From the NCBI RefSeq assembly GCF_021730305.1, contig NZ_CP032674.1:1907001-1971000 (forward strand): 64,000 nt of DNA, given 5' to 3'. This DNA is from Xanthobacter sp. YC-JY1 (lineage in GTDB: Bacteria > Pseudomonadota > Alphaproteobacteria > Rhizobiales > Xanthobacteraceae). A model generated the notes under the pieces. It had not been told where the DNA came from. It did not search any database and saw only the letters and a program-made list of their open reading frames with translations. A program made the translations under genes and the position numbers. Shown piece by piece: positions 1-64,000 of this stretch. The first letter of the stretch is position 1. Each line of letters starts with the position of its first letter.

Positions 1-1061
1 GCCGAGCCGAAGGCGCCGCCGAGGAACATGGTGCCCACCAGGATGGTGTTGAGGCGGGCGCGGGCGGCGGGCCTGAGCGCGAAGATGCGGTGCTGGTTGC
101 CCACCAGCGCACTCTGGATGCCGAGGTCGATCAGCACCACGCCGACGCCCAGGCCGGCCAGTTGCGGCCACAGCGAGAAGAACAGCCACGCGGCGAGCGC
201 CAGCACGGTGCCGAGCACCACCACGCTGGACGGTCCCCGCCGGTCGGTGAAGCGGCCGAACAGGGGCGCCGCGAGCACACCCACCAGCCCGAGGATGCCG
301 AACAGGCCCGCCGCCTCCGCACCGAGGCCGAAGGGCGGCCCCTCCAGCCGGAAGGCGAGGATGGTCCAGAAGGCGATGAAAGAGGCGAAGATCAGCGCCT
401 GCGTGATCGCCGCCCGCCGCAACGTCGGGAACTCCTTCCACAATCCGAAGAGCGAGGCCATCAGGCTGCCATAGCTCAGCGTGCCTTCCGGCTTGCTGCG
501 CGGGAGCATGGCCGCCATGAGCGCGGCTGCCGCGAGCGCCATGGGCACCGCCAGCCAGAACATGGCGCGCCAGCCCGCATGGGCGGCGACGAAGCCGGCC
601 AGGGTTCGGCTGAGCAGGATGCCGGCAAGAATGCCGGACAGCACGGTGCCCACCGTCGCCCCGCGTTTCTCCGGCGGCGCCAGATGGGCGGCGAAGGGCA
701 CGATCTGCTGCGCCACCGTGGAGCCGAGGCCGAGCAGGAGAGACGCGGCGAGCAGCGCCAGCGCGCCCTGCGCCAGAGCAGAGAGGGCGGCGGCCGCGGC
801 CACGGCGACGAAATGCACCACGATGAGCCGCCGCCGCTCCATCTGGTCGGCCAGGGGCACCAGCAGGAACAGGCCCGCGGCATAGCCGAGCTGCGTCACG
901 GTGGGCACCAGCGGCGTAAGCGGGCCAGGCAGGTCCGCCTCCATCACCGCCAGCATGGGCTGGTTGTAATAGATGTTCGCCACGGCGATCCCGGCGGCGG
1001 CGGCCATGGCGAAGATGCGGGCGAAGCCCAGCTGGTTCGGGCTCGGGGCAGAAGCAGACAT
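1..1061 (-). CDS. MFS transporter, C-terminus cut by window edge
   Basis: Major facilitator superfamily permease of the inner membrane, probably a drug or metabolite exporter of the YnfM/AraJ type. About 353 residues are visible and the C-terminus lies outside the window. The reading frame gives repeated hydrophobic segments separated by short basic loops; an early IYYNQPML motif in TM1 and a LADQMERRR-type loop between TM2 and TM3 match the MFS signature region. The start ATG at 1061 gives [13 protein letters not shown] followed directly by TM1. Several longer frames cross the region on the other strand, but only this one gives membrane-spanning sequence. Substrate unknown. Confidence 0.85.
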
Positions 1062-1149
1062 GAATGGTCTCTGGCCGGGGCGGCCGGGGCAGGGCGACAG
1101 AGCGTGGGGAGGCAGGCAGGGTGCCCGATGCCCGGTCTTTCGGGGATGA

Positions 1150-1162
1150 GTTGCGGCGCAAC
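1150..1162. promoter_or_regulatory. 13-base palindrome upstream of MFS gene
   Basis: GTTGC-GGC-GCAAC is a perfect inverted repeat about 90 bases upstream of the MFS start, in the 223-base gap between that gene and the phosphatase gene. The size and position fit an operator for a small dimeric repressor, but no regulator gene lies next to it, and a palindrome this short can arise by chance in GC-rich DNA. Confidence 0.25.
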
Positions 1163-1284
1163 ATAGCCCACGCCCGCAAGGCAGGCGAGTTGCGCCCGCG
1201 CGCAGCCGCTCTCCGGGCCACGCGCCCGGTGCAGACCTGAAATCCCGCGCGAAACCCCGTCCCCGGGGACGCCGACCGCTCCCC

Positions 1285-1791
1285 TCAGGCCACCGGCAGG
1301 GAGAAGGGCTCGCCCTCGAAGGCGTCGGCGCCGCGGCCGATAGAGTGAATGGCGGCAACCATCCGTCCCTCCCGCTTCAGCGCCGCATCGGCGAGGGAGA
1401 CGATGCGCGGGTTGGGCGTCGCGGTGGGCGAGGCATGGCGCAGGCGCTGGGCCAGCTCCATCTCGTCGCGATCCGGCAGCAGCGCGCAGAGCGTGGCATA
1501 GGCCGCCGCCGTGGAGCGCGAGATGCCGGCATAGCAATGGATCACCAGCGGCGTCTGCCGCGGCCAGGCGCGCACGAACTCGAACAGCTCGAGCATGTGG
1601 GCCTCGCCCGGGGCAACCAGGCCCTCGATCTCCTCCGCGATGTCGTTGATGCCGAGGAAGAGGTGGTTGGTGGGGTCGACGTTGCTCGGCCGGGTCAGCA
1701 CCGTGCCGCCATTGATGAGGGTGATGACATGCCGCGCGCCGGTCTGTTCCACCGTTTCGTGCAGCTTGGCGAGGGAGCAGACATGGATCAT
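1285..1791 (-). CDS. Protein tyrosine phosphatase-like protein
   Basis: A 168-residue cytoplasmic protein of the cysteine-dependent tyrosine/dual-specificity phosphatase fold. The active-site loop HCYAGISRS (Cys86, Arg92) matches the CX5R signature, and a conserved Asp lies upstream in the NDIAEE segment. The start ATG at 1791 overlaps the stop of the upstream HD-domain gene in an ATGA arrangement, so the two are translationally coupled and probably act together in phosphate-ester or nucleotide metabolism. An in-frame extension further upstream is only a shadow of the HD gene. Substrate unknown; small proteins of this family in alphaproteobacteria are often annotated as predicted protein tyrosine phosphatases. 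Confidence 0.8.
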
Positions 1792-2441
1792 GGCGCAAGC
1801 TCCTCGAATCTCTTGAGGAAACGGGCTTTCGCCGTTTCCGCCTCCCAGGGGGTGAGATAATCCTTTTCCACCCCAGCGTCGAGGCGGGCCGGGCGGCCGA
1901 AAAAGGCCTTGGCCTCTTCCTCCGCGAATCCCGCCAGCCGCGTTGACTCGAAATAGGCCGAGGCGCGGTCCGCCGCCTTGACGATCTTCAAAAGTTGATC
2001 GGGCCAGCCCACCGGCAGCGAGAAACGCACGCAGATGGCACTGAGGAGGCGCGCCTCCACCGCCTTGTAGTCGCCGCCCAGCACCGCCTTGAAGGGGGAG
2101 ATCATGTCGCCGATGACGTATTCCGGTGCGTCGTGCAGCAGCACGCACAGGCGCCAGCGGGCGTCGAGATCCGGATGGGTGCGGCGGGAAATTTTCTCGA
2201 CCAGCAGGGAATGCTGCGCCACCGAGAAGATGTTGGCGCCGGAGGTCTGGCCGTTCCAGCGCGCCACGCGGGCGAGGCCGTGGGCGATGTCCTCGATCTC
2301 CACGTCGAGGGGGGAGGGGTCGAGCAGATCGAGCCGGCGGCCGGAGAGCATGCGCTGCCATGCGCGCGGCGCGGCGCGGCGGGGGGCGGTCTTTGCAACG
2401 GGTTTGGCAATAGGTTTGGCGGGGACGTCAGGCTCAGTCAC
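1788..2441 (-). CDS. HD-domain phosphohydrolase, YfbR-like
   Basis: A 217-residue predicted metal-dependent phosphohydrolase. The metal ligands of the HD superfamily are visible: His77 in AQHSLLVEKI, then His103-Asp104 in LLHDAPEYVIGD. This arrangement is that of YfbR-type 5'-deoxynucleotidases, which dephosphorylate deoxynucleoside monophosphates. The first 35 residues are an Ala/Pro/Lys-rich extension that is probably disordered. It is the first gene of a two-gene minus-strand unit with the tyrosine phosphatase (4-base overlap), divergent from the Nudix gene across a 100-base gap. The family is clear; the exact substrate is inferred. Confidence 0.8.
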   Translation of the reverse strand: MTEPDVPAKPIAKPVAKTAPRRAAPRAWQRMLSGRRLDLLDPSPLDVEIEDIAHGLARVARWNGQTSGANIFSVAQHSLLVEKISRRTHPDLDARWRLCVLLHDAPEYVIGDMISPFKAVLGGDYKAVEARLLSAICVRFSLPVGWPDQLLKIVKAADRASAYFESTRLAGFAEEEAKAFFGRPARLDAGVEKDYLTPWEAETAKARFLKRFEELAP

Positions 2442-2541
2442 GAATCGCGTGCTCCTCGGATCGGGGAAAGGTAAGCTCCGGCCGAAACCTCACAAGCCGC
2501 CCGTCACGGCTCCGGCTGCCTAGCCTCGCCCGAGACCCTTC

Positions 2542-3006
2542 ATGTCCGATACCCATGAGAGCGAAACGGCCGTTCCCCCGCGGGTGGAGGTGCGCCCGAC
2601 GCTTGCCGCCAGCGCCGCCGTGTTCCGCGGCCCCCTCGTGCTGCTCGCCCGCCGCGCCGCCAATCCCGGCGCCGGGCTGTGGAGCCTGCCGGGCGGACGG
2701 GTGGAGCCGGGCGAGACGGTGGCCGAGGCCGCCATGCGTGAATTGATGGAAGAGGTGGGGGTCGAGGCCGAGATCGTCGGCCTCGCCGCCGCCCGGGACA
2801 TCATCGTCCGCAACCGCGAGGGGGAGCTGAAGGCCCATTTCGTGGTGCTCGCCCATGCCGCCCGCTGGCGCGGCGGGGAGCCCATGCCGGGCGAAGAGGC
2901 GGCGGAGGTGGGCTGGTTCCGGCCCAACGAGGTCGCCGGCCTCACCACCACCGAGGGGCTTGCCGAGGTGGTGGCCAAGGCCGCGCTCCTGATGGGCGAG
3001 ATGTGA
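2542..3006 (+). CDS. NUDIX hydrolase
   Basis: A 154-residue protein carrying a complete Nudix box: Gly52-x5-Glu58-x7-Arg66-Glu67-x2-Glu70-Glu71-x-Gly73, the metal-binding catalytic helix that cleaves nucleoside diphosphates linked to another group. The fold starts after about 20 variable residues. Substrates in this family include ADP-ribose and oxidised nucleotides; nothing in the sequence decides which. It is divergent from the HD phosphohydrolase gene, and its last codons meet the start region of the TIGR02301 gene, so co-transcription with that gene is likely. Confidence 0.88.
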   Translation: MSDTHESETAVPPRVEVRPTLAASAAVFRGPLVLLARRAANPGAGLWSLPGGRVEPGETVAEAAMRELMEEVGVEAEIVGLAAARDIIVRNREGELKAHFVVLAHAARWRGGEPMPGEEAAEVGWFRPNEVAGLTTTEGLAEVVAKAALLMGEM

Positions 3007-3068
3007 GCCGCGGGTTCGCCGCCCCCTTGACCGCGGACGGCGGGCGCCGCAGGAGTGGCGGCGGAACC

Positions 3069-3482
3069 ATGCTGATGCGCGCGCCCTCTCGTCTCCTCGC
3101 CCTTCTTCTCGCCTGCGGCCTCGTGCTCGCCGGCCCCGCATCGTCCCGCGCCGCCGGGCCGACGGAAGGCGCCGCGCCGCCCTATGACGGCGACCTGATG
3201 CGGCTCGCGGAGATTCTCGGCGCCCTGCATTACCTGCGGCCCCTGTGCGGCGTCACCGCCGAGGCGCAGCGCTGGCGCAACGAGATGCAGGCGCTCATCG
3301 ACACCGAGCAGCCCTCGGATGCCCGCCGCGCCAAGATTATCGCCAGCTTCAACCGCGGCTATTCCAGCTATGCCGAGGTCTATCGCAGCTGCACGCCGGC
3401 CGCGCGCGTGGCGGTGGATCGCCAGCTCGACGAGGGCGGGCGGCTCACTCACGAAATCGTGGTGCGGTATGGGGGGAATTGA
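3069..3482 (+). CDS. TIGR02301-family secreted protein
   Basis: A 137-residue exported protein of the uncharacterised alphaproteobacterial TIGR02301 family. I chose ATG 3069 because it starts directly with a signal peptide (MLMRAPSR, then a Leu/Ala-rich core ending near ASSRA) with AGGAG about 15 bases upstream. An in-frame GTG at 3003 overlapping the Nudix stop would add 22 residues without a function. The mature part contains the family's LGALHYLRPLC segment and a second Cys in VYRSCTPAAR, so a periplasmic disulfide is possible. The function of the family is unknown. It follows the Nudix gene and is probably read from the same transcript. Confidence 0.75.
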   Translation: MLMRAPSRLLALLLACGLVLAGPASSRAAGPTEGAAPPYDGDLMRLAEILGALHYLRPLCGVTAEAQRWRNEMQALIDTEQPSDARRAKIIASFNRGYSSYAEVYRSCTPAARVAVDRQLDEGGRLTHEIVVRYGGN

Positions 3483-3587
3483 CCCCTTCTGTGTTAACCT
3501 TTTGGTCAGAACTCGCCTGAATCCCCCAGCGTGAAGTGCTAGATATCCGGTGCGCCGTTCGGTTCTGCGGCGCGGAGGCAGCCCATC

Positions 3588-3860
3588 GTGTCCACCTTGA
3601 CCAACCCCGTCATCGACCTGCCCGAAATCTCGGACATGGCCGCCGATGACCGTCACGCCGCCCTGACCTATCTGAACGATGCGTGGGTCGAGGCCGTGCG
3701 CGAAGGGCTGGACGAGGACTGCCTGGTGCAGGCCGCGCTCTTCACCGCCCTGCGCAGCCTCGTCGCCACCTATGGCGAGGCCGCCAGCTCCGAATATGTC
3801 GCGCGCGTCGCCGAGCGCGTCGCCGCCGGCGAATACACCGTGGTCAGCCGCTCGCACTGA
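3588..3860 (+). CDS. Conserved hypothetical protein, 90 aa
   Basis: A small, acidic, all-helical-looking protein with no recognisable domain. It starts at GTG 3588, nine bases after a clear GGAGG at 3574-3578. The sequence is rich in Ala, Glu and Val (for example YLNDAWVEAVREGLDEDCL) and has no signal peptide or membrane segment. It contains one Cys. It stands alone between the TIGR02301 gene and the convergent acs gene. I cannot assign a function; the strong ribosome binding site and normal codon bias support a real gene. Confidence 0.6.
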   Translation: MSTLTNPVIDLPEISDMAADDRHAALTYLNDAWVEAVREGLDEDCLVQAALFTALRSLVATYGEAASSEYVARVAERVAAGEYTVVSRSH

Positions 3861-3964
3861 GCGCTGCGACGAGCCCCCCTCGTCGCTTTTCTCTTCGTCG
3901 CATTCCTCCCGCCGGGCGTTCTCGCGAACGTCCGGTTTTTCTTGTGCGCCGGCTCAAAAGAAAA

Positions 3965-3986
3965 CCGGCGCCCCGAAGGGCGCCGG
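3965..3986 (-). terminator. Intrinsic terminator downstream of acs
   Basis: A 9-bp perfect stem (CCGGCGCCC / GGGCGCCGG) closes on a UUCG tetraloop when read on the minus strand, followed there by TTTTCTTTT. This is a classic rho-independent terminator for the minus-strand acs gene, 150 bases beyond its stop. On the plus strand the loop is CGAA and the following T tract is poor, so any use by the 3588-3860 gene would be weaker. Confidence 0.8.
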
Positions 3987-4013
3987 CTTGGTCTTGGTTT
4001 CGCTTTCACCGCC

Positions 4014-4122
4014 GTCATCCCCCGGCTTGTCCGGTGGATCCACGGAGCGGCCGGGCCGGATCATTGATGTCGATGCCGGTCCGTCGGCGGGGTGGATGCC
4101 CCGGACAAGCCGGGGCATGACA
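4014..4122. repeat. Inverted repeat of a CCGGCTTGTCCGG-type element
   Basis: The arms at about 4014-4036 and 4100-4122 are imperfect inverted copies. Each contains the core CCCCGGCTTGTCCGG (one as its complement CCGGACAAGCCGGGG) flanked by GTCAT / ATGAC. They enclose about 60 bases without a gene, between the acs stop and its terminator. The form suggests an intergenic palindromic repeat family; the palindrome at 60520-60535 shares part of the end sequence. Confidence 0.6.
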
Positions 4123-4139
4123 GCATAGAGGAAGTGTCC

Positions 4140-6092
<1,953 letters not shown>

Positions 6093-6402
6093 TCTTCTGC
6101 CTCCCTCGCGCGGACCGCTTCGTCCGCTGTCCATCATTCACGGCGGTACCCGCCTTGGTTGGGGCGGATTATGCTGAGCGCCTCGACGCTTCACAAGGCA
6201 CCGCCGGTCAAGACTTTGGGCTCATAGCCCTTGGTTGGTCTCCGGGGTGCGCTCCCCCGTTCGGCCTCGCATGGATCCACACCGGCGCACCGCCAAGGCC
6301 GCGCGCGATGCCGCAGCCGGCGCGGCTCCCGCGATCGGCCCGCGGGGCGTATAGACAACCGCCCGCGATGCGCCGCAGAAAACGCCCGACAGGATACACC
6401 CG
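6093..6402. other. 310-base divergent intergenic region
   Basis: The gap between the divergent acs and DUF423 genes. It must hold both promoters, but I see no convincing -35/-10 pair, operator palindrome or small open frame with a ribosome binding site, apart from the acs Shine-Dalgarno at 6099-6106. Confidence 0.5.
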
Positions 6403-6774
6403 ATGGACCTCTGGACCCGTCTTCTCGTCCTTCTTGCCGGCCTTTTCGGTGCGGCCGGTGTCGCGTCCGCGGCTGCTGCGGCCCATGTGGGCGGGGGCAC
6501 CAACCTCGAAACCGCGTCGCACTTCCTGCTGTTCAACGCCGCGACTTTGGCGGCGCTGGTCGCTCTTGCCCTCCAACTCACGCGCGGCGGCGTGCTGCTG
6601 AAGGTGGGGGCGAGCACCATCGCGCTCGGCACGCTCCTCTTTTCGGGCGATCTCGCCGCGAGGGCCTTGATGGACGTCAAGCTCCTGGGCGGCAGTGCGC
6701 CATTTGGCGGCAGCCTCATGATCCTCGGCTGGCTGATGGTGGCCGCGACCGCGCTTCTCGCCCGGCGGCACTGA
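6403..6774 (+). CDS. DUF423 family membrane protein
   Basis: A 123-residue inner-membrane protein of the YgdD/DUF423 family. Four hydrophobic helices are apparent: residues about 5-27, 38-58, 65-82 and 98-118. The family hallmark is an early Gly/Ala-rich helix followed by a conserved His near the AAAAAHVGGG turn, and a Gly-rich stretch GGSAPFGGSLMILGW near the end. No biochemical role is established for the family. It is a single gene convergent with lpxK, with only 12 bases between their ends. Confidence 0.85.
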   Translation: MDLWTRLLVLLAGLFGAAGVASAAAAAHVGGGTNLETASHFLLFNAATLAALVALALQLTRGGVLLKVGASTIALGTLLFSGDLAARALMDVKLLGGSAPFGGSLMILGWLMVAATALLARRH

Positions 6775-6786
6775 GCCGGTTCGGCG

Positions 6787-7803
6787 TCACAACCTGCGGG
6801 CGGCGACGCGGGCCTCCGCCCAGCCGATCAGGGTGTCGAGACGATCGCCCCCACCCAGCATGAGGCTGACCGGCAGCTGGGCGATGTTGGCGGTGACGGT
6901 GAATTCCGGGCCCAGTCGCACGAAGTCCTTCTGCGTCGTCACCAGCCGCGCGCCGAGGCGCCGGGCCTCGCCCGCGAGATGGGCCATCTCCTCGGGGCGA
7001 TAGGGGTGATGGTCCGGAAAGGCGTGGCGCCCGACCAAATTGAGCCCTTCCGCCTCCAGCGTGGCGAAGAACTTCTCCGGTCGCCCGATGCCGGCGAAGG
7101 CCACGAGCGGCCTGCCGCGCAGCGCCGCGATGGCGGACGCCTCGGGCGCGAGGTACCCGCTGAGCACGGGCAGGTCTGCCGCGCGGGCCGCACCGGCCAC
7201 CACCGCGCCGGGGGCGCCATCGCCGATCACCAGCACCGCGTCCGCCTTGGCCAGTTGCGGGGCGAGCGGCGCACGCAGGGGGCCGGATGGCGTGACGCAG
7301 CCATTTCCGACGCCGACGCCCCCGTCGATCACCAGCAGCGTGCAGTCCTTGTGCAGGGAGGGATTCTGGAAGCCGTCGTCCATCACCACATGGGTCGCGC
7401 CGGCCTTCACTGCCAGTTGCGCTCCGCCCAGCCGGTCGCCGCCGGCGACGATGGTCGGGGCATGGCGGGCGAGCAGCAGGGCCTCGTCGCCCACTTCGGA
7501 GGCGGTGTGGTGGGCAGGATCGACCCGCAGGGGCGCCTTCGCCTCGCCGCCATGGCCGCGCAGCAGCGCGAAGGGCTGCGCGCCGCGCGCCTTGAGCCGC
7601 TCGATGAGGGCGATGGCGGTGGGGGTCTTGCCCGCGCCGCCCACCGTGGGATTGCCGATGCAGATCACCGGCACGTCCACCATGCCGCCGGCCTGCCCCA
7701 GCCGGCGCAGGGCCACGCCGCCGATGATGGCGGCGATAGGCGAAAGCAGGGCGGCGGCTAGGCCCGGCCGGTCGCGCCACCAGAAGGCGGGCGCGTGCAG
7801 CAT
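6787..7803 (-). CDS. lpxK: Tetraacyldisaccharide 4'-kinase
   Basis: A 338-residue kinase that phosphorylates the 4' position of the tetraacyl disaccharide to make lipid IVA at the inner membrane. The N-terminal hydrophobic segment (about residues 15-30) and the Walker A motif GNPTVGGAGKTPTA at residues 50-63 are characteristic. The ATG at 7803 shares one base with the stop of waaA (TGATG), so the two are coupled. It is the last gene of the lipid A/Kdo block. The neighbouring Kdo transferase acts on the product of this enzyme. Confidence 0.95.
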   Translation of the reverse strand: MLHAPAFWWRDRPGLAAALLSPIAAIIGGVALRRLGQAGGMVDVPVICIGNPTVGGAGKTPTAIALIERLKARGAQPFALLRGHGGEAKAPLRVDPAHHTASEVGDEALLLARHAPTIVAGGDRLGGAQLAVKAGATHVVMDDGFQNPSLHKDCTLLVIDGGVGVGNGCVTPSGPLRAPLAPQLAKADAVLVIGDGAPGAVVAGAARAADLPVLSGYLAPEASAIAALRGRPLVAFAGIGRPEKFFATLEAEGLNLVGRHAFPDHHPYRPEEMAHLAGEARRLGARLVTTQKDFVRLGPEFTVTANIAQLPVSLMLGGGDRLDTLIGWAEARVAARRL

Positions 7804-9098
7804 CAGCGGGCCTGCAGGCGGATGTGGACGAGATAGGGTTCGATGGCGACCAGCGTGCGGTCCAGCGCGCCGCCCAGCGACGTCACCGCCGCGTGGGCCG
7901 CATCCGCCATCTCGCCATGCAGCTGCGGGTCCTTGATGAGGGCATAGGCGGCGCGGGCGATGCCCAGCGCGTCGGTGACCTCCGCCGCGCCCTCATCCGC
8001 ATCGAGCCGCTCGTAGATGTTGGCGAAGTTCCACACATGGGGGCCGTGCAGCACCACCGCGCCGAGCTTCGCCGGCTCGATGGGGTTCTGCCCGCCATGC
8101 TCCACCAGCGAGCCGCCCATGAAGACCACCGGTGCCATGCGATAGAACAGGCCCAGCTCGCCGATGGTGTCGGCGATGTAGATGTCGGTCTCGCGGTCCG
8201 GCAACTCGCCGAGGCTGCGCTGACGGGTGGCGAGGTCCGCCGCCTGGGCGAGCGCCGCCACATCCAGCCCGCGCTCGGGATGGCGGGGGGCGATGACGGT
8301 GACCAGCTCCGGGATCTTGGAGGTCAGGATCTCGTGCGCTTCCAGGATCAGCGCCTCCTCGCCCTCATGGGTGGAGGCGGCGAGCAGGATCGGCCGCTTG
8401 CCGAGCGCCTTGTCGAGCCGCTGGAGCTCCGCCGGGTCGGCGGAGGGGGGCGGCACGTCGAATTTCAAATTGCCGCAGACTTCCACCCGCGGCGTGCCCA
8501 GCGCCCGGAAGCGCGCGCCGTCCTCCTCGCTCTGGGCGAGGCACAGGTCCACGCGGGAGAGCAGCGCCCGCGCGCTCTTGGGCAGCTTCTTCCAGCGGTT
8601 GGCGGAGCGCTCGGACAGCCGGCCGTTGACCAGCACGACGGGCGTGCCGCGCCGGCCCAGCTCCGCGAGCAGGTTCGGCCACAGCTCGGATTCGGCGAGC
8701 AGCACGAGGTCCGGCGACCAGTGGTCGAGGAAGCGGGCGACGAAGGAGCGGGCGTCCAGCGGCACGAACTGATGGATGACGCCGGGGGGCGCCCGCCGTT
8801 CGGCCACGCGGCTGGAGGTGAGCGTGCCGGAGGTGAGCAGCACGCGGAAGCCGCGCTGGCTCAGCCGCTCGATCAGCGGCAGGACGGAGATGACCTCGCC
8901 GACGCTGGCGCCATGCACCCACACCAGCGGGCCCGGGGGGCGCTCGGTGCTGGCATAGCCGCGCCGCTCGGACAGGCGCGCCGGATCTTCCTTGCCCTTG
9001 CGGACGCGATAGGAGAGCCACGCCGGCGCCAGCAGCGCCGCCACGGAACTCGCCCGCCGGTAGGCCCGGAGGGTGAGAGGCAGCTTGCGCCCCTTCAT
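7803..9098 (-). CDS. waaA: 3-deoxy-D-manno-octulosonic acid transferase
   Basis: A 431-residue GT-B glycosyltransferase that adds Kdo to lipid IVA. Family motifs seen are VWVHGASVGEV in the N-terminal glycosyltransferase domain (with an early membrane-anchoring Ala/Leu segment), the CLAQSEEDGARFRALG region, and the C-terminal FMGGSLVEHGGQNPIEPA loop that binds CMP-Kdo. I chose ATG 9098 (MKGRKLPLTL); the longer frame upstream only overlaps the acyltransferase gene. It lies 10 bases after the acyltransferase stop and overlaps the lpxK start by one base, forming a lipid A-Kdo operon. Confidence 0.95.
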   Translation of the reverse strand: MKGRKLPLTLRAYRRASSVAALLAPAWLSYRVRKGKEDPARLSERRGYASTERPPGPLVWVHGASVGEVISVLPLIERLSQRGFRVLLTSGTLTSSRVAERRAPPGVIHQFVPLDARSFVARFLDHWSPDLVLLAESELWPNLLAELGRRGTPVVLVNGRLSERSANRWKKLPKSARALLSRVDLCLAQSEEDGARFRALGTPRVEVCGNLKFDVPPPSADPAELQRLDKALGKRPILLAASTHEGEEALILEAHEILTSKIPELVTVIAPRHPERGLDVAALAQAADLATRQRSLGELPDRETDIYIADTIGELGLFYRMAPVVFMGGSLVEHGGQNPIEPAKLGAVVLHGPHVWNFANIYERLDADEGAAEVTDALGIARAAYALIKDPQLHGEMADAAHAAVTSLGGALDRTLVAIEPYLVHIRLQAR

Positions 9099-9108
9099 GC
9101 CCGCGCCT

Positions 9109-9807
9109 TCATCGACGCGACGTCCGCGCGGCCAGCGCCTCGGCCCGGCGGGTGACGTCCTCAAGGCTGGCCTGCACCTGGTCACGGGCGGCGATGAGGC
9201 CGGCCTCGTCCACGTCGCGGTCGACCCAGATCGGCGCGCCAGCGACGGCCGCGCCCTTCCCGAACGGCAGGTTCAGGCTCGCGCGGTCCCAGCTCTTCAG
9301 GGTGATGCGATTACGGGTCGCCATGGCGACCGGGATGATAGGGCGTCCCGAGTAGCGTGCAATGGTAACGACGCCCATGCCGACCTTGCGGGCGATCTTG
9401 GGCACGTCGGCGGTCATCGCCACGTTGATGCCTTCCGCAAGGGTATCCAGCATCTGATAGGTGGCGGAGACCGCCCCCTTGCGGTGGAAGTCGCGCTTGG
9501 AGGTGGCGCCGGAGCCGCGAATGGTTCCGACGCCGAGCTTCTCGGCGGCGATGGCGTTGATCTCCGCATCCGCATGGCGGGAGATCAGCACCTTGGCCTT
9601 GTGGTGGGGCTTCATGGCGAACGGCGTGAGGAAATGCTGGCCGTGCCAGAAGGTGACGATCACCGGCAGGTGCTCGTCGATGGCCTCGAAGACGTCGGGC
9701 GGTTCGACGACGAAATCGGTCGTATGCGCCACCAGCTTGAAATAGGACGCAAACGTCGTTCCCGCTGCCACCTTGAAGGCGCGGTTTGTCCTCAGTCGCC
9801 GCCACAT
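9109..9807 (-). CDS. Lysophospholipid acyltransferase family protein (DUF374)
   Basis: A 232-residue protein of the DUF374 branch of the PlsC/LPLAT superfamily. The TFWHGQHFLTPF segment supplies the family's catalytic His (an H-x4-D variant typical of DUF374), and SRHADAEINAIAAEKLGVGTIRGS gives the RG(S/T)-type acyl-acceptor motif; MTADVPKIARKVGMGVV is also typical. It sits directly before waaA and lpxK, so a role in acylating lipid A or a lysophospholipid precursor is likely. Which acyl donor and acceptor it uses cannot be read from the sequence. Confidence 0.82.
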   Translation of the reverse strand: MWRRLRTNRAFKVAAGTTFASYFKLVAHTTDFVVEPPDVFEAIDEHLPVIVTFWHGQHFLTPFAMKPHHKAKVLISRHADAEINAIAAEKLGVGTIRGSGATSKRDFHRKGAVSATYQMLDTLAEGINVAMTADVPKIARKVGMGVVTIARYSGRPIIPVAMATRNRITLKSWDRASLNLPFGKGAAVAGAPIWVDRDVDEAGLIAARDQVQASLEDVTRRAEALAARTSRR

Positions 9808-9866
9808 CTATGGTTTGCCCACTGTTGTTGCGTCCCGCATCTGGTGCGGGACGAGGAACCCGAACT

Positions 9867-10112
9867 TCACCCGCCCTGAACCTTGCCGGTTTCCGGATCG
9901 AGGAGGCGGTGGAGGTGTACCACGAAGTAGCGCATCATGGCGTTGTCCACCGTCTGCTGCGCCTTTGCCTTCCAGGCCGCCGTCGCGCTGGCATAGTCGG
10001 GATAAATGCCGACGATGTCGAGCTTGGTCAGATCCTTGAACTCGGAGCTGTCGATCGCGGTGAGCTCCCCGCCGAAAACCAGGTGGGGCAACTGCTTCTT
10101 CGTCTCAGTCAT
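9867..10112 (-). CDS. DUF4170 domain protein
   Basis: An 81-residue cytoplasmic protein of the alphaproteobacterial DUF4170 family, with the family pattern FGGEL at residues 13-17 and DIVGIYPDYASATAAWKAKA, ending in RYFVVHLHRLLDPE. Its ATG overlaps the cysQ stop by four bases (ATGA), so it is coupled to cysQ, and it is followed after 59 bases by the acyltransferase. Its function is unknown, but it keeps this position beside cysQ and lipid A genes in related bacteria, suggesting a link to sulfate or envelope metabolism. Confidence 0.85.
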   Translation of the reverse strand: MTETKKQLPHLVFGGELTAIDSSEFKDLTKLDIVGIYPDYASATAAWKAKAQQTVDNAMMRYFVVHLHRLLDPETGKVQGG

Positions 10113-10960
10113 GGCGTATCCAATGCGGCTTTGAAAGAAACGGGTGCGCCCATCGCCTCAAGTGCGGCCTGGTGCAAGGGTGCGCCGGCGCAGACGAGGG
10201 GGGCGTGGCTGGGAACCGGCGCATTGTAGCGCAGCGCCATGCCGTCGTGGCCGGTGAGGCGGCCCTGCGCCTCGCTCACCACGAGATCGGCGGCGGCCAG
10301 ATCCCAGTCATTGGAATTGCCGCCGGCGAGGGCGACATCGATCTCGCCGGTGGCGACCCGCGCGAGGCGCAGCGCCAAAGAGCGGATGCGCGGCAGGCGC
10401 TCGATGCGGGCGGCGCGGGCGATGCGGTCGAGATCGGCCGGCGGGCCGGCGACCCGGGCGCCTTCTAGCCGCGCGCGGGCGTCGATGGCGAGGGGGTGGC
10501 CGTTGCGGAAGGCGCCGGCGCCGGCCATGGCGGTGAACATCTCGTCTGTGACCGGGGCGAACAAGGCGGCGGCCACCGGCCGTCCCTCCACCACCAGCGC
10601 CACGGACACTGCCCAGTCGCTGCCGGCCGCCATGAAGGCGCGGGTGCCGTCGATGGGGTCCACCACCCACAAGCGCTGGGCGGAGAGGCGCGCGGGCGTG
10701 TCGGCCGATTCCTCGGAGAGCCAGCCGGCGGCGGGATCAAGCGCCGTCAGGTGCTGCCGCAGGAAGGCGTCCACCGCCATGTCGGCCTCGGTGACCGGGG
10801 AATCGTTGCCCTTGGTCCAGGTCTTCACGCCGGCCGCGAACATGCTACGCGCCATCTCGCCGGCCTCGGCCACCGTATCGACCATACGGCGGGCGAAGGC
10901 ATCATCGATGGCGGACCGGGGATGATCCCCGCCGCCGGCGCGCGTCGGTTCGGTGCTCAT
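10109..10960 (-). CDS. cysQ: 3'(2'),5'-bisphosphate nucleotidase, CysQ/inositol phosphatase family
   Basis: A 283-residue Mg-dependent phosphatase of the inositol monophosphatase fold. The metal-binding signature DPIDGTRAFMAAGSDWAVS and the C-terminal motif NSNDWDLAAADLVVSEAQG are clear. Members of this subgroup hydrolyse 3'-phosphoadenosine-5'-phosphate, a by-product of sulfate assimilation; inositol phosphatase activity is the alternative. The start at 10960 gives MSTEPTRAGGG; a longer frame upstream adds 18 residues without matching the family. The stop overlaps the DUF4170 start (ATGA). ubiA ends 85 bases upstream on the same strand. Confidence 0.85.
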   Translation of the reverse strand: MSTEPTRAGGGDHPRSAIDDAFARRMVDTVAEAGEMARSMFAAGVKTWTKGNDSPVTEADMAVDAFLRQHLTALDPAAGWLSEESADTPARLSAQRLWVVDPIDGTRAFMAAGSDWAVSVALVVEGRPVAAALFAPVTDEMFTAMAGAGAFRNGHPLAIDARARLEGARVAGPPADLDRIARAARIERLPRIRSLALRLARVATGEIDVALAGGNSNDWDLAAADLVVSEAQGRLTGHDGMALRYNAPVPSHAPLVCAGAPLHQAALEAMGAPVSFKAALDTP

Positions 10961-11045
10961 TGCCCTGCCAAATAGGGGCGCAGGCGCCGCGAGGCAAGCC
11001 ACCTCATGCTGCACCGCGTCAATCGGACCACCCCGAAGGGTGTCG

Positions 11046-12011
11046 TTACGGCAGGAGAGGCAGGATGGTGTTGGGCAGGAGGGTGTCGAGGGCGAGGCCC
11101 ACGAACAGGATCAGGCCGGCATCGCGATTCGACTTGAAGACGGCGAGGCAAAGCTCGGGATTGTCGATGTCGAGCCGGCGCACCTGCATCCACAGGTGAA
11201 TGGCGAAGCCGATCAGGCCGAGATAGGCGAACGGCCCCACCGGCACCGACATGAGCGCCGCCGCGAACAGGAACACCACCAGCGCGTAGCACAGCGACAC
11301 GGCTAGGCCGGTGCTGCGCCCGAACAGGAGCGCGGTGGAGCGCACGCCGACGATGGCGTCGTCCTCCTTGTCCTGATGGGCATAGATGGTGTCGTAGGCG
11401 AACACCCAGAGCACCGAGCCGGCGAATAGCAGCAAAGCGGGATCAGCGATGGTGCGCATCACGCTCGCCCAGCCCATGAGCGCGCCCCAGGAGAAGGCGA
11501 TGCCGAGAATGAGCTGCGGCACCGAGGTGACGCGCTTCATCAGCGGGTAGACGGCCACCACGCCGAGGGAGGCGATGCCGGTGACGATGGCGAAATGCGG
11601 CAGCGAGAGCAGGACCGCGAGGCCGACGAGGGCCTGAAACACGAGGAAAGCAAAGGCCGCGGGAACGCTCACCTGCCCGGATGCGATGGGGCGGCCGCGG
11701 GTGCGCGCCACCTGCCGGTCGATCTTGCGGTCGAGGATGTCGTTCCAGGTGCATCCCGCCCCGCGCATGGCGACGGCGCCGATGGCGAACAGCACCAGCA
11801 GCTTGGGCGAGGGATAGGGGTCGTCATTGGCGATGGCGGCGAGCGCCGTGGACCACCAGCAGGGCAGAAGCAGGAGCCACGAACCGATCGGACGGTCCAT
11901 CCGCGCGAGTCGCAGGTACGGACGCACCGGGCTCGGGGCCAGGCGCTCCACCCAGTTACCACGGGGGGCATCAGCGATCGGTGGGGCGGCAGCCCCTTCG
12001 CGGGCACTCAA
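11046..12011 (-). CDS. ubiA: 4-hydroxybenzoate polyprenyltransferase
   Basis: A 321-residue integral membrane prenyltransferase of ubiquinone biosynthesis that joins a polyprenyl chain to 4-hydroxybenzoate. Both Asp-rich motifs are present: NDILDRKID (first) and YDTIYAHQDKEDD (second), in a protein with about eight hydrophobic helices. No ATG fits; the first is residue 38, too far in. I place the start at TTG 12011, eight bases after a GAGG that spans the stop of the upstream secreted-protein gene, so translation is coupled to it. An in-frame GTG at residue 21 is the alternative. Confidence 0.93.
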   Translation of the reverse strand: MSAREGAAAPPIADAPRGNWVERLAPSPVRPYLRLARMDRPIGSWLLLLPCWWSTALAAIANDDPYPSPKLLVLFAIGAVAMRGAGCTWNDILDRKIDRQVARTRGRPIASGQVSVPAAFAFLVFQALVGLAVLLSLPHFAIVTGIASLGVVAVYPLMKRVTSVPQLILGIAFSWGALMGWASVMRTIADPALLLFAGSVLWVFAYDTIYAHQDKEDDAIVGVRSTALLFGRSTGLAVSLCYALVVFLFAAALMSVPVGPFAYLGLIGFAIHLWMQVRRLDIDNPELCLAVFKSNRDAGLILFVGLALDTLLPNTILPLLP

Positions 12012-12021
12012 TCCGGCGACC

Positions 12022-12504
12022 TCACTTCAGCGCGTTGCCGTTGAGGGTGCCGAAGACGCCAGTGTTCTTGCCGGAATCGATGCTGTAGCCGGTGGTGATA
12101 CCGAGCGCGCTGGACATGGAGCCCTGCGGCGGGGGCTTGTTGGGGCCGCCAACGCCGGTCGCGCCGTTGGCGGCGGCTTCGCAGACCCGGTTGCGGATGT
12201 CGACGGTCTTCTTGCTGGAGGCGTTGGCCTGATCGATCGCCTGCTGCGGGATCTGGCACCAGTCCTTGTTGTCGGCGAGGAACTTCACCCACTTCTGCTC
12301 GGCGGCGGCGAAGGCGCGAAACGCGGGGCAGAGCACCTGCGGATCCTTTTCCTTCTTGTTCACCACCGCCTGCAGGGCCTTGCCCTTCTGTTCCAGTTCA
12401 CCGCGCACCGACGCGACATCGCTCTGGCAATCCGCCAGAGCGGCGCCGGCGGACAGCGCAGTCGCGACCAGAGTGGCCGAAATCGCGAGCGTGAACTTCT
12501 TCAT
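12022..12504 (-). CDS. Secreted hypothetical protein with four cysteines
   Basis: A 160-residue exported protein of unknown function. The start at 12504 (MKKFTLAISATLVATALSA) is a textbook signal peptide with likely cleavage after AALA, and GAGGAGG lies 11 bases upstream. The mature protein is helical and charged, with cysteines in ADCQSDV, QVLCPAFR, KDWCQIP and NRVCEA, so two periplasmic disulfides are likely. The tail is Gly/Asn/Pro-rich. Its stop is 10 bases before the ubiA start, so they share a transcript, though no functional connection is evident. Confidence 0.7.
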   Translation of the reverse strand: MKKFTLAISATLVATALSAGAALADCQSDVASVRGELEQKGKALQAVVNKKEKDPQVLCPAFRAFAAAEQKWVKFLADNKDWCQIPQQAIDQANASSKKTVDIRNRVCEAAANGATGVGGPNKPPPQGSMSSALGITTGYSIDSGKNTGVFGTLNGNALK

Positions 12505-12849
12505 GAGGCAGAGCCCCTCCTCATCGGGATCCCTCGGGACCGCAGGTTTGATATACAGACCCCCAACTTTGGGCAATATCACGGCGGAAGCCGCAGAAAG
12601 CTATCACGCATTCCCTAACGGAGTGCGTCGGCGCTGGATACCCCCTTTCCGTGTCGCCCCTCTCGCCGGGGCCTGACAGGGGGGCTCGCGCAGGTAACAA
12701 TTTTCTAAGGATGCACGACAGGGCTGCGCAGATGCGGTTGTGGGAGCGCGGCTGCGGAGAGGGGGCGTCCTCCACACTCCGCGGCGCGTTCCCCCAAGGC
12801 GCCTTTTCGAGATCGGCCGCGGAAACACGGTCCAGCTGGGACGCGGCGG
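12505..12849. other. 345-base region without a recognised gene
   Basis: Lies between the secreted-protein gene and the methyltransferase gene. I see no open frame with both a plausible start and a coding pattern, and no strong hairpin. It marks the edge of the AT-rich tract: base composition falls sharply from about 12880 onward. Confidence 0.4.
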
Positions 12850-13635
12850 TCAGTGGGGCTTCGAGGGGGCGGTTAGGTCGGTCTGAACCTCAAATTGCGA
12901 AGAGAGGCTTTGTGCTGGCTTGGTTGCGGAGGTCAGGAAGTTCTGGCTCGCGATATAATTGAATTTCCCGGTTTCTGCAGCGTAAAGTAAGCGAAAGCCT
13001 AGCGTGCCGACCGCCCAGATGATGGCTCGGACGGTGCTTTTTAGCCCGTGGGGAATGGGTTTGTCCTCGAACGACGAGACTTTTTCGAAGCCTACGGTGC
13101 GCAAAAGCTGTCGCATCGATGTGGCTGTGAATGAAATTTCATGTGTAACGTCGCCATAGCGGATGCTATTTCCGAAAATGCCGGATGCATTTGGTGTGTG
13201 TATGAAGATAATTCCGTTCGGCTTCAGTATGCGGAATATCTCATCTGATATCTGGAATAATTCACATTTTGATAAATGCTCGAAGATGTCGAAGCAAATT
13301 ACGACATCAAGGCTGTTGGATTGTGTGTTTGAAAGAGCTTGATTGATATCACTTAGATATGCTTCTGGTACGCCTCGGCTGTGTGCCAGGTCGATCATTT
13401 CGGGAGAGATGTCGAAACCCGATATGTTTTTATAGTTCGCCTGTTTCAGCCAGTAGATGACGTCTCCGGCGCCGCATCCGACATCGAGTATTTTTATTTT
13501 ACGATCCGCCGGAATATGGCGACTGATGAATGAGTTTATGTGCGGGCCGCGTACGGAATATCCAATAGATGCATCATGGCCGCCTTGGTTGCTCGATACG
13601 TACGCATTGTATAGACGCGTTTGCCATTCTTGCAT
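12850..13635 (-). CDS. Class I SAM-dependent methyltransferase, AT-rich
   Basis: A 261-residue methyltransferase. Motif I is ILDVGCGAGDVIYWL, the acidic end of strand 2 follows in SGFDISPEMIDLA, and motif IV-like FDIFEHLSKCELF with RILKPNGIIFIHTPN completes the SAM-binding fold. This subgroup resembles methyltransferases of polysaccharide and natural-product clusters (UbiG/COQ3-like), but no such cluster is adjacent. Base composition is strikingly low: two 60-base stretches inside the gene count 38% and 47% G+C against about two-thirds around it, and codon use is unlike the neighbours. It is probably a recent acquisition. Its substrate is unknown. Confidence 0.82.
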   Translation of the reverse strand: MQEWQTRLYNAYVSSNQGGHDASIGYSVRGPHINSFISRHIPADRKIKILDVGCGAGDVIYWLKQANYKNISGFDISPEMIDLAHSRGVPEAYLSDINQALSNTQSNSLDVVICFDIFEHLSKCELFQISDEIFRILKPNGIIFIHTPNASGIFGNSIRYGDVTHEISFTATSMRQLLRTVGFEKVSSFEDKPIPHGLKSTVRAIIWAVGTLGFRLLYAAETGKFNYIASQNFLTSATKPAQSLSSQFEVQTDLTAPSKPH

Positions 13636-13890
13636 CGGACGCCTCCCTTACTCGTTCGTTGTTTTTTCCAGCATAATGTGGATGAGCGCGGGGCGGTATC
13701 TAATCGTCAGTCGTATATCCCTATGTCGGAATCTATTGGGTGAAGTTAGGTAGCCTGTTCCGCTTTGTGGTGGTAATTATGGGTCAGCTCCTCTCCGGGC
13801 CGGCTGGGCCTCCGCTTCCGGTGGTTGCCGCTTGACGGCGCGCTCGGGCGTCGGTAATTTCGCGCAACTTTTGAAAGGGACGGCGCCGAC
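13636..13890. other. Gap between methyltransferase and ilv leader
   Basis: This stretch passes from AT-rich sequence (to about 13760) back to host-like composition. It should contain the methyltransferase promoter on the minus strand and the ilv promoter on the plus strand. No clear promoter hexamers or small gene could be supported. Confidence 0.4.
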
Positions 13891-13947
13891 ATGCGCAAGA
13901 TCGTTATTCTTCTCGTAGGGTGGTGCGCCACTTTCCGTCCGGCCTGA
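13891..13947 (+). CDS. Branched-chain amino acid leader peptide
   Basis: An 18-codon open frame, MRKIVILLVGWCATFRPA, with AAAGGGA upstream. Codons 4-9 are Ile-Val-Ile-Leu-Leu-Val in a row, which is the pattern of leader peptides that sense charged tRNAs for isoleucine, valine and leucine. It lies 180 bases before ilvI, and its stop codon is inside the first of the hairpins of the attenuator. When these tRNAs are scarce, a ribosome stalled at codons 4-9 would change the folding of the downstream RNA. Ribosome-mediated attenuation of ilv operons is known in enteric bacteria and has been reported in Caulobacter; its use here is inferred from sequence. Confidence 0.8.
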   Translation: MRKIVILLVGWCATFRPA

Positions 13948-14006
13948 AGGCCGTGACGAACGAGGTGGCGCGTGACGAGGGGCCTTCGGGCCCCTTCGTC
14001 GTTTCT
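13925..14006 (+). promoter_or_regulatory. Transcription attenuator of the ilvIH operon
   Basis: Three structures can form after the leader codons. (1) CGTCCGGCC at 13936-13944 pairs with 13949-13958 around the leader stop, 9 bp with one bulge. (2) GCGCCAC at 13925-13931 can instead pair with GTGGCGC at 13965-13971. (3) The terminator: 13974-13984 pairs with 13989-14000 (11 bp, one bulge, UUCG loop), followed by GTTTCT. GACGAA at 13955-13960 can also pair with TTCGTC at 13995-14000, opening the terminator. This mutual exclusion is the layout of a tRNA-sensing attenuator. The exact pairing scheme is my inference. Confidence 0.7.
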
Positions 14007-14127
14007 GAGCCGGGGCGCCGGCACGGAATTCGGGAGCGAGCCGGGCCGCAGGCCGGGTGGAGACAAGGATAAAAGTCCGGCGTAGCGCGCCGGCCGGGAC
14101 CGGATGGATCCCGCAGGGAGTTGGACC

Positions 14128-15888
14128 ATGAGCAAGCAGATGACCGGCGCCGAAATGGTGATCCAGGCCTTCGCCGACCAGGGCGTCGAGCACATCTTCG
14201 GCTATCCGGGCGGCGCCGTGCTGCCGATCTACGATGCGCTGTTCCACCAGAACCACATCGAGCACATCCTCGTGCGCCACGAGCAGGCGGCGGTGCATTC
14301 GGCCGAGGGCTATGCCCGCTCCTCCGGCAAGGTCGGCGTCGTGCTCGTCACCTCCGGCCCCGGCGCTACCAATGCCGTCACCGGCCTCACCGACGCGCTG
14401 ATGGATTCCATCCCGATCGTCTGCATCACCGGGCAGGTGGCGACCCACCTCATCGGCAACGACGCCTTCCAGGAATGCGACACGGTCGGAATCACCCGCC
14501 CCTGCACCAAGCACAATTATCTGGTGCGGGACGTGAACGACCTCGCGCGCACGCTGCATGAAGCCTTCTATGTCGCGCAGAACGGCCGGCCCGGACCGGT
14601 GGTCGTCGACATCCCGAAGGACGTGCAGTTCGCCACCGGCACCTATGTCGGCCGCGAGAACATCCAGCACAAGACCTACCGTCCCAAGCTCGACGCCGAG
14701 GCGCCGCAGATCGCGGCGGCGGTGGAGATGCTGGCCGGGGCGAAGCGGCCCATCTTCTACACCGGCGGCGGCGTCATCAATTCCGGGCCGGAGGCGAGCC
14801 GCATCCTGCGCGAGCTGGCGCGCATCACCGGCGTGCCCGTCACCTCAACCCTCATGGGCCTCGGCGCCTTCCCGGCGGCCAACCGCCAGTGGCTGGGCAT
14901 GCTGGGCATGCACGGCACCTACGAGGCCAACATGGCCATGCACGGCTGCGACGTGATGGTCTGCATCGGCGCGCGCTTCGACGACCGCATCACCGGCCGC
15001 CTCGATGCCTTCGCGCCGGGCTCCAAGAAGATCCACATCGACATCGACCCCTCGTCCATCAACAAGAACGTCAAGGTGGACCTGCCCATCATCGGCGACT
15101 GCACCCGCGTGCTCGCGGACATGCTCGCTGCCTGGAAGGCGCGGGACCTCTCCATCGACAAGGGTGCGCTGGACGCCTGGTGGACGCAGATCGACCGCTG
15201 GCGGGGGCGCAACTGCCTCGCCTACCGGCACTCGGACGAGATCATCAAGCCGCAATATGCCATCGAGCGGCTCTACAATCTCACCAAGGACCGGGACGTC
15301 TACATCTCCACCGAGGTGGGCCAGCATCAGATGTGGGCGGCGCAGTTCTTCCGCTTCGAGGAGCCGAACCGCTGGATGACCTCCGGCGGCCTCGGCACCA
15401 TGGGCTACGGCCTGCCGGCCGCCATCGGCGCGCAGAAGGCGCACCCCGACGCCCTGTGCATCGACATCGCCGGCGAAGCCTCCATCCTCATGAACATGCA
15501 GGAAATGTCGACCGCCGTGCAGTTCGACCTGCCGGTGAAGATTTTCATCCTGAACAACAAGTACATGGGCATGGTGCGCCAGTGGCAGGAACTGCTGCAC
15601 GGCGGGCGCTACTCCCACTCCTATTCGGAGGCGCTGCCCGACTTCGTGAAGCTGGCCGACGCCTATGGCGGCGTGGGCATCCGCTGCGACAAGCCGTCCG
15701 ATCTCGATGCGGCCATCGAGGAGATGATCGCCATCAAGCGGCCGGTGATCTTCGACTGCATCGTGGACCAGCAGGAAAACTGCTTCCCCATGATCCCCTC
15801 GGGTCGCGCCCACAACGAGATGATCCTCGGCGACATGGCCGTGGATCTCGACGAGGCCATCACCGACGAAGGCAAGATGCTGGTGTGA
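14128..15888 (+). CDS. ilvI: Acetolactate synthase large (catalytic) subunit
   Basis: A 586-residue thiamine-diphosphate enzyme that makes acetolactate and acetohydroxybutyrate, the first committed step of valine, leucine and isoleucine synthesis. The N-terminal PYR domain contains the catalytic Glu in LVRHEQAAVHSAEGYA; the FAD-binding middle domain and the C-terminal ThDP motif (GEASILMNMQEMSTA ... NNKYMGMVRQWQ) are all in place. The start at ATG 14128 (MSKQMTGAEMVIQAF) follows AGGGAG; an upstream in-frame ATG at 14104 lacks a good site. It heads ilvI-ilvH, under the leader-peptide attenuator. Confidence 0.96.
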   Translation: MSKQMTGAEMVIQAFADQGVEHIFGYPGGAVLPIYDALFHQNHIEHILVRHEQAAVHSAEGYARSSGKVGVVLVTSGPGATNAVTGLTDALMDSIPIVCITGQVATHLIGNDAFQECDTVGITRPCTKHNYLVRDVNDLARTLHEAFYVAQNGRPGPVVVDIPKDVQFATGTYVGRENIQHKTYRPKLDAEAPQIAAAVEMLAGAKRPIFYTGGGVINSGPEASRILRELARITGVPVTSTLMGLGAFPAANRQWLGMLGMHGTYEANMAMHGCDVMVCIGARFDDRITGRLDAFAPGSKKIHIDIDPSSINKNVKVDLPIIGDCTRVLADMLAAWKARDLSIDKGALDAWWTQIDRWRGRNCLAYRHSDEIIKPQYAIERLYNLTKDRDVYISTEVGQHQMWAAQFFRFEEPNRWMTSGGLGTMGYGLPAAIGAQKAHPDALCIDIAGEASILMNMQEMSTAVQFDLPVKIFILNNKYMGMVRQWQELLHGGRYSHSYSEALPDFVKLADAYGGVGIRCDKPSDLDAAIEEMIAIKRPVIFDCIVDQQENCFPMIPSGRAHNEMILGDMAVDLDEAITDEGKMLV

Positions 15889-15950
15889 GGCGCGCAGCCG
15901 CCGGGCGGAACCGCCCGGCGCTGGCCAGACGGACGTAAACCCCGCACCCC

Positions 15951-15977
15951 ACCCCTCTCCCGCACGGGGAGAGGGGG
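15951..15977. repeat. CCCCTCTCCC hairpin repeat, copy 1
   Basis: A 10-bp stem, CCCCTCTCCC / GGGAGAGGGG, around a short loop in the 134-base gap between ilvI and ilvH. The same arms occur at 39491-39515 with a different loop, so this is an intergenic repeat rather than a gene-specific signal. A second hairpin, GCCGGGCGG / CCGCCCGGC, precedes it near 15900-15920. Either could slow transcription or protect mRNA between the two subunit genes. Confidence 0.5.
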
Positions 15978-16022
15978 TCTCTTCTCGGCGCCCCGCCGCT
16001 CTCTTTTCGATCCGAGACTTCC

Positions 16023-16538
16023 ATGCCCAACTCTTCCGAGCCCATCGAGCGCCACACCCTCTCCGTCCTGGTCGACAACGAGCCGGGCGTGCTGGCGCGC
16101 GTCATCGGCCTGTTCTCCGGCCGCGGCTACAACATCGACAGCCTCACGGTGTCCGAGGTGAGCCACGAGGGGCACCTCTCCCGCATCACCATCGTCACCA
16201 CCGGCACGCCCATGGTGATCGAGCAGATCAAGAACCAGCTCGACCGACTCGTGCCCGTGCACCGGGTGCGCGACCTTACCGTGGAGGCCTCCTCCCTGGA
16301 GCGGGAGCTGGCCATGGTGAAGGTGCGCGGCGTGGGCGAGGCCCGCGGCGAGGCGCTCAGGCTCGCCGAAGCCTTCCGCGCTCGCGTCATCGACGCGACG
16401 CGCGAGAGCTTCGTGTTCGAGATTACCGGTAAGTCGGACAAGATCGACCAGTTCGCCTGGCTCATGGAGCCCCTCGGCCTGGTGGAGGTGGCGCGCACCG
16501 GCGTGGTGGCCATCTCCCGCGGCCCGGAAGCCATGTGA
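16023..16538 (+). CDS. ilvH: Acetolactate synthase small (regulatory) subunit
   Basis: A 171-residue regulatory subunit that stabilises IlvI and confers feedback inhibition by valine. The N-terminal ACT domain is recognisable from HTLSVLVDNEPGVLARVIGL and FSGRGYNIDSLTV; the C-terminal domain contains the conserved DATRESFVFEITGK. The length matches short-form IlvH. It follows ilvI by 134 bases containing two hairpins and is followed by a long hairpin before ilvC, so its stoichiometry to ilvI may be set at the RNA level. Confidence 0.95.
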   Translation: MPNSSEPIERHTLSVLVDNEPGVLARVIGLFSGRGYNIDSLTVSEVSHEGHLSRITIVTTGTPMVIEQIKNQLDRLVPVHRVRDLTVEASSLERELAMVKVRGVGEARGEALRLAEAFRARVIDATRESFVFEITGKSDKIDQFAWLMEPLGLVEVARTGVVAISRGPEAM

Positions 16539-16560
16539 GGATCGTGGCCTGACCGTGTGA

Positions 16561-17706
<1,146 letters not shown>

Positions 17707-17725
17707 TCCTCACTCGCTGAGGCAC

Positions 17726-17762
17726 GCCCCGGAGCGGCGAAGGCTGCTCCGGGGCTGTTTTA
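17726..17762 (+). terminator. Intrinsic terminator of ilvC
   Basis: A 10-bp perfect stem GCCCCGGAGC / GCTCCGGGGC (17726-17735 with 17746-17755) followed by TGTTTTA. It lies 20 bases beyond the ilvC stop and in front of the convergent NTF2-like gene. Confidence 0.85.
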
Positions 17763-17787
17763 TGGGCGGGGGCTCACCGATCCCTGG

Positions 17788-18273
17788 TCATTTTCCCGGA
17801 GCCGCGCGCGCGTTCTGATCCACCGGGAAAGCCATGAACCGGGCGATGCGCCAGAGGCCGTCGGGGTCGCGGCGGAAGATGTCCATGCCCTCGTCGCGCG
17901 AGAGCGCATTGCCGTCCGGCCGCTCGGTGAGCACCCAGGTGAGGCGCACCATCGCGAGGTCGCCGGACACCAGGATTTCGTGGATCTGGCAGAGATAAGC
18001 GAGCTTGCCGGCCGACTTGGCTAGGGCCTTGGCGATGCGCGCGCAGACGGCCGCCTTGTCCCCCGCCGGGGCGCCCTGGACGTCGGATTTCAGGTCGTCG
18101 GCGAACAGGTCGCAGGTGGCGGCGGCATCGCCCCGGTTGAACGCCTCGGTCCAGGCGGCGAGGCGAGCGCGGATGGCGGCTTCGACGGCGCGATCCGCCG
18201 CGGACCGATCCTCGGCGTGAGCGAGTGTCGGCGCCAGCAGAAGAGCGAGGACAAGGACGGCGCGGCGCAGCAT
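17788..18273 (-). CDS. Secreted NTF2-like (SnoaL/DUF4440) protein
   Basis: A 161-residue exported protein. The signal peptide is MLRRAVLVLALLLAPTLAHA; I chose this ATG (18273) over one 63 bases upstream because it gives a clean signal sequence. The mature part has the cone-shaped NTF2 fold pattern: helix AIRARLAAWTEAFNRGDAAATCDLFADD, then strands with VSGDLAMVRLTWVLTE and DPDGLWRIARFMAF. Such proteins may be enzymes or ligand carriers. Three cysteines are present. It is the last gene of a possible minus-strand group with the cupin and esterase genes, 66 bases after the cupin start-proximal neighbour ends. Confidence 0.7.
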   Translation of the reverse strand: MLRRAVLVLALLLAPTLAHAEDRSAADRAVEAAIRARLAAWTEAFNRGDAAATCDLFADDLKSDVQGAPAGDKAAVCARIAKALAKSAGKLAYLCQIHEILVSGDLAMVRLTWVLTERPDGNALSRDEGMDIFRRDPDGLWRIARFMAFPVDQNARAAPGK

Positions 18274-18339
18274 CTCGCAGGTCTCCGCGCCGGCGGGCGC
18301 AGAGCGACTAGAGCACCGCCGCACGTAGCCCGGCAACCG

Positions 18340-18987
18340 TCAGTCCGTGATGCGCGCCTGAATGGTCAGGATGTCCCACGCCGGTGCCTCCGGCGGGTTG
18401 GCATAGACGGTGGTGAAGCTGCCGATGCCACCGTCCGGCCCAACCCAGCGGCGGGCCTCGCCGCCAATCTCGGCGCCATGCACTTCGATCAGGATGGCGG
18501 AAGTGGTGGCCGAGCCGTTGGCGATGGCCAGCCCGTCTCCGTCCTTGGGCGCGAAGGCATCCACCGCGCCCGCACCGAGTCGCTTCTCCGCCGCCCGCGC
18601 CACCGGTGGCGCGCCATCGGGCAGAGCAAGACGCTGGCGCACGATCTCCCCGCGCAGCACGCCGGCCAGTTCCCAAACCGTCTGCTCGCACACCGGCAGG
18701 GCGGCGCCGGGGGCGAGCACGGTGGCGATAACGGTGAAGCGGGTCATCTGGTCCGCATAAAGCTGGTACTGGCGGAACGGCTGGTCATCGAGCCGGGCGA
18801 AAACCTCCGGGAGCCAATCGTCATGAGCCACCAGCCGGCCCATGAGGTCGTGGCCGATCATCAGGATTTCGCGCGGATCATCCGCCAGTTCCACCATGGA
18901 CTGGATGTCCCACGAGAAGCGGCGGAGCGGCTCGGGCGGGGCGGCGATGGTGTCCGGCAAGGGCTCGGTCCCTGTCTCAGTGGTCAT
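18340..18987 (-). CDS. Cupin-fold protein related to cysteine dioxygenase (COG5553-like)
   Basis: A 215-residue protein with the architecture of the predicted metal-dependent double-stranded beta-helix family related to cysteine dioxygenase: a helical N-terminus (residues about 20-75), then the beta barrel starting MTRFTVIATVLAPG. In active members the barrel has two iron-binding His in a PxHxH-type turn before W-x2-x-G-V-x-RG. Here that turn reads PVCEQTVWELAGVLRG, so Cys and Gln replace both His, and the third His position is also not obvious (AIANGSATTSAILIEVHG). It is therefore likely non-catalytic or uses another metal site. Its start overlaps the end of the esterase gene by 11 bases. 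Confidence 0.6.
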   Translation of the reverse strand: MTTETGTEPLPDTIAAPPEPLRRFSWDIQSMVELADDPREILMIGHDLMGRLVAHDDWLPEVFARLDDQPFRQYQLYADQMTRFTVIATVLAPGAALPVCEQTVWELAGVLRGEIVRQRLALPDGAPPVARAAEKRLGAGAVDAFAPKDGDGLAIANGSATTSAILIEVHGAEIGGEARRWVGPDGGIGSFTTVYANPPEAPAWDILTIQARITD

Positions 18988-19714
18988 GATCGTGATCGTC
19001 GTGGTGATGATCGTCGTGCTCGCTGGCCGTCTTCGGTTTCGGCTTGACGAGGGAAGCCGTCAGCACGCTGCCGGCGGCGATGATGCCGTCGTCGTCCACC
19101 CCATGGCCGAGGGCCGGCCGCCGCATGCTCTTCGCCGGCAGGCCGAGCGCTTTCAGGCGATCGCGGGTGGCGACCATGTCGGCGAGGGGCACGACGGTGT
19201 CGTCCTCGCCATGGATGAACACCACCGGCGGCTGCGTGCGCGGCACGCCAACATCGCGTGCCTCGGGCAGGGCGCCGCCGAAGGCGATGATGACGGCGGG
19301 CGGCACGGCCCGGCGCAGGCCCACGTCGAGCGCCAGCATGGCCCCTTGCGAGAAGCCGACGAGGGCGAGATGGTCGCCCGGCAGGCGCCGTGCCGCCAGC
19401 ATCTCGTCGAGAAAGGCATCGAGCAGCGGCGCGCTGGCAGTAAGGCCGGCGGTGATGGCGTCAGGGGAAAAGCCCTCGCCGGGAAACCAGCGGGCGCCTG
19501 CCGACCCGGGGAAGGGCGCCTCGGCGGCGAGGAAGTCCGCCTTCGGCAGTTCGGGCGCCCAGTTCAGGGCAAGGTCGATCACCTCCTGCCCGCATCTGCC
19601 CTCGGCATGAAGCAGCACCACGAGATAGACCGGCTTGCCGCAGGAGAGCGCGGCGATCTTCGGCCCGGCAGTGATCTGCGGCGTCTCTGCCGATGCGGTT
19701 GCGCAGGCGGTCAT
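18977..19714 (-). CDS. Alpha/beta-hydrolase (YpfH-like esterase) with His/Asp-rich tail
   Basis: A 245-residue serine hydrolase of the phospholipase/carboxylesterase group. Nucleophile elbow GFSQG, acid in HGEDDTVVP and His in ALGHGVDDDG complete the triad. The start at 19714 (MTACATASAETPQ) avoids an upstream extension that is not family-like. The C-terminus carries a tail of His and Asp residues (HDDHHHDDHDHDH) beyond the catalytic domain, a probable metal-binding extension not needed for catalysis. It is the first gene of a unit with the degenerate cupin (11-base overlap). Confidence 0.8.
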   Translation of the reverse strand: MTACATASAETPQITAGPKIAALSCGKPVYLVVLLHAEGRCGQEVIDLALNWAPELPKADFLAAEAPFPGSAGARWFPGEGFSPDAITAGLTASAPLLDAFLDEMLAARRLPGDHLALVGFSQGAMLALDVGLRRAVPPAVIIAFGGALPEARDVGVPRTQPPVVFIHGEDDTVVPLADMVATRDRLKALGLPAKSMRRPALGHGVDDDGIIAAGSVLTASLVKPKPKTASEHDDHHHDDHDHDH

Positions 19715-20086
19715 TGGGCCGTCGTCCGAAGAGTGGGCCGGACCGGGGCGTGTCGGCTTTGCGACGTGGCGCCCAGCTCCTCTTCGGGCGGACAATCCTT
19801 TCGGAAAAACAAGAGCATGGCCATTCCCACCCAAGGCGCGTCCCGCGCCTCCGGCGCGCGTGATGGGGCGCGACGCAAGAACAGGGCCGGGCCGAAATCG
19901 GGCTCCGCACGCGCACGACGCGTTGCCGCTCGATCACCGCTCCGGGGAGGCGCACAATTTGGGATGCTAGATCTGTGTGCGCCTGCAATGCCGCGATGCA
20001 CAAAATGTCCGGCGAATTCATATGAATCTATAGAAACATTACTTATCAATAGCTTGCATCATGAACTGCCTTTTGCATTCTTTCCG
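19715..20086. other. Intergenic region between esterase and gntR
   Basis: A divergent gap. The first half has host-like composition with open frames that are only shadows; from about 19970 it becomes AT-richer, leading into the gntR promoter region. No gene is supported here. Confidence 0.45.
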
Positions 20087-20115
20087 TTGACAACCCATTT
20101 TTCCAGAAATAGCCT
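20087..20115 (+). promoter_or_regulatory. Possible gntR promoter
   Basis: TTGACA at 20087-20092 is a perfect -35 hexamer. Seventeen bases later is TAGCCT, a weak match to a -10 element. The start of transcription would then fall on the palindrome that follows, 40 bases before the gntR start codon. Confidence 0.4.
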
Positions 20116-20128
20116 TTTGTCCGACAAA
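20116..20128. promoter_or_regulatory. Candidate FadR-subfamily operator
   Basis: TTTGT-CCG-ACAAA is a perfect inverted repeat and fits the TNGT-N3-ACNA pattern recognised by FadR-subfamily GntR repressors. It lies 28 bases upstream of a gene for exactly such a regulator and overlaps the likely transcription start, which suggests autoregulation. I found no second copy before livG. Confidence 0.55.
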
Positions 20129-20156
20129 GCCTGCTTTTGGGGATTTTCCGCCCGCG

Positions 20157-20918
20157 ATGGAACGGTTTGACCGCATCAAGGTCCCTTCCGCCTACGAGAT
20201 GGTCGCGGAGGCCATCGAGGCCGAGATCGTGTCCGGCCGGCTGCGGCCCGGGGACGAGATCGGCACCGAGGCGGCGCTGGTGCGGCAGTTCGGGGTGAAC
20301 CGCTCCACTGTGCGCGAGGGCATCCGCGTGTTGGAGCAGGGCGGTCTCGTGCGGCGGGAGGCGAGCCGCAAGCTGTTCGTCTGCGAGCCACGGGCGGGCG
20401 GCCTCTCCACCCGCATCAGCCGCGCGCTGGTGCTGCAGGATGTGACCTTCCGCGAATTGTTCGACACCGCCATGGTGCTGGAGGTGGGGGTCGTCGAAGG
20501 CGCGGTCTTCCATGCGGACGCGGCGACGCTGGCCGCGCTGGAGCAAAATCAGGAGCGCCTTGAAGCGGCGGTGAACAATCCCGTGGTGGTGGCGGAACTG
20601 GATTCCGAGTTCCACGCTTTGCTCGCCCGCGCCTGCGGCAACCGCGTGCTGGAAATGGCGCGCGAGCCCGCCGCCTTGCTGTTCTTTCCCTCCACGGAGA
20701 TGATCTGCCGGAGGGTGCCCGAGGGGGCCGGGCGCATGGCGCAGGCGCACCGTTTCATCATCGATGCCGTCAAGGCCCGCGACCTCGAACTCTCCCGCAC
20801 CTGGATGCGCCGGCATCTGGTGGACTGGCGCAAGGGCTTCGTGCGGGCTGGCCGGGAGATCGACGAGCCGGTGGAGCGCATCTTCGCGCGCTACGCTTTG
20901 AGCAAGTCGCAGAGTTGA
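20157..20918 (+). CDS. GntR-family regulator, FadR/FCD subfamily
   Basis: A 253-residue repressor. The N-terminal winged helix-turn-helix (residues about 12-75) has the family signature GRLRPGDEIGTEAALVRQFG followed by NRSTVREGIRVLEQGGLVRR. The C-terminal helical FCD domain contains the metal-ligand pattern DSEFHALLARACGN and the later AHRFIIDAVKARD. These domains bind organic acids or acyl-CoAs. It directly precedes the Liv-type importer and acyl-CoA genes on the same strand (126-base gap), so it probably represses that operon until the imported acid or its CoA ester is present. Confidence 0.88.
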   Translation: MERFDRIKVPSAYEMVAEAIEAEIVSGRLRPGDEIGTEAALVRQFGVNRSTVREGIRVLEQGGLVRREASRKLFVCEPRAGGLSTRISRALVLQDVTFRELFDTAMVLEVGVVEGAVFHADAATLAALEQNQERLEAAVNNPVVVAELDSEFHALLARACGNRVLEMAREPAALLFFPSTEMICRRVPEGAGRMAQAHRFIIDAVKARDLELSRTWMRRHLVDWRKGFVRAGREIDEPVERIFARYALSKSQS

Positions 20919-21044
20919 AGTGAAGTAAAGCCAAGATGATCGCCGGAAAACCGGCGGCTTTGGAGGGAATGCCTTGGAACACGTCAACTCGGTCCATGGG
21001 GCCGGGCGGCGCGCGTGCGCCGGCTCGCGGCCGGGGAGGGGGGC

Positions 21045-21899
21045 ATGAGCACCTCTTCCAGCCCGGTGGAAACATCCGCGCCTGTCGCCGCGCATCTGGC
21101 GGTGGATGGCCTCGGCCTGTGGTTCGGCGGGCTGAAGGCGCTCACCGATGTGTCCTTCGAGGTGAAGCCCGGCACCATCACCGCCCTCATCGGCCCGAAC
21201 GGCGCCGGCAAGACCTCGCTATTCAACTGCATTTCCGGCTTCTACCGCCCGCGCGCCGGTTCCATCCGCCTCGATGGCGTGGACATCACCCGCACGCACC
21301 CGCCGGAGCGGGCGAAGGCAGGGCTGGCGCGCACCTTCCAGAACATCGCGCTCTTCAAGGGCATGACCGTGCTCGACAACATCAAGCTCGGCCGGCACGC
21401 CCACATGAAGACCAACCTCTTGCAGGCGCTCACCTATTGGGGTGCCGCCCGGGCCGAGGAGATGGAGCTGCGCGCCGAGGTGGAGCGCCAGATCATCGAT
21501 TTCCTCGAGATCGACCACATCCGCAACAAGCCCGTCGCCTCCCTCTCCTACGGCCTCCAGAAGCGCGTGGAGCTGGCCCGCGCCCTCGCCATGCGTCCCC
21601 GCCTCCTCATGCTGGACGAGCCCGTCGCCGGCATGAACCGGGAAGAGACCGAGGACATGGCCCGCTTCATCCTCGACGTGAAGGAGGAGTGGGGCATCTC
21701 CATCCTCATGGTCGAGCACGACATGGCGATGGTCATGGATATCTCCGACCATGTGGTGGTGCTCAATTTCGGCAAGGTGATCGCCCAGGGGCTGCCCGCC
21801 GAAGTGCAGGGCAATCCGGAGGTCGCCGCCGCCTATCTCGGTTCCGGCGATCCCGCCGAGCTGATGCGGCGCCTCTCGGGCGTGGGGGAGGCGGCCTGA
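21045..21899 (+). CDS. livG: Branched-chain-type ABC transporter ATPase (LivG)
   Basis: A 284-residue ATP-binding subunit of a HAAT-family importer. Walker A GPNGAGKTS, the Q-loop region LARTFQNIALF, signature LSYGLQKRVELARAL and Walker B LLMLDEPVAGM are present, followed by VEHDMAMVMDISD. The signature reads LSYGL rather than LSGGQ, as is common in this subgroup. ATG 21045 follows GGGGAGGGGGG. It is the first gene of the operon, and its stop shares one base with the livH start. Confidence 0.9.
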   Translation: MSTSSSPVETSAPVAAHLAVDGLGLWFGGLKALTDVSFEVKPGTITALIGPNGAGKTSLFNCISGFYRPRAGSIRLDGVDITRTHPPERAKAGLARTFQNIALFKGMTVLDNIKLGRHAHMKTNLLQALTYWGAARAEEMELRAEVERQIIDFLEIDHIRNKPVASLSYGLQKRVELARALAMRPRLLMLDEPVAGMNREETEDMARFILDVKEEWGISILMVEHDMAMVMDISDHVVVLNFGKVIAQGLPAEVQGNPEVAAAYLGSGDPAELMRRLSGVGEAA

Positions 21900-22777
21900 T
21901 GGATTGGCTCTTCTTCACCGAGGTGACGCTGGCGGGGCTCGGCTCCGGCGCGTTGCTGTCGCTCACCGCTCTGTCGTTCGTGCTGATCTACAAGGCGACG
22001 CGCGTCATCAATCTCGCGGTGGGCGAGATATTGATGCTGGGCGGCTATCTCTTCTTCGCCTTCGTCACGGCCTTCGGGCTTGCCACATGGCTCGCCATTC
22101 CGCTGGCCATCGCCGGCGGCGCCCTGTTCGGCTTCGTGGTGGAGCGCACGCTCATCCGGCCCATGCTGGGCGAAAGCTCCATCTCCGTGCTGATGCTCAC
22201 CGTGGGGCTCGGGTCCGTGCTCATCGGCGCCACGGAGCTGATCTGGAACACCGATCCGCGGGCCCTGCCGGACTTCATGGGGCAGACGCCGGTGTTCATC
22301 GGCGAGGCCTATGTCTCGCGCAAGATCGCCATCGGCTTCGTGGTGTCGGCGCTGGTGATCGCCCTGTTCCTGCTGCTGTTCCGCTTCTGGCGTGGCGGCG
22401 TCGCCCTGCGCGCCACGGCGACCGACCAGGCGGCGGCCTATTCCTGCGGCATCAACGTGCCGGCCGTGTTCTCGCTGGCCTGGATGGTGGCCTGCGCCAC
22501 CGCCGCCGGGGCGGGGCTGCTGGTGGGGGCCATCGGCGGCATTTCGCCCACCATGGGCGTGTTCGGCCTCTCGGCGCTGGTGGTGGTCATCATCGGCGGG
22601 CTGGACAGCGTGCTCGGCGCGCTCATCGGCGGCATCCTCATCGGCCTCGTGGAGGCCTGGGCCGGCACCTTCCTCGGCGGCGAGTACAAGCTCGTCACCA
22701 CCTTCTCCATCCTCATCGCGGCGCTGATGATCCGGCCCTACGGCCTGTTCGGCACCGTGGAGATCGAGCGGCTCTGA
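21899..22777 (+). CDS. livH: Branched-chain-type ABC transporter permease (LivH)
   Basis: A 292-residue inner-membrane permease with about eight hydrophobic helices. The family's EAA-like segment is visible as ALRATATDQAAAYSCGINV, followed by IGGISPTMGVFGLSALVVV and IIGGLDSVLGALIGGILIG. It starts at ATG 21899 (MDWLFFTEVTLAGLGSG), sharing a base with the livG stop, and ends sharing a base with the livM start; all three genes are translationally coupled. Confidence 0.9.
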   Translation: MDWLFFTEVTLAGLGSGALLSLTALSFVLIYKATRVINLAVGEILMLGGYLFFAFVTAFGLATWLAIPLAIAGGALFGFVVERTLIRPMLGESSISVLMLTVGLGSVLIGATELIWNTDPRALPDFMGQTPVFIGEAYVSRKIAIGFVVSALVIALFLLLFRFWRGGVALRATATDQAAAYSCGINVPAVFSLAWMVACATAAGAGLLVGAIGGISPTMGVFGLSALVVVIIGGLDSVLGALIGGILIGLVEAWAGTFLGGEYKLVTTFSILIAALMIRPYGLFGTVEIERL

Positions 22778-23820
22778 TGCGCATCGCAACCGCCAAGGAA
22801 ACCTACATCGCCGACGAGGGGCTGCTCGTCACCGCCACGCAACGCGCGTGGATGGGCGTGCTCCTCGCCATGCTTGTGCTCGCGCCCTTCATGCTCAACC
22901 AATACTGGTTGTATCTGGCCTGCCTCGTCGCCATCAACGTGGCGAGCGCCACGGGGCTGAACATCCTCACCGGCTATACCGGCCTCGTCAGCCTCGGGCA
23001 GGCGGCCTTCATGGCGGTGGGGGCCTATACGGTCGCCTTCTTCGAGGGGCAGGTGGGCACGCCCTTCCTCCTCAACATCCTCGCCGCCGGCCTCGTGTCC
23101 GCTTTGGTGGGCGTGCTGGTGGGCATTCCGAGCCTGCGGGTGAAGGGGCTGTACCTCGCCATCGCCACCATCGCGGCCTCGGTGATCCTGCATTTCGTCT
23201 TCACCCACTGGGTCTCGGTGACGGGCGGTGTGCGCGGCATCAATGTCGCGCCGGCACGGTTCTTCGGGCTGGAACTGGCGAGCCCGTTCGCGCTCTATTT
23301 CGTCATCGTGCCCATCACCTGCCTGATGGTGCTGGGCGCGGCGAACCTGTTCCGCACGCGCATCGGCCGCGCCTTCATCGCCATCCGCGACCGGGACATC
23401 TCGGCCGAGGTGCTGGGCATTCCGCTGCTGCGCTACAAGCTCATGAGCTTCGCCCTCTCCTCCTTCTATGCGGGCGTGGCGGGCGGCATGTGGGCCTATT
23501 TCTTCCGCGTGGTGACGCCGGAAAGCTTCCCCTTCGCCACCTCCATCTTCTTCCTCGCCGCGGTCATCGTGGGCGGGCTCGGCACCATCATCGGCTCGGT
23601 GCTGGGCGCGGCCTTCATGACGCTGGTGCCGGAGCTGCTGAAGTATGTGGTGGATTGGCTCGCGCCCATCTTCCCCAATGCCGGCGCCGCGCTCTCGCCG
23701 GTGCGCACCATCGTGTTCGGGGCGCTCATCATCCTGTTTCTCGTATTCGAGCCGCATGGACTTGCAGAAATGGTGCGCCGTGCGCGCCGCTTCTTCCATC
23801 TGTGGCCGTTCCGGACGTGA
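22777..23820 (+). CDS. livM: Branched-chain-type ABC transporter permease (LivM)
   Basis: A 347-residue second permease subunit with about nine to ten hydrophobic helices. LivM hallmarks are NILTGYTGLVSLGQAAFMAVG near the start and the cytoplasmic loop AFIAIRDRDISAEVLGI. The ATG at 22777 overlaps the livH stop (TGATG). It forms the translocation channel with LivH. Confidence 0.9.
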   Translation: MRIATAKETYIADEGLLVTATQRAWMGVLLAMLVLAPFMLNQYWLYLACLVAINVASATGLNILTGYTGLVSLGQAAFMAVGAYTVAFFEGQVGTPFLLNILAAGLVSALVGVLVGIPSLRVKGLYLAIATIAASVILHFVFTHWVSVTGGVRGINVAPARFFGLELASPFALYFVIVPITCLMVLGAANLFRTRIGRAFIAIRDRDISAEVLGIPLLRYKLMSFALSSFYAGVAGGMWAYFFRVVTPESFPFATSIFFLAAVIVGGLGTIIGSVLGAAFMTLVPELLKYVVDWLAPIFPNAGAALSPVRTIVFGALIILFLVFEPHGLAEMVRRARRFFHLWPFRT

Positions 23821-23863
23821 CGAAAGACAAGACGAAGTAAAAATCCCAAGGGAGCAAACGCCA

Positions 23864-25045
23864 ATGACCAGTCTCAACAGACGCCAGATCATGGGCCTCG
23901 CCGCCGGCGCCGGCCTTGCCTCGGCCTTTCCGGGCTTCACCGCCTACGCGCAGGAGAAGGAGATCGTCATCGGCGGGTCCATCCCGCTCACCGGCGTGTT
24001 CGCCTTCGCCGGTGTCGCCATCGAGGCCGGGATGTCCGATTATGTGAAGCTCACCAACGAGGCGGGCGGCATCGCCGGGCGCAAGCTGCGCCTCGCCTAT
24101 GAGGACACCGCCTACAAGGTGGATACCTCGGTGGCGGTGTTCAACAAGCTCACCACCCAGAACGACATCCATCTCTATTATGGCGACAGCACCGGTTTCG
24201 CCAAGACCATCAACGAGGAGCTGAACCGCCGCGGCACCATCCTCATGGCCGGCGCCTCCTTCGGCAGCGAGCTGAACAATCCCGAGAAGTATCCGTTCCA
24301 GTTCATGGCCGGGCCGGACTATGTGGAAATGTTCGCCATCCTGCTCGAATACATCGCCAAGGCGCAGCCGGGGGCGAAGCTCGTCTTCGTGAATTCGGAC
24401 ACCGAGTTCGGCCGCGATCCCATCGAGGCGAGCGTGAAGCGGGCGAAGGAGATGGGCCTCGACGTGGTGGCGCAGATCGTCACGCCGCCCACCGCGGTGG
24501 ACGTGTCGACCGAGGTGCTGAAGCTGCGCCGCGCCAATCCGGACTTCACCATCTTCCACGGCTACGTGCTGGCGCCGCTGCCGGAATTCATGTCGCAGGC
24601 CAAGCAGCTCGGGCTCAAGACCAAGTTCATGGGCACCTTCTGGTCCATGGACAACTCGCTCTGGGCCAATGTGGGCGCCCCGGCGGACGGCTTCATGGGC
24701 GTGATGCCGTATCGCTACTATTACGACACCTCGCCCGACGCGCCGATCCTTGAGAAGATCCGCAAGCTGCGCCCCACCTATCAGGCGACGGGCTACATGC
24801 AGGGCTTCCTCACCGCCATGCTCATGGGCGAGGCGGCCAAGCGCACGCTGGCGGCGGGCAAGGAGCTGAACGGCAAGACCCTCAAGGCCGCGCTCAATTC
24901 CATCAAGGACTTCGACACCGGCGGCATCATCGGCGTGCCGATCTCGGTGCCCGGAAACTCCGTCCCCGTCGGCCGCATCTACCAGTTCAACGCCGCCGAC
25001 AAGCAGATGAAGCCGGCGTCCGACTGGATCAGCCTGAAGAAGTGA
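23864..25045 (+). CDS. ABC transporter substrate-binding protein (LivK-like)
   Basis: A 393-residue periplasmic binding protein of the type 1 (leucine-binding) fold. The signal sequence starts MTSLNRRQIMGLAAGAG and ends near AYAQ; the twin Arg before a hydrophobic core suggests Tat export. The mature domain begins IVIGGSIPLTGVFAFAG, a LivJ/K-type opening. AAGGGAG lies nine bases before the ATG. The ligand cannot be read from sequence; the acyl-CoA ligase and beta-oxidation genes downstream suggest an organic acid rather than an amino acid. Its stop overlaps the livF start. Confidence 0.88.
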   Translation: MTSLNRRQIMGLAAGAGLASAFPGFTAYAQEKEIVIGGSIPLTGVFAFAGVAIEAGMSDYVKLTNEAGGIAGRKLRLAYEDTAYKVDTSVAVFNKLTTQNDIHLYYGDSTGFAKTINEELNRRGTILMAGASFGSELNNPEKYPFQFMAGPDYVEMFAILLEYIAKAQPGAKLVFVNSDTEFGRDPIEASVKRAKEMGLDVVAQIVTPPTAVDVSTEVLKLRRANPDFTIFHGYVLAPLPEFMSQAKQLGLKTKFMGTFWSMDNSLWANVGAPADGFMGVMPYRYYYDTSPDAPILEKIRKLRPTYQATGYMQGFLTAMLMGEAAKRTLAAGKELNGKTLKAALNSIKDFDTGGIIGVPISVPGNSVPVGRIYQFNAADKQMKPASDWISLKK

Positions 25046-25872
25046 TGGCGATGACCGCGCACGCCATACTCGACATCTCCAACATCGAGGTCGTCTACAA
25101 CAAGACGATCCAGGTGCTGCGCGGCCTGTCGCTGAAGGTGGAGGCCGGAAAGGTGGTGGCGCTGCTGGGCTCCAACGGCGCCGGCAAGTCCACCACCCTC
25201 AAGGCGGTCTCCGGCCTTCTCGCGCTGGAGGACGGCGACGTCACCTCCGGCGCCATCACCTTCGACGGCGCGCCGAGCGGCGCGCTGAAGCCGCACGACC
25301 TCGTGCGCCGCGGCCTGTTCCATGTGATGGAGGGGCGGCGCATCTTCGAGGATCTCACGGTGGAGGAGAACCTCGTCGCCGCCACCTATGCGCTCACCGG
25401 GCGCAAGGCCAGTTCCGGCAGGGCATCCTCGTCCTTCGATGCGGTCTACGAATACTTCCCCCGCCTGCACGAGCGCCGCAATGGTCGCGCCGGCTATCTC
25501 TCCGGCGGTGAGCAGCAGATGCTGGCCATCGGCCGCGCGCTGGTGGCGGAGCCGAAGCTGATCCTGCTGGACGAGCCCTCCCTCGGGCTCTCGCCCAAGC
25601 TGGTGGAGGAGATCTTCACCATCATCGCCCGCATCAATCGCGAGCGGGGCGTCTCCATGCTGCTGGTGGAGCAGAATGCGGCGGTGGCGCTCGCCGTCTC
25701 CCACTATGGTTACATCATGGAGACCGGCAAGATCGTGCTGGACGGCCCCACCGAGCGACTGATGGCGGACCAGGACGTGCGCGAATTCTACCTCGGCATG
25801 GCCGGGGAGGCGGGGGCGAAAAGCTACCGCGACATCAAGCACTACAAGCGCCGCAAGCGCTGGCTTTCGTGA
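25045..25872 (+). CDS. livF: Branched-chain-type ABC transporter ATPase (LivF) with basic tail
   Basis: A 275-residue second ATPase. Walker A GSNGAGKST, signature YLSGGEQQMLAIGRAL and Walker B LILLDEPSLGL are intact. The C-terminus extends past the normal end of LivF with a strongly basic tail, SYRDIKHYKRRKRWLS. The ATG at 25045 overlaps the binding-protein stop (TGATG); an in-frame ATG two codons later is the alternative. The ligase gene follows after 10 bases, so transport and CoA activation are probably made together. Confidence 0.9.
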   Translation: MAMTAHAILDISNIEVVYNKTIQVLRGLSLKVEAGKVVALLGSNGAGKSTTLKAVSGLLALEDGDVTSGAITFDGAPSGALKPHDLVRRGLFHVMEGRRIFEDLTVEENLVAATYALTGRKASSGRASSSFDAVYEYFPRLHERRNGRAGYLSGGEQQMLAIGRALVAEPKLILLDEPSLGLSPKLVEEIFTIIARINRERGVSMLLVEQNAAVALAVSHYGYIMETGKIVLDGPTERLMADQDVREFYLGMAGEAGAKSYRDIKHYKRRKRWLS

Positions 25873-25882
25873 GCGCGCGACC

Positions 25883-27688
25883 ATGACCGCATTTGGCTTT
25901 CCCGACCTCACCCTGCCGCAGATGCTGCGCCTCAACGCGCAGCGCATCGGCGCGCGCACCGCCATTCGCCAGAAGGATTTCGGCATCTGGAACCCGGTGT
26001 CGTGGCAGGCCTATTTCGAGCGCGCCGCCCTCGCCGGGCATGGCCTTCGTGCCCTCGGTCTGCCCGAGGGCGGGCATGTGGCGGTGCTCTCGGAAAACCG
26101 CATCGAATGGGTGCTGACGCAGCTCGGCGCCGGCCTCCTCGGCGCGGTGACGGTGGGCGTCTATCCCACCAGCCCGGCCAATGAGGTTGCCTATGTGCTC
26201 GGCCACGCGGAGGCGGAGATCGTCGTCTGCGAGGACCAGGAGCAGGTGGACAAGGTGCTGGAGCGGCGGGCGGAGCTTCCGAAGCTCCGGCGCATCGTGG
26301 TGGTGGAGAAGAAGGGCCTGCGCACCTATACGGGCGGCGAGGTCATCGCCTTCGACGCGATGATCGAGATGGGCGCCGCCCACCGCGCCGCCCAGCCCTG
26401 GATCATCGAGGAGGCTCTGGCGCGCCAGTCCCTCTCCGATGTGGCGCTGATGATCTACACCTCGGGCTCCACCGGAAAGCCCAAGGGCGCGATGCTCACC
26501 TATCGCAACCTGCGCGCCGAGGCGATCGCGCTGTCCGAGCGGCTGGGGCTCGACGAGACCACCACCCACGTCTCTTACCTGCCGCTCTGCCACGTGGCCG
26601 AGCAGATGCTCACCACCATGGCGCCCATCTATCTGGGGTCGCAGGTCAATTTCGGCGAGAGCATCCGCACCATCCAGGAGGATCTGCGGGAGGTCGCGCC
26701 CTCCATGTTCCTCGGCGTGCCGCGCATCTGGGAGAAGCTGGCCGCCTCCATCACCATCAAGATGATGGAAGCGGGCGGCCTGCGCCGCGCGCTCTACGAA
26801 CGCCTCGTGAAGGTGTGCGAGCCGTTCGCCGAGAAGCATCCCTCGGCGCGGACGTTGAAGGAGCGCGCGCTCTTCTTCATTGCCTACCTGCTCTACTTCC
26901 GCGCGCTGCAGAATTTCATCGGCCTCCGGCGCGCGAAGGTGGCGATGACCGGTGCGGCGCCCATCTCTCCCAACATCGTGCGCTTCTTCCGCACCCTTGG
27001 CGTGCCCCTGGTGGAGGTCTACGGCGCAACCGAGACCACCGGCATGTGCACTGGCCAGAGGCTCGACGACCTGCGCCCGGGCTGCGTCGGCCCGGCTGCG
27101 GAGGGCGTCGAGGTGAAGCTCGGCCCGCACAACGAACTGCTGGTGAAGGGCGACCTCGTCTTCGCCGGCTACTATCGCAACGAGGAGGCGACGGCCGCAG
27201 CGCTGCGCGACGGCTGGCTCCACACCGGCGATGTGGTGGAGATGGTCGGCGATCAGGTGAAGATCGTCGATCGCCTCAAGGACATCATGATTACGGCGGG
27301 CGGCAAGAATTTGAGCCCATCGGAGATCGAGAACGTCGCCAAGTCCTCCGTCTTCATCAAGGAATGCATCGTCATCGGCGAGGCACGCAAATATGTCTCC
27401 GCCCTCATCCAGATCGATTTCGAGACGGTGGGCAAATGGGCGGAGGAGAAGTCGCTGGCCTACACCAATTTCCGCAACCTCGTCGAAAATCCGCAAGTGC
27501 GCGCGCTGATCGAGGGCGAGGTCGCCAAGGCCAATGCGGAGCTGGCGCAGGTCTCCCACATCCGCCGCTTCCACCTCCTCACCAAGGAGCTGGACCACGA
27601 CGACGACGAGGTGACGGCGACCATGAAGATCCGCCGCTCCAACATCCAGAAGAAATACGCCACCGAGATCGAAGGCCTCTACGCCTGA
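25883..27688 (+). CDS. AMP-forming acyl-CoA synthetase (FadD15/FACS type)
   Basis: A 601-residue acid:CoA ligase of the long-chain/bubblegum-like branch. The AMP-binding motif [14 protein letters not shown] and the later GATETTGMCTGQ (A5), then HTGDVVEMVGDQVKIVDRLKD (A8 region) are visible. The C-terminal domain has the catalytic Lys region AGGKNLSPSEIEN. It activates the imported acid to its CoA ester for beta-oxidation. It lies between livF and a thiolase. The specificity (fatty, aromatic or terpenoid acid) is not decidable by eye. Confidence 0.88.
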   Translation: MTAFGFPDLTLPQMLRLNAQRIGARTAIRQKDFGIWNPVSWQAYFERAALAGHGLRALGLPEGGHVAVLSENRIEWVLTQLGAGLLGAVTVGVYPTSPANEVAYVLGHAEAEIVVCEDQEQVDKVLERRAELPKLRRIVVVEKKGLRTYTGGEVIAFDAMIEMGAAHRAAQPWIIEEALARQSLSDVALMIYTSGSTGKPKGAMLTYRNLRAEAIALSERLGLDETTTHVSYLPLCHVAEQMLTTMAPIYLGSQVNFGESIRTIQEDLREVAPSMFLGVPRIWEKLAASITIKMMEAGGLRRALYERLVKVCEPFAEKHPSARTLKERALFFIAYLLYFRALQNFIGLRRAKVAMTGAAPISPNIVRFFRTLGVPLVEVYGATETTGMCTGQRLDDLRPGCVGPAAEGVEVKLGPHNELLVKGDLVFAGYYRNEEATAAALRDGWLHTGDVVEMVGDQVKIVDRLKDIMITAGGKNLSPSEIENVAKSSVFIKECIVIGEARKYVSALIQIDFETVGKWAEEKSLAYTNFRNLVENPQVRALIEGEVAKANAELAQVSHIRRFHLLTKELDHDDDEVTATMKIRRSNIQKKYATEIEGLYA

Positions 27689-27712
27689 GCGGCACGGCTG
27701 CAAGGACCCTCC

Positions 27713-28921
27713 ATGCCAGACGCCTATATCTTCGACCATGTGCGGACCCCGCGCGGCCGCGGCAAGCCGGATGGCGCGCTGCATGCGGCAACGCCGGTGC
27801 ATCTCGCCGCCACCGTGCTTTCCGCCTTGCGCGACCGCACCGCCCTCGATACGGCGGCTGTGAGCGACATCGTGATGGGCGTCGTCATGCCCATCGGCGA
27901 GCAGGGCCAGTGCCTGCCGCGCATCGCCGCGCTGCGTGCAGGCTATGACGATGAGGTGGCGGGGGTGCAGATCAACCGCTTCTGCGGCTCCGGGCTGGAA
28001 GCGGTCAACATGGCCTCCGCCAAGGTGATGGCCGGCCAGGCGGACATGGTGATCGGCGGCGGCTGCGAAAGCATGTCGCGCATTCCCATCCTCTCGGACG
28101 GCGGGGCGTGGAGCCAGGACCCGGACGTGGCCTTCGCCACCCGCTTCGTGCCGCAGGGCATCAGCGCCGATCTCATCGCCACCAAATGGGGCTATGACCG
28201 CGCTGCGGTGGATGCCTTCGCCGTGGAGAGCCACCACCGTGCTGCACGGGCGTGGGCGGAAGGCCGCTTCGCCCGCTCCATCGTGCCGGTCACCGACCAT
28301 ATCGGCGAGGTGATGCTGGACCGCGACGAGACGGTGCGGGGCAATTCCAGTGTCGACGATCTCGCCCGCCTCAAGCCCGCCTTCGCGGCCATGGGGGCGG
28401 ACCCCGGCTTCGACGCGATCGCGCGCCTGCGCTATCCCGAAGTCGGCGAGATCGCCCATGTCCACCACGCCGGCAACTCCTCCGGCATCGTGGACGGCGC
28501 GGCGGCCGTGCTCATCGGCACGCGGGAGGCCGGGGCGGCGGCGGGCCTGAGGCCACGCGCGCGCATCCGCGCCTTCGCGGAGATCGGCTCGGAACCCACC
28601 ATCATGCTCACCGCGCCGTCCTTCGCGGCCGAGAAGGCGCTGAAGCGCGCGGGGATGCGGGTCACCGACATCGACCTCTACGAGATCAACGAGGCCTTCG
28701 CCGCCGTGGCGCTGCGCTTCATCGACGCCTTGGGGCTGGACCCCGCGCAGGTGAACGTAAACGGCGGGGCCATCGCCATGGGCCACCCGCTCGGCGCCAC
28801 CGGAGCCATGATCCTCGGCACCGTGCTCGACGAACTGGAGCGAACGGGCAAGGCCACGGCGCTCGCCACCTTGTGCATCGGCGCCGGCATGGGCGTCGCC
28901 ACCATCATCGAACGGGTCTGA
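27713..28921 (+). CDS. Acetyl-CoA acyltransferase (thiolase)
   Basis: A 402-residue thiolase. The nucleophilic Cys lies in [19 protein letters not shown], the HEAF-equivalent loop is [26 protein letters not shown] supplies the catalytic His, and the final catalytic Cys lies in [10 protein letters not shown]. The last step of beta-oxidation releases acetyl-CoA; the reverse condensation is also possible. It follows the ligase after 24 bases and precedes the hydratase by three bases. Confidence 0.92.
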
Positions 28922-28924
28922 GCC

Positions 28925-29836
28925 ATGCTGCGAACGGAGATCGACGGCGACGGCATCGCCATTCTCGTCCTCGACCAGCCCGGCCGATCGGTGAACACGC
29001 TGGGCTGGGAGCTGGTGGAGGCGCTGGAGGCCGAGGTGGATCGGCTGGCGGCGGACGGCGCCGTCTCCGGCATCATCGTCACCTCGGGAAAGTCGTCCTT
29101 CCTCGCCGGGGCAGATCTCGCGATCATGAACGGCCTCGCGGCGTCAGACGTGACATTGCCGGAGGCGGCGCGCCGCATCGGCCGCATGGGGGCGCTGTTC
29201 CGCCGGCTGGAGACGTGTGGCAAGCCGGTGGTCGCCGCCGCGCCCGGCACGGCGCTGGGCGCGGGGCTGGAGCTGATGCTCGCCTGCCATCACCGGCTCG
29301 TCACTGATAATCCCAAGGGCTTGTTCGGCTTGCCGGAGGTGACGCTCGGCATATTGCCCGGCGCTGGCGGCACCCAGCGCGTGCTGCGGCGCCTGGGCAT
29401 CGCCGCCGCCTTGCCGATCCTGGTGGATGGCCGGCCCATGAGCGCCGCCGAGGCGCAGGCGGCCGGGCTCACCGACGCCATTGTGGCTGCGGAGAATCTC
29501 ATTCCCGCCGCCAAGGCCGCTTTGCGCGAGGGGCGGGTCAGCCCGGTCGCGCCATGGGATGTGAAGGGCTTTCGCCTGCCGGGCATCGCGCCCACCAGCA
29601 CGGCGGCAGGCGATCTCTTCGCCCTTTGGAATGCCCGCGTGCTGGCGCGGACCAGGGGGGAAGACCCCGCGCCGCGCGCCATCCTGTCCTGCGTGTTCGA
29701 GGGCGCGCGCCTGCCCCTGGACAAGGCGCTGAAAGTGGAGCGCGACTATTGCGCTGGCCTCATTCAGAGCCCGCAGGCGCAGGACAAGATCGCCGCCTTC
29801 TTCGCCCGCCAGGCCGCCAAGGCGGCCGCCGTCTGA
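28925..29836 (+). CDS. Enoyl-CoA hydratase/isomerase, FadJ N-terminal type
   Basis: A 303-residue crotonase-fold protein. The oxyanion loop [12 protein letters not shown] and both catalytic Glu regions, [18 protein letters not shown] and [18 protein letters not shown], are conserved. After the crotonase core it keeps about 60 residues that resemble the linker of FadB/FadJ ([21 protein letters not shown]) and then stops, so it looks like the hydratase half of a multifunctional enzyme without the 3-hydroxyacyl-CoA dehydrogenase half. The missing dehydrogenase and an acyl-CoA dehydrogenase must be encoded elsewhere. Confidence 0.87.
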
Positions 29837-29892
29837 GCGGGCTCCCGGATCAAGGACACGCGGCCCTGCCGCACGAGAACAAGGACCATCCC

Positions 29893-30837
29893 ATGCCGCT
29901 TCCCGCCGCCTTCGAGGGCCGCCTCAAGATCCCCGCCGTTTCGGCTCCCATGTTCCTCACGTCCGGCCCGGATCTCGTCGTCGAGGTCTCGCGCTCGGGC
30001 ATGGTCGGCACTTTTCCGGCGCTGAACGCCCGCACCAGCGAGGGTTTTCGCGACTGGGTGCGCGAGATCAAGGGCCGCCTCGCCGAGGTGGAGGATGCGG
30101 CGCCCTTCGGCGTGAACCTCATCGTTCACAAGTCCAACCCGCGCGTGGAGGCGGACCTCGCCATCTGCGTCGAGGAGAAGGTGCCGCTCGTCATCACCTC
30201 GCTCGGGGCGGTGCCCGATCTCGTGAAGGCGGTGCATTCCTATGGCGGCGTCGTCTTCCACGATGTCATCAGCCGCCGCCATGCGGAGAAGGCGGCGGAA
30301 GCCGGCGTGGACGGCATCATCGCCGTCTCAGCCGGCGCGGGCGGCCATGCGGGGCAGATCAGCCCCTTCGCCCTCGTCACCGAGATCCGGCAGGTGTTCG
30401 CCGGCACGATCCTGATGGCCGGAGCCATCAATACCGGCGCGCAAATTCTCGCCGCCCGCGCGGCCGGGGCGGACCTCGCTTATATGGGCACGCGCTTCAT
30501 CGCTACCCGCGAGGCCATGGTGCAGCAGGAGTTCAAGGACATGATCCTGTCCTCCGCAGCTGCCGACATCCTCTACACGCCGGCCATCAGCGGCGTGAAC
30601 GCCAATTTCCTGAAGCCCAGCATCCGCGCCGCCGGGCTGGACCCGGACAATCTCCAGGGCCACGCCAAGCTCGACATGTCCAATGAGGCCAAGGCCTGGA
30701 AGACCGTGTGGTCGGCGGGGCAGGGGGTGGGCGGCATCGCCGATCTGCCGGGCGCCGCCGAATTGTGCGCGCGTCTGCGGGACGAATATCGCGCGGCGCT
30801 CAAGGCGCTTTGCTCGGATGCGTTCGCCGGGGCCTGA
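29893..30837 (+). CDS. Nitronate monooxygenase-family flavoprotein
   Basis: A 314-residue FMN-dependent TIM-barrel protein of the NMO/2-nitropropane dioxygenase family. The N-terminal PAVSAPMFLTSGPDL, the VSAGAGGHAGQISPF loop (His adjacent to the flavin) and AGAINTGAQILAARAAGADLAYMGTRF phosphate-binding region are characteristic. Many members in acyl-CoA operons are not nitronate oxidases and may act as enoyl reductases or thioester-linked oxidases, so a role in processing the imported acid is possible. Start ATG 29893 gives MPLPAAFEGRLKIP. It ends the operon. Confidence 0.8.
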   Translation: MPLPAAFEGRLKIPAVSAPMFLTSGPDLVVEVSRSGMVGTFPALNARTSEGFRDWVREIKGRLAEVEDAAPFGVNLIVHKSNPRVEADLAICVEEKVPLVITSLGAVPDLVKAVHSYGGVVFHDVISRRHAEKAAEAGVDGIIAVSAGAGGHAGQISPFALVTEIRQVFAGTILMAGAINTGAQILAARAAGADLAYMGTRFIATREAMVQQEFKDMILSSAAADILYTPAISGVNANFLKPSIRAAGLDPDNLQGHAKLDMSNEAKAWKTVWSAGQGVGGIADLPGAAELCARLRDEYRAALKALCSDAFAGA

Positions 30838-30940
30838 GCAGCCAAGTGGCGGAATGGGGGCGCGACGGCGCAGGTGATGGACCCGCGCCGACGCCGGGGC
30901 TACGGTCTGGCTCCCGCTTGCTGCCCCTGACGCCTGCCCA

Positions 30941-32104
30941 ATGCCCGTTTCCGGAACGCACCTCGTCGATCCGCCCCATGCCGAGCCTCCGCTGGGGCGC
31001 GTGATGAGTCTCGATGGCCTGCGGGGCTTTGCCTCCTGCACGGTGGCGATCTTCCATTTCTTCTACGCCTTCACGCCTGGCCCCTTCCGCTCCTGGGGCC
31101 GCACGGGTTTCTCGGTCTCCGACACGCCGCTCGCCGTGCTGTGGAACGGGCATTTCTCCGTCGCCGTCTTCTTCGCCTTGAGCGGCTTCGTGCTGGCGGC
31201 CTCGGCGCCGCGCACGCTGAAGGAAGCGCCTCTGTTGATCGGCCTCCGGTACTTCCGCCTCGCTTTGCCGGCGCTCGCCGGTTCGCTGATCGCCTGGTTC
31301 TGGATCACCGGCTTTCCCGATGCAGGCAAGGCGGCGCAGGCGCTCTCAGGCAGTTCGTGGTTCCGCTGGACCCATCAGCCGCCCCTCCCGCCCTTGTGGG
31401 TGGCGGCGTGGGAAGGGGCGGTGGGGGTGTTCGTGCAGAAGGGCCAGCCGCTGTTCGACAATCCGTTATGGACCATGCGCATCGAGCTGACGGGCTCGTT
31501 CCTCATCTATGGCGGCTATGCCCTCATACGCGGCCGTGCGCGGGTGCCGGCGCTGCTGGCCGGGCTCGTTGGTCTTGCGATCGCAGGCAATTTCTCACTC
31601 GCTGCCTTCTGCGGCGGGGCGCTTCTGTTCGAGCTGCGCGGCTGGCTGAGGCCGCTGCCCATGTGGGGCACGCTGCTTGCGCTCCTCGGCCTCGTGCTCG
31701 GCGGTACCTATCCCGGCCATGCGGACGGGCCAGGCCTTGCCGACGCCATCCTCTCCCGCCTCGGCGCCGAGGGATGGCGGGAGGCGGGGGCGCTGCTCGT
31801 CATCATCGCCTTTCTCACCACGCCCTGGCTGCGCGATCTGTTCGAGCGGCCGGCGCTGCAGCATCTCGGCGCGCTCTCCTTCCCGCTTTATCTGGTGCAT
31901 GTGCCGCTCATCGTCGGGCCGGCGGCATGGGCCTTCGTTCATTTCGCGCCTCTGGGCGTGGCAGGGCTCGCGCTCTTGTTCGCGCTCACCGCGCTCGCGA
32001 CGTTCCTCCTCGCCAGCCTGTTTCTGGTGCTGGTGGAGCGGCCGGTGCTGGATGGCCTGCACGCCGTCCGCAAATGGGGCCGGGCGCGGCTGGCCGAGGC
32101 GTGA
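30941..32104 (+). CDS. Acyltransferase 3 (OafA/NodX-like) membrane protein
   Basis: A 387-residue integral membrane acyltransferase with about ten hydrophobic helices. The family's opening motif SLDGLRGFASCTVAIFHFF (LDGLRG and the catalytic-type His) is at residues 23-41. Such enzymes O-acylate cell-surface polysaccharides, lipids or antibiotics using acyl-CoA or membrane donors. It lies 103 bases after the flavoprotein gene and may be its own unit; the target glycan is unknown. The gene ends before a 35-base tandem repeat. Confidence 0.85.
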   Translation: MPVSGTHLVDPPHAEPPLGRVMSLDGLRGFASCTVAIFHFFYAFTPGPFRSWGRTGFSVSDTPLAVLWNGHFSVAVFFALSGFVLAASAPRTLKEAPLLIGLRYFRLALPALAGSLIAWFWITGFPDAGKAAQALSGSSWFRWTHQPPLPPLWVAAWEGAVGVFVQKGQPLFDNPLWTMRIELTGSFLIYGGYALIRGRARVPALLAGLVGLAIAGNFSLAAFCGGALLFELRGWLRPLPMWGTLLALLGLVLGGTYPGHADGPGLADAILSRLGAEGWREAGALLVIIAFLTTPWLRDLFERPALQHLGALSFPLYLVHVPLIVGPAAWAFVHFAPLGVAGLALLFALTALATFLLASLFLVLVERPVLDGLHAVRKWGRARLAEA

Positions 32105-32106
32105 GC

Positions 32107-32172
32107 GCTGCGTTCGCTTAAGTAGCCGCGCGGGCTTGTGCGTTGCCTTCGCTCAGGCGCCGCGCGGGCTTA
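32107..32172. repeat. Imperfect 35-base tandem repeat
   Basis: Two copies of about 31 bases at 32107-32137 and 32142-32172 share the ending GCCGCGCGGGCTT and most of the preceding TTCGCT segment. The second copy runs into the allA stop codon. The short gap between convergent genes and the degenerate copies suggest a local duplication without obvious function. Confidence 0.5.
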
Positions 32173-32643
32173 GAGAGCCACCGCCATCGCCGGAATGGGG
32201 ATCACCTCTTCGTCGTCCGGCCCGTAGTCGCGCCACATGAGGAGTGCGAACGGGGCGGGGGCATCGAGCACGGTCAGCGGGGCGTGCCAGGTGCCCGGCG
32301 CCAGCGTGATGCCCTGTCCCGGCGCGGGCAGGAAGGCTTCCGCCGCCGTGAGGTCCGGCCCGTCCTCGGCCGTGCCCGGTGCCACCACGATCACCCAGCG
32401 CGCGGCCGCCATGGGCACGAAGCTCTGGGAGGTGAAGACGTGCCGCTCGATCACCTCCACCGCCACCGGCTGCGGCACCGGCGAAGCGAGGATGATAGAG
32501 AGGCTGGCGGGCACATCGGGCTTCAGGTTGGCTAGCCCCTTGTCGAAGGAGGTGCGCACGCCCACCGTCTCTGGCACCGCGAACACCTCGCCATAGGGCG
32601 CGAAGGCCGCCGCCGTCAGCGGGCGCGGGACGAGAGGCCTCAC
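32170..32643 (-). CDS. allA: Ureidoglycolate lyase
   Basis: A 157-residue protein of the ureidoglycolate lyase (AllA) family, which splits ureidoglycolate into glyoxylate and urea at the end of allantoin breakdown. The N-terminal PLTAAAFAPYGEVF, the central RHVFTSQSFVPMAAARWVIVV and the cupin-fold segment ITLAPGTWHAPL are characteristic, including the conserved His in GTWH. The start is GTG 32643, overlapping the hydrolase stop in a GTGA arrangement. It is the last gene of the nine-gene operon and gives the strongest hint that the substrate is a ureide. Confidence 0.88.
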   Translation of the reverse strand: MRPLVPRPLTAAAFAPYGEVFAVPETVGVRTSFDKGLANLKPDVPASLSIILASPVPQPVAVEVIERHVFTSQSFVPMAAARWVIVVAPGTAEDGPDLTAAEAFLPAPGQGITLAPGTWHAPLTVLDAPAPFALLMWRDYGPDDEEVIPIPAMAVAL

Positions 32644-33893
32644 GCGCCGCCGCCCGCCACCGCGAGCACCGCGTGCAGCAGCACGTTGGCGCCGGCGGCG
32701 CACTCCTCCGGCTTGGCGGATTCCAGCTCGTTGTGGCTCACGCCATCCTTGCACGGCACGAAGATCATGGCGGTGGGCACCACCGTGGCGAGGTGGAAGC
32801 TGTCATGCCCCGCGCCGGAGACGATGGGCCGGTGCGGCAGGCCGAGCCGGTCGGCGGCGGCGGCGATGGCGCCGGTCATGGCCGGGTCGAAATGGGTGGG
32901 TTCCTTGCGCCAGATGGTGTCGAGGCGGATGTCCACCTTCCGCCGCGCGGCGATCTCCTTGACCTGCGTCTGAAGCGCCTTGTCGAGAGCATCCAGAATG
33001 GCGGCGTCCGGCGTGCGGAACTCGCCGGAAAAGGCGATCTCGCCGGGGATCACATTGCGCGAGGGCCGCGCGATCACCGCCTCGCCGACGCTGCCCACCG
33101 CGTTCGGCCCGTGGGCCTTGGCGAGGCCCTCGATGGCGAGAACGATCTCGGAGAGGGCGGCGAGCGCATCCTTGCGCAGATGCATGGGCGTGGAGCCCGT
33201 ATGGCTCTCGAAGCCGCTGATGCGAGCGTCATACCAGATGATGCCCTGGCCGTGCTCCACCACGCCGATGGGAAGGCCCTCGGCCTCCAGGATCGGCCCC
33301 TGCTCGATGTGCAGTTCGAGGAAGCCGGAGAATTTCCGCGCGCCGACCTCTTCCGGGCCGCGATAGCCGATGGTGTCCAGCGCCGCGCCGACGCTGATGC
33401 CCTCCGCATCGGTGCGGGCGAGGATGTCGGAGACCGGCAGGTCGGCCACATAGCCCGCCGAGCCCATCATGGCCGGGGCGAAGCGGGAGCCTTCCTCGTT
33501 GGTCCAGTTGCAGACGCAGATGGGCGCCTCGGTCTCGATGCCCGCGTCATTGAGCGTGCGCACCACTTCCAGCGCCGCCATCACGCCCAGGATGCCGTCG
33601 AACTTGCCGCCGGTGGGCTGGGTGTCGAGATGCGAGCCGATGCCGAGCGGCGGCCTGGTCATGTCCTTCCCTGGCCGCAAGGCGAACATGTTGCCGAGGC
33701 CGTCCACGCTCACGGTGCAGCCGGCGGCCTCGCAGGCGGCGCGGAACCAGTCGCGCACCTGCCGGTCCTCCTCCGACAGAGTGAGACGGCGCACGCCGCC
33801 CTTGTCGGTGCCACCGAAGCGGGCGGTCTCGATGATGGAGCTCCAGAGGCGGTCGGCGTTAATGGTCAGGTTGGTGGCGGGTGCGGACATCAA
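32640..33893 (-). CDS. M20-family Zn hydrolase (allantoate amidohydrolase/N-carbamoylase type)
   Basis: A 417-residue amidohydrolase of the AllC/HyuC/beta-ureidopropionase group that hydrolyses ureido (N-carbamoyl) groups. The zinc ligands are in GSHLDTQPTGGKFDG and NWTNEEGSRF, with further ligands in HIEQGPILE and the C-terminal His of GVSHNELE; SGAGHDSFHLA is the conserved substrate region. Together with allA downstream it could convert allantoate to ureidoglycolate; N-carbamoyl amino acids are the alternative substrates. Its ATG overlaps the ABC ATPase stop and its stop overlaps the allA start. Confidence 0.87.
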   Translation of the reverse strand: MMSAPATNLTINADRLWSSIIETARFGGTDKGGVRRLTLSEEDRQVRDWFRAACEAAGCTVSVDGLGNMFALRPGKDMTRPPLGIGSHLDTQPTGGKFDGILGVMAALEVVRTLNDAGIETEAPICVCNWTNEEGSRFAPAMMGSAGYVADLPVSDILARTDAEGISVGAALDTIGYRGPEEVGARKFSGFLELHIEQGPILEAEGLPIGVVEHGQGIIWYDARISGFESHTGSTPMHLRKDALAALSEIVLAIEGLAKAHGPNAVGSVGEAVIARPSRNVIPGEIAFSGEFRTPDAAILDALDKALQTQVKEIAARRKVDIRLDTIWRKEPTHFDPAMTGAIAAAADRLGLPHRPIVSGAGHDSFHLATVVPTAMIFVPCKDGVSHNELESAKPEECAAGANVLLHAVLAVAGGGA

Positions 33894-34882
33894 TTCACCG
33901 GAACGGGGGTTTCAGCCAGAACACAGCGCACGTCGCGGCCGGGGCCGAGATGGACGAGCGGCGGCGGCGCAGTGGTGCAGCGCGGCTGCACGAAGGCACA
34001 GCGCGGCGCAAAGGAGCAGGCGACGGGCGCCTTGTCGAGGGAGGGCGGCGTGCCGGGGATGGTCTCCAGCCGAGCCCCGCGCGCCGCCCCATGCACGGTG
34101 GAGGCGAGCAGCCCGCGCGGATAGGGATGCTGCGGCGTGCGGACGATCTCGCCCAGCGTGCCGGTCTCCACGATCTGGCCGGCATACATCACCGCCACCT
34201 TGTCGCAGATCTCGATGGCGACGCCGATGTCGTGGGTGACGAAGATCACCGACATGCCCATCTCCCGCTGCAACTCGCGCAGCAGCAGCAGGATCTGGAT
34301 CTGCACGGTGGCATCGAGCGCGGTGGTGGGCTCGTCCGCCAGCAGGATCTTGGGGCGGCAGGCCAAAGCGAGGGCGATCATGGCGCGCTGGCGCATGCCG
34401 CCGCTCATCTCGTGGGGATAGGCATCCAGCCGGCGCTTTGCCGATGGGATGCGCACCAGCTCCAGCATCTCCAGCGCGCGGGCGGTGGCGTCGCGCTGGC
34501 TCGCGCCCTCGTGGCGCATGACCGATTCCGAAATCTGCCGGCCGATGGTGTAGACCGGATCCAGTGCCAGAGCCGGCTCCTGGAAGATCATGGAGACGGT
34601 GCGCCCGCGGAAGTCGGAGAGCGTGGCGTCGTCCATGGCGAGCACATCCTGCCCCGCCACATGCACGCTGCCGGAGATCACCGAGCGCCGCTTGGGCAGG
34701 AGGCGCATGAGCGCGCGCATGGTGACGCTCTTGCCGGAGCCGGATTCACCCAGCAGCCCGAGCACCTCGCCCTCGCCGAGGGAGAGGGACACGCCGTTCA
34801 CCGCATGGACGGTGCGCTCGCCGGTGAAGCGGATGGTGAGGTCGCGGATGTCGACGAGGGGCGTTGGGACAGCAGCCATCAT
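33890..34882 (-). CDS. Peptide-type ABC transporter ATPase (DppD-like)
   Basis: A 330-residue ATPase of the oligopeptide/nickel importer family. Walker A GESGSGKSV, signature EMSGGMRQRAMIALALA and Walker B ILLADEPTTALD are followed by the Opp/Dpp-type C-terminal extension with cysteines (CSFAPRCAFVQPRC) that in relatives binds an Fe-S cluster or stabilises the subunit. It pairs with the DppF-like ATPase, but unusually the amidase and AtzG-like genes lie between the two. Starts at ATG 34882, overlapping the amidase stop (ATGA). Confidence 0.9.
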   Translation of the reverse strand: MMAAVPTPLVDIRDLTIRFTGERTVHAVNGVSLSLGEGEVLGLLGESGSGKSVTMRALMRLLPKRRSVISGSVHVAGQDVLAMDDATLSDFRGRTVSMIFQEPALALDPVYTIGRQISESVMRHEGASQRDATARALEMLELVRIPSAKRRLDAYPHEMSGGMRQRAMIALALACRPKILLADEPTTALDATVQIQILLLLRELQREMGMSVIFVTHDIGVAIEICDKVAVMYAGQIVETGTLGEIVRTPQHPYPRGLLASTVHGAARGARLETIPGTPPSLDKAPVACSFAPRCAFVQPRCTTAPPPLVHLGPGRDVRCVLAETPVPVN

Positions 34883-36321
34883 GCCTCCTCCGGCATCTGT
34901 TCATGAAAATCGGTTTCGCGCTGGAAGGCTGCGCCGATGCGGATCAGCGTCGCCTCGGCGAACGGCCGGCCGATCACCTGCAGGCCGACGGGAAGTCCCG
35001 TGCCGGTGAAGCCGCAGGGCAGGCTCACGGTCGGCAGGCCGAGATAATTCACCGGGCGGGTGAAGCGGGTGATGCGCTGGATCATCGCCTCCGCGCCCGG
35101 CCCGCCGTCCGTGTCGGTCTCGGCGATGGTGGGGGCGGGCATGGGTGCGGTGGGGGCGAGCACGGCATCCACCTCGGCAACTGCCGCGAGGTGCTCGGCC
35201 AGCGCCGGCCCGCGCCAGCGGAGCGCCTCCAGATAGGTCACGGCGGGTATGGCGAAGCCGTTCTCCAGCCGGGAGCGGATCTGCGGGCCGTAATCCTGCG
35301 GGCGCTCCAGAAGCCACGCCTTGTGACTGGCGGAGGCCTCGCAGTTCAGCACCACCTGCGAGGCGCCGGAGAGCTTCATCTGGTCGGGCAGCGACACGCT
35401 GACGATGCGCGCACCGCCGCGCTTCAGAGTGGCGATCGTCTCGTCCAGCACGCGGGCGACCTCGGGGTCGAGATCGTCCACATAGAAGGCATCGGGGATA
35501 CCGATGGTGAGGCCCTTGAGGCGGCCTTCGGCGGCGGCGAGATAGTCCGGCACCGGGGCGGTGGCGGTGGTGGGATCTAGCGGATCATGCCCGGCCATGA
35601 GGCTGAGCAGGATGGCGCAATCCTCTACCGTGCGGGCCAGCGGGCCGATGGTGTCGAGGGAGAAGGAGAGCGGCATGGCGCCGTAGCGGCTCACGAGCCC
35701 CACAGTGCTCTTCAGCCCCGTGACGCCGCAGAAATGCGCGGGCATACGGATGGAGCCGCCGGTGTCCGAGCCGAGCGCGCCATAAGTGAGCCGCGCCGCC
35801 ACCGCCGCTCCCGAGCCGGAGGAGGAGCCGCCGGTGACATGGGCGGTGTTCCACGGGTTCCGCGCCGCACCGAAATGGGCGTTGTGGCCGGTGGGGCCAT
35901 AGGCGAATTCCACCATGTGCAGCGCGCCGAGCCGCACCGTGCCCGCCGCCTTGATGCGGGCGAGCGCCGTGGAGTTCGTTGTCGCCACCTTCTCCCGCAG
36001 GATCTTCGAGCCGCAGGTGGAGACGTGGCCGTCCTCGTAGAACATGTCCTTGTGGGCGAGGGGCAGCCCGTGCAGCAGACCCTTCACCTCGCCCTGCGCC
36101 AGCGCGGCATCGGCCGCATCGGCGGCGGCCAGCGCCGCTTCGGGTTCGATGGCGATGAAGGCGTTGATGGCGGGCTGGAGCCGCGCGATGCGGGCCAGGC
36201 ACGCCTCGGTTGCTTCGCGGGAGGAGAGCACGCCGGCGCGGATGGCCATGGCGGCTTCCGCCAGCGTCATCAGCGCCGGATCGGCCGGTGCGCCGGCGGA
36301 GGGGCGGAGCGACAGGCTCAT
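34879..36321 (-). CDS. Amidase-signature hydrolase, AtzE-like
   Basis: A 480-residue Ser-Ser-Lys amidase. The catalytic Lys is in LPLAHKDMFYEDG, the cis-Ser in TGGSSSGSGAAVA and the nucleophile in GSDTGGSIRMPAH. The small upstream protein resembles AtzG, the obligate partner of AtzE (1-carboxybiuret amidohydrolase), so the pair is probably an AtzE/AtzG-like complex. In that case the substrate would be a small nitrogen-rich carboxylated amide; other amidase families (GatA-like, mandelamidase-like) remain possible. Both its ends overlap neighbours by four bases. Confidence 0.85.
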   Translation of the reverse strand: MSLSLRPSAGAPADPALMTLAEAAMAIRAGVLSSREATEACLARIARLQPAINAFIAIEPEAALAAADAADAALAQGEVKGLLHGLPLAHKDMFYEDGHVSTCGSKILREKVATTNSTALARIKAAGTVRLGALHMVEFAYGPTGHNAHFGAARNPWNTAHVTGGSSSGSGAAVAARLTYGALGSDTGGSIRMPAHFCGVTGLKSTVGLVSRYGAMPLSFSLDTIGPLARTVEDCAILLSLMAGHDPLDPTTATAPVPDYLAAAEGRLKGLTIGIPDAFYVDDLDPEVARVLDETIATLKRGGARIVSVSLPDQMKLSGASQVVLNCEASASHKAWLLERPQDYGPQIRSRLENGFAIPAVTYLEALRWRGPALAEHLAAVAEVDAVLAPTAPMPAPTIAETDTDGGPGAEAMIQRITRFTRPVNYLGLPTVSLPCGFTGTGLPVGLQVIGRPFAEATLIRIGAAFQRETDFHEQMPEEA

Positions 36322-36533
36322 TGGCCGCCCTCCTTCGGCTCCGCGCAGGGCCGCTGCACCGCGAGGAAGGTCGCCGGCTCCAGATCGAACGGCAGGGTGC
36401 CGGCGATGGCCGAGAAAGCGGCGAGGCCCGGCGAAATGCCGGAAGCGATGCGCGCCGCATCACTGGCGGGAAGATCGAGGCCGGCGGCGCGGATGATGGC
36501 GGCGGCGTCTTCAGACGAAAGATGCTGGCTCAT
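36318..36533 (-). CDS. AtzG-like (DUF4089) small amidase partner
   Basis: A 71-residue protein overlapping the amidase start by four bases and the dppF-like stop by four bases. It has a helix-forming N-terminus (SSEDAAAIIRAAGLDLP), a second helix, and then LPFDLEPATFLAVQRP, like the GatC-type C-terminal arm of AtzG that wraps the amidase. The gene order (small protein, then amidase) is that of atzG-atzE. The similarity is by pattern only and the sequence is short, so the assignment is probable, not certain. Confidence 0.65.
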   Translation of the reverse strand: MSQHLSSEDAAAIIRAAGLDLPASDAARIASGISPGLAAFSAIAGTLPFDLEPATFLAVQRPCAEPKEGGQ

Positions 36534-37591
36534 GCGGCGACCTCCGTCGCGGCGGGCGCGCGGCTATGGCCGGAGCCCGGGATCACCATGTGGCAGGCGG
36601 CGAGATGCGCATCGGGCGCCGTATCGCCCGGCGTCGCCGGGGAGAGCGCCGGGCCCACCCGCCCGCATACCTCTTCCGCGAAGGAACAACGGGTGTGGAA
36701 GCGGCAGCCGGCGGGCGGATCGATGGGGTTGGGCGGATCGCCCGAGAGCGGCGGCGTCTCGGTGCGCTTGTCCGGGTCGAGGGCCGGCATGGCGGCGAGC
36801 AGAGCGCGCGTATAGGGGTGGGCGGGGGCCTCCCACACCTGATCCACCGGCCCCACCTCCACCACCTGTCCGAGATACATCACCAGCACGCGGTCGGAGA
36901 TGTAGCGGACCACGTTGAGGTCGTGGCTGATGAAGACATAGGTGAGGCCGAACTCGCGCTTGAGGTCGGTGAGCAGATTCAGCACCTGCGCTTCCACCGA
37001 CTTGTCGAGCGCCGAGACCGCCTCGTCGAGGATCACGAGCCGGGGGTTCAGCGCGAGGGCGCGGGCGATGTTGACGCGCTGGCGCTGGCCGCCGGAGACC
37101 TCATGGGGATACCGGTTGGCGAAGACCTCGGGGCGCAGGCCCACCTTGCCCATCAGCTCACGGGCAAGCGCGCGTGCTTCCTTGTCGGCGACGCCGTGGA
37201 CCTTGGGGCCGAAGGCGATGCTGTCCTCGATGGTGAGGCGCGGGTTCAGGGACGCATAGCTGTCCTGAAACACCATCTGCATGCCGCGCCGGAACTCGCG
37301 CATGGAGAGGCTGTAGCCGACGACCTGGCCGTCGAACAGGATCTCGCCGGAGGTGCGCGGCATGAGGTGCATGAGCAGGCGCGCGGTGGTGGACTTGCCG
37401 CAGCCGCTCTCGCCCACGATGCCGAGCGTCTCGCCCTTGGCGACGGCGAAGGACACGTCGTCCACCGCCCGCACGGTCTTCTTCTCGGCGAACAGGCCGC
37501 CGCCGATGGGGAAGTGCTTGGTGAGGCTGTTGACGGCGAGCAGCGGCTGGGCCGGTCCGCCGAGGTCCTCGAGAGGTTCGATGGTGCTCAA
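36530..37591 (-). CDS. Peptide-type ABC transporter ATPase (DppF-like)
   Basis: A 353-residue ATPase. Walker A GESGCGKST, signature EVSGGQRQRVNIARALA and Walker B LVILDEAVSALD are present, with the Opp/Dpp C-terminal cysteine motif (CRFHTRCSFAEEVC). The reading frame continues far upstream, but only as a shadow of the permease gene. I place the start at TTG 37591, where it overlaps the permease stop (TTGA); this gives a normal DppF N-terminus (STIEPLEDLGG). No ATG is available before the Walker A region. Its stop overlaps the AtzG-like start. Confidence 0.88.
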   Translation of the reverse strand: MSTIEPLEDLGGPAQPLLAVNSLTKHFPIGGGLFAEKKTVRAVDDVSFAVAKGETLGIVGESGCGKSTTARLLMHLMPRTSGEILFDGQVVGYSLSMREFRRGMQMVFQDSYASLNPRLTIEDSIAFGPKVHGVADKEARALARELMGKVGLRPEVFANRYPHEVSGGQRQRVNIARALALNPRLVILDEAVSALDKSVEAQVLNLLTDLKREFGLTYVFISHDLNVVRYISDRVLVMYLGQVVEVGPVDQVWEAPAHPYTRALLAAMPALDPDKRTETPPLSGDPPNPIDPPAGCRFHTRCSFAEEVCGRVGPALSPATPGDTAPDAHLAACHMVIPGSGHSRAPAATEVAA

Positions 37592-38469
37592 TTGCGGATG
37601 TCCATGGCGCTGCGCAGCCCGTCGCTGAGCATGTTGAAGCAGATGGAGACGGCGAAGATCATCACGCCCGGCAGCGCCGCGACGCCCGGATTGACGTAGA
37701 TGGCGGTGCGCAGGGTGTTCAGCATCAGGCCCCACTCGGGCTCCGGCGGCCGGGTGCCGAGGCCGAGGAAGGAGAGGCCCGCCGCGAGGATCATGGAGAC
37801 GGAGATGAGCCCCGTCGCATAGACGAAGATCGGCCCCAGCACGTTGCCCAGCATGTGCACGCGCATGATGGTGAGCGCCGAGGCACCCGACGCCCGCGCT
37901 GCATCCACGAAGTCCAGCGAGCGCACCGAGGTGGTGACGCTCTCCGCCACGCGGGTGATCTGCGGCACGAACACGACGGTGAGCGAGACGATGGAATTGA
38001 CGATGCCGGCGCCCAGCACGCCGGAGATGGCGATGGCCAGCAGCACGGAGGGGAAGGCGTAGAACACGTCGATCGTACGCATGATGATCGTGTTGACCTT
38101 GCCGCCGAGATACCCCGCCAGCAGCCCGAGGCTGGTGCCGATGCCGAAGGCGAGGATCACCGGCAGGATGCCGATGAGCAGCGAGAGGCGCCCGCCATAG
38201 ACGAGGCGGGAGAGCATGTCGCGGCCGAGCTCGTCGGTGCCCAGCGGATAGCCCGGCGTGCCGATGGGGCGCAGCCGGCGGATCATGGAGCCCTGGTAGG
38301 GATCGGCGAGGCCGAGCCAGGGCGCGAAGATGGCGGCGAGCACGATGAGGATGAGGATGGCCGCGCAAGCCATGCTCACCTTGTCGCGGGAGAGGCGGCG
38401 GGCCACCGTCGCCCAGTAGCCGCGGGCCTTCTCGACGGGGGCCGCCTCGAGGGCGGCGTCGCTGGTCAT
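37588..38469 (-). CDS. Peptide-type ABC transporter permease (DppC-like)
   Basis: A 293-residue inner-membrane permease. After an N-terminal cytoplasmic stretch and first helix (CAAILILIVLAAIFAPWLG) come the conserved GTDELGRDMLSRLVYGGR segment and the EAA loop DAARASGASALTIMRVHMLGN. An in-frame GTG at 38475 has better spacing from AAGAGGG than the ATG at 38469, so the protein may be two residues longer. The stop overlaps the dppF-like TTG start. Confidence 0.92.
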   Translation of the reverse strand: MTSDAALEAAPVEKARGYWATVARRLSRDKVSMACAAILILIVLAAIFAPWLGLADPYQGSMIRRLRPIGTPGYPLGTDELGRDMLSRLVYGGRLSLLIGILPVILAFGIGTSLGLLAGYLGGKVNTIIMRTIDVFYAFPSVLLAIAISGVLGAGIVNSIVSLTVVFVPQITRVAESVTTSVRSLDFVDAARASGASALTIMRVHMLGNVLGPIFVYATGLISVSMILAAGLSFLGLGTRPPEPEWGLMLNTLRTAIYVNPGVAALPGVMIFAVSICFNMLSDGLRSAMDIRN

Positions 38470-38477
38470 CGCCACGA

Positions 38478-39422
38478 TCAGGCCCTCTTGATGCGCGGGT
38501 CGATCGCCGCCTGGGCGATGTCCACTACGAGGTTGAGGAAGACGAAGAACAGCGCCAGCACGAGGATCGTGCCCTGCAGCAGCGGCAGGTCGCGTTGGAA
38601 GATCGCCGAGTTCAAAAGGAAGCCGGTGCCCGGCCAGGAGAAGACCGTCTCGATGAGGATCGAGCCGCCCAGCAGATAGCCGAGCTGGAGGCCCATCACG
38701 GCGATGGCGGTGGGCAGGGCGTTCTTCACCACATGGCGGAACACCTGGGTCTCGCGCAGGCCCTTGGAGCGCAGCGCCTCGACGAAATCCTGCGAGAGGA
38801 TGTCGCCGGTCAGCGCGCGCACCGTGCGCGTCACGATGCCCATGGGGATCACCGACATGGTGACGGCGGGCAGGATGAGGAAGCGCAGATGCTCCCAGTT
38901 CCACGCCCAGCCGCCCGGCCCCATGCCCACGGCGGGCAGCCAGTTGAGCCACACCGAGAAGATGATGACCAGCACCATGCCCAGCCAGTAGTGGGGTACG
39001 GAGACGCCGGCCACCGCGATGGAGGTGGCGAGCTTGTCCACCCAGGTGTTGCGGAAATAGCCGGCGATGAGGCCGAAGAAGGCGCCCATGACGAAGCCGA
39101 TGAAGGCGGCCGTCACGGCGAGGATGAAGGTGTTGCCCACCGCCGCTGTGACTTCGCTGAGCACGGGTCGGCCGGTGGCGATGGAGGTGCCTAGATTGCC
39201 GTGCAGGGCCTTCCAGATCCAGATGCCGAACTGCACCGGCAGCGGCTGGTCGAAGCCGTAGGCCGCGCGCATCTGCGCCGCGAGTTCCGCGGAAGCGTCG
39301 GGCGGGAGCACCGCCACCAGCGGGTCGCCGGGTGTGATGTGCACCAGAAGGAAGCACACCAGCGCCACCGAGACGACGATGGGGATCACGTAGACGATGC
39401 GCCTGAGGACATAGACCAGCAC
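38478..39422 (-). CDS. Peptide-type ABC transporter permease (DppB-like)
   Basis: A 314-residue permease with six predicted helices. The opening VLRRIVYVIPIVVSVALVCF with HITPGDP and the C-terminal ETVFSWPGTGFLLNSAI are DppB/OppB landmarks; the EAA loop is EALRSKGLRETQVFRHVVKN. GTG at 39422 follows AAGGTGG by four bases. It lies 188 bases after the binding-protein gene, a gap containing two hairpins that may let the binding protein be made in excess. Confidence 0.92.
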   Translation of the reverse strand: MLVYVLRRIVYVIPIVVSVALVCFLLVHITPGDPLVAVLPPDASAELAAQMRAAYGFDQPLPVQFGIWIWKALHGNLGTSIATGRPVLSEVTAAVGNTFILAVTAAFIGFVMGAFFGLIAGYFRNTWVDKLATSIAVAGVSVPHYWLGMVLVIIFSVWLNWLPAVGMGPGGWAWNWEHLRFLILPAVTMSVIPMGIVTRTVRALTGDILSQDFVEALRSKGLRETQVFRHVVKNALPTAIAVMGLQLGYLLGGSILIETVFSWPGTGFLLNSAIFQRDLPLLQGTILVLALFFVFLNLVVDIAQAAIDPRIKRA

Positions 39423-39450
39423 GGGGCCACCTTGTGGATGCTGATGGGGC

Positions 39451-39515
39451 GCGGGGCCGGTGGGCCCCGCGTGGGTCGCTTCTGTTCTCCCCCCTCTCCC
39501 CTTGTGGGAGAGGGG
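39451..39515. repeat. Two hairpins between binding protein and permease genes
   Basis: GCGGGGCC/GGCCCCGC at 39451-39470 forms an 8-bp stem, and CCCCTCTCCC/GGGAGAGGGG at 39491-39515 forms a 10-bp stem with the same arms as the repeat at 15951-15977. On the transcribed minus strand neither is followed by a U tract, so they are more likely mRNA-stabilising or attenuating elements after the binding-protein cistron than terminators. Confidence 0.5.
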
Positions 39516-39610
39516 TCGGGGATGAGGGGGAAGGGCTTCTCGGCCCCCGACACCGTCCGGCCGGTGACGGCCCCCTCATCTGTCTCGCGGCTGCGCCGCG
39601 ATCCACCGCC

Positions 39611-41305
39611 TCACTGGCTGATGGACACCGGCGAGAAGTCCACGAACCAGCTCTTGGGCTGCACGAAGCCCTTGATCTTCGGGCTCAGCGCGCGGGGGCC
39701 GACATCGTGGGCGACCCACAGGAAGGCCGCGTCGTCCACCGAGGCCGCGTGCAACTCGGCGAGCGCCGCATCACGCGCGGCGGGATCGAAGGAGTTGCGC
39801 GCCTTCTTCACCAGCTCGTCGAACTTCGGGTTGTTGATGTAGCCCCAGTTGTTGGACACCGGCGGCGCCATGCCGGACTGGAGGAAGCGCACCATGGCGA
39901 AGAAGGGGTCCATGGCGGCGTAAGTGATGTTCACCGCGTTGGAGCCGTTGGCGGAGGGGTCCTTCGCGCCCTTGCGCCAGTTGGTGAACAGCGTGTTCCA
40001 CTCGATCACGTCGAGCTTCACGTCGAAATAGCATTCGGCCAGCGCCTGCTGCAGGTATTCGTTCATGGGCAGGGGCAGCATCTGCCCCGAGCCGGACGCC
40101 GACGTCTGCGTTGTCACCTTCAGCTTCTTGTCGGGGCCGAAGCCGGCCTCCTTCATCAGCTTCTGGCCTTCCTTCACATCATACTTGATCTGGAAGGTGG
40201 GGTTGCCGCGCCAGGGGTGGCCGGGCTCCACGGTGCCGGTGGCGGGGGCCATGAGGCCGCCGAGCAGGCCTTCCTTCATCCCCTCGCGGTCGATGCAGAG
40301 GTTCGCCGCCTTGCGCACCCGGATGTCGTTCCACGGCGAGCCCTCGATGCGGGAGAACTGCCAGGGCCAGACGTGCGGCTGCTCGTTCGCCTCGATCTTG
40401 AAGCCGCGGGACTTCAGCTGGGGCAGGGCGTCGGGCGCCGGTGCCTCGATCCAGTCCACCTGGCCGGCGAGGAGGGCGGCGGTGCGGGCGTTGGCCTCGG
40501 GCATGGGCAGCAGCACCATGCGGTCGGTCTTGGGGATGCGGTCCTTGTCCCAGTAGACGGGGTTCTTCACCAGCTCCAGCCGCTCGCGCGGCACGAAGGC
40601 GGCCATCTTCCACGGGCCGGTGCCGGAGGCGCTGCGGGCGAAGATGGTCCAGGCCGCGGCGGCCTTCGCCTTCGCGTCGGCGCCCTCGGCCGTCTCATAG
40701 AGCTTCTGCCAGTGGGCGGGGCTCGCCATGAACAGGTTGGTGAGGTTGTAGGGCAGGAAGGAGTCCGGCTCCTTGGTGGTCAACTCCACCGTCAGGTCGT
40801 CGATCTTCTTCGCCGATGCGAGGGTGGGCATGCGCGAGGCGGTGACGCCCACCTGGCTGGCATCGAACTGGGGTGCCTCCTTGTTGAGCACCTTGTCCAC
40901 GTTCCACACCACGGCATCGGCGTTGAACGGCGAGCCATCATGGAAGGTCACGCCGGGGCGCAGCTTGAAGACCCACTTGGTCTTGTCCTGATCGTCCACC
41001 TTCCATTCGGTGGCGAGGCCGGGAACGAGGACGCTGGGCTTGGTGGCGGAGGACAGATCCCACAGCACCAGCGCGTCATACATGGTGAGGCCGGTGAAGC
41101 GATTGCCCTCGAAGCCCTGGTCGGGCTGGCCGAGGGTGCGCGGAATGTCGGCAGCCGTCATGCCGATGCGCAGGGTGGTCTCAGCAGCGGCAAAGCCCGG
41201 TACCAGAAGGGCCGGGACGGCGATGGCGCCCCCCGTGGCCACGAGAAAGGCGGCCGTCCGCAGGAGGCGGCTGGCCGGGCTGTTGCGCAGGTCTTTCTTG
41301 AGCAT
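39611..41305 (-). CDS. Peptide-type ABC transporter substrate-binding protein
   Basis: A 564-residue periplasmic binding protein of the DppA/OppA family (SBP family 5). The signal peptide runs from MLKKDLRNSPASRLL through a hydrophobic core to about AAAE at residue 42. The family region KWVFKLRPGVTFHDGSPFNADAVVWN is clear. It is the first gene of the operon. The family imports peptides but also nickel, sugars and small amides; here the downstream ureide and amide hydrolases suggest a ureide-like ligand. Confidence 0.9.
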   Translation of the reverse strand: MLKKDLRNSPASRLLRTAAFLVATGGAIAVPALLVPGFAAAETTLRIGMTAADIPRTLGQPDQGFEGNRFTGLTMYDALVLWDLSSATKPSVLVPGLATEWKVDDQDKTKWVFKLRPGVTFHDGSPFNADAVVWNVDKVLNKEAPQFDASQVGVTASRMPTLASAKKIDDLTVELTTKEPDSFLPYNLTNLFMASPAHWQKLYETAEGADAKAKAAAAWTIFARSASGTGPWKMAAFVPRERLELVKNPVYWDKDRIPKTDRMVLLPMPEANARTAALLAGQVDWIEAPAPDALPQLKSRGFKIEANEQPHVWPWQFSRIEGSPWNDIRVRKAANLCIDREGMKEGLLGGLMAPATGTVEPGHPWRGNPTFQIKYDVKEGQKLMKEAGFGPDKKLKVTTQTSASGSGQMLPLPMNEYLQQALAECYFDVKLDVIEWNTLFTNWRKGAKDPSANGSNAVNITYAAMDPFFAMVRFLQSGMAPPVSNNWGYINNPKFDELVKKARNSFDPAARDAALAELHAASVDDAAFLWVAHDVGPRALSPKIKGFVQPKSWFVDFSPVSISQ

Positions 41306-41557
41306 CGTCGAGTCCTCTTCGGCGCGATGCCCATGCTGGCTAGCAACCCCTGTGCCATGCGGTCGAAGCCGCCGCGATCCTTTGTGCCGCTACGGAATGC
41401 TTGCAACAGTTCGTCGTCAAATCATCAACGAATTACGCATGTGCCCACCTATTAGGCAGAAGCGGTCCATCGCATGCATTTTGGCCTCGCCGGCGTGCGT
41501 GCCGCTTTTCAGCGCGGCCTGCGGGTGCTTCCTTTGGGGCGGGCAGGGGAGGGCGCT

Positions 41558-42265
41558 TTGAAGATTCTGGTTCTCAACGCGAATACCAGCAAAGCCGTGA
41601 CCGATCGCATGGTGGCGGCGCTGGGCCGTCGCGCGCCCGCGGGCGTCGAACTTGTCGGCGTCACGGCCACGTTCGGCGAGCCCTATGTCACCACCCGCCA
41701 ATCCGCGGCGGTGGCGGGCCATGCGGCCCTGGAGGCGGTGGCGTCGGCCGTGGCGAAGGAGCGGGAGGAAGGGCGCCCGCCGTTCGATGCCGCCCTCTAT
41801 GCCTGCTTCGGCGAGCCGGGGCTTGAGGCGCTGCGCGGCGCGTTCGCCTTCCCATTTGCCGGCATGGCCGAGGCGAGCATCCTCACCGCGCTCCAGTTGG
41901 GCGAACGCTTCTCCATCGTGGTGCCGCACGGCGAATGGCCGGCCATGCTGCGCGAGCTGATGCGCCGCACCCATCTGGACGGGCGCTACGCGGGCATCGC
42001 CATGGTCCCCGGCGACGCCCTCGGCCTGTCCGCGCGCCATGCGGACGGCTCCTCGGACAAGACGTGGGCCGTGGCGCGGGTGGTGGAGGAGACCATCGCC
42101 GCGCAGGCGCCCGACGTGCTCATTCTCGGCGGAGCGGCCCTGGCCGGCTATGCGGCCGAGATCGAGGTCGCCGCGCCCCTGCCCGTCATCGATTCCCTCG
42201 AAGCCGGCTTCGAGCAGGCGCTGGCCCTCGCGCGGCTCGGCTCCTGCCGCAGGGAGAGGCGCTGA
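41558..42265 (+). CDS. Asp/Glu (hydantoin/allantoin) racemase-family protein
   Basis: A 235-residue protein opening with ILVLNANTSKAVTDRM, the N-terminal pattern of hydantoin and allantoin racemases. The first catalytic Cys is in LYACFGEPGLEALR. The second, normally in an LGCAG motif, is replaced: the segment reads VLILGGAALAGY. With only one Cys, two-base racemisation is unlikely; a decarboxylase- or isomerase-like role remains possible. I place the start at TTG 41558, four bases after GGGGAGGG; an upstream ATG (41474) would add 28 unrelated residues. It is divergent from the ureide operon, which supports a shared pathway. Confidence 0.75.
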   Translation: MKILVLNANTSKAVTDRMVAALGRRAPAGVELVGVTATFGEPYVTTRQSAAVAGHAALEAVASAVAKEREEGRPPFDAALYACFGEPGLEALRGAFAFPFAGMAEASILTALQLGERFSIVVPHGEWPAMLRELMRRTHLDGRYAGIAMVPGDALGLSARHADGSSDKTWAVARVVEETIAAQAPDVLILGGAALAGYAAEIEVAAPLPVIDSLEAGFEQALALARLGSCRRERR

Positions 42266-42402
42266 GAGGCTTACTGGGGCTTGGCCTTGCAGGGGATTTC
42301 TGTCGTGCCGGGCCGGGCGGGCTGCTATAGGCGGGGGCCGGCGCCTGCGCGCGACCGGCGCCCGTTCCCGCGCGAGGGGCGGCTGCTGCAGCGAGTTCCC
42401 CC

Positions 42403-43152
42403 TTGATCGTTGATCCCCTCTTCTATGCCGCCGCTGTGCCGGCCACCATTGTGGTGGGCCTCTCCAAGGGCGGCTTCACCGGCCTGTCGGTGCTGGGCCA
42501 GCCCATTCTGGCGCTGGTGATGTCGCCCATCCAGGCGGCCGCCATCATCCTGCCGGTGCTGATCGTCCAGGACGTGGTGAGCCTCTACGCCTACTGGCGC
42601 CGCTGGAGCCGGAAGGAGCTGCTGCGCACCCTTCCCGGCGCCATCGCCGGCATCGTTCTGGGCTATCTCCTCGCGGCCTCGGTGTCCGACGCTGCGGTGG
42701 CCTTCGGCATCGGCGTGCTCTCGGTGGCGGAGGCGGGGCGCTCCTTCCTGTCGCGGCGGCTGAAGCGGACGCCGGGGGAGTCCGGTCCCATCGCCGCCGC
42801 GGTGTGGAGCGCCGTTTCCGGCTTCACCAGCATGATCGCCAATGCGGGTGGTCCGCCGTTGATGATCTATCTGCTGCGGCGCCCGCTTCCCGTGCAGCAG
42901 TTCGCGGCGACGGCCACCGCCTTCTTCGCGGTGGTGAACTGGGTCAAGCTGCCGTTCTTCCTCGCGCTGGGTCAGGTCTCGTTCCAGAATCTGGCGACCT
43001 CGGCCGTGCTGATTCCCATCGCCGTGCTCTCGACCATGGCCGGCGTCTGGCTGGTGCGGCGGGTCTCGCCTGAGCGCTTCTTCGGCCTCGTCTATGCCAT
43101 CCTCGCCGTGGTCGGCGTGAAGCTGATCTATGACGGGGTGACGCACTTCTGA
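42403..43152 (+). CDS. TSUP (TauE/SafE) family transporter
   Basis: A 249-residue inner-membrane protein with about seven to eight helices and the internal two-fold repeat of sulfite exporter TauE/SafE proteins: VVGLSKGGFTGLSVLGQPILALV in the first half and AVSGFTSMIANAGGPPLMIYLL in the second. Substrates of the family include sulfite, sulfoacetate and other organosulfur anions. It starts at TTG 42403, as no ATG or GTG precedes the first helix. It stands 137 bases after the racemase-like gene; a functional link is not established. Confidence 0.85.
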   Translation: MIVDPLFYAAAVPATIVVGLSKGGFTGLSVLGQPILALVMSPIQAAAIILPVLIVQDVVSLYAYWRRWSRKELLRTLPGAIAGIVLGYLLAASVSDAAVAFGIGVLSVAEAGRSFLSRRLKRTPGESGPIAAAVWSAVSGFTSMIANAGGPPLMIYLLRRPLPVQQFAATATAFFAVVNWVKLPFFLALGQVSFQNLATSAVLIPIAVLSTMAGVWLVRRVSPERFFGLVYAILAVVGVKLIYDGVTHF

Positions 43153-43174
43153 GCGCGCCCCCCGTTGCGTCCGC

Positions 43175-43810
43175 TCAGGTCAGCGGCGTCGGCATGAGCC
43201 CTTGGACCGACGGCCGCGCCTTCAGCCGTACGTACCAGGCGGAGAGGTTGGGCAGGTCCGGCCGTTCCAGCCCGGTGCCCTCCAGCGGCATGTTGAACCA
43301 GCGGTGGGCGCAGCAGGCGAGGGGGATATCGGCGACGGTGAGGCTCTCGCCCACCAGATAGTTTCGGCCGGCGAGCGCCGCCTCCACGATGGCCACCGCC
43401 GCGCTGAGACTGGCGAAGGCCGGCGCGAGGGCCTTCGGATCGCGCTTGTCCGGCGCGGTGCGCACGATGCCCCAGGTCAGCGCGCTCAGGGGGGCGGCGA
43501 CGGTGCCGAGCTGGAAATCCATCCAGCGCCCGGCCTCGGCCTGCGCTTGGAGGTCGGCGGGCATCAGCGTGCCGAGCCCGTGGCGGGTGGCGAGATAGCG
43601 CACGATGGCGTTGGATTCCCACAGCACGAAGCCGTCATCCTCTATCACCGGCACCCGGCCCACCGGGTTCATGGCGCGGAAGTCCGGGGTGTCCACCACG
43701 CCGAACGCGCCGCCCGCCTCGATCCGCTCGAAGGGAAGGCCGAGCTCCTGCGCGGTCCAGATCACCTTTTCCACATTCACGGAATTGATGCGGCCCCAGA
43801 CCTTCAGCAT
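43175..43810 (-). CDS. Glutathione S-transferase family protein
   Basis: A 211-residue cytoplasmic protein with an N-terminal thioredoxin fold (MLKVWGRINSVNVEKVIW; the NPVGRVPVIED cis-Pro loop; and the glutathione-binding WESNAIVRYLA) and a C-terminal helical domain with the conserved SLTVADIPLACCAHRW capping box. It is a GST of the theta/beta-like bacterial class. Its substrate is unknown. It is convergent with the TSUP gene (22-base gap) and 62 bases beyond the type I secretion adaptor on the same strand. Confidence 0.9.
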   Translation of the reverse strand: MLKVWGRINSVNVEKVIWTAQELGLPFERIEAGGAFGVVDTPDFRAMNPVGRVPVIEDDGFVLWESNAIVRYLATRHGLGTLMPADLQAQAEAGRWMDFQLGTVAAPLSALTWGIVRTAPDKRDPKALAPAFASLSAAVAIVEAALAGRNYLVGESLTVADIPLACCAHRWFNMPLEGTGLERPDLPNLSAWYVRLKARPSVQGLMPTPLT

Positions 43811-43872
43811 GTGCTGTCCTCCGCTTGTGCGACGCGGCGCTTCTAGCCCCGTTCGCGGGCAGGCGCGAGCTT

Positions 43873-45216
43873 TCAGCGCTCGGTGAAGGCGCGGGCCATG
43901 GCGTCGGCGAGGGGGCGGAGCAGATAGCTCATCACCGTGCGGGAGCCGGTATGGAAGGCGACCTCCGCATCCATGCCCGGCTGGAGCCGGCTCCGCAGGT
44001 CGGCCGGCACGTCCGTCTCGTCCACGCCGACGCGGGCGAGGAAATAGGGCTGGTGGGTGGTCTCGTCCACCAGCCGATCGCGCGAGACCGACGCGAGATG
44101 GCCGAGCACCATGGGCGTTGTGCGGCCATGGAAAGCGGGAAAGCGCACTTCCACCGCCTCATGGAGGTCGAGCCGGTCGATGTCCTGCACCGGCACGCGC
44201 GCCTCCACCACCAAAGGCGCGTCCACGGGCACGATCTCCAGCAGCGTGTCGCCGGGGCGCACCACGGCACCCACCGTGTAGATGCGCGGATTGATGTTCT
44301 GCACGATCCCGCCGCTGGGGGCGCGGATATCGATGCGCTCCAGCACGCTGCGAGTGACCTGAACTTTCTCCTTCAACTCCGCCAGCTTCTCGCGGATGTC
44401 GAGCAACTGGGAGCCGACATCCTCCGCCCGCTGCTGCGTGAGCTGGACGATCTGCATCTTCTGCTCGCCGATGGAGCCGCGCGCCTTGGCCTCGTCGGCA
44501 ATGTTGCGGCCGACGAGACCGTCCAGCCGCGCCTTTTCCCGCTCGAGCGAGGAGACGCGCGACTTGTTGACGAGGTGCTTGCGCTCCAGCTCTCGAACGG
44601 CGGTCAGTTCGTCCTCGACGAAGGCCAGTTGCTGCCGGGCCGAGGCGCGTTCCTGGGCAAGTCCCTCCAGCTCATGGCCGAACTGGACGATGCGTCCGTT
44701 CAGGATGTCGATCTGGCTCTGGAAGGCGGCGCGGCGATCGCGGAACTGGGCGATCTGGTCGGCCATGGCCTCCCGGACGGCGGGCACGCGGGCAAGTTCC
44801 AGAAGCTCGGGCGGGAAGGTGATGGCGGGAGCATCGTCCCGCTCGGCGACGAGGCGGGCTTCCAGGGCGAGGGCGGCCCGGCGCTGGGCGAGGGCGGCTT
44901 CGTCATTGGCCCGCGACTGGGTGGGATCGAGCCGGAACAGGGTTTCGTCCCGCCTCACCGTCTGCCCCTCCTGCACCAGGATGGCGGCGACGATACCGCC
45001 TTCCAGATGCTGCACCACCTGCCGCTTGCTCTCGACGCCGATCACGCCCGGCGCGACCACGGCGCCGTCGACGCGGGCCATCGCCGCCCACCCGCCGAAG
45101 CCAAGGAAGGTGACGGCGATCAGGGCATAGCCGAGCAGCGCGACGCTGCGATAACCCGACGGCGGCCGGGGCGAGGCGCCGGCGAAGGGGCGGTCGGGGA
45201 AAGCGGGTGAGGTCAT
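43873..45216 (-). CDS. Type I secretion periplasmic adaptor (HlyD/PrtE family)
   Basis: A 447-residue membrane fusion protein. One N-terminal membrane segment (VALLGYALIAVTFLGFGGW, about residues 24-42) is followed by a lipoyl-like half (VVQHLEGGIVAAILVQEGQ), a long coiled-coil hairpin (about residues 130-285), the second lipoyl half (IRAPSGGIVQNINPRIYTVG) and a beta-barrel domain. The start ATG 45216 gives MTSPAFPDRP; a longer frame lies inside the upstream gene. It follows the ABC subunit by seven bases. It links the ABC exporter to a TolC-type outer-membrane channel that is not encoded nearby. Confidence 0.92.
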   Translation of the reverse strand: MTSPAFPDRPFAGASPRPPSGYRSVALLGYALIAVTFLGFGGWAAMARVDGAVVAPGVIGVESKRQVVQHLEGGIVAAILVQEGQTVRRDETLFRLDPTQSRANDEAALAQRRAALALEARLVAERDDAPAITFPPELLELARVPAVREAMADQIAQFRDRRAAFQSQIDILNGRIVQFGHELEGLAQERASARQQLAFVEDELTAVRELERKHLVNKSRVSSLEREKARLDGLVGRNIADEAKARGSIGEQKMQIVQLTQQRAEDVGSQLLDIREKLAELKEKVQVTRSVLERIDIRAPSGGIVQNINPRIYTVGAVVRPGDTLLEIVPVDAPLVVEARVPVQDIDRLDLHEAVEVRFPAFHGRTTPMVLGHLASVSRDRLVDETTHQPYFLARVGVDETDVPADLRSRLQPGMDAEVAFHTGSRTVMSYLLRPLADAMARAFTER

Positions 45217-45223
45217 GCCCGCC

Positions 45224-47056
45224 TCACGGTTGGTTCGCCGGACCGGCCGACGAGGCCGGCGCGGCGCCGAGGCCGGCGACGGATTTGCGGACGCGAACAG
45301 TCGGTGCGCCACCCGCGGCAGAGGCTGCGGGCTGGGGCATCTGTGTGGGCGCCGAACCCTGGGCGACGCGCTTCATCACCTCGTCGCGCGGGCCGAAGGC
45401 GAGGGCGGCGCCATCCTTGAGCGCGAGCACGAGATCGCACTGGGCAAGGGCGGCCGGCCTGTGGGTGATGAGCACAACCGTGCGGCGCGCCGCCTTCAAC
45501 TGCTTCAGCGCTTCGGTGAGCGCGGCCTCACCGGCGGGGTCGAGGCTGGCATTGGGTTCGTCCAGCACGATCAGCGCCGGCAGGCCGAACACCGCGCGGG
45601 CGAGGCCGATGCGCTGGCGCTGTCCGCCCGAAAGGGCGAGGCCGCCGTCGCCGATCTCGGTGTTGTAGCCCTGCGGCAGCTGCTGGATCATCTCGTGAAC
45701 GCCGGCGAGCTGCGCCGCCGCCACCACGGCCTCCGGCTCGGCCGCGGTGAAGCGGGCGATATTCTCCGCGATGGTGCCGGCGAACAGCTCCACGTCCTGC
45801 GGCAGGTAGCCGACATGGCGGCCGAGCTGCTCCTCGTCCCAATGGGCGAGGTCCGATCCGTCGAGCCGCACTGCGCCGGAGGCGGCTGGCCAGACGCCGA
45901 CCAGCGCCCGCGCGAGGGTGGACTTGCCGGCCGCCGTCGGGCCGATGACGCCGAGGACGCTCCCGGCATCGAGGCGGAAGGACAGCTGGCGCAGCACCGC
46001 CACCTCGCGGCCCGGCGCCCGCACGAACAGGTTCTCCACGCTCACCGTTCCCGTGGGGTCCGGCAGGCGCAGCCGCTCGGGCGGGGGAGGGGCGGCGCGC
46101 AGCAGCAGCTGGATGCGGCCATAGGCGGTGCGCATGTTCACCACCGATTTCCAGTTGCTCACCGCCTGCTCGATGGGCTGGATGCAGCGCCCGACCAGGA
46201 TGGAGCCGGCGATGATCATGCCGGGCGAGATCTGCTTCTGGATGGCGAGCCACGCGCCGAGCCCGAGCACGATGCTCTGCACCAGCGCCCGATTGAACTT
46301 GGTGATGCCGATGAGAAGCGCCCCCCGGTCGCCGGCCCGGCTCTGCCAGCCCATGGCGTCCTCGTGCGCGGCGTTCCAGCGCGCGCGCAGCGCCTGGGAC
46401 ATGCCCATGGCCTTCAGCACTTCCGCATTGCGCAGGGTGGCGGTGGCGAGGGCATTGGCCTTGATGCCGGCGCGACTCGCCTCGGCGAGGCTCTGGCGGG
46501 TGGCGCGGTTGTTCAGCACGGCGAGGAAGCCGGAGAACAGGCAGCTCGCCACCGCCAGCACTCCGTAATAGGGATGCAGCAGGGTCGCGCAGATCATGTA
46601 GATGGGCACCCACGGCACGTCGCAGAGAGCGGCGAGGCCGGCACCGGCATAGAAATCGCGCACGGTGTCGAGGTCGCGCAGCGCCTGCGCCTGTCCGTTG
46701 CCCGGCGCGCGCAGCGCCATGCGGCGCACGGCATCGAACACATCCGCCGCCACCTTGGTGTCGAAGGCGATGCCCGCCCGCTCCAGCAGGCGGGAGCGCA
46801 GTCCCTCCAGCGCCGCCCACACCAGATAGAGGAAGGCGGTGATGAGGGTGAGCAGCACCAGCGTCTCGATGCTGCGGCTGCCGAGGACCCGGTCATAGAC
46901 CTGCATCATGTAGATGGAGGCGTTGAGGCCGAGGAGGTTGATGAAGAAGCTGAACACCACGACGCTGACGAAGGCCGGCCGGATCGTCCGCAGAGCATGG
47001 TCCAGCGCCGTCGGTGCGCCCGCGGCGGCTGGTTCTCTCGATCCCGTAACGCTCAT
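45224..47056 (-). CDS. Type I secretion ABC exporter (PrtD/HlyB family)
   Basis: A 610-residue fused permease/ATPase. The first 300 residues contain six helices, starting AFVSVVVFSFFINLLGLNAS with YMMQVYDRVLGSRS, the PrtD-family hallmark. The ATPase has Walker A GPTAAGKST, signature LALSGGQRQRIGLARAV and Walker B LIVLDEPNASLD. There is no N-terminal C39 peptidase or C39-like domain. After the ATPase is an Ala/Pro-rich tail. The start at ATG 47056 (MSVTGSREP) is divergent from the 47253 gene. The exported substrate, typically an RTX or glycine-rich protein, is not encoded next door. Confidence 0.92.
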   Translation of the reverse strand: MSVTGSREPAAAGAPTALDHALRTIRPAFVSVVVFSFFINLLGLNASIYMMQVYDRVLGSRSIETLVLLTLITAFLYLVWAALEGLRSRLLERAGIAFDTKVAADVFDAVRRMALRAPGNGQAQALRDLDTVRDFYAGAGLAALCDVPWVPIYMICATLLHPYYGVLAVASCLFSGFLAVLNNRATRQSLAEASRAGIKANALATATLRNAEVLKAMGMSQALRARWNAAHEDAMGWQSRAGDRGALLIGITKFNRALVQSIVLGLGAWLAIQKQISPGMIIAGSILVGRCIQPIEQAVSNWKSVVNMRTAYGRIQLLLRAAPPPPERLRLPDPTGTVSVENLFVRAPGREVAVLRQLSFRLDAGSVLGVIGPTAAGKSTLARALVGVWPAASGAVRLDGSDLAHWDEEQLGRHVGYLPQDVELFAGTIAENIARFTAAEPEAVVAAAQLAGVHEMIQQLPQGYNTEIGDGGLALSGGQRQRIGLARAVFGLPALIVLDEPNASLDPAGEAALTEALKQLKAARRTVVLITHRPAALAQCDLVLALKDGAALAFGPRDEVMKRVAQGSAPTQMPQPAASAAGGAPTVRVRKSVAGLGAAPASSAGPANQP

Positions 47057-47252
47057 GCCCCAGCGTCTCCGGCCCGGCTTCGGGCCTGTGCTCGTCTCGC
47101 GCGCGACGGCGCTCCTCCCTTGTATGCGGGCGAAGCGGCCGGCGGAAGCCGCGCAGCGACACGGCGCGGCGGCAATCTGCCGTGTCCTTGCGGCAGGTGG
47201 GCGTCTTCGACTTTGCCACAATGCGGTGCGAAGATGACGGCACGGAAAGACC

Positions 47253-48662
47253 ATGGCCCGCATCTTCGCCTTCCTCGTCGTCTTCATCTCGCTGCTCGGC
47301 GCGGCGCCCTGGCTCGTGCCCGTGGCGAAGGAGAGCGCGAAGCTCCTCGCTGCCCGCGACGATCCCGCCGCCCTTGCCGATCTCGGCCTCCGGGACTTCA
47401 CCGGGGAAGACGCCGCGCGTGCCATCGCGGCGGCGCTGGCGGAGGACGATACGGCCCTCGCCACCTCCTATCTGGCCTTGGCCGATGCCCGGCACCTCGC
47501 CGTTCCCCCGGAACTGCGCAAGCAGGTGGAGGCGGCCAACGGCGGGGCGGCGCAGGCGCTGCATTCCGCCAAGTCGTTCGGCATGGGCTTCGTCACCGGC
47601 CAGCCCAATGATCTCGCCGGCCTTGCGGGGGCGGCGGCGAGTGACCTGATGGTGTGGGGCGACATCCGCGACGCCGGCCGCGAAGGCCTCAAGATGGCCC
47701 GTGGCGAGGAGCCGGATCAGCTCATCCTCGGCCTGTCCGCGGTCGGCATCGCCGTCACCGCGGGAACTTACGCCACCGTGGGCGCGAGCCTGCCGGTGCG
47801 CATGGGCATCTCGCTGGTGAAGGTGGCCAAGCGCACTGGCCGCCTCTCCGCCGGCCTGCTGCGCGCCTTCACCCGGGCCGCCCGCGAAAGCGTGGATTTC
47901 GTCGCCCTGCGCCGCCTCCTCTCGGGCTCGACGGCGGTGGACGGGGCGGCGGTGAAAAGCGTCGTGCGCACCGATCGCCTCGCCACACTCACCCGAATGC
48001 TGGATGACACCGCCCGCATCGAGGCGAAGGCCGGCACCCGCGCCGCGCTGGAAGGCCTGAAGGTGGCCGAGGGCGGACGTGACCTCTCCCGCGTCGCCCG
48101 CCTCGCCGACGCCAAGGGCGCCCAGACGCTCGCCATCCTGAAGACGCTGGGGCGCGGCGCCATCGCCATCACCAGCCTGTTGTTCCACCTCATCTGGTGG
48201 GGCTTCCTCGCCGTCTTCTATCTCTTCGCGCTGGTATCGAGCTTCAATTCCTTCTGCGTGGCCTGCGCCCGCCGGACGTGGCGGCACAAGCGGCGGCGGG
48301 GGCGCCGGCACGCGGCGTCCGGCGCGATGCCACGCGGAACGCTCTTCGTGCGGCGCGCGCCGACCGTTGCGCCCGTGGCGGAGATCGCGGTTCCCGCTGT
48401 TGCCGCCGCCGATGTCATCGCCGAGGCCACCCGCGACGTGCTCGCCGCCACCGAGGCGGTGCGGGCGCTGGCGCGGGACGGCGAGACGGGTGGGGAGTTG
48501 GCAGGCGGGGAGGGACCTTCTAGTTTCCCGGCCCGCGCGCCCGAGCGGCGCGACACATTCCCGCTCGCCGTTCCCCGCGAAGGTTCCTCATGCCCCATTT
48601 CTCCTCCGACGGTGTCGATATCGCCTATCTCGATCAGGGCGCCGGCGAGCCGGTCCTCCTGA
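47253..48662 (+). CDS. Conserved membrane protein of unknown function
   Basis: A 469-residue frame. It has an N-terminal hydrophobic segment (IFAFLVVFISLLGAAPWLV), a long soluble part rich in Ala and Leu helices with a Gly-rich membrane-like stretch (LGLSAVGIAVTAGTYATVGASL), and a second strong membrane segment near residues 310-330 (FHLIWWGFLAVFYLFALV) followed by a basic patch. I do not recognise a family. The last 24 or so codons overlap the start of the next gene by 73 bases and read like non-coding sequence, so the true end may be earlier, through a frameshift or sequence error near 48500. It is divergent from the type I exporter (196-base gap). Confidence 0.6.
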   Translation: MARIFAFLVVFISLLGAAPWLVPVAKESAKLLAARDDPAALADLGLRDFTGEDAARAIAAALAEDDTALATSYLALADARHLAVPPELRKQVEAANGGAAQALHSAKSFGMGFVTGQPNDLAGLAGAAASDLMVWGDIRDAGREGLKMARGEEPDQLILGLSAVGIAVTAGTYATVGASLPVRMGISLVKVAKRTGRLSAGLLRAFTRAARESVDFVALRRLLSGSTAVDGAAVKSVVRTDRLATLTRMLDDTARIEAKAGTRAALEGLKVAEGGRDLSRVARLADAKGAQTLAILKTLGRGAIAITSLLFHLIWWGFLAVFYLFALVSSFNSFCVACARRTWRHKRRRGRRHAASGAMPRGTLFVRRAPTVAPVAEIAVPAVAAADVIAEATRDVLAATEAVRALARDGETGGELAGGEGPSSFPARAPERRDTFPLAVPREGSSCPISPPTVSISPISIRAPASRSS

Positions 48663-49342
48663 TCCACGGCTTCGCCTCCACCAAGGAGATCAACTGGGTC
48701 GGCCCCTCCTGGACCAAGACGCTCACCGAGGCGGGCTACCGCGTCATCGCCTTCGACCATCGCGGCCATGGGGAATCCGAGAAGCTCTATGATCCCGCGC
48801 TGTACGACACCCGCGTGATGGCAGAGGACGCCCACCGGCTGCTGCGGCATCTCGGTCTCGATCGGGCGGATGTGATCGGCTACTCCATGGGCGCGCGGGT
48901 CGCTGCCCAAATGGCACTGCATTTTCCCCATGCGGTGCGCTCGGCCATCTTCGGCGGCCTCGGCATCCATCTCGTGGAAGGCGCGGGCCTGCCGCAGACG
49001 GTGGCGGACGCGCTGGAGGCGCCGAGCCTCGACGACGTCACGGACCCCATGGGCCGCATGTTCCGCGCCTTCGCCGATGCCAACAAGGCGGACCTGAGGG
49101 CGCTGGCCGCCTGCATCCGCGGCTCGCGGCAGGTGCTGTCGCGGGAGGAGGTGGGGCGCATCTTCCAGCCGGTGATGGTCGCCATCGGCACCCGCGATGC
49201 GGTGGCCGGCGCCGCCGCGCCGCTGGTGGCGCTGCTGCCGGACGGCACCCAGCTCGATATCCCCAACCGCGACCACAATCCCGCCGTGGGCGACAAGGTG
49301 TTCAAGCAGGGCGCTCTCGACTTCCTGAAGTCCCGGCCCTGA
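48590..49342 (+). CDS. Alpha/beta-fold hydrolase
   Basis: A 250-residue serine hydrolase. The oxyanion-hole region is LLIHGFASTK, the nucleophile elbow is GYSMG, the acid is likely in AIGTRDAVAG and the catalytic His in NRDHNPAVGDK. The fold and length match haloperoxidase/esterase-like enzymes (the family also includes lactonases and dehalogenases). It starts at ATG 48590 with GAAGG nine bases upstream, inside the previous open frame. The substrate is unknown. Confidence 0.88.
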   Translation: MPHFSSDGVDIAYLDQGAGEPVLLIHGFASTKEINWVGPSWTKTLTEAGYRVIAFDHRGHGESEKLYDPALYDTRVMAEDAHRLLRHLGLDRADVIGYSMGARVAAQMALHFPHAVRSAIFGGLGIHLVEGAGLPQTVADALEAPSLDDVTDPMGRMFRAFADANKADLRALAACIRGSRQVLSREEVGRIFQPVMVAIGTRDAVAGAAAPLVALLPDGTQLDIPNRDHNPAVGDKVFKQGALDFLKSRP

Positions 49343-49420
49343 CGCCGGCCGGCGGGAGCCTCTCGCCTTGCCGCAGCATGTGCTAGAACAGGGGCAAGTT
49401 TGATCCCCGAGGAGGCAGAG

Positions 49421-50305
49421 ATGCCGCAAGTGCCGATGGTTTCCCAGATGCCGGAGCTTGCCGTGCCGCGCGTGACGCGCCTTGGCACCGAGCGCTGGCA
49501 CGATGTGGTGGACCCCGTGTGGGCGCGCCTGCGCAACGAGGCCGAGGAGGCCGCCGAGCGCGAGCCGCTGCTTGCCGGCTTCTTCACCAGCGCCATCCTC
49601 GGCCAGCCCAGCCTCGAAGCCGTGATCGGCGAGCGCATCGCCGCCCGCCTGGGCGACACCGACCTGCCGGGCTCGGCCATCCGCGCCGCCTGGCTCGATG
49701 CGGTGGCCCGCGACAAGGACATTTCCCAGGCCCTGCGTGCCGACGTGATGGCGGTGGTGGACCGCGACCCCGCCGCCGACCGCACCCTGGAACCGGTGCT
49801 CTATTTCAAGGGCTTCCACGCCATCCAGTCGCACCGGCTCGCGCACTCCCTGTGGGGCAACGGGCACAAGGATTTCGCGCTCTACCTCCAGAGCCGCGCC
49901 TCATCCGTCTTCGCCGTGGACATCCATCCGCAGGTGCCCATGGGCCGAGGCGTGTTCTTCGACCATGCCACCGGCATCGTCATCGGCGCGACGGCGGTGA
50001 TCGAGGATGACGTCTCCATCCTCCAGGGCGTGACGCTGGGCGGCACCGGCAAGGAGAGCGGCGACCGCCATCCCAAGATCCGCCGCGGCGTGCTCATCGG
50101 CGCCGGCGCCAAGGTGCTGGGCAACATCGAGGTCGGCCGCTGCGCCCGCGTCGCCGCCGGTTCGGTGGTGCTGAAGCCCGTGCCGCGCAATTCGACCGTC
50201 GCCGGCATCCCGGCCAAGGTGGTGGGCGAGGCCGGCTGCGCCGAGCCCGCGCGCTCCATGGACCAGATGTTCGAGGACAACATCTGGTCCGGTGCGGACA
50301 TCTGA
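49421..50305 (+). CDS. cysE: Serine O-acetyltransferase
   Basis: A 294-residue hexapeptide-repeat enzyme that makes O-acetylserine for cysteine synthesis. The N-terminal helical domain is followed by DIHPQVPMGRGVFFDHATG with the catalytic Asp and His, the left-handed beta-helix (ILQGVTLGGTGKESGDRHPK) and a C-terminal tail ending IWSGADI, whose final Ile is the hallmark that lets CysE dock into cysteine synthase (CysK). The start at ATG 49421 follows GAGGAGG by five bases. Feedback inhibition by cysteine is usual for the family. Confidence 0.95.
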   Translation: MPQVPMVSQMPELAVPRVTRLGTERWHDVVDPVWARLRNEAEEAAEREPLLAGFFTSAILGQPSLEAVIGERIAARLGDTDLPGSAIRAAWLDAVARDKDISQALRADVMAVVDRDPAADRTLEPVLYFKGFHAIQSHRLAHSLWGNGHKDFALYLQSRASSVFAVDIHPQVPMGRGVFFDHATGIVIGATAVIEDDVSILQGVTLGGTGKESGDRHPKIRRGVLIGAGAKVLGNIEVGRCARVAAGSVVLKPVPRNSTVAGIPAKVVGEAGCAEPARSMDQMFEDNIWSGADI

Positions 50306-50373
50306 CCCCGCCGGCTTGAACGCACGCCCGATGGCGGCCATAAGGCGGCCTTCCGCTCTCAGGAGGATACCCC

Positions 50374-50760
50374 TTGGACAAGACCGAGATCGAGCAGGTG
50401 CAGCGTTATATGCGGACCCTTTTCAACAATCCGCAGATCAACGTGGCGGCCCGCGCGAAGCCGAAGGGCAGCGCCGAGGTGTTCCTCGGCGAGGAAGCCA
50501 TCGGCACTCTGGACAAGGACGAGGAGGACGGCGAGCTTTCCTATCATTTCCGCATGCCGGTTCTGGATAAGGACGCTCCCAGCTACCTGCGGACCAAGTT
50601 CGGCAACCCGAAGTTCAAGGTGGTCGCCTTCGCCAAGTCGAAGGACACGGCCGAGGTCTATCTCGGCGAGGATTCCATCGGCACCCTCACCAAGGACGAG
50701 GAAAAGGGGAAGGTCGTGCAGAACTTCCGCATGGCCATCTTCGAGACCGACCTCGAGTGA
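50374..50760 (+). CDS. DUF3126 protein with an internal tandem duplication
   Basis: A 128-residue cytoplasmic protein made of two repeats of about 62 residues. The first has YMRTLFNNPQINV, AEVFLGEEAIGTL and DEEDGELSYHFRMPVL; the second has YLRTKFGNPKFKV, AEVYLGEDSIGTL and DEEKGKVVQNFRMAIF. Single-copy members of DUF3126 in related bacteria are about 70 residues, so this gene appears to have duplicated the domain in frame. The start is TTG 50374, seven bases after a perfect AGGAGG. The function of the family is unknown. Confidence 0.8.
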   Translation: MDKTEIEQVQRYMRTLFNNPQINVAARAKPKGSAEVFLGEEAIGTLDKDEEDGELSYHFRMPVLDKDAPSYLRTKFGNPKFKVVAFAKSKDTAEVYLGEDSIGTLTKDEEKGKVVQNFRMAIFETDLE

Positions 50761-50855
50761 TCGCATCGCGGTAGCCACGGCCGCCCATCCCGTGCTTGCG
50801 CCTTCGCCTGAACGCGCTACACCTCTGGCATATTGAATCCAGAGGGGAGGGCGCC

Positions 50856-51629
50856 GTGGCGCTGCTGGAGGTCTCCGGGGAGCGGTTCAGGGTGGAGGTG
50901 ACGGGTCCGGAGGGCGCGCCGCCGCTCATTCTCTCCCATTCCCTCGGCTGCACACTCGGCATGTGGGACGAGGTGGTGCCGTTGTTCGCGGGCCGCCGCC
51001 TCGTCCGCTACGACGCCCGCGGCCATGGCGAGAGCGCGGCGCCCGACCAGGTCTATTCCATGGGCGACCTCGGCCGCGACGTGCTGGCCATCATGGACCG
51101 GCTCCATCTCGCCACTGCCGATTTCTGCGGCCTGTCGCTCGGCGGCATGGTGGGCCAGTGGCTGGCGCTGAACGCGCCGCAGCGCCTCACCCGCCTCATC
51201 CTCTCCAACACCACCGCCCACGCCGGCCCGACGCGCTTCTGGGATCACCGCATCAAGGCAGTGCGCAAGGATGGCACGGGTCCGATTGCCGATTCTGTCA
51301 TCGACAGCTGGTTCACGCCCGAGTTGAAGGCACAGCGTCCGGCGCGGGTGGCGGAGGTGCGGGCGATGGTGACGGGCACCAGACCCTCCGGCTACATGGG
51401 CACCAGCGCCGCCATGCGCGACATGGATTTCCGCACCGACGTGGCGCGCATCGCCACCCAGACTTTGGTCATCGTCTCCGACGGCGACCGCTCGACGCCG
51501 CCGGCCTGGGGCGAGGCCATCGCCGCCGCCATCCCCGGCGCGAAGCTGGCGCGCCTGCCGGGCGGGCACCTCTCCGCCATGGAGCAGCCGGAGGCGTTTG
51601 TGCGGACCGTCTCGGCCTTCCTCGGCTAG
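50856..51629 (+). CDS. 3-oxoadipate enol-lactonase-like hydrolase
   Basis: A 257-residue alpha/beta hydrolase with the PcaD-type layout: LILSHSLGCTLGMWDEVVP oxyanion region, GLSLGGMVGQWLA nucleophile elbow, DGDRSTPP acid and LPGGHLSAMEQPEAF His. PcaD opens the enol-lactone ring in the beta-ketoadipate pathway of aromatic breakdown. No other pca gene is in the window, so the specificity is tentative; a general esterase is the alternative. Start GTG 50856 follows GGGGAGGG; upstream in-frame ATG sequence does not match the family. Confidence 0.75.
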   Translation: MALLEVSGERFRVEVTGPEGAPPLILSHSLGCTLGMWDEVVPLFAGRRLVRYDARGHGESAAPDQVYSMGDLGRDVLAIMDRLHLATADFCGLSLGGMVGQWLALNAPQRLTRLILSNTTAHAGPTRFWDHRIKAVRKDGTGPIADSVIDSWFTPELKAQRPARVAEVRAMVTGTRPSGYMGTSAAMRDMDFRTDVARIATQTLVIVSDGDRSTPPAWGEAIAAAIPGAKLARLPGGHLSAMEQPEAFVRTVSAFLG

Positions 51630-51711
51630 GCGCGCGCTCGCGCCGCGCCGGCCGGGCGTGACATCGCCCGGCGCTTGTGGAAGATGCCGCGCGAATGCGT
51701 GGAGGCGCGGC

Positions 51712-52707
51712 ATGGCATCCCTTCAGAGCGGTCACGGCCACGATCACGACGACCACGATAGCCACGACCAAGACCACCACCACGACCACGCCGGCCATTC
51801 GCACGGTCCTGGCGGGCACGGCCATTCCCACGCTCCGCCGGATTCGCTGCGGGCCTTCGCCATCGGCGCCGGGCTGAACCTCGGCTTCGTCGTCATCGAG
51901 GCGGGGTTCGGCTTCATGTCCGGCTCGCTCGCCCTGCTGGCGGATGCGGGACACAATCTCTCCGACGTGCTCGGCCTGCTGCTCGCCTGGGGTGCTGCGT
52001 GGCTGTCGCGCCGGGCGCCGACGCCCAAACGCACCTACGGCTATGGCCGCTCGTCCATCCTCGCCGCGCTCGCCAATGCGATGCTGCTGCTGGTCGCCAC
52101 CGGTGGCATCATCCTGGAAGCCTTCGGCCGGATCGCCGATCCCGCGCCGATCCAGACCGGAATCGTGATGGTTGTGGCGCTGGTGGGCGTCGGCGTGAAC
52201 ATCGGCACGGCACTGCTGTTCATGGCGGGGCGCAAGGGCGACCTGAACGTCCGGGGCGCCTTCGTCCACATGGTGGCGGATGGCGCGATCTCGCTGGGCG
52301 TGGTGATCGCCGGCGCAGTCATCGCGCTCACCGGCTGGCTGTGGCTCGACCCAGTGGTGTCGCTGGCCATCTCCGTCGCCATCGTCGCCGGCACGTGGGG
52401 GCTGCTGCGGGACAGCGTGAACCTCGCCATGGACATGGTGCCTGCGGGCGTCGACGCCGCGGAGGTGGAGGCCTATCTCGCCGCGCGGCCGGGCGTGAGC
52501 GAGGTACACGACCTGCACATCTGGGGACTCAGCACCACCTCAGTGGCGCTCAGCGCCCATCTGGTGCGGCCCGGCGCGACGCTGGACGATGATTTCCTGT
52601 CGGAGACGTGCGCGGAGCTGAAAGCCCGCTTTGGCATCGCCCACCCGGTGCTTCAGGTGGAGGAAGGGCGCATGCAGTGCGCCCTCGCGCCGAGGGACGT
52701 GGTGTAG
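51712..52707 (+). CDS. Cation diffusion facilitator, zinc/cobalt exporter
   Basis: A 331-residue inner-membrane CDF antiporter of the CzcD/ZitB group that exports Zn2+ or similar divalent cations. A His/Asp-rich N-terminus (HGHDHDDHDSHDQDHHHDH) precedes six helices. The transport site HxxxD pairs are visible in LADAGHNLSDVLG and VHMVADGAISLG, and a cytoplasmic C-terminal domain with VHDLHIWGLSTTSVALSAHL follows. GGAGG lies seven bases before ATG 51712. It ends in a 12-bp hairpin shared with the convergent fds operon. Confidence 0.92.
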   Translation: MASLQSGHGHDHDDHDSHDQDHHHDHAGHSHGPGGHGHSHAPPDSLRAFAIGAGLNLGFVVIEAGFGFMSGSLALLADAGHNLSDVLGLLLAWGAAWLSRRAPTPKRTYGYGRSSILAALANAMLLLVATGGIILEAFGRIADPAPIQTGIVMVVALVGVGVNIGTALLFMAGRKGDLNVRGAFVHMVADGAISLGVVIAGAVIALTGWLWLDPVVSLAISVAIVAGTWGLLRDSVNLAMDMVPAGVDAAEVEAYLAARPGVSEVHDLHIWGLSTTSVALSAHLVRPGATLDDDFLSETCAELKARFGIAHPVLQVEEGRMQCALAPRDVV

Positions 52708-52710
52708 AAG

Positions 52711-52739
52711 CCGATCGCCCGCATGCGGCGGGCGATCGG
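52711..52739. terminator. Bidirectional hairpin between CDF gene and fdsD
   Basis: A 12-bp perfect stem CCGATCGCCCGC / GCGGGCGATCGG with a five-base loop fills the 38-base gap between the two convergent genes. It lacks a long U tract on either strand, so termination may be modest, but the position and strength suit a shared terminator. Confidence 0.55.
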
Positions 52740-52745
52740 GCGAAA

Positions 52746-52976
52746 TCAGGCCGCCTTTGGCGCCTGCAACCCTTCCAGCGCCTCGCGGGCGATGGGCTGA
52801 AGGCCCTCGCCGCCGTGCGCCACGTGCTCGGCGATCTTGGAGCGCATGCGCGGGTCCCAGAACTTCTTGATGTGGGTGCGCGTCGCCTCCACAGCCGCCT
52901 CGTGCTTCTGCGCGGCGAAGGCGGTGGCGATCTGGTTGGCCATATAGACCAGCTTCTCGGTGGAGTTATGCGACAT
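52746..52976 (-). CDS. fdsD: Formate dehydrogenase delta subunit
   Basis: A 76-residue small subunit of the soluble NAD-dependent formate dehydrogenase. Family features are the LVYMANQIATAFAA helix and the AEATRTHIKKFWDPRMRSKI segment. FdsD is needed for full activity or cofactor insertion in related enzymes. ATG 52976 overlaps the end of fdhD by 11 bases. It is the last gene of the operon. Confidence 0.88.
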   Translation of the reverse strand: MSHNSTEKLVYMANQIATAFAAQKHEAAVEATRTHIKKFWDPRMRSKIAEHVAHGGEGLQPIAREALEGLQAPKAA

Positions 52977-53841
52977 GGTCCCGTTCCGATGAAGCGGGCG
53001 CGATGCGCCCGGGATGGGTGAAAATCTCGAAGCCGTCATCGCGCACGATGGCGGCAAGGGTGATGCCCGCCGCCTCCGCCGTCCGGATGGCGAGGGAGGT
53101 GGGGGCGGATACCGCGGCGATGACGCCCACGCCCAGCACCGCCGCCTTCTGCACCATCTCGATGGAGACGCGGCTGGTCAGCAGCAGCAGGCCGCGCGCG
53201 GTGTCGAAGCCGGCGTCGGCGGCCATGCCGACGAGCTTGTCCAGGGCATTGTGGCGGCCCACGTCCTCCGCCAGAGCGAGGATGCCCCGGCCGGGTTCGA
53301 AATAGGCTGCGGCGTGCACCGCGCGGGTTTCGCGGTTCAGCGCCTGAAGCGGGCCGAGCGTGGCCATGGCGCCCAGCACCACATCCGGCGCGAAGACGGA
53401 CGTCGCGGTGACATGGGCGGCGGGCTTCACCGCCTCGGCAAGGCTCTCCACGCCGCACAGGCCGCAGCCGGTGGGGCCGGCGAGCGCGCGGCGCCGGGCG
53501 GAGAGATGCTTCATCTTCTCCTCGGCGATCCACATGCGCGCCTCGATGCCCTCATCGACGACGATCACATCGCGGGAGAGGATCTCCTCCTTCGCCGCGA
53601 CGATGCCCTCGGTGAGGGCGAACCCCAGCGCGAAGGCGGCGATGTCGGTGGGGCTCGCCATCATCACCGCATGGGTGGTGCCGTTGAAGGTGAGGGCGAC
53701 CGGCACTTCCTCCGGCACCGCCCGGGTGCCGGAAGAGACCTGCCCGTCCCGCAGCTGCACGCGCTCCACCCGCCGCGCCGGAGGGGGCGCGGGGAGGTCG
53801 GCAGGCAGGGGGCAGGCAGGCTCGTCGGTCATCTCGTCCAT
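52966..53841 (-). CDS. fdhD: Formate dehydrogenase accessory sulfurtransferase
   Basis: A 291-residue FdhD protein (called FdsC in some fds operons) that transfers sulfur to the molybdenum bis-MGD cofactor of formate dehydrogenase and protects it. The catalytic CxxC motif is in GPTGCGLCGVESL, preceded by the conserved ALTFNGTTHAVMMASP and ALGFALTEGI. It lies between fdsA and fdsD, as in other fds operons. An in-frame ATG nine bases downstream of the chosen start is possible. Confidence 0.93.
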   Translation of the reverse strand: MDEMTDEPACPLPADLPAPPPARRVERVQLRDGQVSSGTRAVPEEVPVALTFNGTTHAVMMASPTDIAAFALGFALTEGIVAAKEEILSRDVIVVDEGIEARMWIAEEKMKHLSARRRALAGPTGCGLCGVESLAEAVKPAAHVTATSVFAPDVVLGAMATLGPLQALNRETRAVHAAAYFEPGRGILALAEDVGRHNALDKLVGMAADAGFDTARGLLLLTSRVSIEMVQKAAVLGVGVIAAVSAPTSLAIRTAEAAGITLAAIVRDDGFEIFTHPGRIAPASSERDHVA

Positions 53842-53901
53842 TCAGATGGGAACACCTGAGGGCACCCGGAAGGGGGGAGCAGGGGGCGAAGCCCCCGGCC
53901 C

Positions 53902-56733
53902 TCACTCCGCCGCGATGCGGCGGCTGGTGCGGCTGAGGTTCTCGTATTCCTCCTGCCACTGGGTCGGGCCGTTGGAGGGCGAGACCTGCACCGCCGTCAC
54001 CTTGTATTCGGGGCAGTTGGTCGCCCAGTCCGAATAGTCGGTGGTCACCACGTTGGCCTGAGTCACCGGGTGATGGAAGGTGGTGTAGACCACGCCGGGC
54101 GCGACACGATCGGAGATCACGGCGCGCAGCGAGGTGGAGCCGGCGCGGCTGTCCAGCTTCACGAAGTCGCCGTCGCGGATGCCGCGGACCTCGGCGTCGT
54201 GGGCATGGATCTCCAGCACATCCTCGGCGTGCCAGACCACGTTCTCCGTGCGCCGGGTCTGGGCGCCCACGTTGTACTGGCTGAGGATGCGGCCGGTGGT
54301 GAGCAGCAGCGGGAAGCGCGGCCCGGTCTTCTCGTCGGTGGGCACGTACTCGGTGAGCATGAACTTGCCCTTGCCGCGCACGAAGCCGCCGATGTGCATG
54401 ATGGGGGTGCCTTCCGGCGCCTTCTCGTTGCAGGGCCACTGCACCGAGCCCATCTCGTCGAGCAGCTTGTAGTTCACGCCGGCGAACGAGGGGGTCAGCG
54501 CCGCGATCTCGTCCATGATCTCGCCGGGATGGCTGTAGTTCATGGGGAAGCCGAGGGCGTTGGACAGCATCTGGGTGACTTCCCAGTCCGCATAGCCGTT
54601 CTTCGGCGCCATCACCTTGCGGATGCGCTGGATGCGGCGCTCGGCATTGGTGAAGGTGCCGTCCTTCTCGAGGAAGGAGCAGCCCGGCAGGAAGACGTGG
54701 GCGTAGTTGGCGGTCTCGTTCAGGAACAGGTCCTGCACCACCAGGCACTCCAGCGCGGCGAGGCCGGCGGAGACATGCTTGGTGTCGGGGTCGGACTGGA
54801 GGATGTCCTCGCCCTGCACGTACATGCCCTTGTAGGTGCCTTCCACGGCCGCATCGAACATGTTCGGGATGCGCAGGCCCGGCTCGTCGTCGAGCCCGAC
54901 GCCCCACAGGGCCTCGAACGCGGCGCGGGTGGCGTCGTCCGAGATATGGCGGTAGCCCGGCAGCTCGTGCGGGAACGAGCCCATGTCGCACGAGCCCTGC
55001 ACGTTGTTCTGGCCGCGCAGCGGGTTCACGCCCACGCCGTTGCGGCCGATATTGCCGGTGGCCATGGCGAGGTTGGCGATGGCGATGACGGTGGTCGAGC
55101 CCTGCGAGTGCTCGGTCACGCCCAGGCCGTAATAGATCGCGCCGTTGCCGCCGGTGGCATAGAGCCGGGCCGCGCCGCGCACCGCATCAGCGGGAACACC
55201 GGTGTACTTCTCCACCGCCTCGGGGGAGTGGCGCTCCTCGGCGACGAAGGCGGCCCATTCCTGGAACTCCTCCCAGTCGCAGCGTTCGCGCACGAACTGC
55301 TCGTTCACCAGCCCTTCGGTTACGATGACGTGGGCGAGCGCCGTCACGATCGCCACGTTGGTGCCGGGGCGCAGCGGCAGGTGGTAGGCCGCCTCGATGT
55401 GGGGCGAGCGCACCACGTCGGTGCGGCGCGGATCGACCACGATGAGCTTGGCGCCCTGGCGCAGCCGCTTCTTGAGGCGCGAGCCGAACACCGGGTGGCC
55501 GTCGGTCGGGTTGGCGCCGATGATGAGCACCACGTCGGACTCTTCGATGCTGTCGAAGTCCTGCGTGCCGGCCGAGGTGCCATAGGTCACGGACAGGCCG
55601 TAGCCGGTAGGCGAGTGGCAGACGCGGGCGCAGGTGTCCACGTTGTTGTTGCCGAAGCCGCCGCGGATCAGCTTCTGGACGAGGTAGGTCTCCTCGTTGG
55701 TGCAGCGCGAGGAGGTGATGCCACCCACCGAACGCTTGCCGTACTTCTCCTGGATGCGCTTGAACTCGGAGGCGGCGTATTGGATCGCCTCCTCATAGCT
55801 CACTTCCTTCCACGGCTCGTGGATGGAGGAGCGGATCATGGGCTTCAGGATGCGGTCCTGGTGGACGGCATAGCCATAGGCGAAGCGGCCCTTCACGCAG
55901 GAATGGCCGCGGTTCGCCTTGCCGTCCTTGTAGGGCACCATGCGCACCAGCTCGTCGCCGCGCATCTCCGCCTTGAAGGTGCAGCCGACGCCGCAATAGG
56001 CGCAGGTCGTCACCACCGAATGCTCGGGGGTGCCGATATTGTACATGGCCTTCTCGTTCAGCGTCGCGGTCGGGCAGGATTGCACGCAGGCGCCGCAGGA
56101 GACGCACTCCGAGGAGAGGAAGCTCTCGTCCATGCCGGGCGAGACGCGGCTGTCGAAGCCACGGCCGGAGATGGTCAGCGCGAACGTGCCCTGCACTTCC
56201 TCGCAGGCGCGGACGCAGCGATTGCAGACGATGCACTTCGACTTTTCATAGGTGAAGTAGGGGTTGGACTCGTCCTTCCCGAGCTTCGTGTGGTTCTCGC
56301 CCTGATAGCCGTAGCGCACGTCGCGCAGGCCCACGACGCCGGCCATGTCCTGCAGCTCGCAGTCGCCGTTGGCGGAGCAGGTCAGGCAGTCCAGCGGGTG
56401 GTCGGAGATGTACAGCTCCATCACCCCCTTGCGGATCTTCTTGAGCCGCTCGGTCTGGGTCTTCACCACGATGCCATCAGCCACCGGCGTGGTACAGGAG
56501 GCGGGCGTGCCGTTGCGGCCCTCGATCTCGACGAGGCACAGGCGGCAGGAGCCGAAGGCGTCGAGCATGTCGGTGGCGCAGAGCTTGGGGATCTGGTTCC
56601 CCACCTCCATCGCGGCGCGCATGATGGAGGTGCCTTCCGGCACCTGCACGGTCATGCCGTCGATGGTGAGCGTGACCAGCTTCTCCGACTTGGAAGCCGG
56701 CGTGCCGTAGTCGATTTCATGGACGAGCGACAT
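53902..56733 (-). CDS. fdsA: Formate dehydrogenase alpha (catalytic) subunit
   Basis: A 943-residue molybdenum subunit that oxidises formate to CO2. In order: an N-terminal [2Fe-2S] ferredoxin domain (CRLCLVEIEG), a His-Cys [4Fe-4S] motif (HPLDCLTCSANGDC), two ferredoxin [4Fe-4S] motifs (CIVCNRCVRAC; CVSCGACVQSC), the [4Fe-4S] site of the Mo domain (CAYCGVGCTFK) and the bis-MGD domains. The molybdenum ligand is Cys in VDTCARVCHSPT, so the enzyme is a Cys type, not a selenoprotein. It feeds electrons through FdsB/G to NAD+. The start follows fdsB by 18 bases. Confidence 0.97.
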   Translation of the reverse strand: MSLVHEIDYGTPASKSEKLVTLTIDGMTVQVPEGTSIMRAAMEVGNQIPKLCATDMLDAFGSCRLCLVEIEGRNGTPASCTTPVADGIVVKTQTERLKKIRKGVMELYISDHPLDCLTCSANGDCELQDMAGVVGLRDVRYGYQGENHTKLGKDESNPYFTYEKSKCIVCNRCVRACEEVQGTFALTISGRGFDSRVSPGMDESFLSSECVSCGACVQSCPTATLNEKAMYNIGTPEHSVVTTCAYCGVGCTFKAEMRGDELVRMVPYKDGKANRGHSCVKGRFAYGYAVHQDRILKPMIRSSIHEPWKEVSYEEAIQYAASEFKRIQEKYGKRSVGGITSSRCTNEETYLVQKLIRGGFGNNNVDTCARVCHSPTGYGLSVTYGTSAGTQDFDSIEESDVVLIIGANPTDGHPVFGSRLKKRLRQGAKLIVVDPRRTDVVRSPHIEAAYHLPLRPGTNVAIVTALAHVIVTEGLVNEQFVRERCDWEEFQEWAAFVAEERHSPEAVEKYTGVPADAVRGAARLYATGGNGAIYYGLGVTEHSQGSTTVIAIANLAMATGNIGRNGVGVNPLRGQNNVQGSCDMGSFPHELPGYRHISDDATRAAFEALWGVGLDDEPGLRIPNMFDAAVEGTYKGMYVQGEDILQSDPDTKHVSAGLAALECLVVQDLFLNETANYAHVFLPGCSFLEKDGTFTNAERRIQRIRKVMAPKNGYADWEVTQMLSNALGFPMNYSHPGEIMDEIAALTPSFAGVNYKLLDEMGSVQWPCNEKAPEGTPIMHIGGFVRGKGKFMLTEYVPTDEKTGPRFPLLLTTGRILSQYNVGAQTRRTENVVWHAEDVLEIHAHDAEVRGIRDGDFVKLDSRAGSTSLRAVISDRVAPGVVYTTFHHPVTQANVVTTDYSDWATNCPEYKVTAVQVSPSNGPTQWQEEYENLSRTSRRIAAE

Positions 56734-56751
56734 GGGGGCGTTCCTTTACGG

Positions 56752-58314
56752 TCATTCGGCCGCGACCGGGAGCTTCGGCGTGGCGCCGAAGTCTTCCGGG
56801 AAATGGGTGAGGGCGCTGACGACGGGGTAGGGCGTGAAGCCGCCGAGCGCGCAGAGCGAGCCGAGCTTCATGGTGTGACAGAGGTCTTCCAGCAGCGCGA
56901 GGTTCTGCTCGCGCTTCTCGCCGGCGACGATCTTGTCGATGGTCTCGACGCCACGGGTGGAGCCGATGCGGCAGGGCGTGCACTTGCCGCAGCTCTCGTG
57001 GGCGCAGAACTCCATGGCGAACTTGGCCATGTGGGCCATGTCCACCGTGTCGTCGAACACCACGATGCCGCCATGGCCGATGAGCGCGTCCTTGGCCGCG
57101 AAGGCCTCGTAGTCGAACGGCGTGTCGAACTGGTGCACCGGCAGGTAGGCGCCCAGCGGCCCGCCCGCCTGAACCGCCTTCACCGGACGGCCGGAGGCGG
57201 TGCCGCCGCCGATCTCATTGACCAGCTCGCCCAGCGAGATGCCGAACGCTGTTTCGAACAGGCCGCCATGCTTGATGTTGCCGGCGAGCTGGATGGGCAT
57301 GGTGCCGCGCGAGCGGCCCATGCCGAAGTCGCGATAGAACTTGCCGCCCTTGTCGAGGATGATCGGCACGGTGGCGAGCGAGACGAGGTTGTTGATGACC
57401 GTGGGCTTGCCGAACAGGCCCACATGCGCCGGCAGCGGCGGCTTGGCCCGGACGAGGCCGCGCTTGCCTTCCAGGCTCTCCAGCAGCGAGGTTTCCTCGC
57501 CGCACACATAGGCTCCGGCGCCCATGCGCATTTCCATGTCGAAGGAGACGCCGGAGCCGAGAATGTTGTCGCCGAGCAGCCCCGCCATGCGGGCCTTCTC
57601 GATGGCCTTCTCCATCACCACGAAGGCGAGGGGATATTCCGAGCGGCAATAGACGAAGCCCTTCGTCGCGCCCACGGCGAGGCCGGCGATGGTCATGCCC
57701 TCGATGAGGCAGTAGGGGTCCGCCTCCATGATGAGGCGGTCGGCGAAGGTGCCCGAGTCGCCCTCGTCGGCGTTGCAGACGATGTACTTCTGGTCGGCCG
57801 GGGCAGCGGCGACCGTGCGCCACTTGATGCCGGTCGGGAAGCCGGCGCCGCCGCGACCGCGCAGGCCGCTGTCCACCACCTCTTCCACCGTGGCGGCGGG
57901 GCCCAGGTCGATGGCCCGCTTCAGGCCGCGATAGCCGCCGTGCGCCTCGTACTCGGTGAGGGAGAGCGGATCGATGATGCCGATGCGGGCGAAGGTGAGG
58001 CGCGTCTGCTTCTTCAGCCAGGGCAGCTCATCCACCACGCCGATGCACTTGGGATGGTCGGCGCCGGTGAGGAAGCCGGCGTGCAGAAGCTCGTCCACGT
58101 CGGCGGGCGTGACCGGGCCGTAGCCGATGCGGCCGCGCTCGGTCTCGATCTCCACCAGCGGCTCCAGCCAGAACATGCCGCGCGAGCCGTTGCGGGTGAT
58201 GTCGGCGGTGATGCCGCGGGCGAGAAGGCCGGCCTCAAGCCGCTTGGCGACGCGGTCTGCGCCGCAGGCGATGGCGGTGGCGTCGTTGGGAACGAAGATG
58301 CGGGGGGACTTCAT
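56752..58314 (-). CDS. fdsB: Formate dehydrogenase beta (diaphorase) subunit
   Basis: A 520-residue NuoF-like subunit that binds FMN and NAD+ and passes electrons to NAD+. A thioredoxin-like N-terminus (about 110 residues) is fused to the NuoF core with GRGGAGFPTGIKW (FMN/NADH site), GAGAYVCGEETSLLESLEGK, and the [4Fe-4S] motif ESCGKCTPCRIGS. ATG 58314 shares one base with the fdsG stop (TGATG). It forms the diaphorase module with FdsG. Confidence 0.97.
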   Translation of the reverse strand: MKSPRIFVPNDATAIACGADRVAKRLEAGLLARGITADITRNGSRGMFWLEPLVEIETERGRIGYGPVTPADVDELLHAGFLTGADHPKCIGVVDELPWLKKQTRLTFARIGIIDPLSLTEYEAHGGYRGLKRAIDLGPAATVEEVVDSGLRGRGGAGFPTGIKWRTVAAAPADQKYIVCNADEGDSGTFADRLIMEADPYCLIEGMTIAGLAVGATKGFVYCRSEYPLAFVVMEKAIEKARMAGLLGDNILGSGVSFDMEMRMGAGAYVCGEETSLLESLEGKRGLVRAKPPLPAHVGLFGKPTVINNLVSLATVPIILDKGGKFYRDFGMGRSRGTMPIQLAGNIKHGGLFETAFGISLGELVNEIGGGTASGRPVKAVQAGGPLGAYLPVHQFDTPFDYEAFAAKDALIGHGGIVVFDDTVDMAHMAKFAMEFCAHESCGKCTPCRIGSTRGVETIDKIVAGEKREQNLALLEDLCHTMKLGSLCALGGFTPYPVVSALTHFPEDFGATPKLPVAAE

Positions 58315-58808
58315 CACACCTCTCCGAAGTGCTTGCCGGCGGCGACGCATTCGGCGATTTCGTCCACCGTCGCGCGGTCGAGGCGGCCGACCAGTTGCCC
58401 GTCCACCAGAGCGGAGGGGGCGCAGGCGCACAGGCCGAGGCAGTAGATGGGCTCAAGCGTCACGCGGCCGTCGGCCGAGGTCTCGCCCATGGAGACGCCC
58501 AGCTTCTCTTCCGCATAGGCGGTGAGGGCGGTGCTGCCCATGGACTGGCACGCCTCGGCGGCGCAGAGCTTCACCACGGTGCGGCCCGGGGGCTCGCGGC
58601 GGAAGTCGTGATAGAAGGTGAGGACGCCATAGACCTCGGCGCGGGAGAGATTGAGCGTCTCCGCGATCATCGGCACCACGGGATCGGGCACGAACCCGAA
58701 CGTCTCCTGCATGGCGTGCAGGATCGGCATGGTGGCGCCGTCCAGATGCTTGTGCTCTGCGATCACCTGCGCTGCGCGCTCGGTGCTCCAATCCTCATAG
58801 ACCGCCAT
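58314..58808 (-). CDS. fdsG: Formate dehydrogenase gamma subunit
   Basis: A 164-residue NuoE-like [2Fe-2S] protein. The cluster ligands are CAAEAC (C-x4-C) and CLGLC (C-x3-C). A helical bundle precedes the thioredoxin-like fold (AEVYGVLTFYHDFRREPPG). It completes the FdsB/FdsG diaphorase. It is the first structural gene of the operon, preceded by 272 bases with a candidate regulator site and then fdsR on the same strand. Confidence 0.96.
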   Translation of the reverse strand: MAVYEDWSTERAAQVIAEHKHLDGATMPILHAMQETFGFVPDPVVPMIAETLNLSRAEVYGVLTFYHDFRREPPGRTVVKLCAAEACQSMGSTALTAYAEEKLGVSMGETSADGRVTLEPIYCLGLCACAPSALVDGQLVGRLDRATVDEIAECVAAGKHFGEV

Positions 58809-58919
58809 GGACGTCTCACTTTCCCCAACTGACCGAGGCCGCGTTGCCGCTGCTTCGTGTTGCTTGGGGGAAAGTGTGTCACATGCAGCCTCTCGATCAA
58901 GGCAGCTGTGGGATGTTGC

Positions 58920-58936
58920 GATAGAACATCTCTATC
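58920..58936. promoter_or_regulatory. Candidate LysR-type regulator site upstream of fds operon
   Basis: GATAGA-N5-TCTATC is a perfect inverted repeat containing an ATAG-N7-CTAT (T-N11-A) core, the typical half-site arrangement of LysR-type regulators. It lies 112 bases upstream of fdsG and about 145 bases beyond the stop of the adjacent LysR gene. The regulator next door is the obvious ligand. Confidence 0.55.
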
Positions 58937-59057
58937 AAGCCGCACCCGTTCGAGACGGCCCGGAACCGGGAATCAAGGCGCTGGCCTGCGTCATTCCGGT
59001 CAGTCTGGGATGGTTCTTGGTATATTGATCGTGTTTTTCTATGCGAACACGGTTTTG

Positions 59058-59085
59058 GGAGCGGCTTTGGCCGCTCCGTTTTATT
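59058..59085 (+). terminator. Intrinsic terminator on the plus strand, no matching gene
   Basis: An 8-bp perfect stem GGAGCGGC / GCCGCTCC with a TTTG loop is followed on the plus strand by GTTTTATT, a good U tract. On the minus strand, where fdsR and fds genes run, it is followed by CAAAACC and would not terminate well. No plus-strand gene ends before it, so it may terminate an unannotated plus-strand transcript from the fdsR-fdsG gap. Confidence 0.6.
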
Positions 59086-60010
59086 GCATTGCAGCAATTG
59101 CAGGATCGGTCAGCGTGGCCTGTTCGAGCTTCGGCGCGATGCGCCGGGCTTCAGCGACGAGAGCTGCCGTGATGGGCGTGGTCGGCTCCCGATGGGGCAC
59201 CACGAGGCCGATGGAGTGGGAAATGTCCGGCTCCAGAATCGGAATCGACCGCACCGTCGAAGTCAGCCCAAGCGAATCCGCGAGCATGGCCGGCATCACG
59301 CTGGACCACAGGCCGGTGCGAACATGGGTGAACAGCACGATCATCGAGTTGGATTCGAGCGTCGGCTTGTGGCTGGCGCCGGCGGCTGCGAGGAGATTGT
59401 CCACGATGCGCCGGTTCTGCATGTCCGGGGTGAGCAAGGCGAGCTGCAACTCGGCCACTTCCGCCCACGTCACGCTCTCCCGGTCGCCATACTTGGCGTC
59501 GGCGGCGGTGACGAGGCGGTAACGCTCGCGATAAAGCGGCACGGTGTTCACGCGGCCGAGGGGCTCGTTGTCGAGATAGGTGAGGCCGGCGTCGATCTCC
59601 AGATTTTCGAGGTGGTTCAGGATCTCGATGGAGGTGCGCGAGATCACCGTGAAGCGCACGTCCGGATGGCGGGCGCGGAACGGGGTCGTCAGCGCCGCCA
59701 CCATGGGCAAGGCGGTGGGAATAGCGGCGATGCGCAGGGGGCCGGCGAGGCCGCGCTTCAGCGCGTCGATGTCCTGCCGCATGGCGCGGGAATCGGCCAC
59801 GATCCGCCGCGCCCATTCCAGCGTCCGCTCGCCCTCAGGGGTGAAGCCCATGAAGCGGGAGCCGCGCTGCACCAGGAGCACCCCCAGCGTGTCCTCCAGC
59901 TGCTTGATGCCGGCGGAGAGGGTGGGCTGGGTGACGCCGCAGGCTTCGGCGGCCCGGCCGAAATGACGTTCACGGGCAAGAGCGATCAGGTATTCGAGCT
60001 TGTCTATCAT
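59081..60010 (-). CDS. LysR-family regulator of formate dehydrogenase
   Basis: A 309-residue LysR-type regulator. The N-terminal helix-turn-helix (EYLIALARERHFGRAAEACG, then VTQPTLSAGIKQLEDTLG) is followed by two effector-binding domains (starting RIAAIPTALPMVAAL). Position directly upstream of fdsGBA-fdhD-fdsD on the same strand matches FdsR in Cupriavidus-type operons, which controls formate dehydrogenase in response to formate. It is transcribed in the same direction as the operon; the intervening 272 bases carry an LTTR-like palindrome. Confidence 0.85.
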   Translation of the reverse strand: MIDKLEYLIALARERHFGRAAEACGVTQPTLSAGIKQLEDTLGVLLVQRGSRFMGFTPEGERTLEWARRIVADSRAMRQDIDALKRGLAGPLRIAAIPTALPMVAALTTPFRARHPDVRFTVISRTSIEILNHLENLEIDAGLTYLDNEPLGRVNTVPLYRERYRLVTAADAKYGDRESVTWAEVAELQLALLTPDMQNRRIVDNLLAAAGASHKPTLESNSMIVLFTHVRTGLWSSVMPAMLADSLGLTSTVRSIPILEPDISHSIGLVVPHREPTTPITAALVAEARRIAPKLEQATLTDPAIAAMQ

Positions 60011-60284
60011 GCCGCCATATCAGTGCGCCGGGCGGTGGCGCGCAAGGCGGCTTCGTTGCCGCACCGCAGCGCTGGCGAATGTCATCCACTGCCACGGCGC
60101 GAAATGGGAAACATCGCTGCCGGCGGCGGTGGTAGGCGGAAGGTGCATCCGCTGAGTCGCACAACCCCTCCTCTCGCGAACGTGACCTTAAGCACAGGAA
60201 CCGTCCACCATGAATTAAGGTTATATTAGGGATGGCGATGGTGCGGCGGACCATCAGCCGAGTTCGGGGAGAGGGAGTCCCGAG

Positions 60285-60446
60285 ATGCCCCGCGTAGCCA
60301 ATGGGTCTGTTCTGATTTCCGTGGTCGTGATGCTGTTCGCCACCCTGCTGGTGGCGACGCCCACCCTTGCCTTCCTGACGCAGCCGCAGGAGCGCCCGTC
60401 CGAAACGCCCAGGCCGCCTGTTCGCAGCGTATCCGCCTTCGCCTGA
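60285..60446 (+). CDS. Small 53-residue membrane/secreted peptide
   Basis: A short open frame, ATG 60285 to TGA 60444-60446, preceded by GAGGGAG eight bases upstream. It begins MPRVANGSVLISVVVMLFA and continues with LLVATPTLAFLT as a single hydrophobic helix or signal peptide, then a Pro-rich tail (PQERPSETPRPPVR). The codon third positions are mostly G or C, as in neighbouring genes. It is too short for most gene finders. Unknown function; it could be a small membrane protein or the precursor of a secreted peptide. Confidence 0.55.
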   Translation: MPRVANGSVLISVVVMLFATLLVATPTLAFLTQPQERPSETPRPPVRSVSAFA

Positions 60447-60519
60447 CATCCTATCGTCATCAAGCTTGGCTGTGGCTTGCACGGCCCGGCTTCCTGGCGA
60501 TAGTGCTCGTCTTGAGCCC

Positions 60520-60535
60520 CATGCCCCGGGGCATG
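60520..60535. repeat. 16-base perfect palindrome
   Basis: CATGCCCCGGGGCATG is a perfect palindrome in the gap between the small peptide gene and the DUF2865 gene. With the following AC it matches the GGGGCATGAC end of the inverted repeat at 4014-4122, so it may be a collapsed copy of the same intergenic repeat. Confidence 0.5.
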
Positions 60536-60731
60536 ACGCGCGGCGAACCGCGCCAAATTCGATGCCAGCGCCTTCGGCCCGGATGTCTGCTGCCCTGACC
60601 GGCATCGAACGCCCGGCGGGAACGATTGGGTCGACGCATGCGTCTTAAGCCTGAGCGGGCTTTTCGCCAGCGCCAGCCTTGAGACAGCGCGTGGCCTACG
60701 ACGCGCCGAGACGCTTGGGATGGGGTGGAAA

Positions 60732-61511
60732 ATGGCAGAACGATCGGAGCAAGGTGCGCGGCAGGCCCCAAAGCTTGGCGAGGGCGAGCCGCCATCGGGA
60801 CGTGGCAGGGATGATGGGCTGCTGGCCCTGATCGCGGCCCTCGCCCTGGGCCTCGCCCTTGCACTTGCGCCCCTTGGCGGCGAGGCCAAAGCGCAGTCGC
60901 GCGGAATGTTCCCGTCACACAGCGGGTCGCCCCTCACGGACTTCTTCTCGGCCTTGTTCGGCGGGCGCCCGTCCTACCGGTCCAGCGAACAGCCCCGCAT
61001 CCTCGTCACCCCGCGACCGCTCGACGTGGCGCCGAGCTACAGCGGCGGCGGGCACGGCTTCTGCGTGCGCACCTGTGATGGCCGCTATTTCCCGCTTCCC
61101 GGCCGCGCTGGGGTGGAGAAGAGCGATATCGCCCAGTGCGCCGCCTTCTGTCCGGCGGCGAAGATGACGGTGGTCAGCACCTCGGATCCCGCGCGCGGCA
61201 TCGACGGGGCTGTCACTCGCGAGGGCAAGCCCTATTCGGAACTGCCCAATGCCTATGTCTACCGCCAGCGGCTGGTGGAGGGCTGCACCTGCAACGGCAA
61301 GGTCGGCGGCCTCACCCATGTGGACGTCATGGAAGATCCTACGCTCAAGCGTGGCGATGTGGTGATGACCAGAGAGGGTAGCCGCGTCTTCACCGGCAAG
61401 ACCAAGGGGCCGCCTTATCGCACGGCGGACTTCGTCGAGCCGTCCCGTTTCCCCGAGCTGCCGCGCTCCATGCGGGCGCGCCTCGACGAGCTCACGGTGG
61501 CCTCGCGATAG
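60732..61511 (+). CDS. DUF2865 family exported protein
   Basis: A 259-residue protein. After about 30 polar residues is one hydrophobic segment (LLALIAALALGLALALAPLGG) that acts as a signal anchor or signal peptide ending near KAQS. The DUF2865 core is FCVRTCDGRYFPLPG with paired cysteines, QCAAFCPAAKM and later GCTCNGK; these Cys pairs suggest disulfides in the periplasm. An ATG 12 bases upstream is an alternative start; the chosen one has GGGGTGG in front. The family function is unknown; it is widespread in Hyphomicrobiales. Confidence 0.85.
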   Translation: MAERSEQGARQAPKLGEGEPPSGRGRDDGLLALIAALALGLALALAPLGGEAKAQSRGMFPSHSGSPLTDFFSALFGGRPSYRSSEQPRILVTPRPLDVAPSYSGGGHGFCVRTCDGRYFPLPGRAGVEKSDIAQCAAFCPAAKMTVVSTSDPARGIDGAVTREGKPYSELPNAYVYRQRLVEGCTCNGKVGGLTHVDVMEDPTLKRGDVVMTREGSRVFTGKTKGPPYRTADFVEPSRFPELPRSMRARLDELTVASR

Positions 61512-61515
61512 GGCG

Positions 61516-61926
61516 CTACCTGCGCTTCGATGCCTGCCGGGCGACGTTGAGGGCGACGGCAGCCTGTATCAGCGTCTTGAAGGCGCCGGCCTCCACGTCC
61601 TCCCCTTCATGAATGTCGATGGCCCGGCGGGTGCCGCCGCCGAGGCCGGCATTGAAGAGCCCGCTCGGGTCATCCAGCGCCGCGCCGTGGGTGAAGGTGA
61701 GCTTCACATAGGTCTTGTAGACCTCACCGGTGCAGAGGATGCCGGCATGTTCCCATGTGGGCACGCCGGACGGATTGGTGGGCTTCACCCACTTCACCAC
61801 CTCGGTCACCTGCGGATCGGCCTCGTGGATCAGCGCGCGCACGCGGGCCAGTACGGCGCCGCGCCAGTCTGCCAGTCCCGCAATCTTCGCGTCGATGCGG
61901 GCCGCAGGGGAATCAGGGTCGCTCAT
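61516..61926 (-). CDS. DUF1801 family protein
   Basis: A 136-residue cytoplasmic protein of the DUF1801 (YdhG-like) family, recognisable from VVKWVKPTNPSGVPTW and ILCTGEVYKTYVKLTFTHGA with a conserved aromatic/Lys pattern. It is convergent with the DUF2865 gene, only four bases apart. No activity is established for this family; structures of relatives show an alpha/beta fold that may bind nucleic acids or small ligands. Confidence 0.85.
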   Translation of the reverse strand: MSDPDSPAARIDAKIAGLADWRGAVLARVRALIHEADPQVTEVVKWVKPTNPSGVPTWEHAGILCTGEVYKTYVKLTFTHGAALDDPSGLFNAGLGGGTRRAIDIHEGEDVEAGAFKTLIQAAVALNVARQASKRR

Positions 61927-61974
61927 GCAACCTCCTCGGCTGTCCGAGAGGCGGCGCGCGTCCGACCGGATGAT

Positions 61975-63300
61975 TCAGACGGCCGCCCGGCTGCGCGCCG
62001 ACTTGCGACTGCGACGGACGGTGCCATCGGACGGAACGGCACTGGCTTCGGTCGCCGGAGCGTCGCCGGTGGATGCCTCTTCTTCGGCGCTGCCGTCGGT
62101 TTGATCAAGCAGGGCGCGGATGCGCGCGGCAAGGTCTCCTCCTCCGCCGTCCGCCACGGCTTGGCGGATGGGGGAGCCATTGCCCTCCAGCCGAGCCGTG
62201 AGGGCGGCGAGGCGGGCCGCGAGGTCGGTCATGCTTTCGCGCAGGATCGCGTTGCCGGCGCCGTCGGCAGGAGCGATTTCGCTCGCCAGCGGGACAGGCG
62301 CCGCGCTGCCGTCGTCCCGGCGGCGCTGCACGGCCTCTTCCATGAGGGCATGGTCGGCCTTGAGCATGCGCAGGGCATCCTCAAGCCGCCGGTTCTCGGC
62401 TTCGGCCGCGACGAACTCGCTGGCGCGGCGCTGTTCGAAGGCGTGGACGACGGAGCGGTTGGCGTCGAGGTCGGCCTCCGCCGTGGCGAGGGTCTGGGCG
62501 AGCCGGTCGCGCTCGGCCTCCAGCGCGGCGATGGTTTGAGCCCGCACCTCGCTCTCGGCCGCCTTCAGGGCGAGGGCTTCCTGCGTTTCCGTGAGATCAG
62601 TCGAAAGCTCGGTGGCGGCCTGCGCGGCGATGGCGCGGGCCTCGAGGGTAGCCGCACGCTCGGCTTCCAGCGTGGCGGTGGTCTCTTCGAGCCGGCGGGT
62701 GGTGTCGGCAAGGCGGGCGCTCAGGCTCGCCACGTCCGCTTCGAGTCCAGTGATGCGGGCGCGGGCGGAGGACAGCGCCTCCTCGCGGGCCTTCAGGGCC
62801 TCGGCCTGGGCGCGGGCATCGCCGGTGAGGGTCCCGTGGGCGGCTTCCAGCGCGGCGAGGGCCGCGGTGCGGTCGGCCAGCGCCTCTTCGAGGCGGGCAA
62901 CGGTGGAAGTGCGGTCGGCGAGCTGGTCCTGGGTTTCGCCCAGCAGCACGTCGCGCTCGGCGCTGGTGGCCTGCAGCAAGGCGTGCTGCGCCTGGAGGGT
63001 CTTCAGCTCCCCTTCCAGCTCGAAAGTGCGCTGGCGCTGGGTCTCGATGGTGGCGGCATTGGCGACGATGGTGTCGCGCATGGCGTCGGATTGCAGCTCC
63101 AGCCGCCGCTGGTTGAGGGCGAAGAAGGCGCGCTGCTGGTCCTTGTCGGCCTGCACCTCGAAGATGGAGATGGGCACGGCCGCCTCGACCCTTTTGGTGG
63201 TGAGCCGGACGGCCCGGTGCCAGACGGCGGGCAGCACGAGCAGAGCCACGAGCGTTGCGATCAGCACGCCCAGCATGAAGTACATGATCTGCTCGATCAC
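61975..63300 (-). CDS. Membrane-anchored coiled-coil protein
   Basis: A 441-residue protein with one N-terminal membrane segment (IMYFMLGVLIATLVALLVLPA) right after the start, then a basic stretch, a segment AAVPISIFEVQADKDQQRAFFALNQRR and about 300 residues of almost uninterrupted heptad-like Ala/Leu/Glu/Arg coiled coil. The C-terminus is acidic, then Arg/Ser-rich. I place the start at GTG 63300 (VIEQIMYF), because relatives begin MIEQ; the ATG 93 bases upstream adds unrelated residues. The function is unknown; a structural or envelope scaffolding role is plausible. Confidence 0.75.
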   Translation of the reverse strand: MIEQIMYFMLGVLIATLVALLVLPAVWHRAVRLTTKRVEAAVPISIFEVQADKDQQRAFFALNQRRLELQSDAMRDTIVANAATIETQRQRTFELEGELKTLQAQHALLQATSAERDVLLGETQDQLADRTSTVARLEEALADRTAALAALEAAHGTLTGDARAQAEALKAREEALSSARARITGLEADVASLSARLADTTRRLEETTATLEAERAATLEARAIAAQAATELSTDLTETQEALALKAAESEVRAQTIAALEAERDRLAQTLATAEADLDANRSVVHAFEQRRASEFVAAEAENRRLEDALRMLKADHALMEEAVQRRRDDGSAAPVPLASEIAPADGAGNAILRESMTDLAARLAALTARLEGNGSPIRQAVADGGGGDLAARIRALLDQTDGSAEEEASTGDAPATEASAVPSDGTVRRSRKSARSRAAV

Positions 63301-63444
63301 GCGCGCACTCGCCCTTTGCCTAGAGGCCACATCGGCGAAGCCGCCCTGCGACCGAGCCTTCCGCCCGCCGTTGCGGACGGGCGCCAGCCTCATTCATGCC
63401 ATGGCCCGCGCGCGCGTGCCAGCGCCGTCAGGCCCCCAATGCGA

Positions 63445-64000
63445 TCAGAAGGGGTTCCAGGTGGGATTGGGGGTGAACTTGAGGTAGCCGAGATTGGCAC
63501 CGAGGCGCACGCCCACGCCAGAGCGGATCGGAACGACCACGATCCCGTCGGCGCCCAAAGCGGTCATGCCGAATCCCGCGACGAGATAGGCCGAGCCGGA
63601 GATGCCGCCGAAGCGGCGGAAGATGTCGTCTACGCTCTTGAGATTGTAGACGAGGATCATGGTGCGGGCGCCGTCTCCGCCGAAGTCCCAGCCCACCGAT
63701 GGACCCTGCCAGTAGACCTTCAGGTCGCCGGCGTTGCGGGTATAGAGCACGCCCTCGCCGTAGCGCAGGCCGCCGATGAAGGCGCCGGCGCCTTCCTGGC
63801 CGAGGATGTAGCCGTTGGGCTGGCCCCACTGGCCCACCGCCTTCTCGATGGACAGCGCCAGCCCGCGGGAGACGCTGCCGAAGAAGGAGTGACCCTTGCT
63901 CACCAGTTCGTTGGTTGAATAGTTCTGCGGCGTCTGGCCCTGTGCGGCGGCCGGGGCAAGCCCGGCGGCAACCGGCAGGCCCGAGACGAGGCCCACGGCG
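63445..64000 (-). CDS. DUF1134 family exported protein, N-terminus cut
   Basis: The start lies beyond the window edge; about 185 codons are visible. The first visible residues (LVSGLPVAAGLAPAAAQ) are the end of a signal peptide. The mature part has the DUF1134 (EipA-related) pattern GHSFFGSVSRGLALSIEKAV, GQPNGYILGQEGAGAFIGGLRYGEG and GWDFGGDGARTMILVYN, ending with strands of a small beta-barrel (GVGVRLGANLGYLKF). EipA in Brucella is a periplasmic envelope-integrity protein of this family, so a similar role is likely. Confidence 0.88.
   Translation of the reverse strand, partial: AVGLVSGLPVAAGLAPAAAQGQTPQNYSTNELVSKGHSFFGSVSRGLALSIEKAVGQWGQPNGYILGQEGAGAFIGGLRYGEGVLYTRNAGDLKVYWQGPSVGWDFGGDGARTMILVYNLKSVDDIFRRFGGISGSAYLVAGFGMTALGADGIVVVPIRSGVGVRLGANLGYLKFTPNPTWNPF

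Follow-up and report, generated by a model that had tools for sequence, protein, structure and literature searches.

A nine-gene ABC importer and hydrolase operon of Xanthobacter sp. YC-JY1 that may serve ureide scavenging

The window, a 64,000-nucleotide stretch of the Xanthobacter sp. YC-JY1 genome, contains a nine-gene operon behind a sigma-54-type promoter box. We read it, at a probability of roughly 0.6, as a nitrogen-scavenging operon that imports a ureide, with allantoin or allantoate as the likeliest candidates. It would be a differing form of the known ureide-utilisation clusters, with a substrate that we infer from gene content and gene neighbourhoods. We found no paper in the open-access literature that assigns a substrate to this importer. 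If our reading is right, it supplies a substrate class for a family of importers whose sigma-54-type promoter is conserved across Xanthobacter, Aquabacter and Bradyrhizobium, one locus of which nodule studies describe as strongly induced in bacteroids.

All nine genes lie on the minus strand in the order originally predicted (Table 1, with the Pfam matches of the translations). The gene-order search that had been proposed as a check found the identical order in Xanthobacter aminoxidans (L097), so the order is kept and is not due to chance. The two permease genes are 2 bp apart. Five junctions are 4-bp overlaps: TTGA between the OppC-type permease and the OppF-type ATPase, ATGA at the next three (ATPase/AtzG-like, AtzG-like/amidase and amidase/ATPase) and GTGA between the M20 and AllA-family genes. 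Six such overlaps had been claimed, and the sixth, between the OppD-type ATPase and M20 genes, exists only if the M20 gene starts at a TTG one codon earlier; with the ATG start the overlap is 1 bp. The OppC-type permease may start at GTG (38475) or at ATG (38469).

Table 1. Features of the operon and its upstream region (window coordinates)
Feature	Start	End	Strand	Evidence or remark
AllA-family (ureidoglycolate lyase) protein, divergent subfamily	32170	32643	-	PF04115 (Ureidogly_lyase) 2e-31, 109 bits over 23
M20 hydantoinase/carbamoylase-family amidohydrolase	32640	33890	-	PF01546 (Peptidase_M20) 9.8e-28
ABC ATPase, OppD type	33890	34882	-	PF00005 (ABC_tran) 1.4e-29, PF08352 (oligo_HPY) 3.6e-14
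AtzE/GatA-like amidase	34879	36321	-	PF01425 (Amidase) 3.3e-114
GatC/AtzG-like small protein, 71 aa	36318	36533	-	Weak GatC profile and Foldseek matches
ABC ATPase, OppF type	36530	37591	-	PF00005 (ABC_tran) 9.7e-34, PF08352 (oligo_HPY) 7.9e-21
ABC permease, OppC type (permC)	37588	38475	-	PF00528 (BPD_transp_1) 2e-22, PF12911 7.7e-11
ABC permease, OppB type (permB)	38478	39422	-	PF00528 (BPD_transp_1) 1.4e-41
Spacer between binding-protein gene and permB, with strong hairpins	39423	39610	-	188 bp
SBP_bac_5 (peptide/nickel) family periplasmic binding protein, 564 aa	39611	41305	-	PF00496 2.9e-72
Sigma-54-type -24/-12 box TGGCACAGGGGTTGC	41343	41357	-	Sole exact match in window, 0.18 expected
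TGC-N11-GCA dyad, possible activator (NtrC-like) site	41442	41458	-	Recurs in relatives
Divergent Asp/Glu/hydantoin-racemase homologue	41558	42265	+	PF01177 5.5e-35

The neighbouring genes speak for allantoin-type ureides rather than peptides. Of the 26 genomes of the order with both AllA and the importer, 9 have the two within 20 kb of each other, where 0.27 would be expected. The PuuE allantoinase adjoins related importers at four loci (L153, L176, L220, L221). One of these, from a metagenome-assembled genome (L153), has PuuE, an AllC-like gene, the importer with the AtzG-like/amidase pair and a two-cysteine racemase in one stretch, and in Aquabacter (L176) PuuE and a racemase are found 5' of the operon. 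When we followed the AllA subfamily of the operon protein, short flanks contained PuuE at 6 of 12 checked loci and a hydantoinase at 2. Together with the sigma-54-type box, this synteny supports the dedicated importer of the original prediction and its link to ureide or hydantoin enzymes.

None of the nine operon genes encodes an allantoinase by Pfam, which leaves the earlier claim that the system fully degrades its substrate unsupported. It does not force a substrate below allantoin, as had also been suggested, because the genome has PuuE and a second allantoinase candidate elsewhere. A PuuE fused to UraD lies at 4.52 Mb with a separate AllC-like M20, and a second candidate at 0.61 Mb (L184) passes the allantoinase model TIGR03178 (377 over 358). 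The genome also encodes urease. Allantoicase had no match in this genome nor in 14 control genomes, so its absence is uninformative.

With these genes acting in trans, the following route would be consistent with what we see. Under nitrogen shortage, sigma-54 RNA polymerase, probably with NtrC, would transcribe the operon, and the binding protein and ABC importer would bring in the ureide, most likely allantoin or allantoate. PuuE could open imported allantoin, and the operon M20 and the AllC-like M20 of the purine cluster may then strip the carbamoyl group from allantoate or from another, similar ureido acid. The AllA-like protein would convert ureidoglycolate to glyoxylate and urea, with urease completing the route, and the AtzGE-like amidase would act on some ureide intermediate.

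The M20 protein is where this reading meets its strongest rival, that the operon imports substituted hydantoins or N-carbamoyl amino acids, with the M20 as carbamoylase and the racemase and AllA-like protein acting on analogues. The M20 had been called AllC-type, which is now doubtful. It does pass NF006769, an NCBIfam subfamily named allantoate amidohydrolase (642 over 452), but it falls far under the AllC equivalog TIGR03176 (227 against 598), and its closest named solved relatives are N-carbamoyl-beta-alanine and N-carbamoyl-amino-acid hydrolases (8c46, 8apz and 8aq0, 406-427 bits, versus 172 bits for AllC 1z2l). It also passes the hydantoinase/carbamoylase model TIGR01879 (433 over 204). 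L075/L234 and L077/L235 have hydantoinases next to the importer, and these pass the D-hydantoinase model TIGR02033; in Klebsiella (L241) the importer is followed by an M20 of the same subfamily. Against this, it is the allantoin-route enzymes AllA and PuuE that recur with the importer or with the operon's AllA subfamily, and none of the four hydantoinase relatives tested in this genome (of five in all), L184 among them, passes TIGR02033. We consider the hydantoin route unlikely on balance. Separately, we rejected the idea that the operon's M20 serves as AllC for this genome, since NF006775 is passed by the other M20, that of the purine cluster (488.1 over 479).

The AllA-family protein is the sole PF04115 match in the genome. 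We label it only AllA-like because it is under every NCBIfam AllA cut-off (best 85 bits versus 160) and its alignment does not have the N-x-G..R-[YF]-H stretch of the E. coli and P. putida enzymes. Its structure, predicted without an alignment, had a pLDDT of 35.7. The divergently encoded racemase homologue has the allantoin racemase 5lfd as its best solved match (62.9 bits). Allantoin and hydantoin racemases have two active-site cysteines; in the alignment this homologue keeps the first (ACFGEPG) and, unlike 5lfd, has a glycine for the second, so it falls outside the two-cysteine pattern. Like the nearest relatives of the M20 protein, these departures of the AllA-like protein and the racemase homologue count against the ureide reading. 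This gene and the sigma-54-type box were both absent from the original prediction.

By Pfam the importer is of the peptide/nickel type (SBP_bac_5, BPD_transp_1, and ABC_tran with oligo_HPY). An importer of peptides or opines, joined by hydrolases of unrelated function, would explain why every transport part belongs to that family, and the Bradyrhizobium gene bll7921 is entered as a putative oligopeptide-binding protein in the accessible text of PMC6320959. However, the binding protein is under the cut-off of every peptide or nickel SBP model of NCBIfam among the matches listed. The acidic stretch of DppA before the shared DP, which binds the peptide amino group, aligns with non-acidic residues, and the genes that recur with the importer are for ureide or amide enzymes. 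We give this explanation very little weight. Counting against our own ureide reading, not all relatives of the importer have the full set of partners: those in L079-L084 adjoin amidases only, L244 and L076 have no partner genes, and in the main Bradyrhizobium group the amidase pair alone accompanies the importer at 70 of 80 named loci.

The 71-aa protein had no Pfam match at 0.001. A profile built from 18 homologues gave the GatC subunit 2df4_C as its first match (E 4e-4, weak), with no AtzG chain among its 13 matches. In a Foldseek search with a model of mean pLDDT 75, GatC chains took five of nine places, all weakly (E 1.6 or worse). With both kinds of match weak, the predicted AtzG-like identity is supported as GatC/AtzG-like and falls short of proof. 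The amidase reaches neither AtzE cut-off (342.5 bits versus 461; 335.8 versus 425.75), and among solved chains GatA 4wj3 (321 bits) outscores AtzE 6c62 (252 bits). An AtzE-like amidase with a small partner gene ahead of it would suit a true 1-carboxybiuret hydrolase fed with triazine-derived or biuret-like compounds, but these scores, and the lack of any AtzD, AtzF or AtzH Pfam family in the nine proteins, make that route highly improbable and led us to reject carboxylated biuret, one of the substrates first proposed.

We have a more speculative suggestion for the amidase, which we think is probably wrong but worth stating: the AtzGE-like enzyme may have a role, so far unrecognised, in freeing nitrogen from ureides, acting on ureidoglycolate, ureidoglycine or allantoate and able to replace AllA. 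If so, the operon would point out an amidase acting in this step. AllA and the amidase pair would then be expected to replace each other across loci, and this is only partly borne out. L153 has no AllA match, and L098 and L219 carry AllA, with no amidase match within 12 kb. The pattern is weakened because amidases occur at a distance in G034 (59%, some 12 kb away from the importer) and farther off on the importer's contig in G142, G170 and G252 (55-56%).

A -24/-12 box is the signature of sigma-54 promoters, and the operon has one upstream of its first gene, as sigma-54-dependent operons do. Of 173 homologous binding-protein genes, which are mostly from Bradyrhizobium and so are not independent, 164 have a matching box on their 5' side and nine do not. 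Such a box precedes 0 of 284 other genes in a sample of 24 loci. It is missing from all six distant plasmid homologues, which, like its absence in the nine, counts against our reading. For Bradyrhizobium DOA9, the accessible text of PMC13207237 puts an RpoN box (TGGCATAGCCATTGC) ahead of an ABC binding-protein gene and reports that the ABC binding protein and atzE are down in rpoN mutants. The same 15-mer sits ahead of the binding-protein gene in many of the Bradyrhizobium loci we examined. By analogy, this gives indirect support to RpoN dependence of the operon.

The TGC-N11-GCA dyad is 100-114 bp 5' of the box in six of the 14 regions listed (the window, L097, L098, L156, L176 and L233). Its enrichment is modest, at 14 of 83 operon binding-protein genes versus 4.25 after shuffling, and 8 of 79 others versus 3.55, and is only suggestive of NtrC as the activator. 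The motif TGT-N10-ACA is not enriched at the operon genes (2/83 versus 2.15 after shuffling; 5/79 versus 2.75 at the others), and Table 2 of PMC6515984, as far as that source is accessible, marks bll7921 and blr7922 as targets of neither NifA+RpoN1 nor FixK2. On these two grounds we rejected NifA.

Among known systems, we compared the operon with the enterobacterial atzG-atzE-atzH clusters, whose genes bear hpx names in Klebsiella. According to the accessible text of PMC6219798, they adjoin an ABC transporter, a transaminase and an allantoate amidohydrolase. They share with the operon an AtzG/AtzE-type pair, an ABC transporter and an M20-type hydrolase. As far as that description goes, the operon differs in having no atzH, ggt or transaminase, in having the AllA-like protein, the divergent racemase homologue and the sigma-54-type box, and in placing the amidase between two ATPase genes. 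The E. coli all regulon, as given in the available part of PMC3793230, also has an M20 amidohydrolase and an AllA-family protein (AllC and AllA), whereas the operon's counterparts are outside the equivalog cut-offs, are accompanied by an ABC importer and have a PuuE-type allantoinase elsewhere in the genome.

Bradyrhizobium homologues of the window's binding protein are 79-86% identical, with the same gene order and a sigma-54-type box. We equated blr7916-blr7922 of Bradyrhizobium diazoefficiens, which nodule studies describe as bacteroid-induced (accessible text of PMC8125078 and PMC6515984), with this form on the basis of gene content and orientation rather than sequence. As described there, its importer likewise comes with a pair of membrane proteins, two ATPases and an amidase; it differs in a second, divergent binding protein and in that M20, AllA and racemase are all missing from the locus. 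If our reading of the amidase were true, blr7916-blr7922 would represent uptake by nodule bacteria of ureides made by soybean nodules. In legumes that export ureides, any ureide uptake by bacteroids would have direct consequences for the flow of nitrogen in the symbiosis.

The longest gap in the operon, between the binding-protein gene and the first permease gene, is strongly structured: positions 39423-39613 fold at -107.8 kcal/mol (z -4.2).

The original prediction of a nine-gene operon was confirmed. The order is SBP_bac_5 binding protein (SBP), OppB-type permease, OppC-type permease, OppF-type ATPase, a 71-aa GatC/AtzG-like protein, AtzE/GatA-like amidase, OppD-type ATPase, M20 hydrolase and AllA-family protein. 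All nine genes occur in unchanged order in Xanthobacter aminoxidans (L097), the closest named relative (99% over the SBP, 81% over the AllA-like protein). Our results support the core idea of a dedicated importer and hydrolase operon serving a ureide-like nitrogen source, and we narrow the import substrate class to allantoin-type ureides. Earlier work has described AtzG-AtzE clusters that also contain ABC transporters and an allantoate hydrolase (PMC6219798). The main rival is that the operon's substrate is a hydantoin or an N-carbamoyl amino acid.

The M20 hydrolase bears on this alternative. It keeps the family motifs and passes TIGR01879 and NF006769, and it fails the AllC (allantoate amidohydrolase) model. 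Its nearest named solved chains are N-carbamoyl-beta-alanine and N-carbamoyl-L-amino-acid hydrolases (406-427 bits), with 436 bits to the unnamed family member 5tp4, 188-191 bits to ureidoglycolate amidohydrolase and 169-172 bits to AllC. E. coli AllA is reported to be a nickel-dependent urea-releasing lyase (PMC3793230). The operon's AllA-like protein retains E-R-H, Q-x-F-x-P and W-H, and in the alignment the N-x-G..R-[YF]-H stretch is missing. It falls in a 15-row group of the 34-row AllA tree (open fork, 92/96) that represents 12 distinct other loci besides L098. Within the 1.5-kb flanks of those 12 we found the allantoinase PuuE in six and a hydantoinase in two, compared with PuuE in 3/17 loci outside the group. 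For L224 and L236, the PuuE genes that we tested score slightly under the TIGR03212 cut-off (395 and 373 bits).

The importer's recurring partners point to allantoin-type ureides. Among 297 genomes of the order, 55 have an SBP homologue (E<=1e-90), and AllA (E<=1e-6) lies within 20 kb of it in 9 of the 26 genomes holding both, where 0.27 would be expected by chance. In a 29-locus partner table, a biased sample in which L219-L221 and L232-L235 were picked for AllA nearby, 20 loci carry one or more of five markers: racemase, M20, AllA, hydantoinase and PuuE. We count 19 of these as firm because the single hydantoinase match of L172 is marginal and missing from the larger search. The other nine are L079-L084, with amidases only; L221, with amidases inside the 12-kb cut and PuuE and AllA about 15 kb off; and L244 and L076, with no partner of any kind in the table. 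The importer relatives of L079-L084 (44-53%) have several amidase genes around them and no ureide partner, and may be a sister group that handles other amides. The AtzG-like/amidase pair is the sole partner in 70 of 80 named loci; six truncated loci have none and four are richer (L097, L098, L153, L176). Twenty M20-centred control loci gave no AllA, PuuE or racemase match, and the hydantoinase marker carries little weight because 12 of them have one.

The most telling loci are L153, a Hyphomicrobiales MAG contig, and L176 from Aquabacter cavernae. In L153 the importer genes run SBP, permeases, ATPase, AtzG-like, amidase, ATPase; the SBP gene is preceded by a sigma-54-type box, and the table gives the PuuE, AllC-like and racemase genes around them. 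In L176, a PuuE-like gene (309.9 bits, under the 424.6 cut-off) and a racemase homologue lie upstream of the same operon, whose last gene is M20; there is no AllA match. Thirty-four plasmid records have a homologue, and we examined six. Downstream of the importer lies a racemase homologue on plasmids of Rhizobium johnstonii, Agrobacterium, Neorhizobium and Dinoroseobacter, and neither a racemase homologue nor an M20 on that of Paracoccus. The Klebsiella pneumoniae plasmid NZ_CP099745.1 (L241) carries an importer of the same type (SBP 61% to the window's) and, after it, an M20 that belongs to the same subfamily (49% to the operon's M20, passing NF006769).

Coordinates of features in the window, the host genome and locus L153
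Feature	Position	Remark
Sigma-54-type -24/-12 box	window 41343-41357	divergent intergenic region
PuuE, L153	8303-9232	66% to host genome's PuuE
AllC-like gene, L153	7061-8290	divergent, with PuuE, from SBP
Two-cysteine racemase, L153	17126-17854	far end of importer cluster
SBP-permB spacer	window 39423-39613	strong fold, z -4.2
Inverted repeat, second occurrence	window 15954	
TauE/SafE-family permease	window 42403-43152 (+)	after racemase homologue
Methyltransferase-like gene	window 12850-13635 (-)	low-G+C stretch (0.577 vs about 0.68)
Solitary second SBP gene	host genome 5084070-5085608 (L186 9065-10585)	55% to operon's SBP
Second allantoinase candidate	host genome 606817-608148 (L184)	TIGR03178 377 over 358

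The gene divergent from the operon is an allantoin/hydantoin racemase homologue whose best solved match is the allantoin racemase 5lfd. Its first cysteine is kept (ACFGEPG) and the second is Gly, a pattern shared with the L097 neighbour. The homologues of L098 and L176 have Gly-Ala-type replacements, and both cysteines are present in L075, L085 and L153.

Upstream of the operon lies TGGCACAGGGGTTGC, a sigma-54-type box by the -24/-12 consensus. Within the 64-kb window, TGGCAC-N5-TTGC is matched exactly only here (0.18 expected; 18 of 100 shuffled windows had at least one). With TGGC[AG][CT]N5TTGC at most 450 bp upstream of a gene, we found the box at 164 of 173 homologous SBP genes, which are mostly from Bradyrhizobium and close kin, may include one genome twice (L074 and L169, for example, have contigs of equal length) and are not independent events. 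The box was upstream of 0/284 other genes sampled from 24 loci, and its density in the same loci is 2.1 per kb within SBP-upstream stretches vs 0.015 per kb outside. It also occurs in Xanthobacter, Aquabacter, L153 and the more distant L077, L078, L085, L086, L232 and L233. The box is missing from nine genes: one each in L061, L062, L075, L076, L219, L220 and L221, one of the two in L085, and the second SBP gene in L121. It was not found for the six plasmid homologues, one of which has only 214 bp upstream. In 6 of 14 displayed regions (window, L097, L098, L156, L176, L233), a TGC-N11-GCA dyad precedes the box by 100-114 bp; NtrC would be the candidate activator. In Bradyrhizobium sp. DOA9, TGGCATAGCCATTGC is reported to precede the gene for an ABC substrate-binding protein and is listed there among predicted RpoN boxes; rpoN mutants of this strain are reported to have lower atzE expression (PMC13207237). 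This 15-mer also precedes the SBP gene in many Bradyrhizobium loci of our survey, and we infer that the DOA9 genes are orthologues of the operon's. The host's solitary second SBP gene resembles the second SBP of Bradyrhizobium and has no such box upstream on its own strand.

Bradyrhizobium also offers a link to nodules. In soybean and Aeschynomene afraspera bacteroids, strong upregulation is reported for blr7916-blr7922, genes described as coding for an amidase and for a putative peptide transporter that comprises two binding proteins, two ATPases and two membrane proteins (PMC8125078). Both bll7921 and blr7922 are assigned to the core microoxic proteome, and in bacteroids from soybean they are reported to rise 6.5- and 23.1-fold (PMC6515984). 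Going by gene content and orientation, blr7916-blr7922 corresponds to our Bradyrhizobium loci, including B. diazoefficiens L116. Of the nodules compared, only those of soybean were reported to contain allantoin (PMC8125078), but the nodule-ureide reading is weakened because the locus is also induced in nodules of A. afraspera, an amide exporter.

Complete degradation by the operon alone, as originally proposed, was not supported. Elsewhere in the host genome (single contig, 5.39 Mb), a 4.52-Mb cluster encodes PuuE fused to UraD (TIGR03212 518 over 425, TIGR03164 201 over 96) together with an M20 that passes NF006775 (488 over 479). Judged by eye, one neighbour in this cluster looks urate oxidase-like and another HIU-hydrolase-like; neither matched an NCBIfam model at 1e-30. 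The gene for urease alpha lies at 2.64 Mb. PF04115 occurs once in the genome, and therefore the operon's AllA-like protein may be needed to process ureidoglycolate that the purine cluster yields. The second allantoinase candidate has another transporter neighbourhood.

An Rfam search of the window gave no match. The SBP-permB spacer contains the inverted repeat CCTCTCCC...GGGAGAGG and is perhaps an intergenic repeat that reduces expression downstream of the SBP. The stretch with the methyltransferase-like gene may be acquired DNA.
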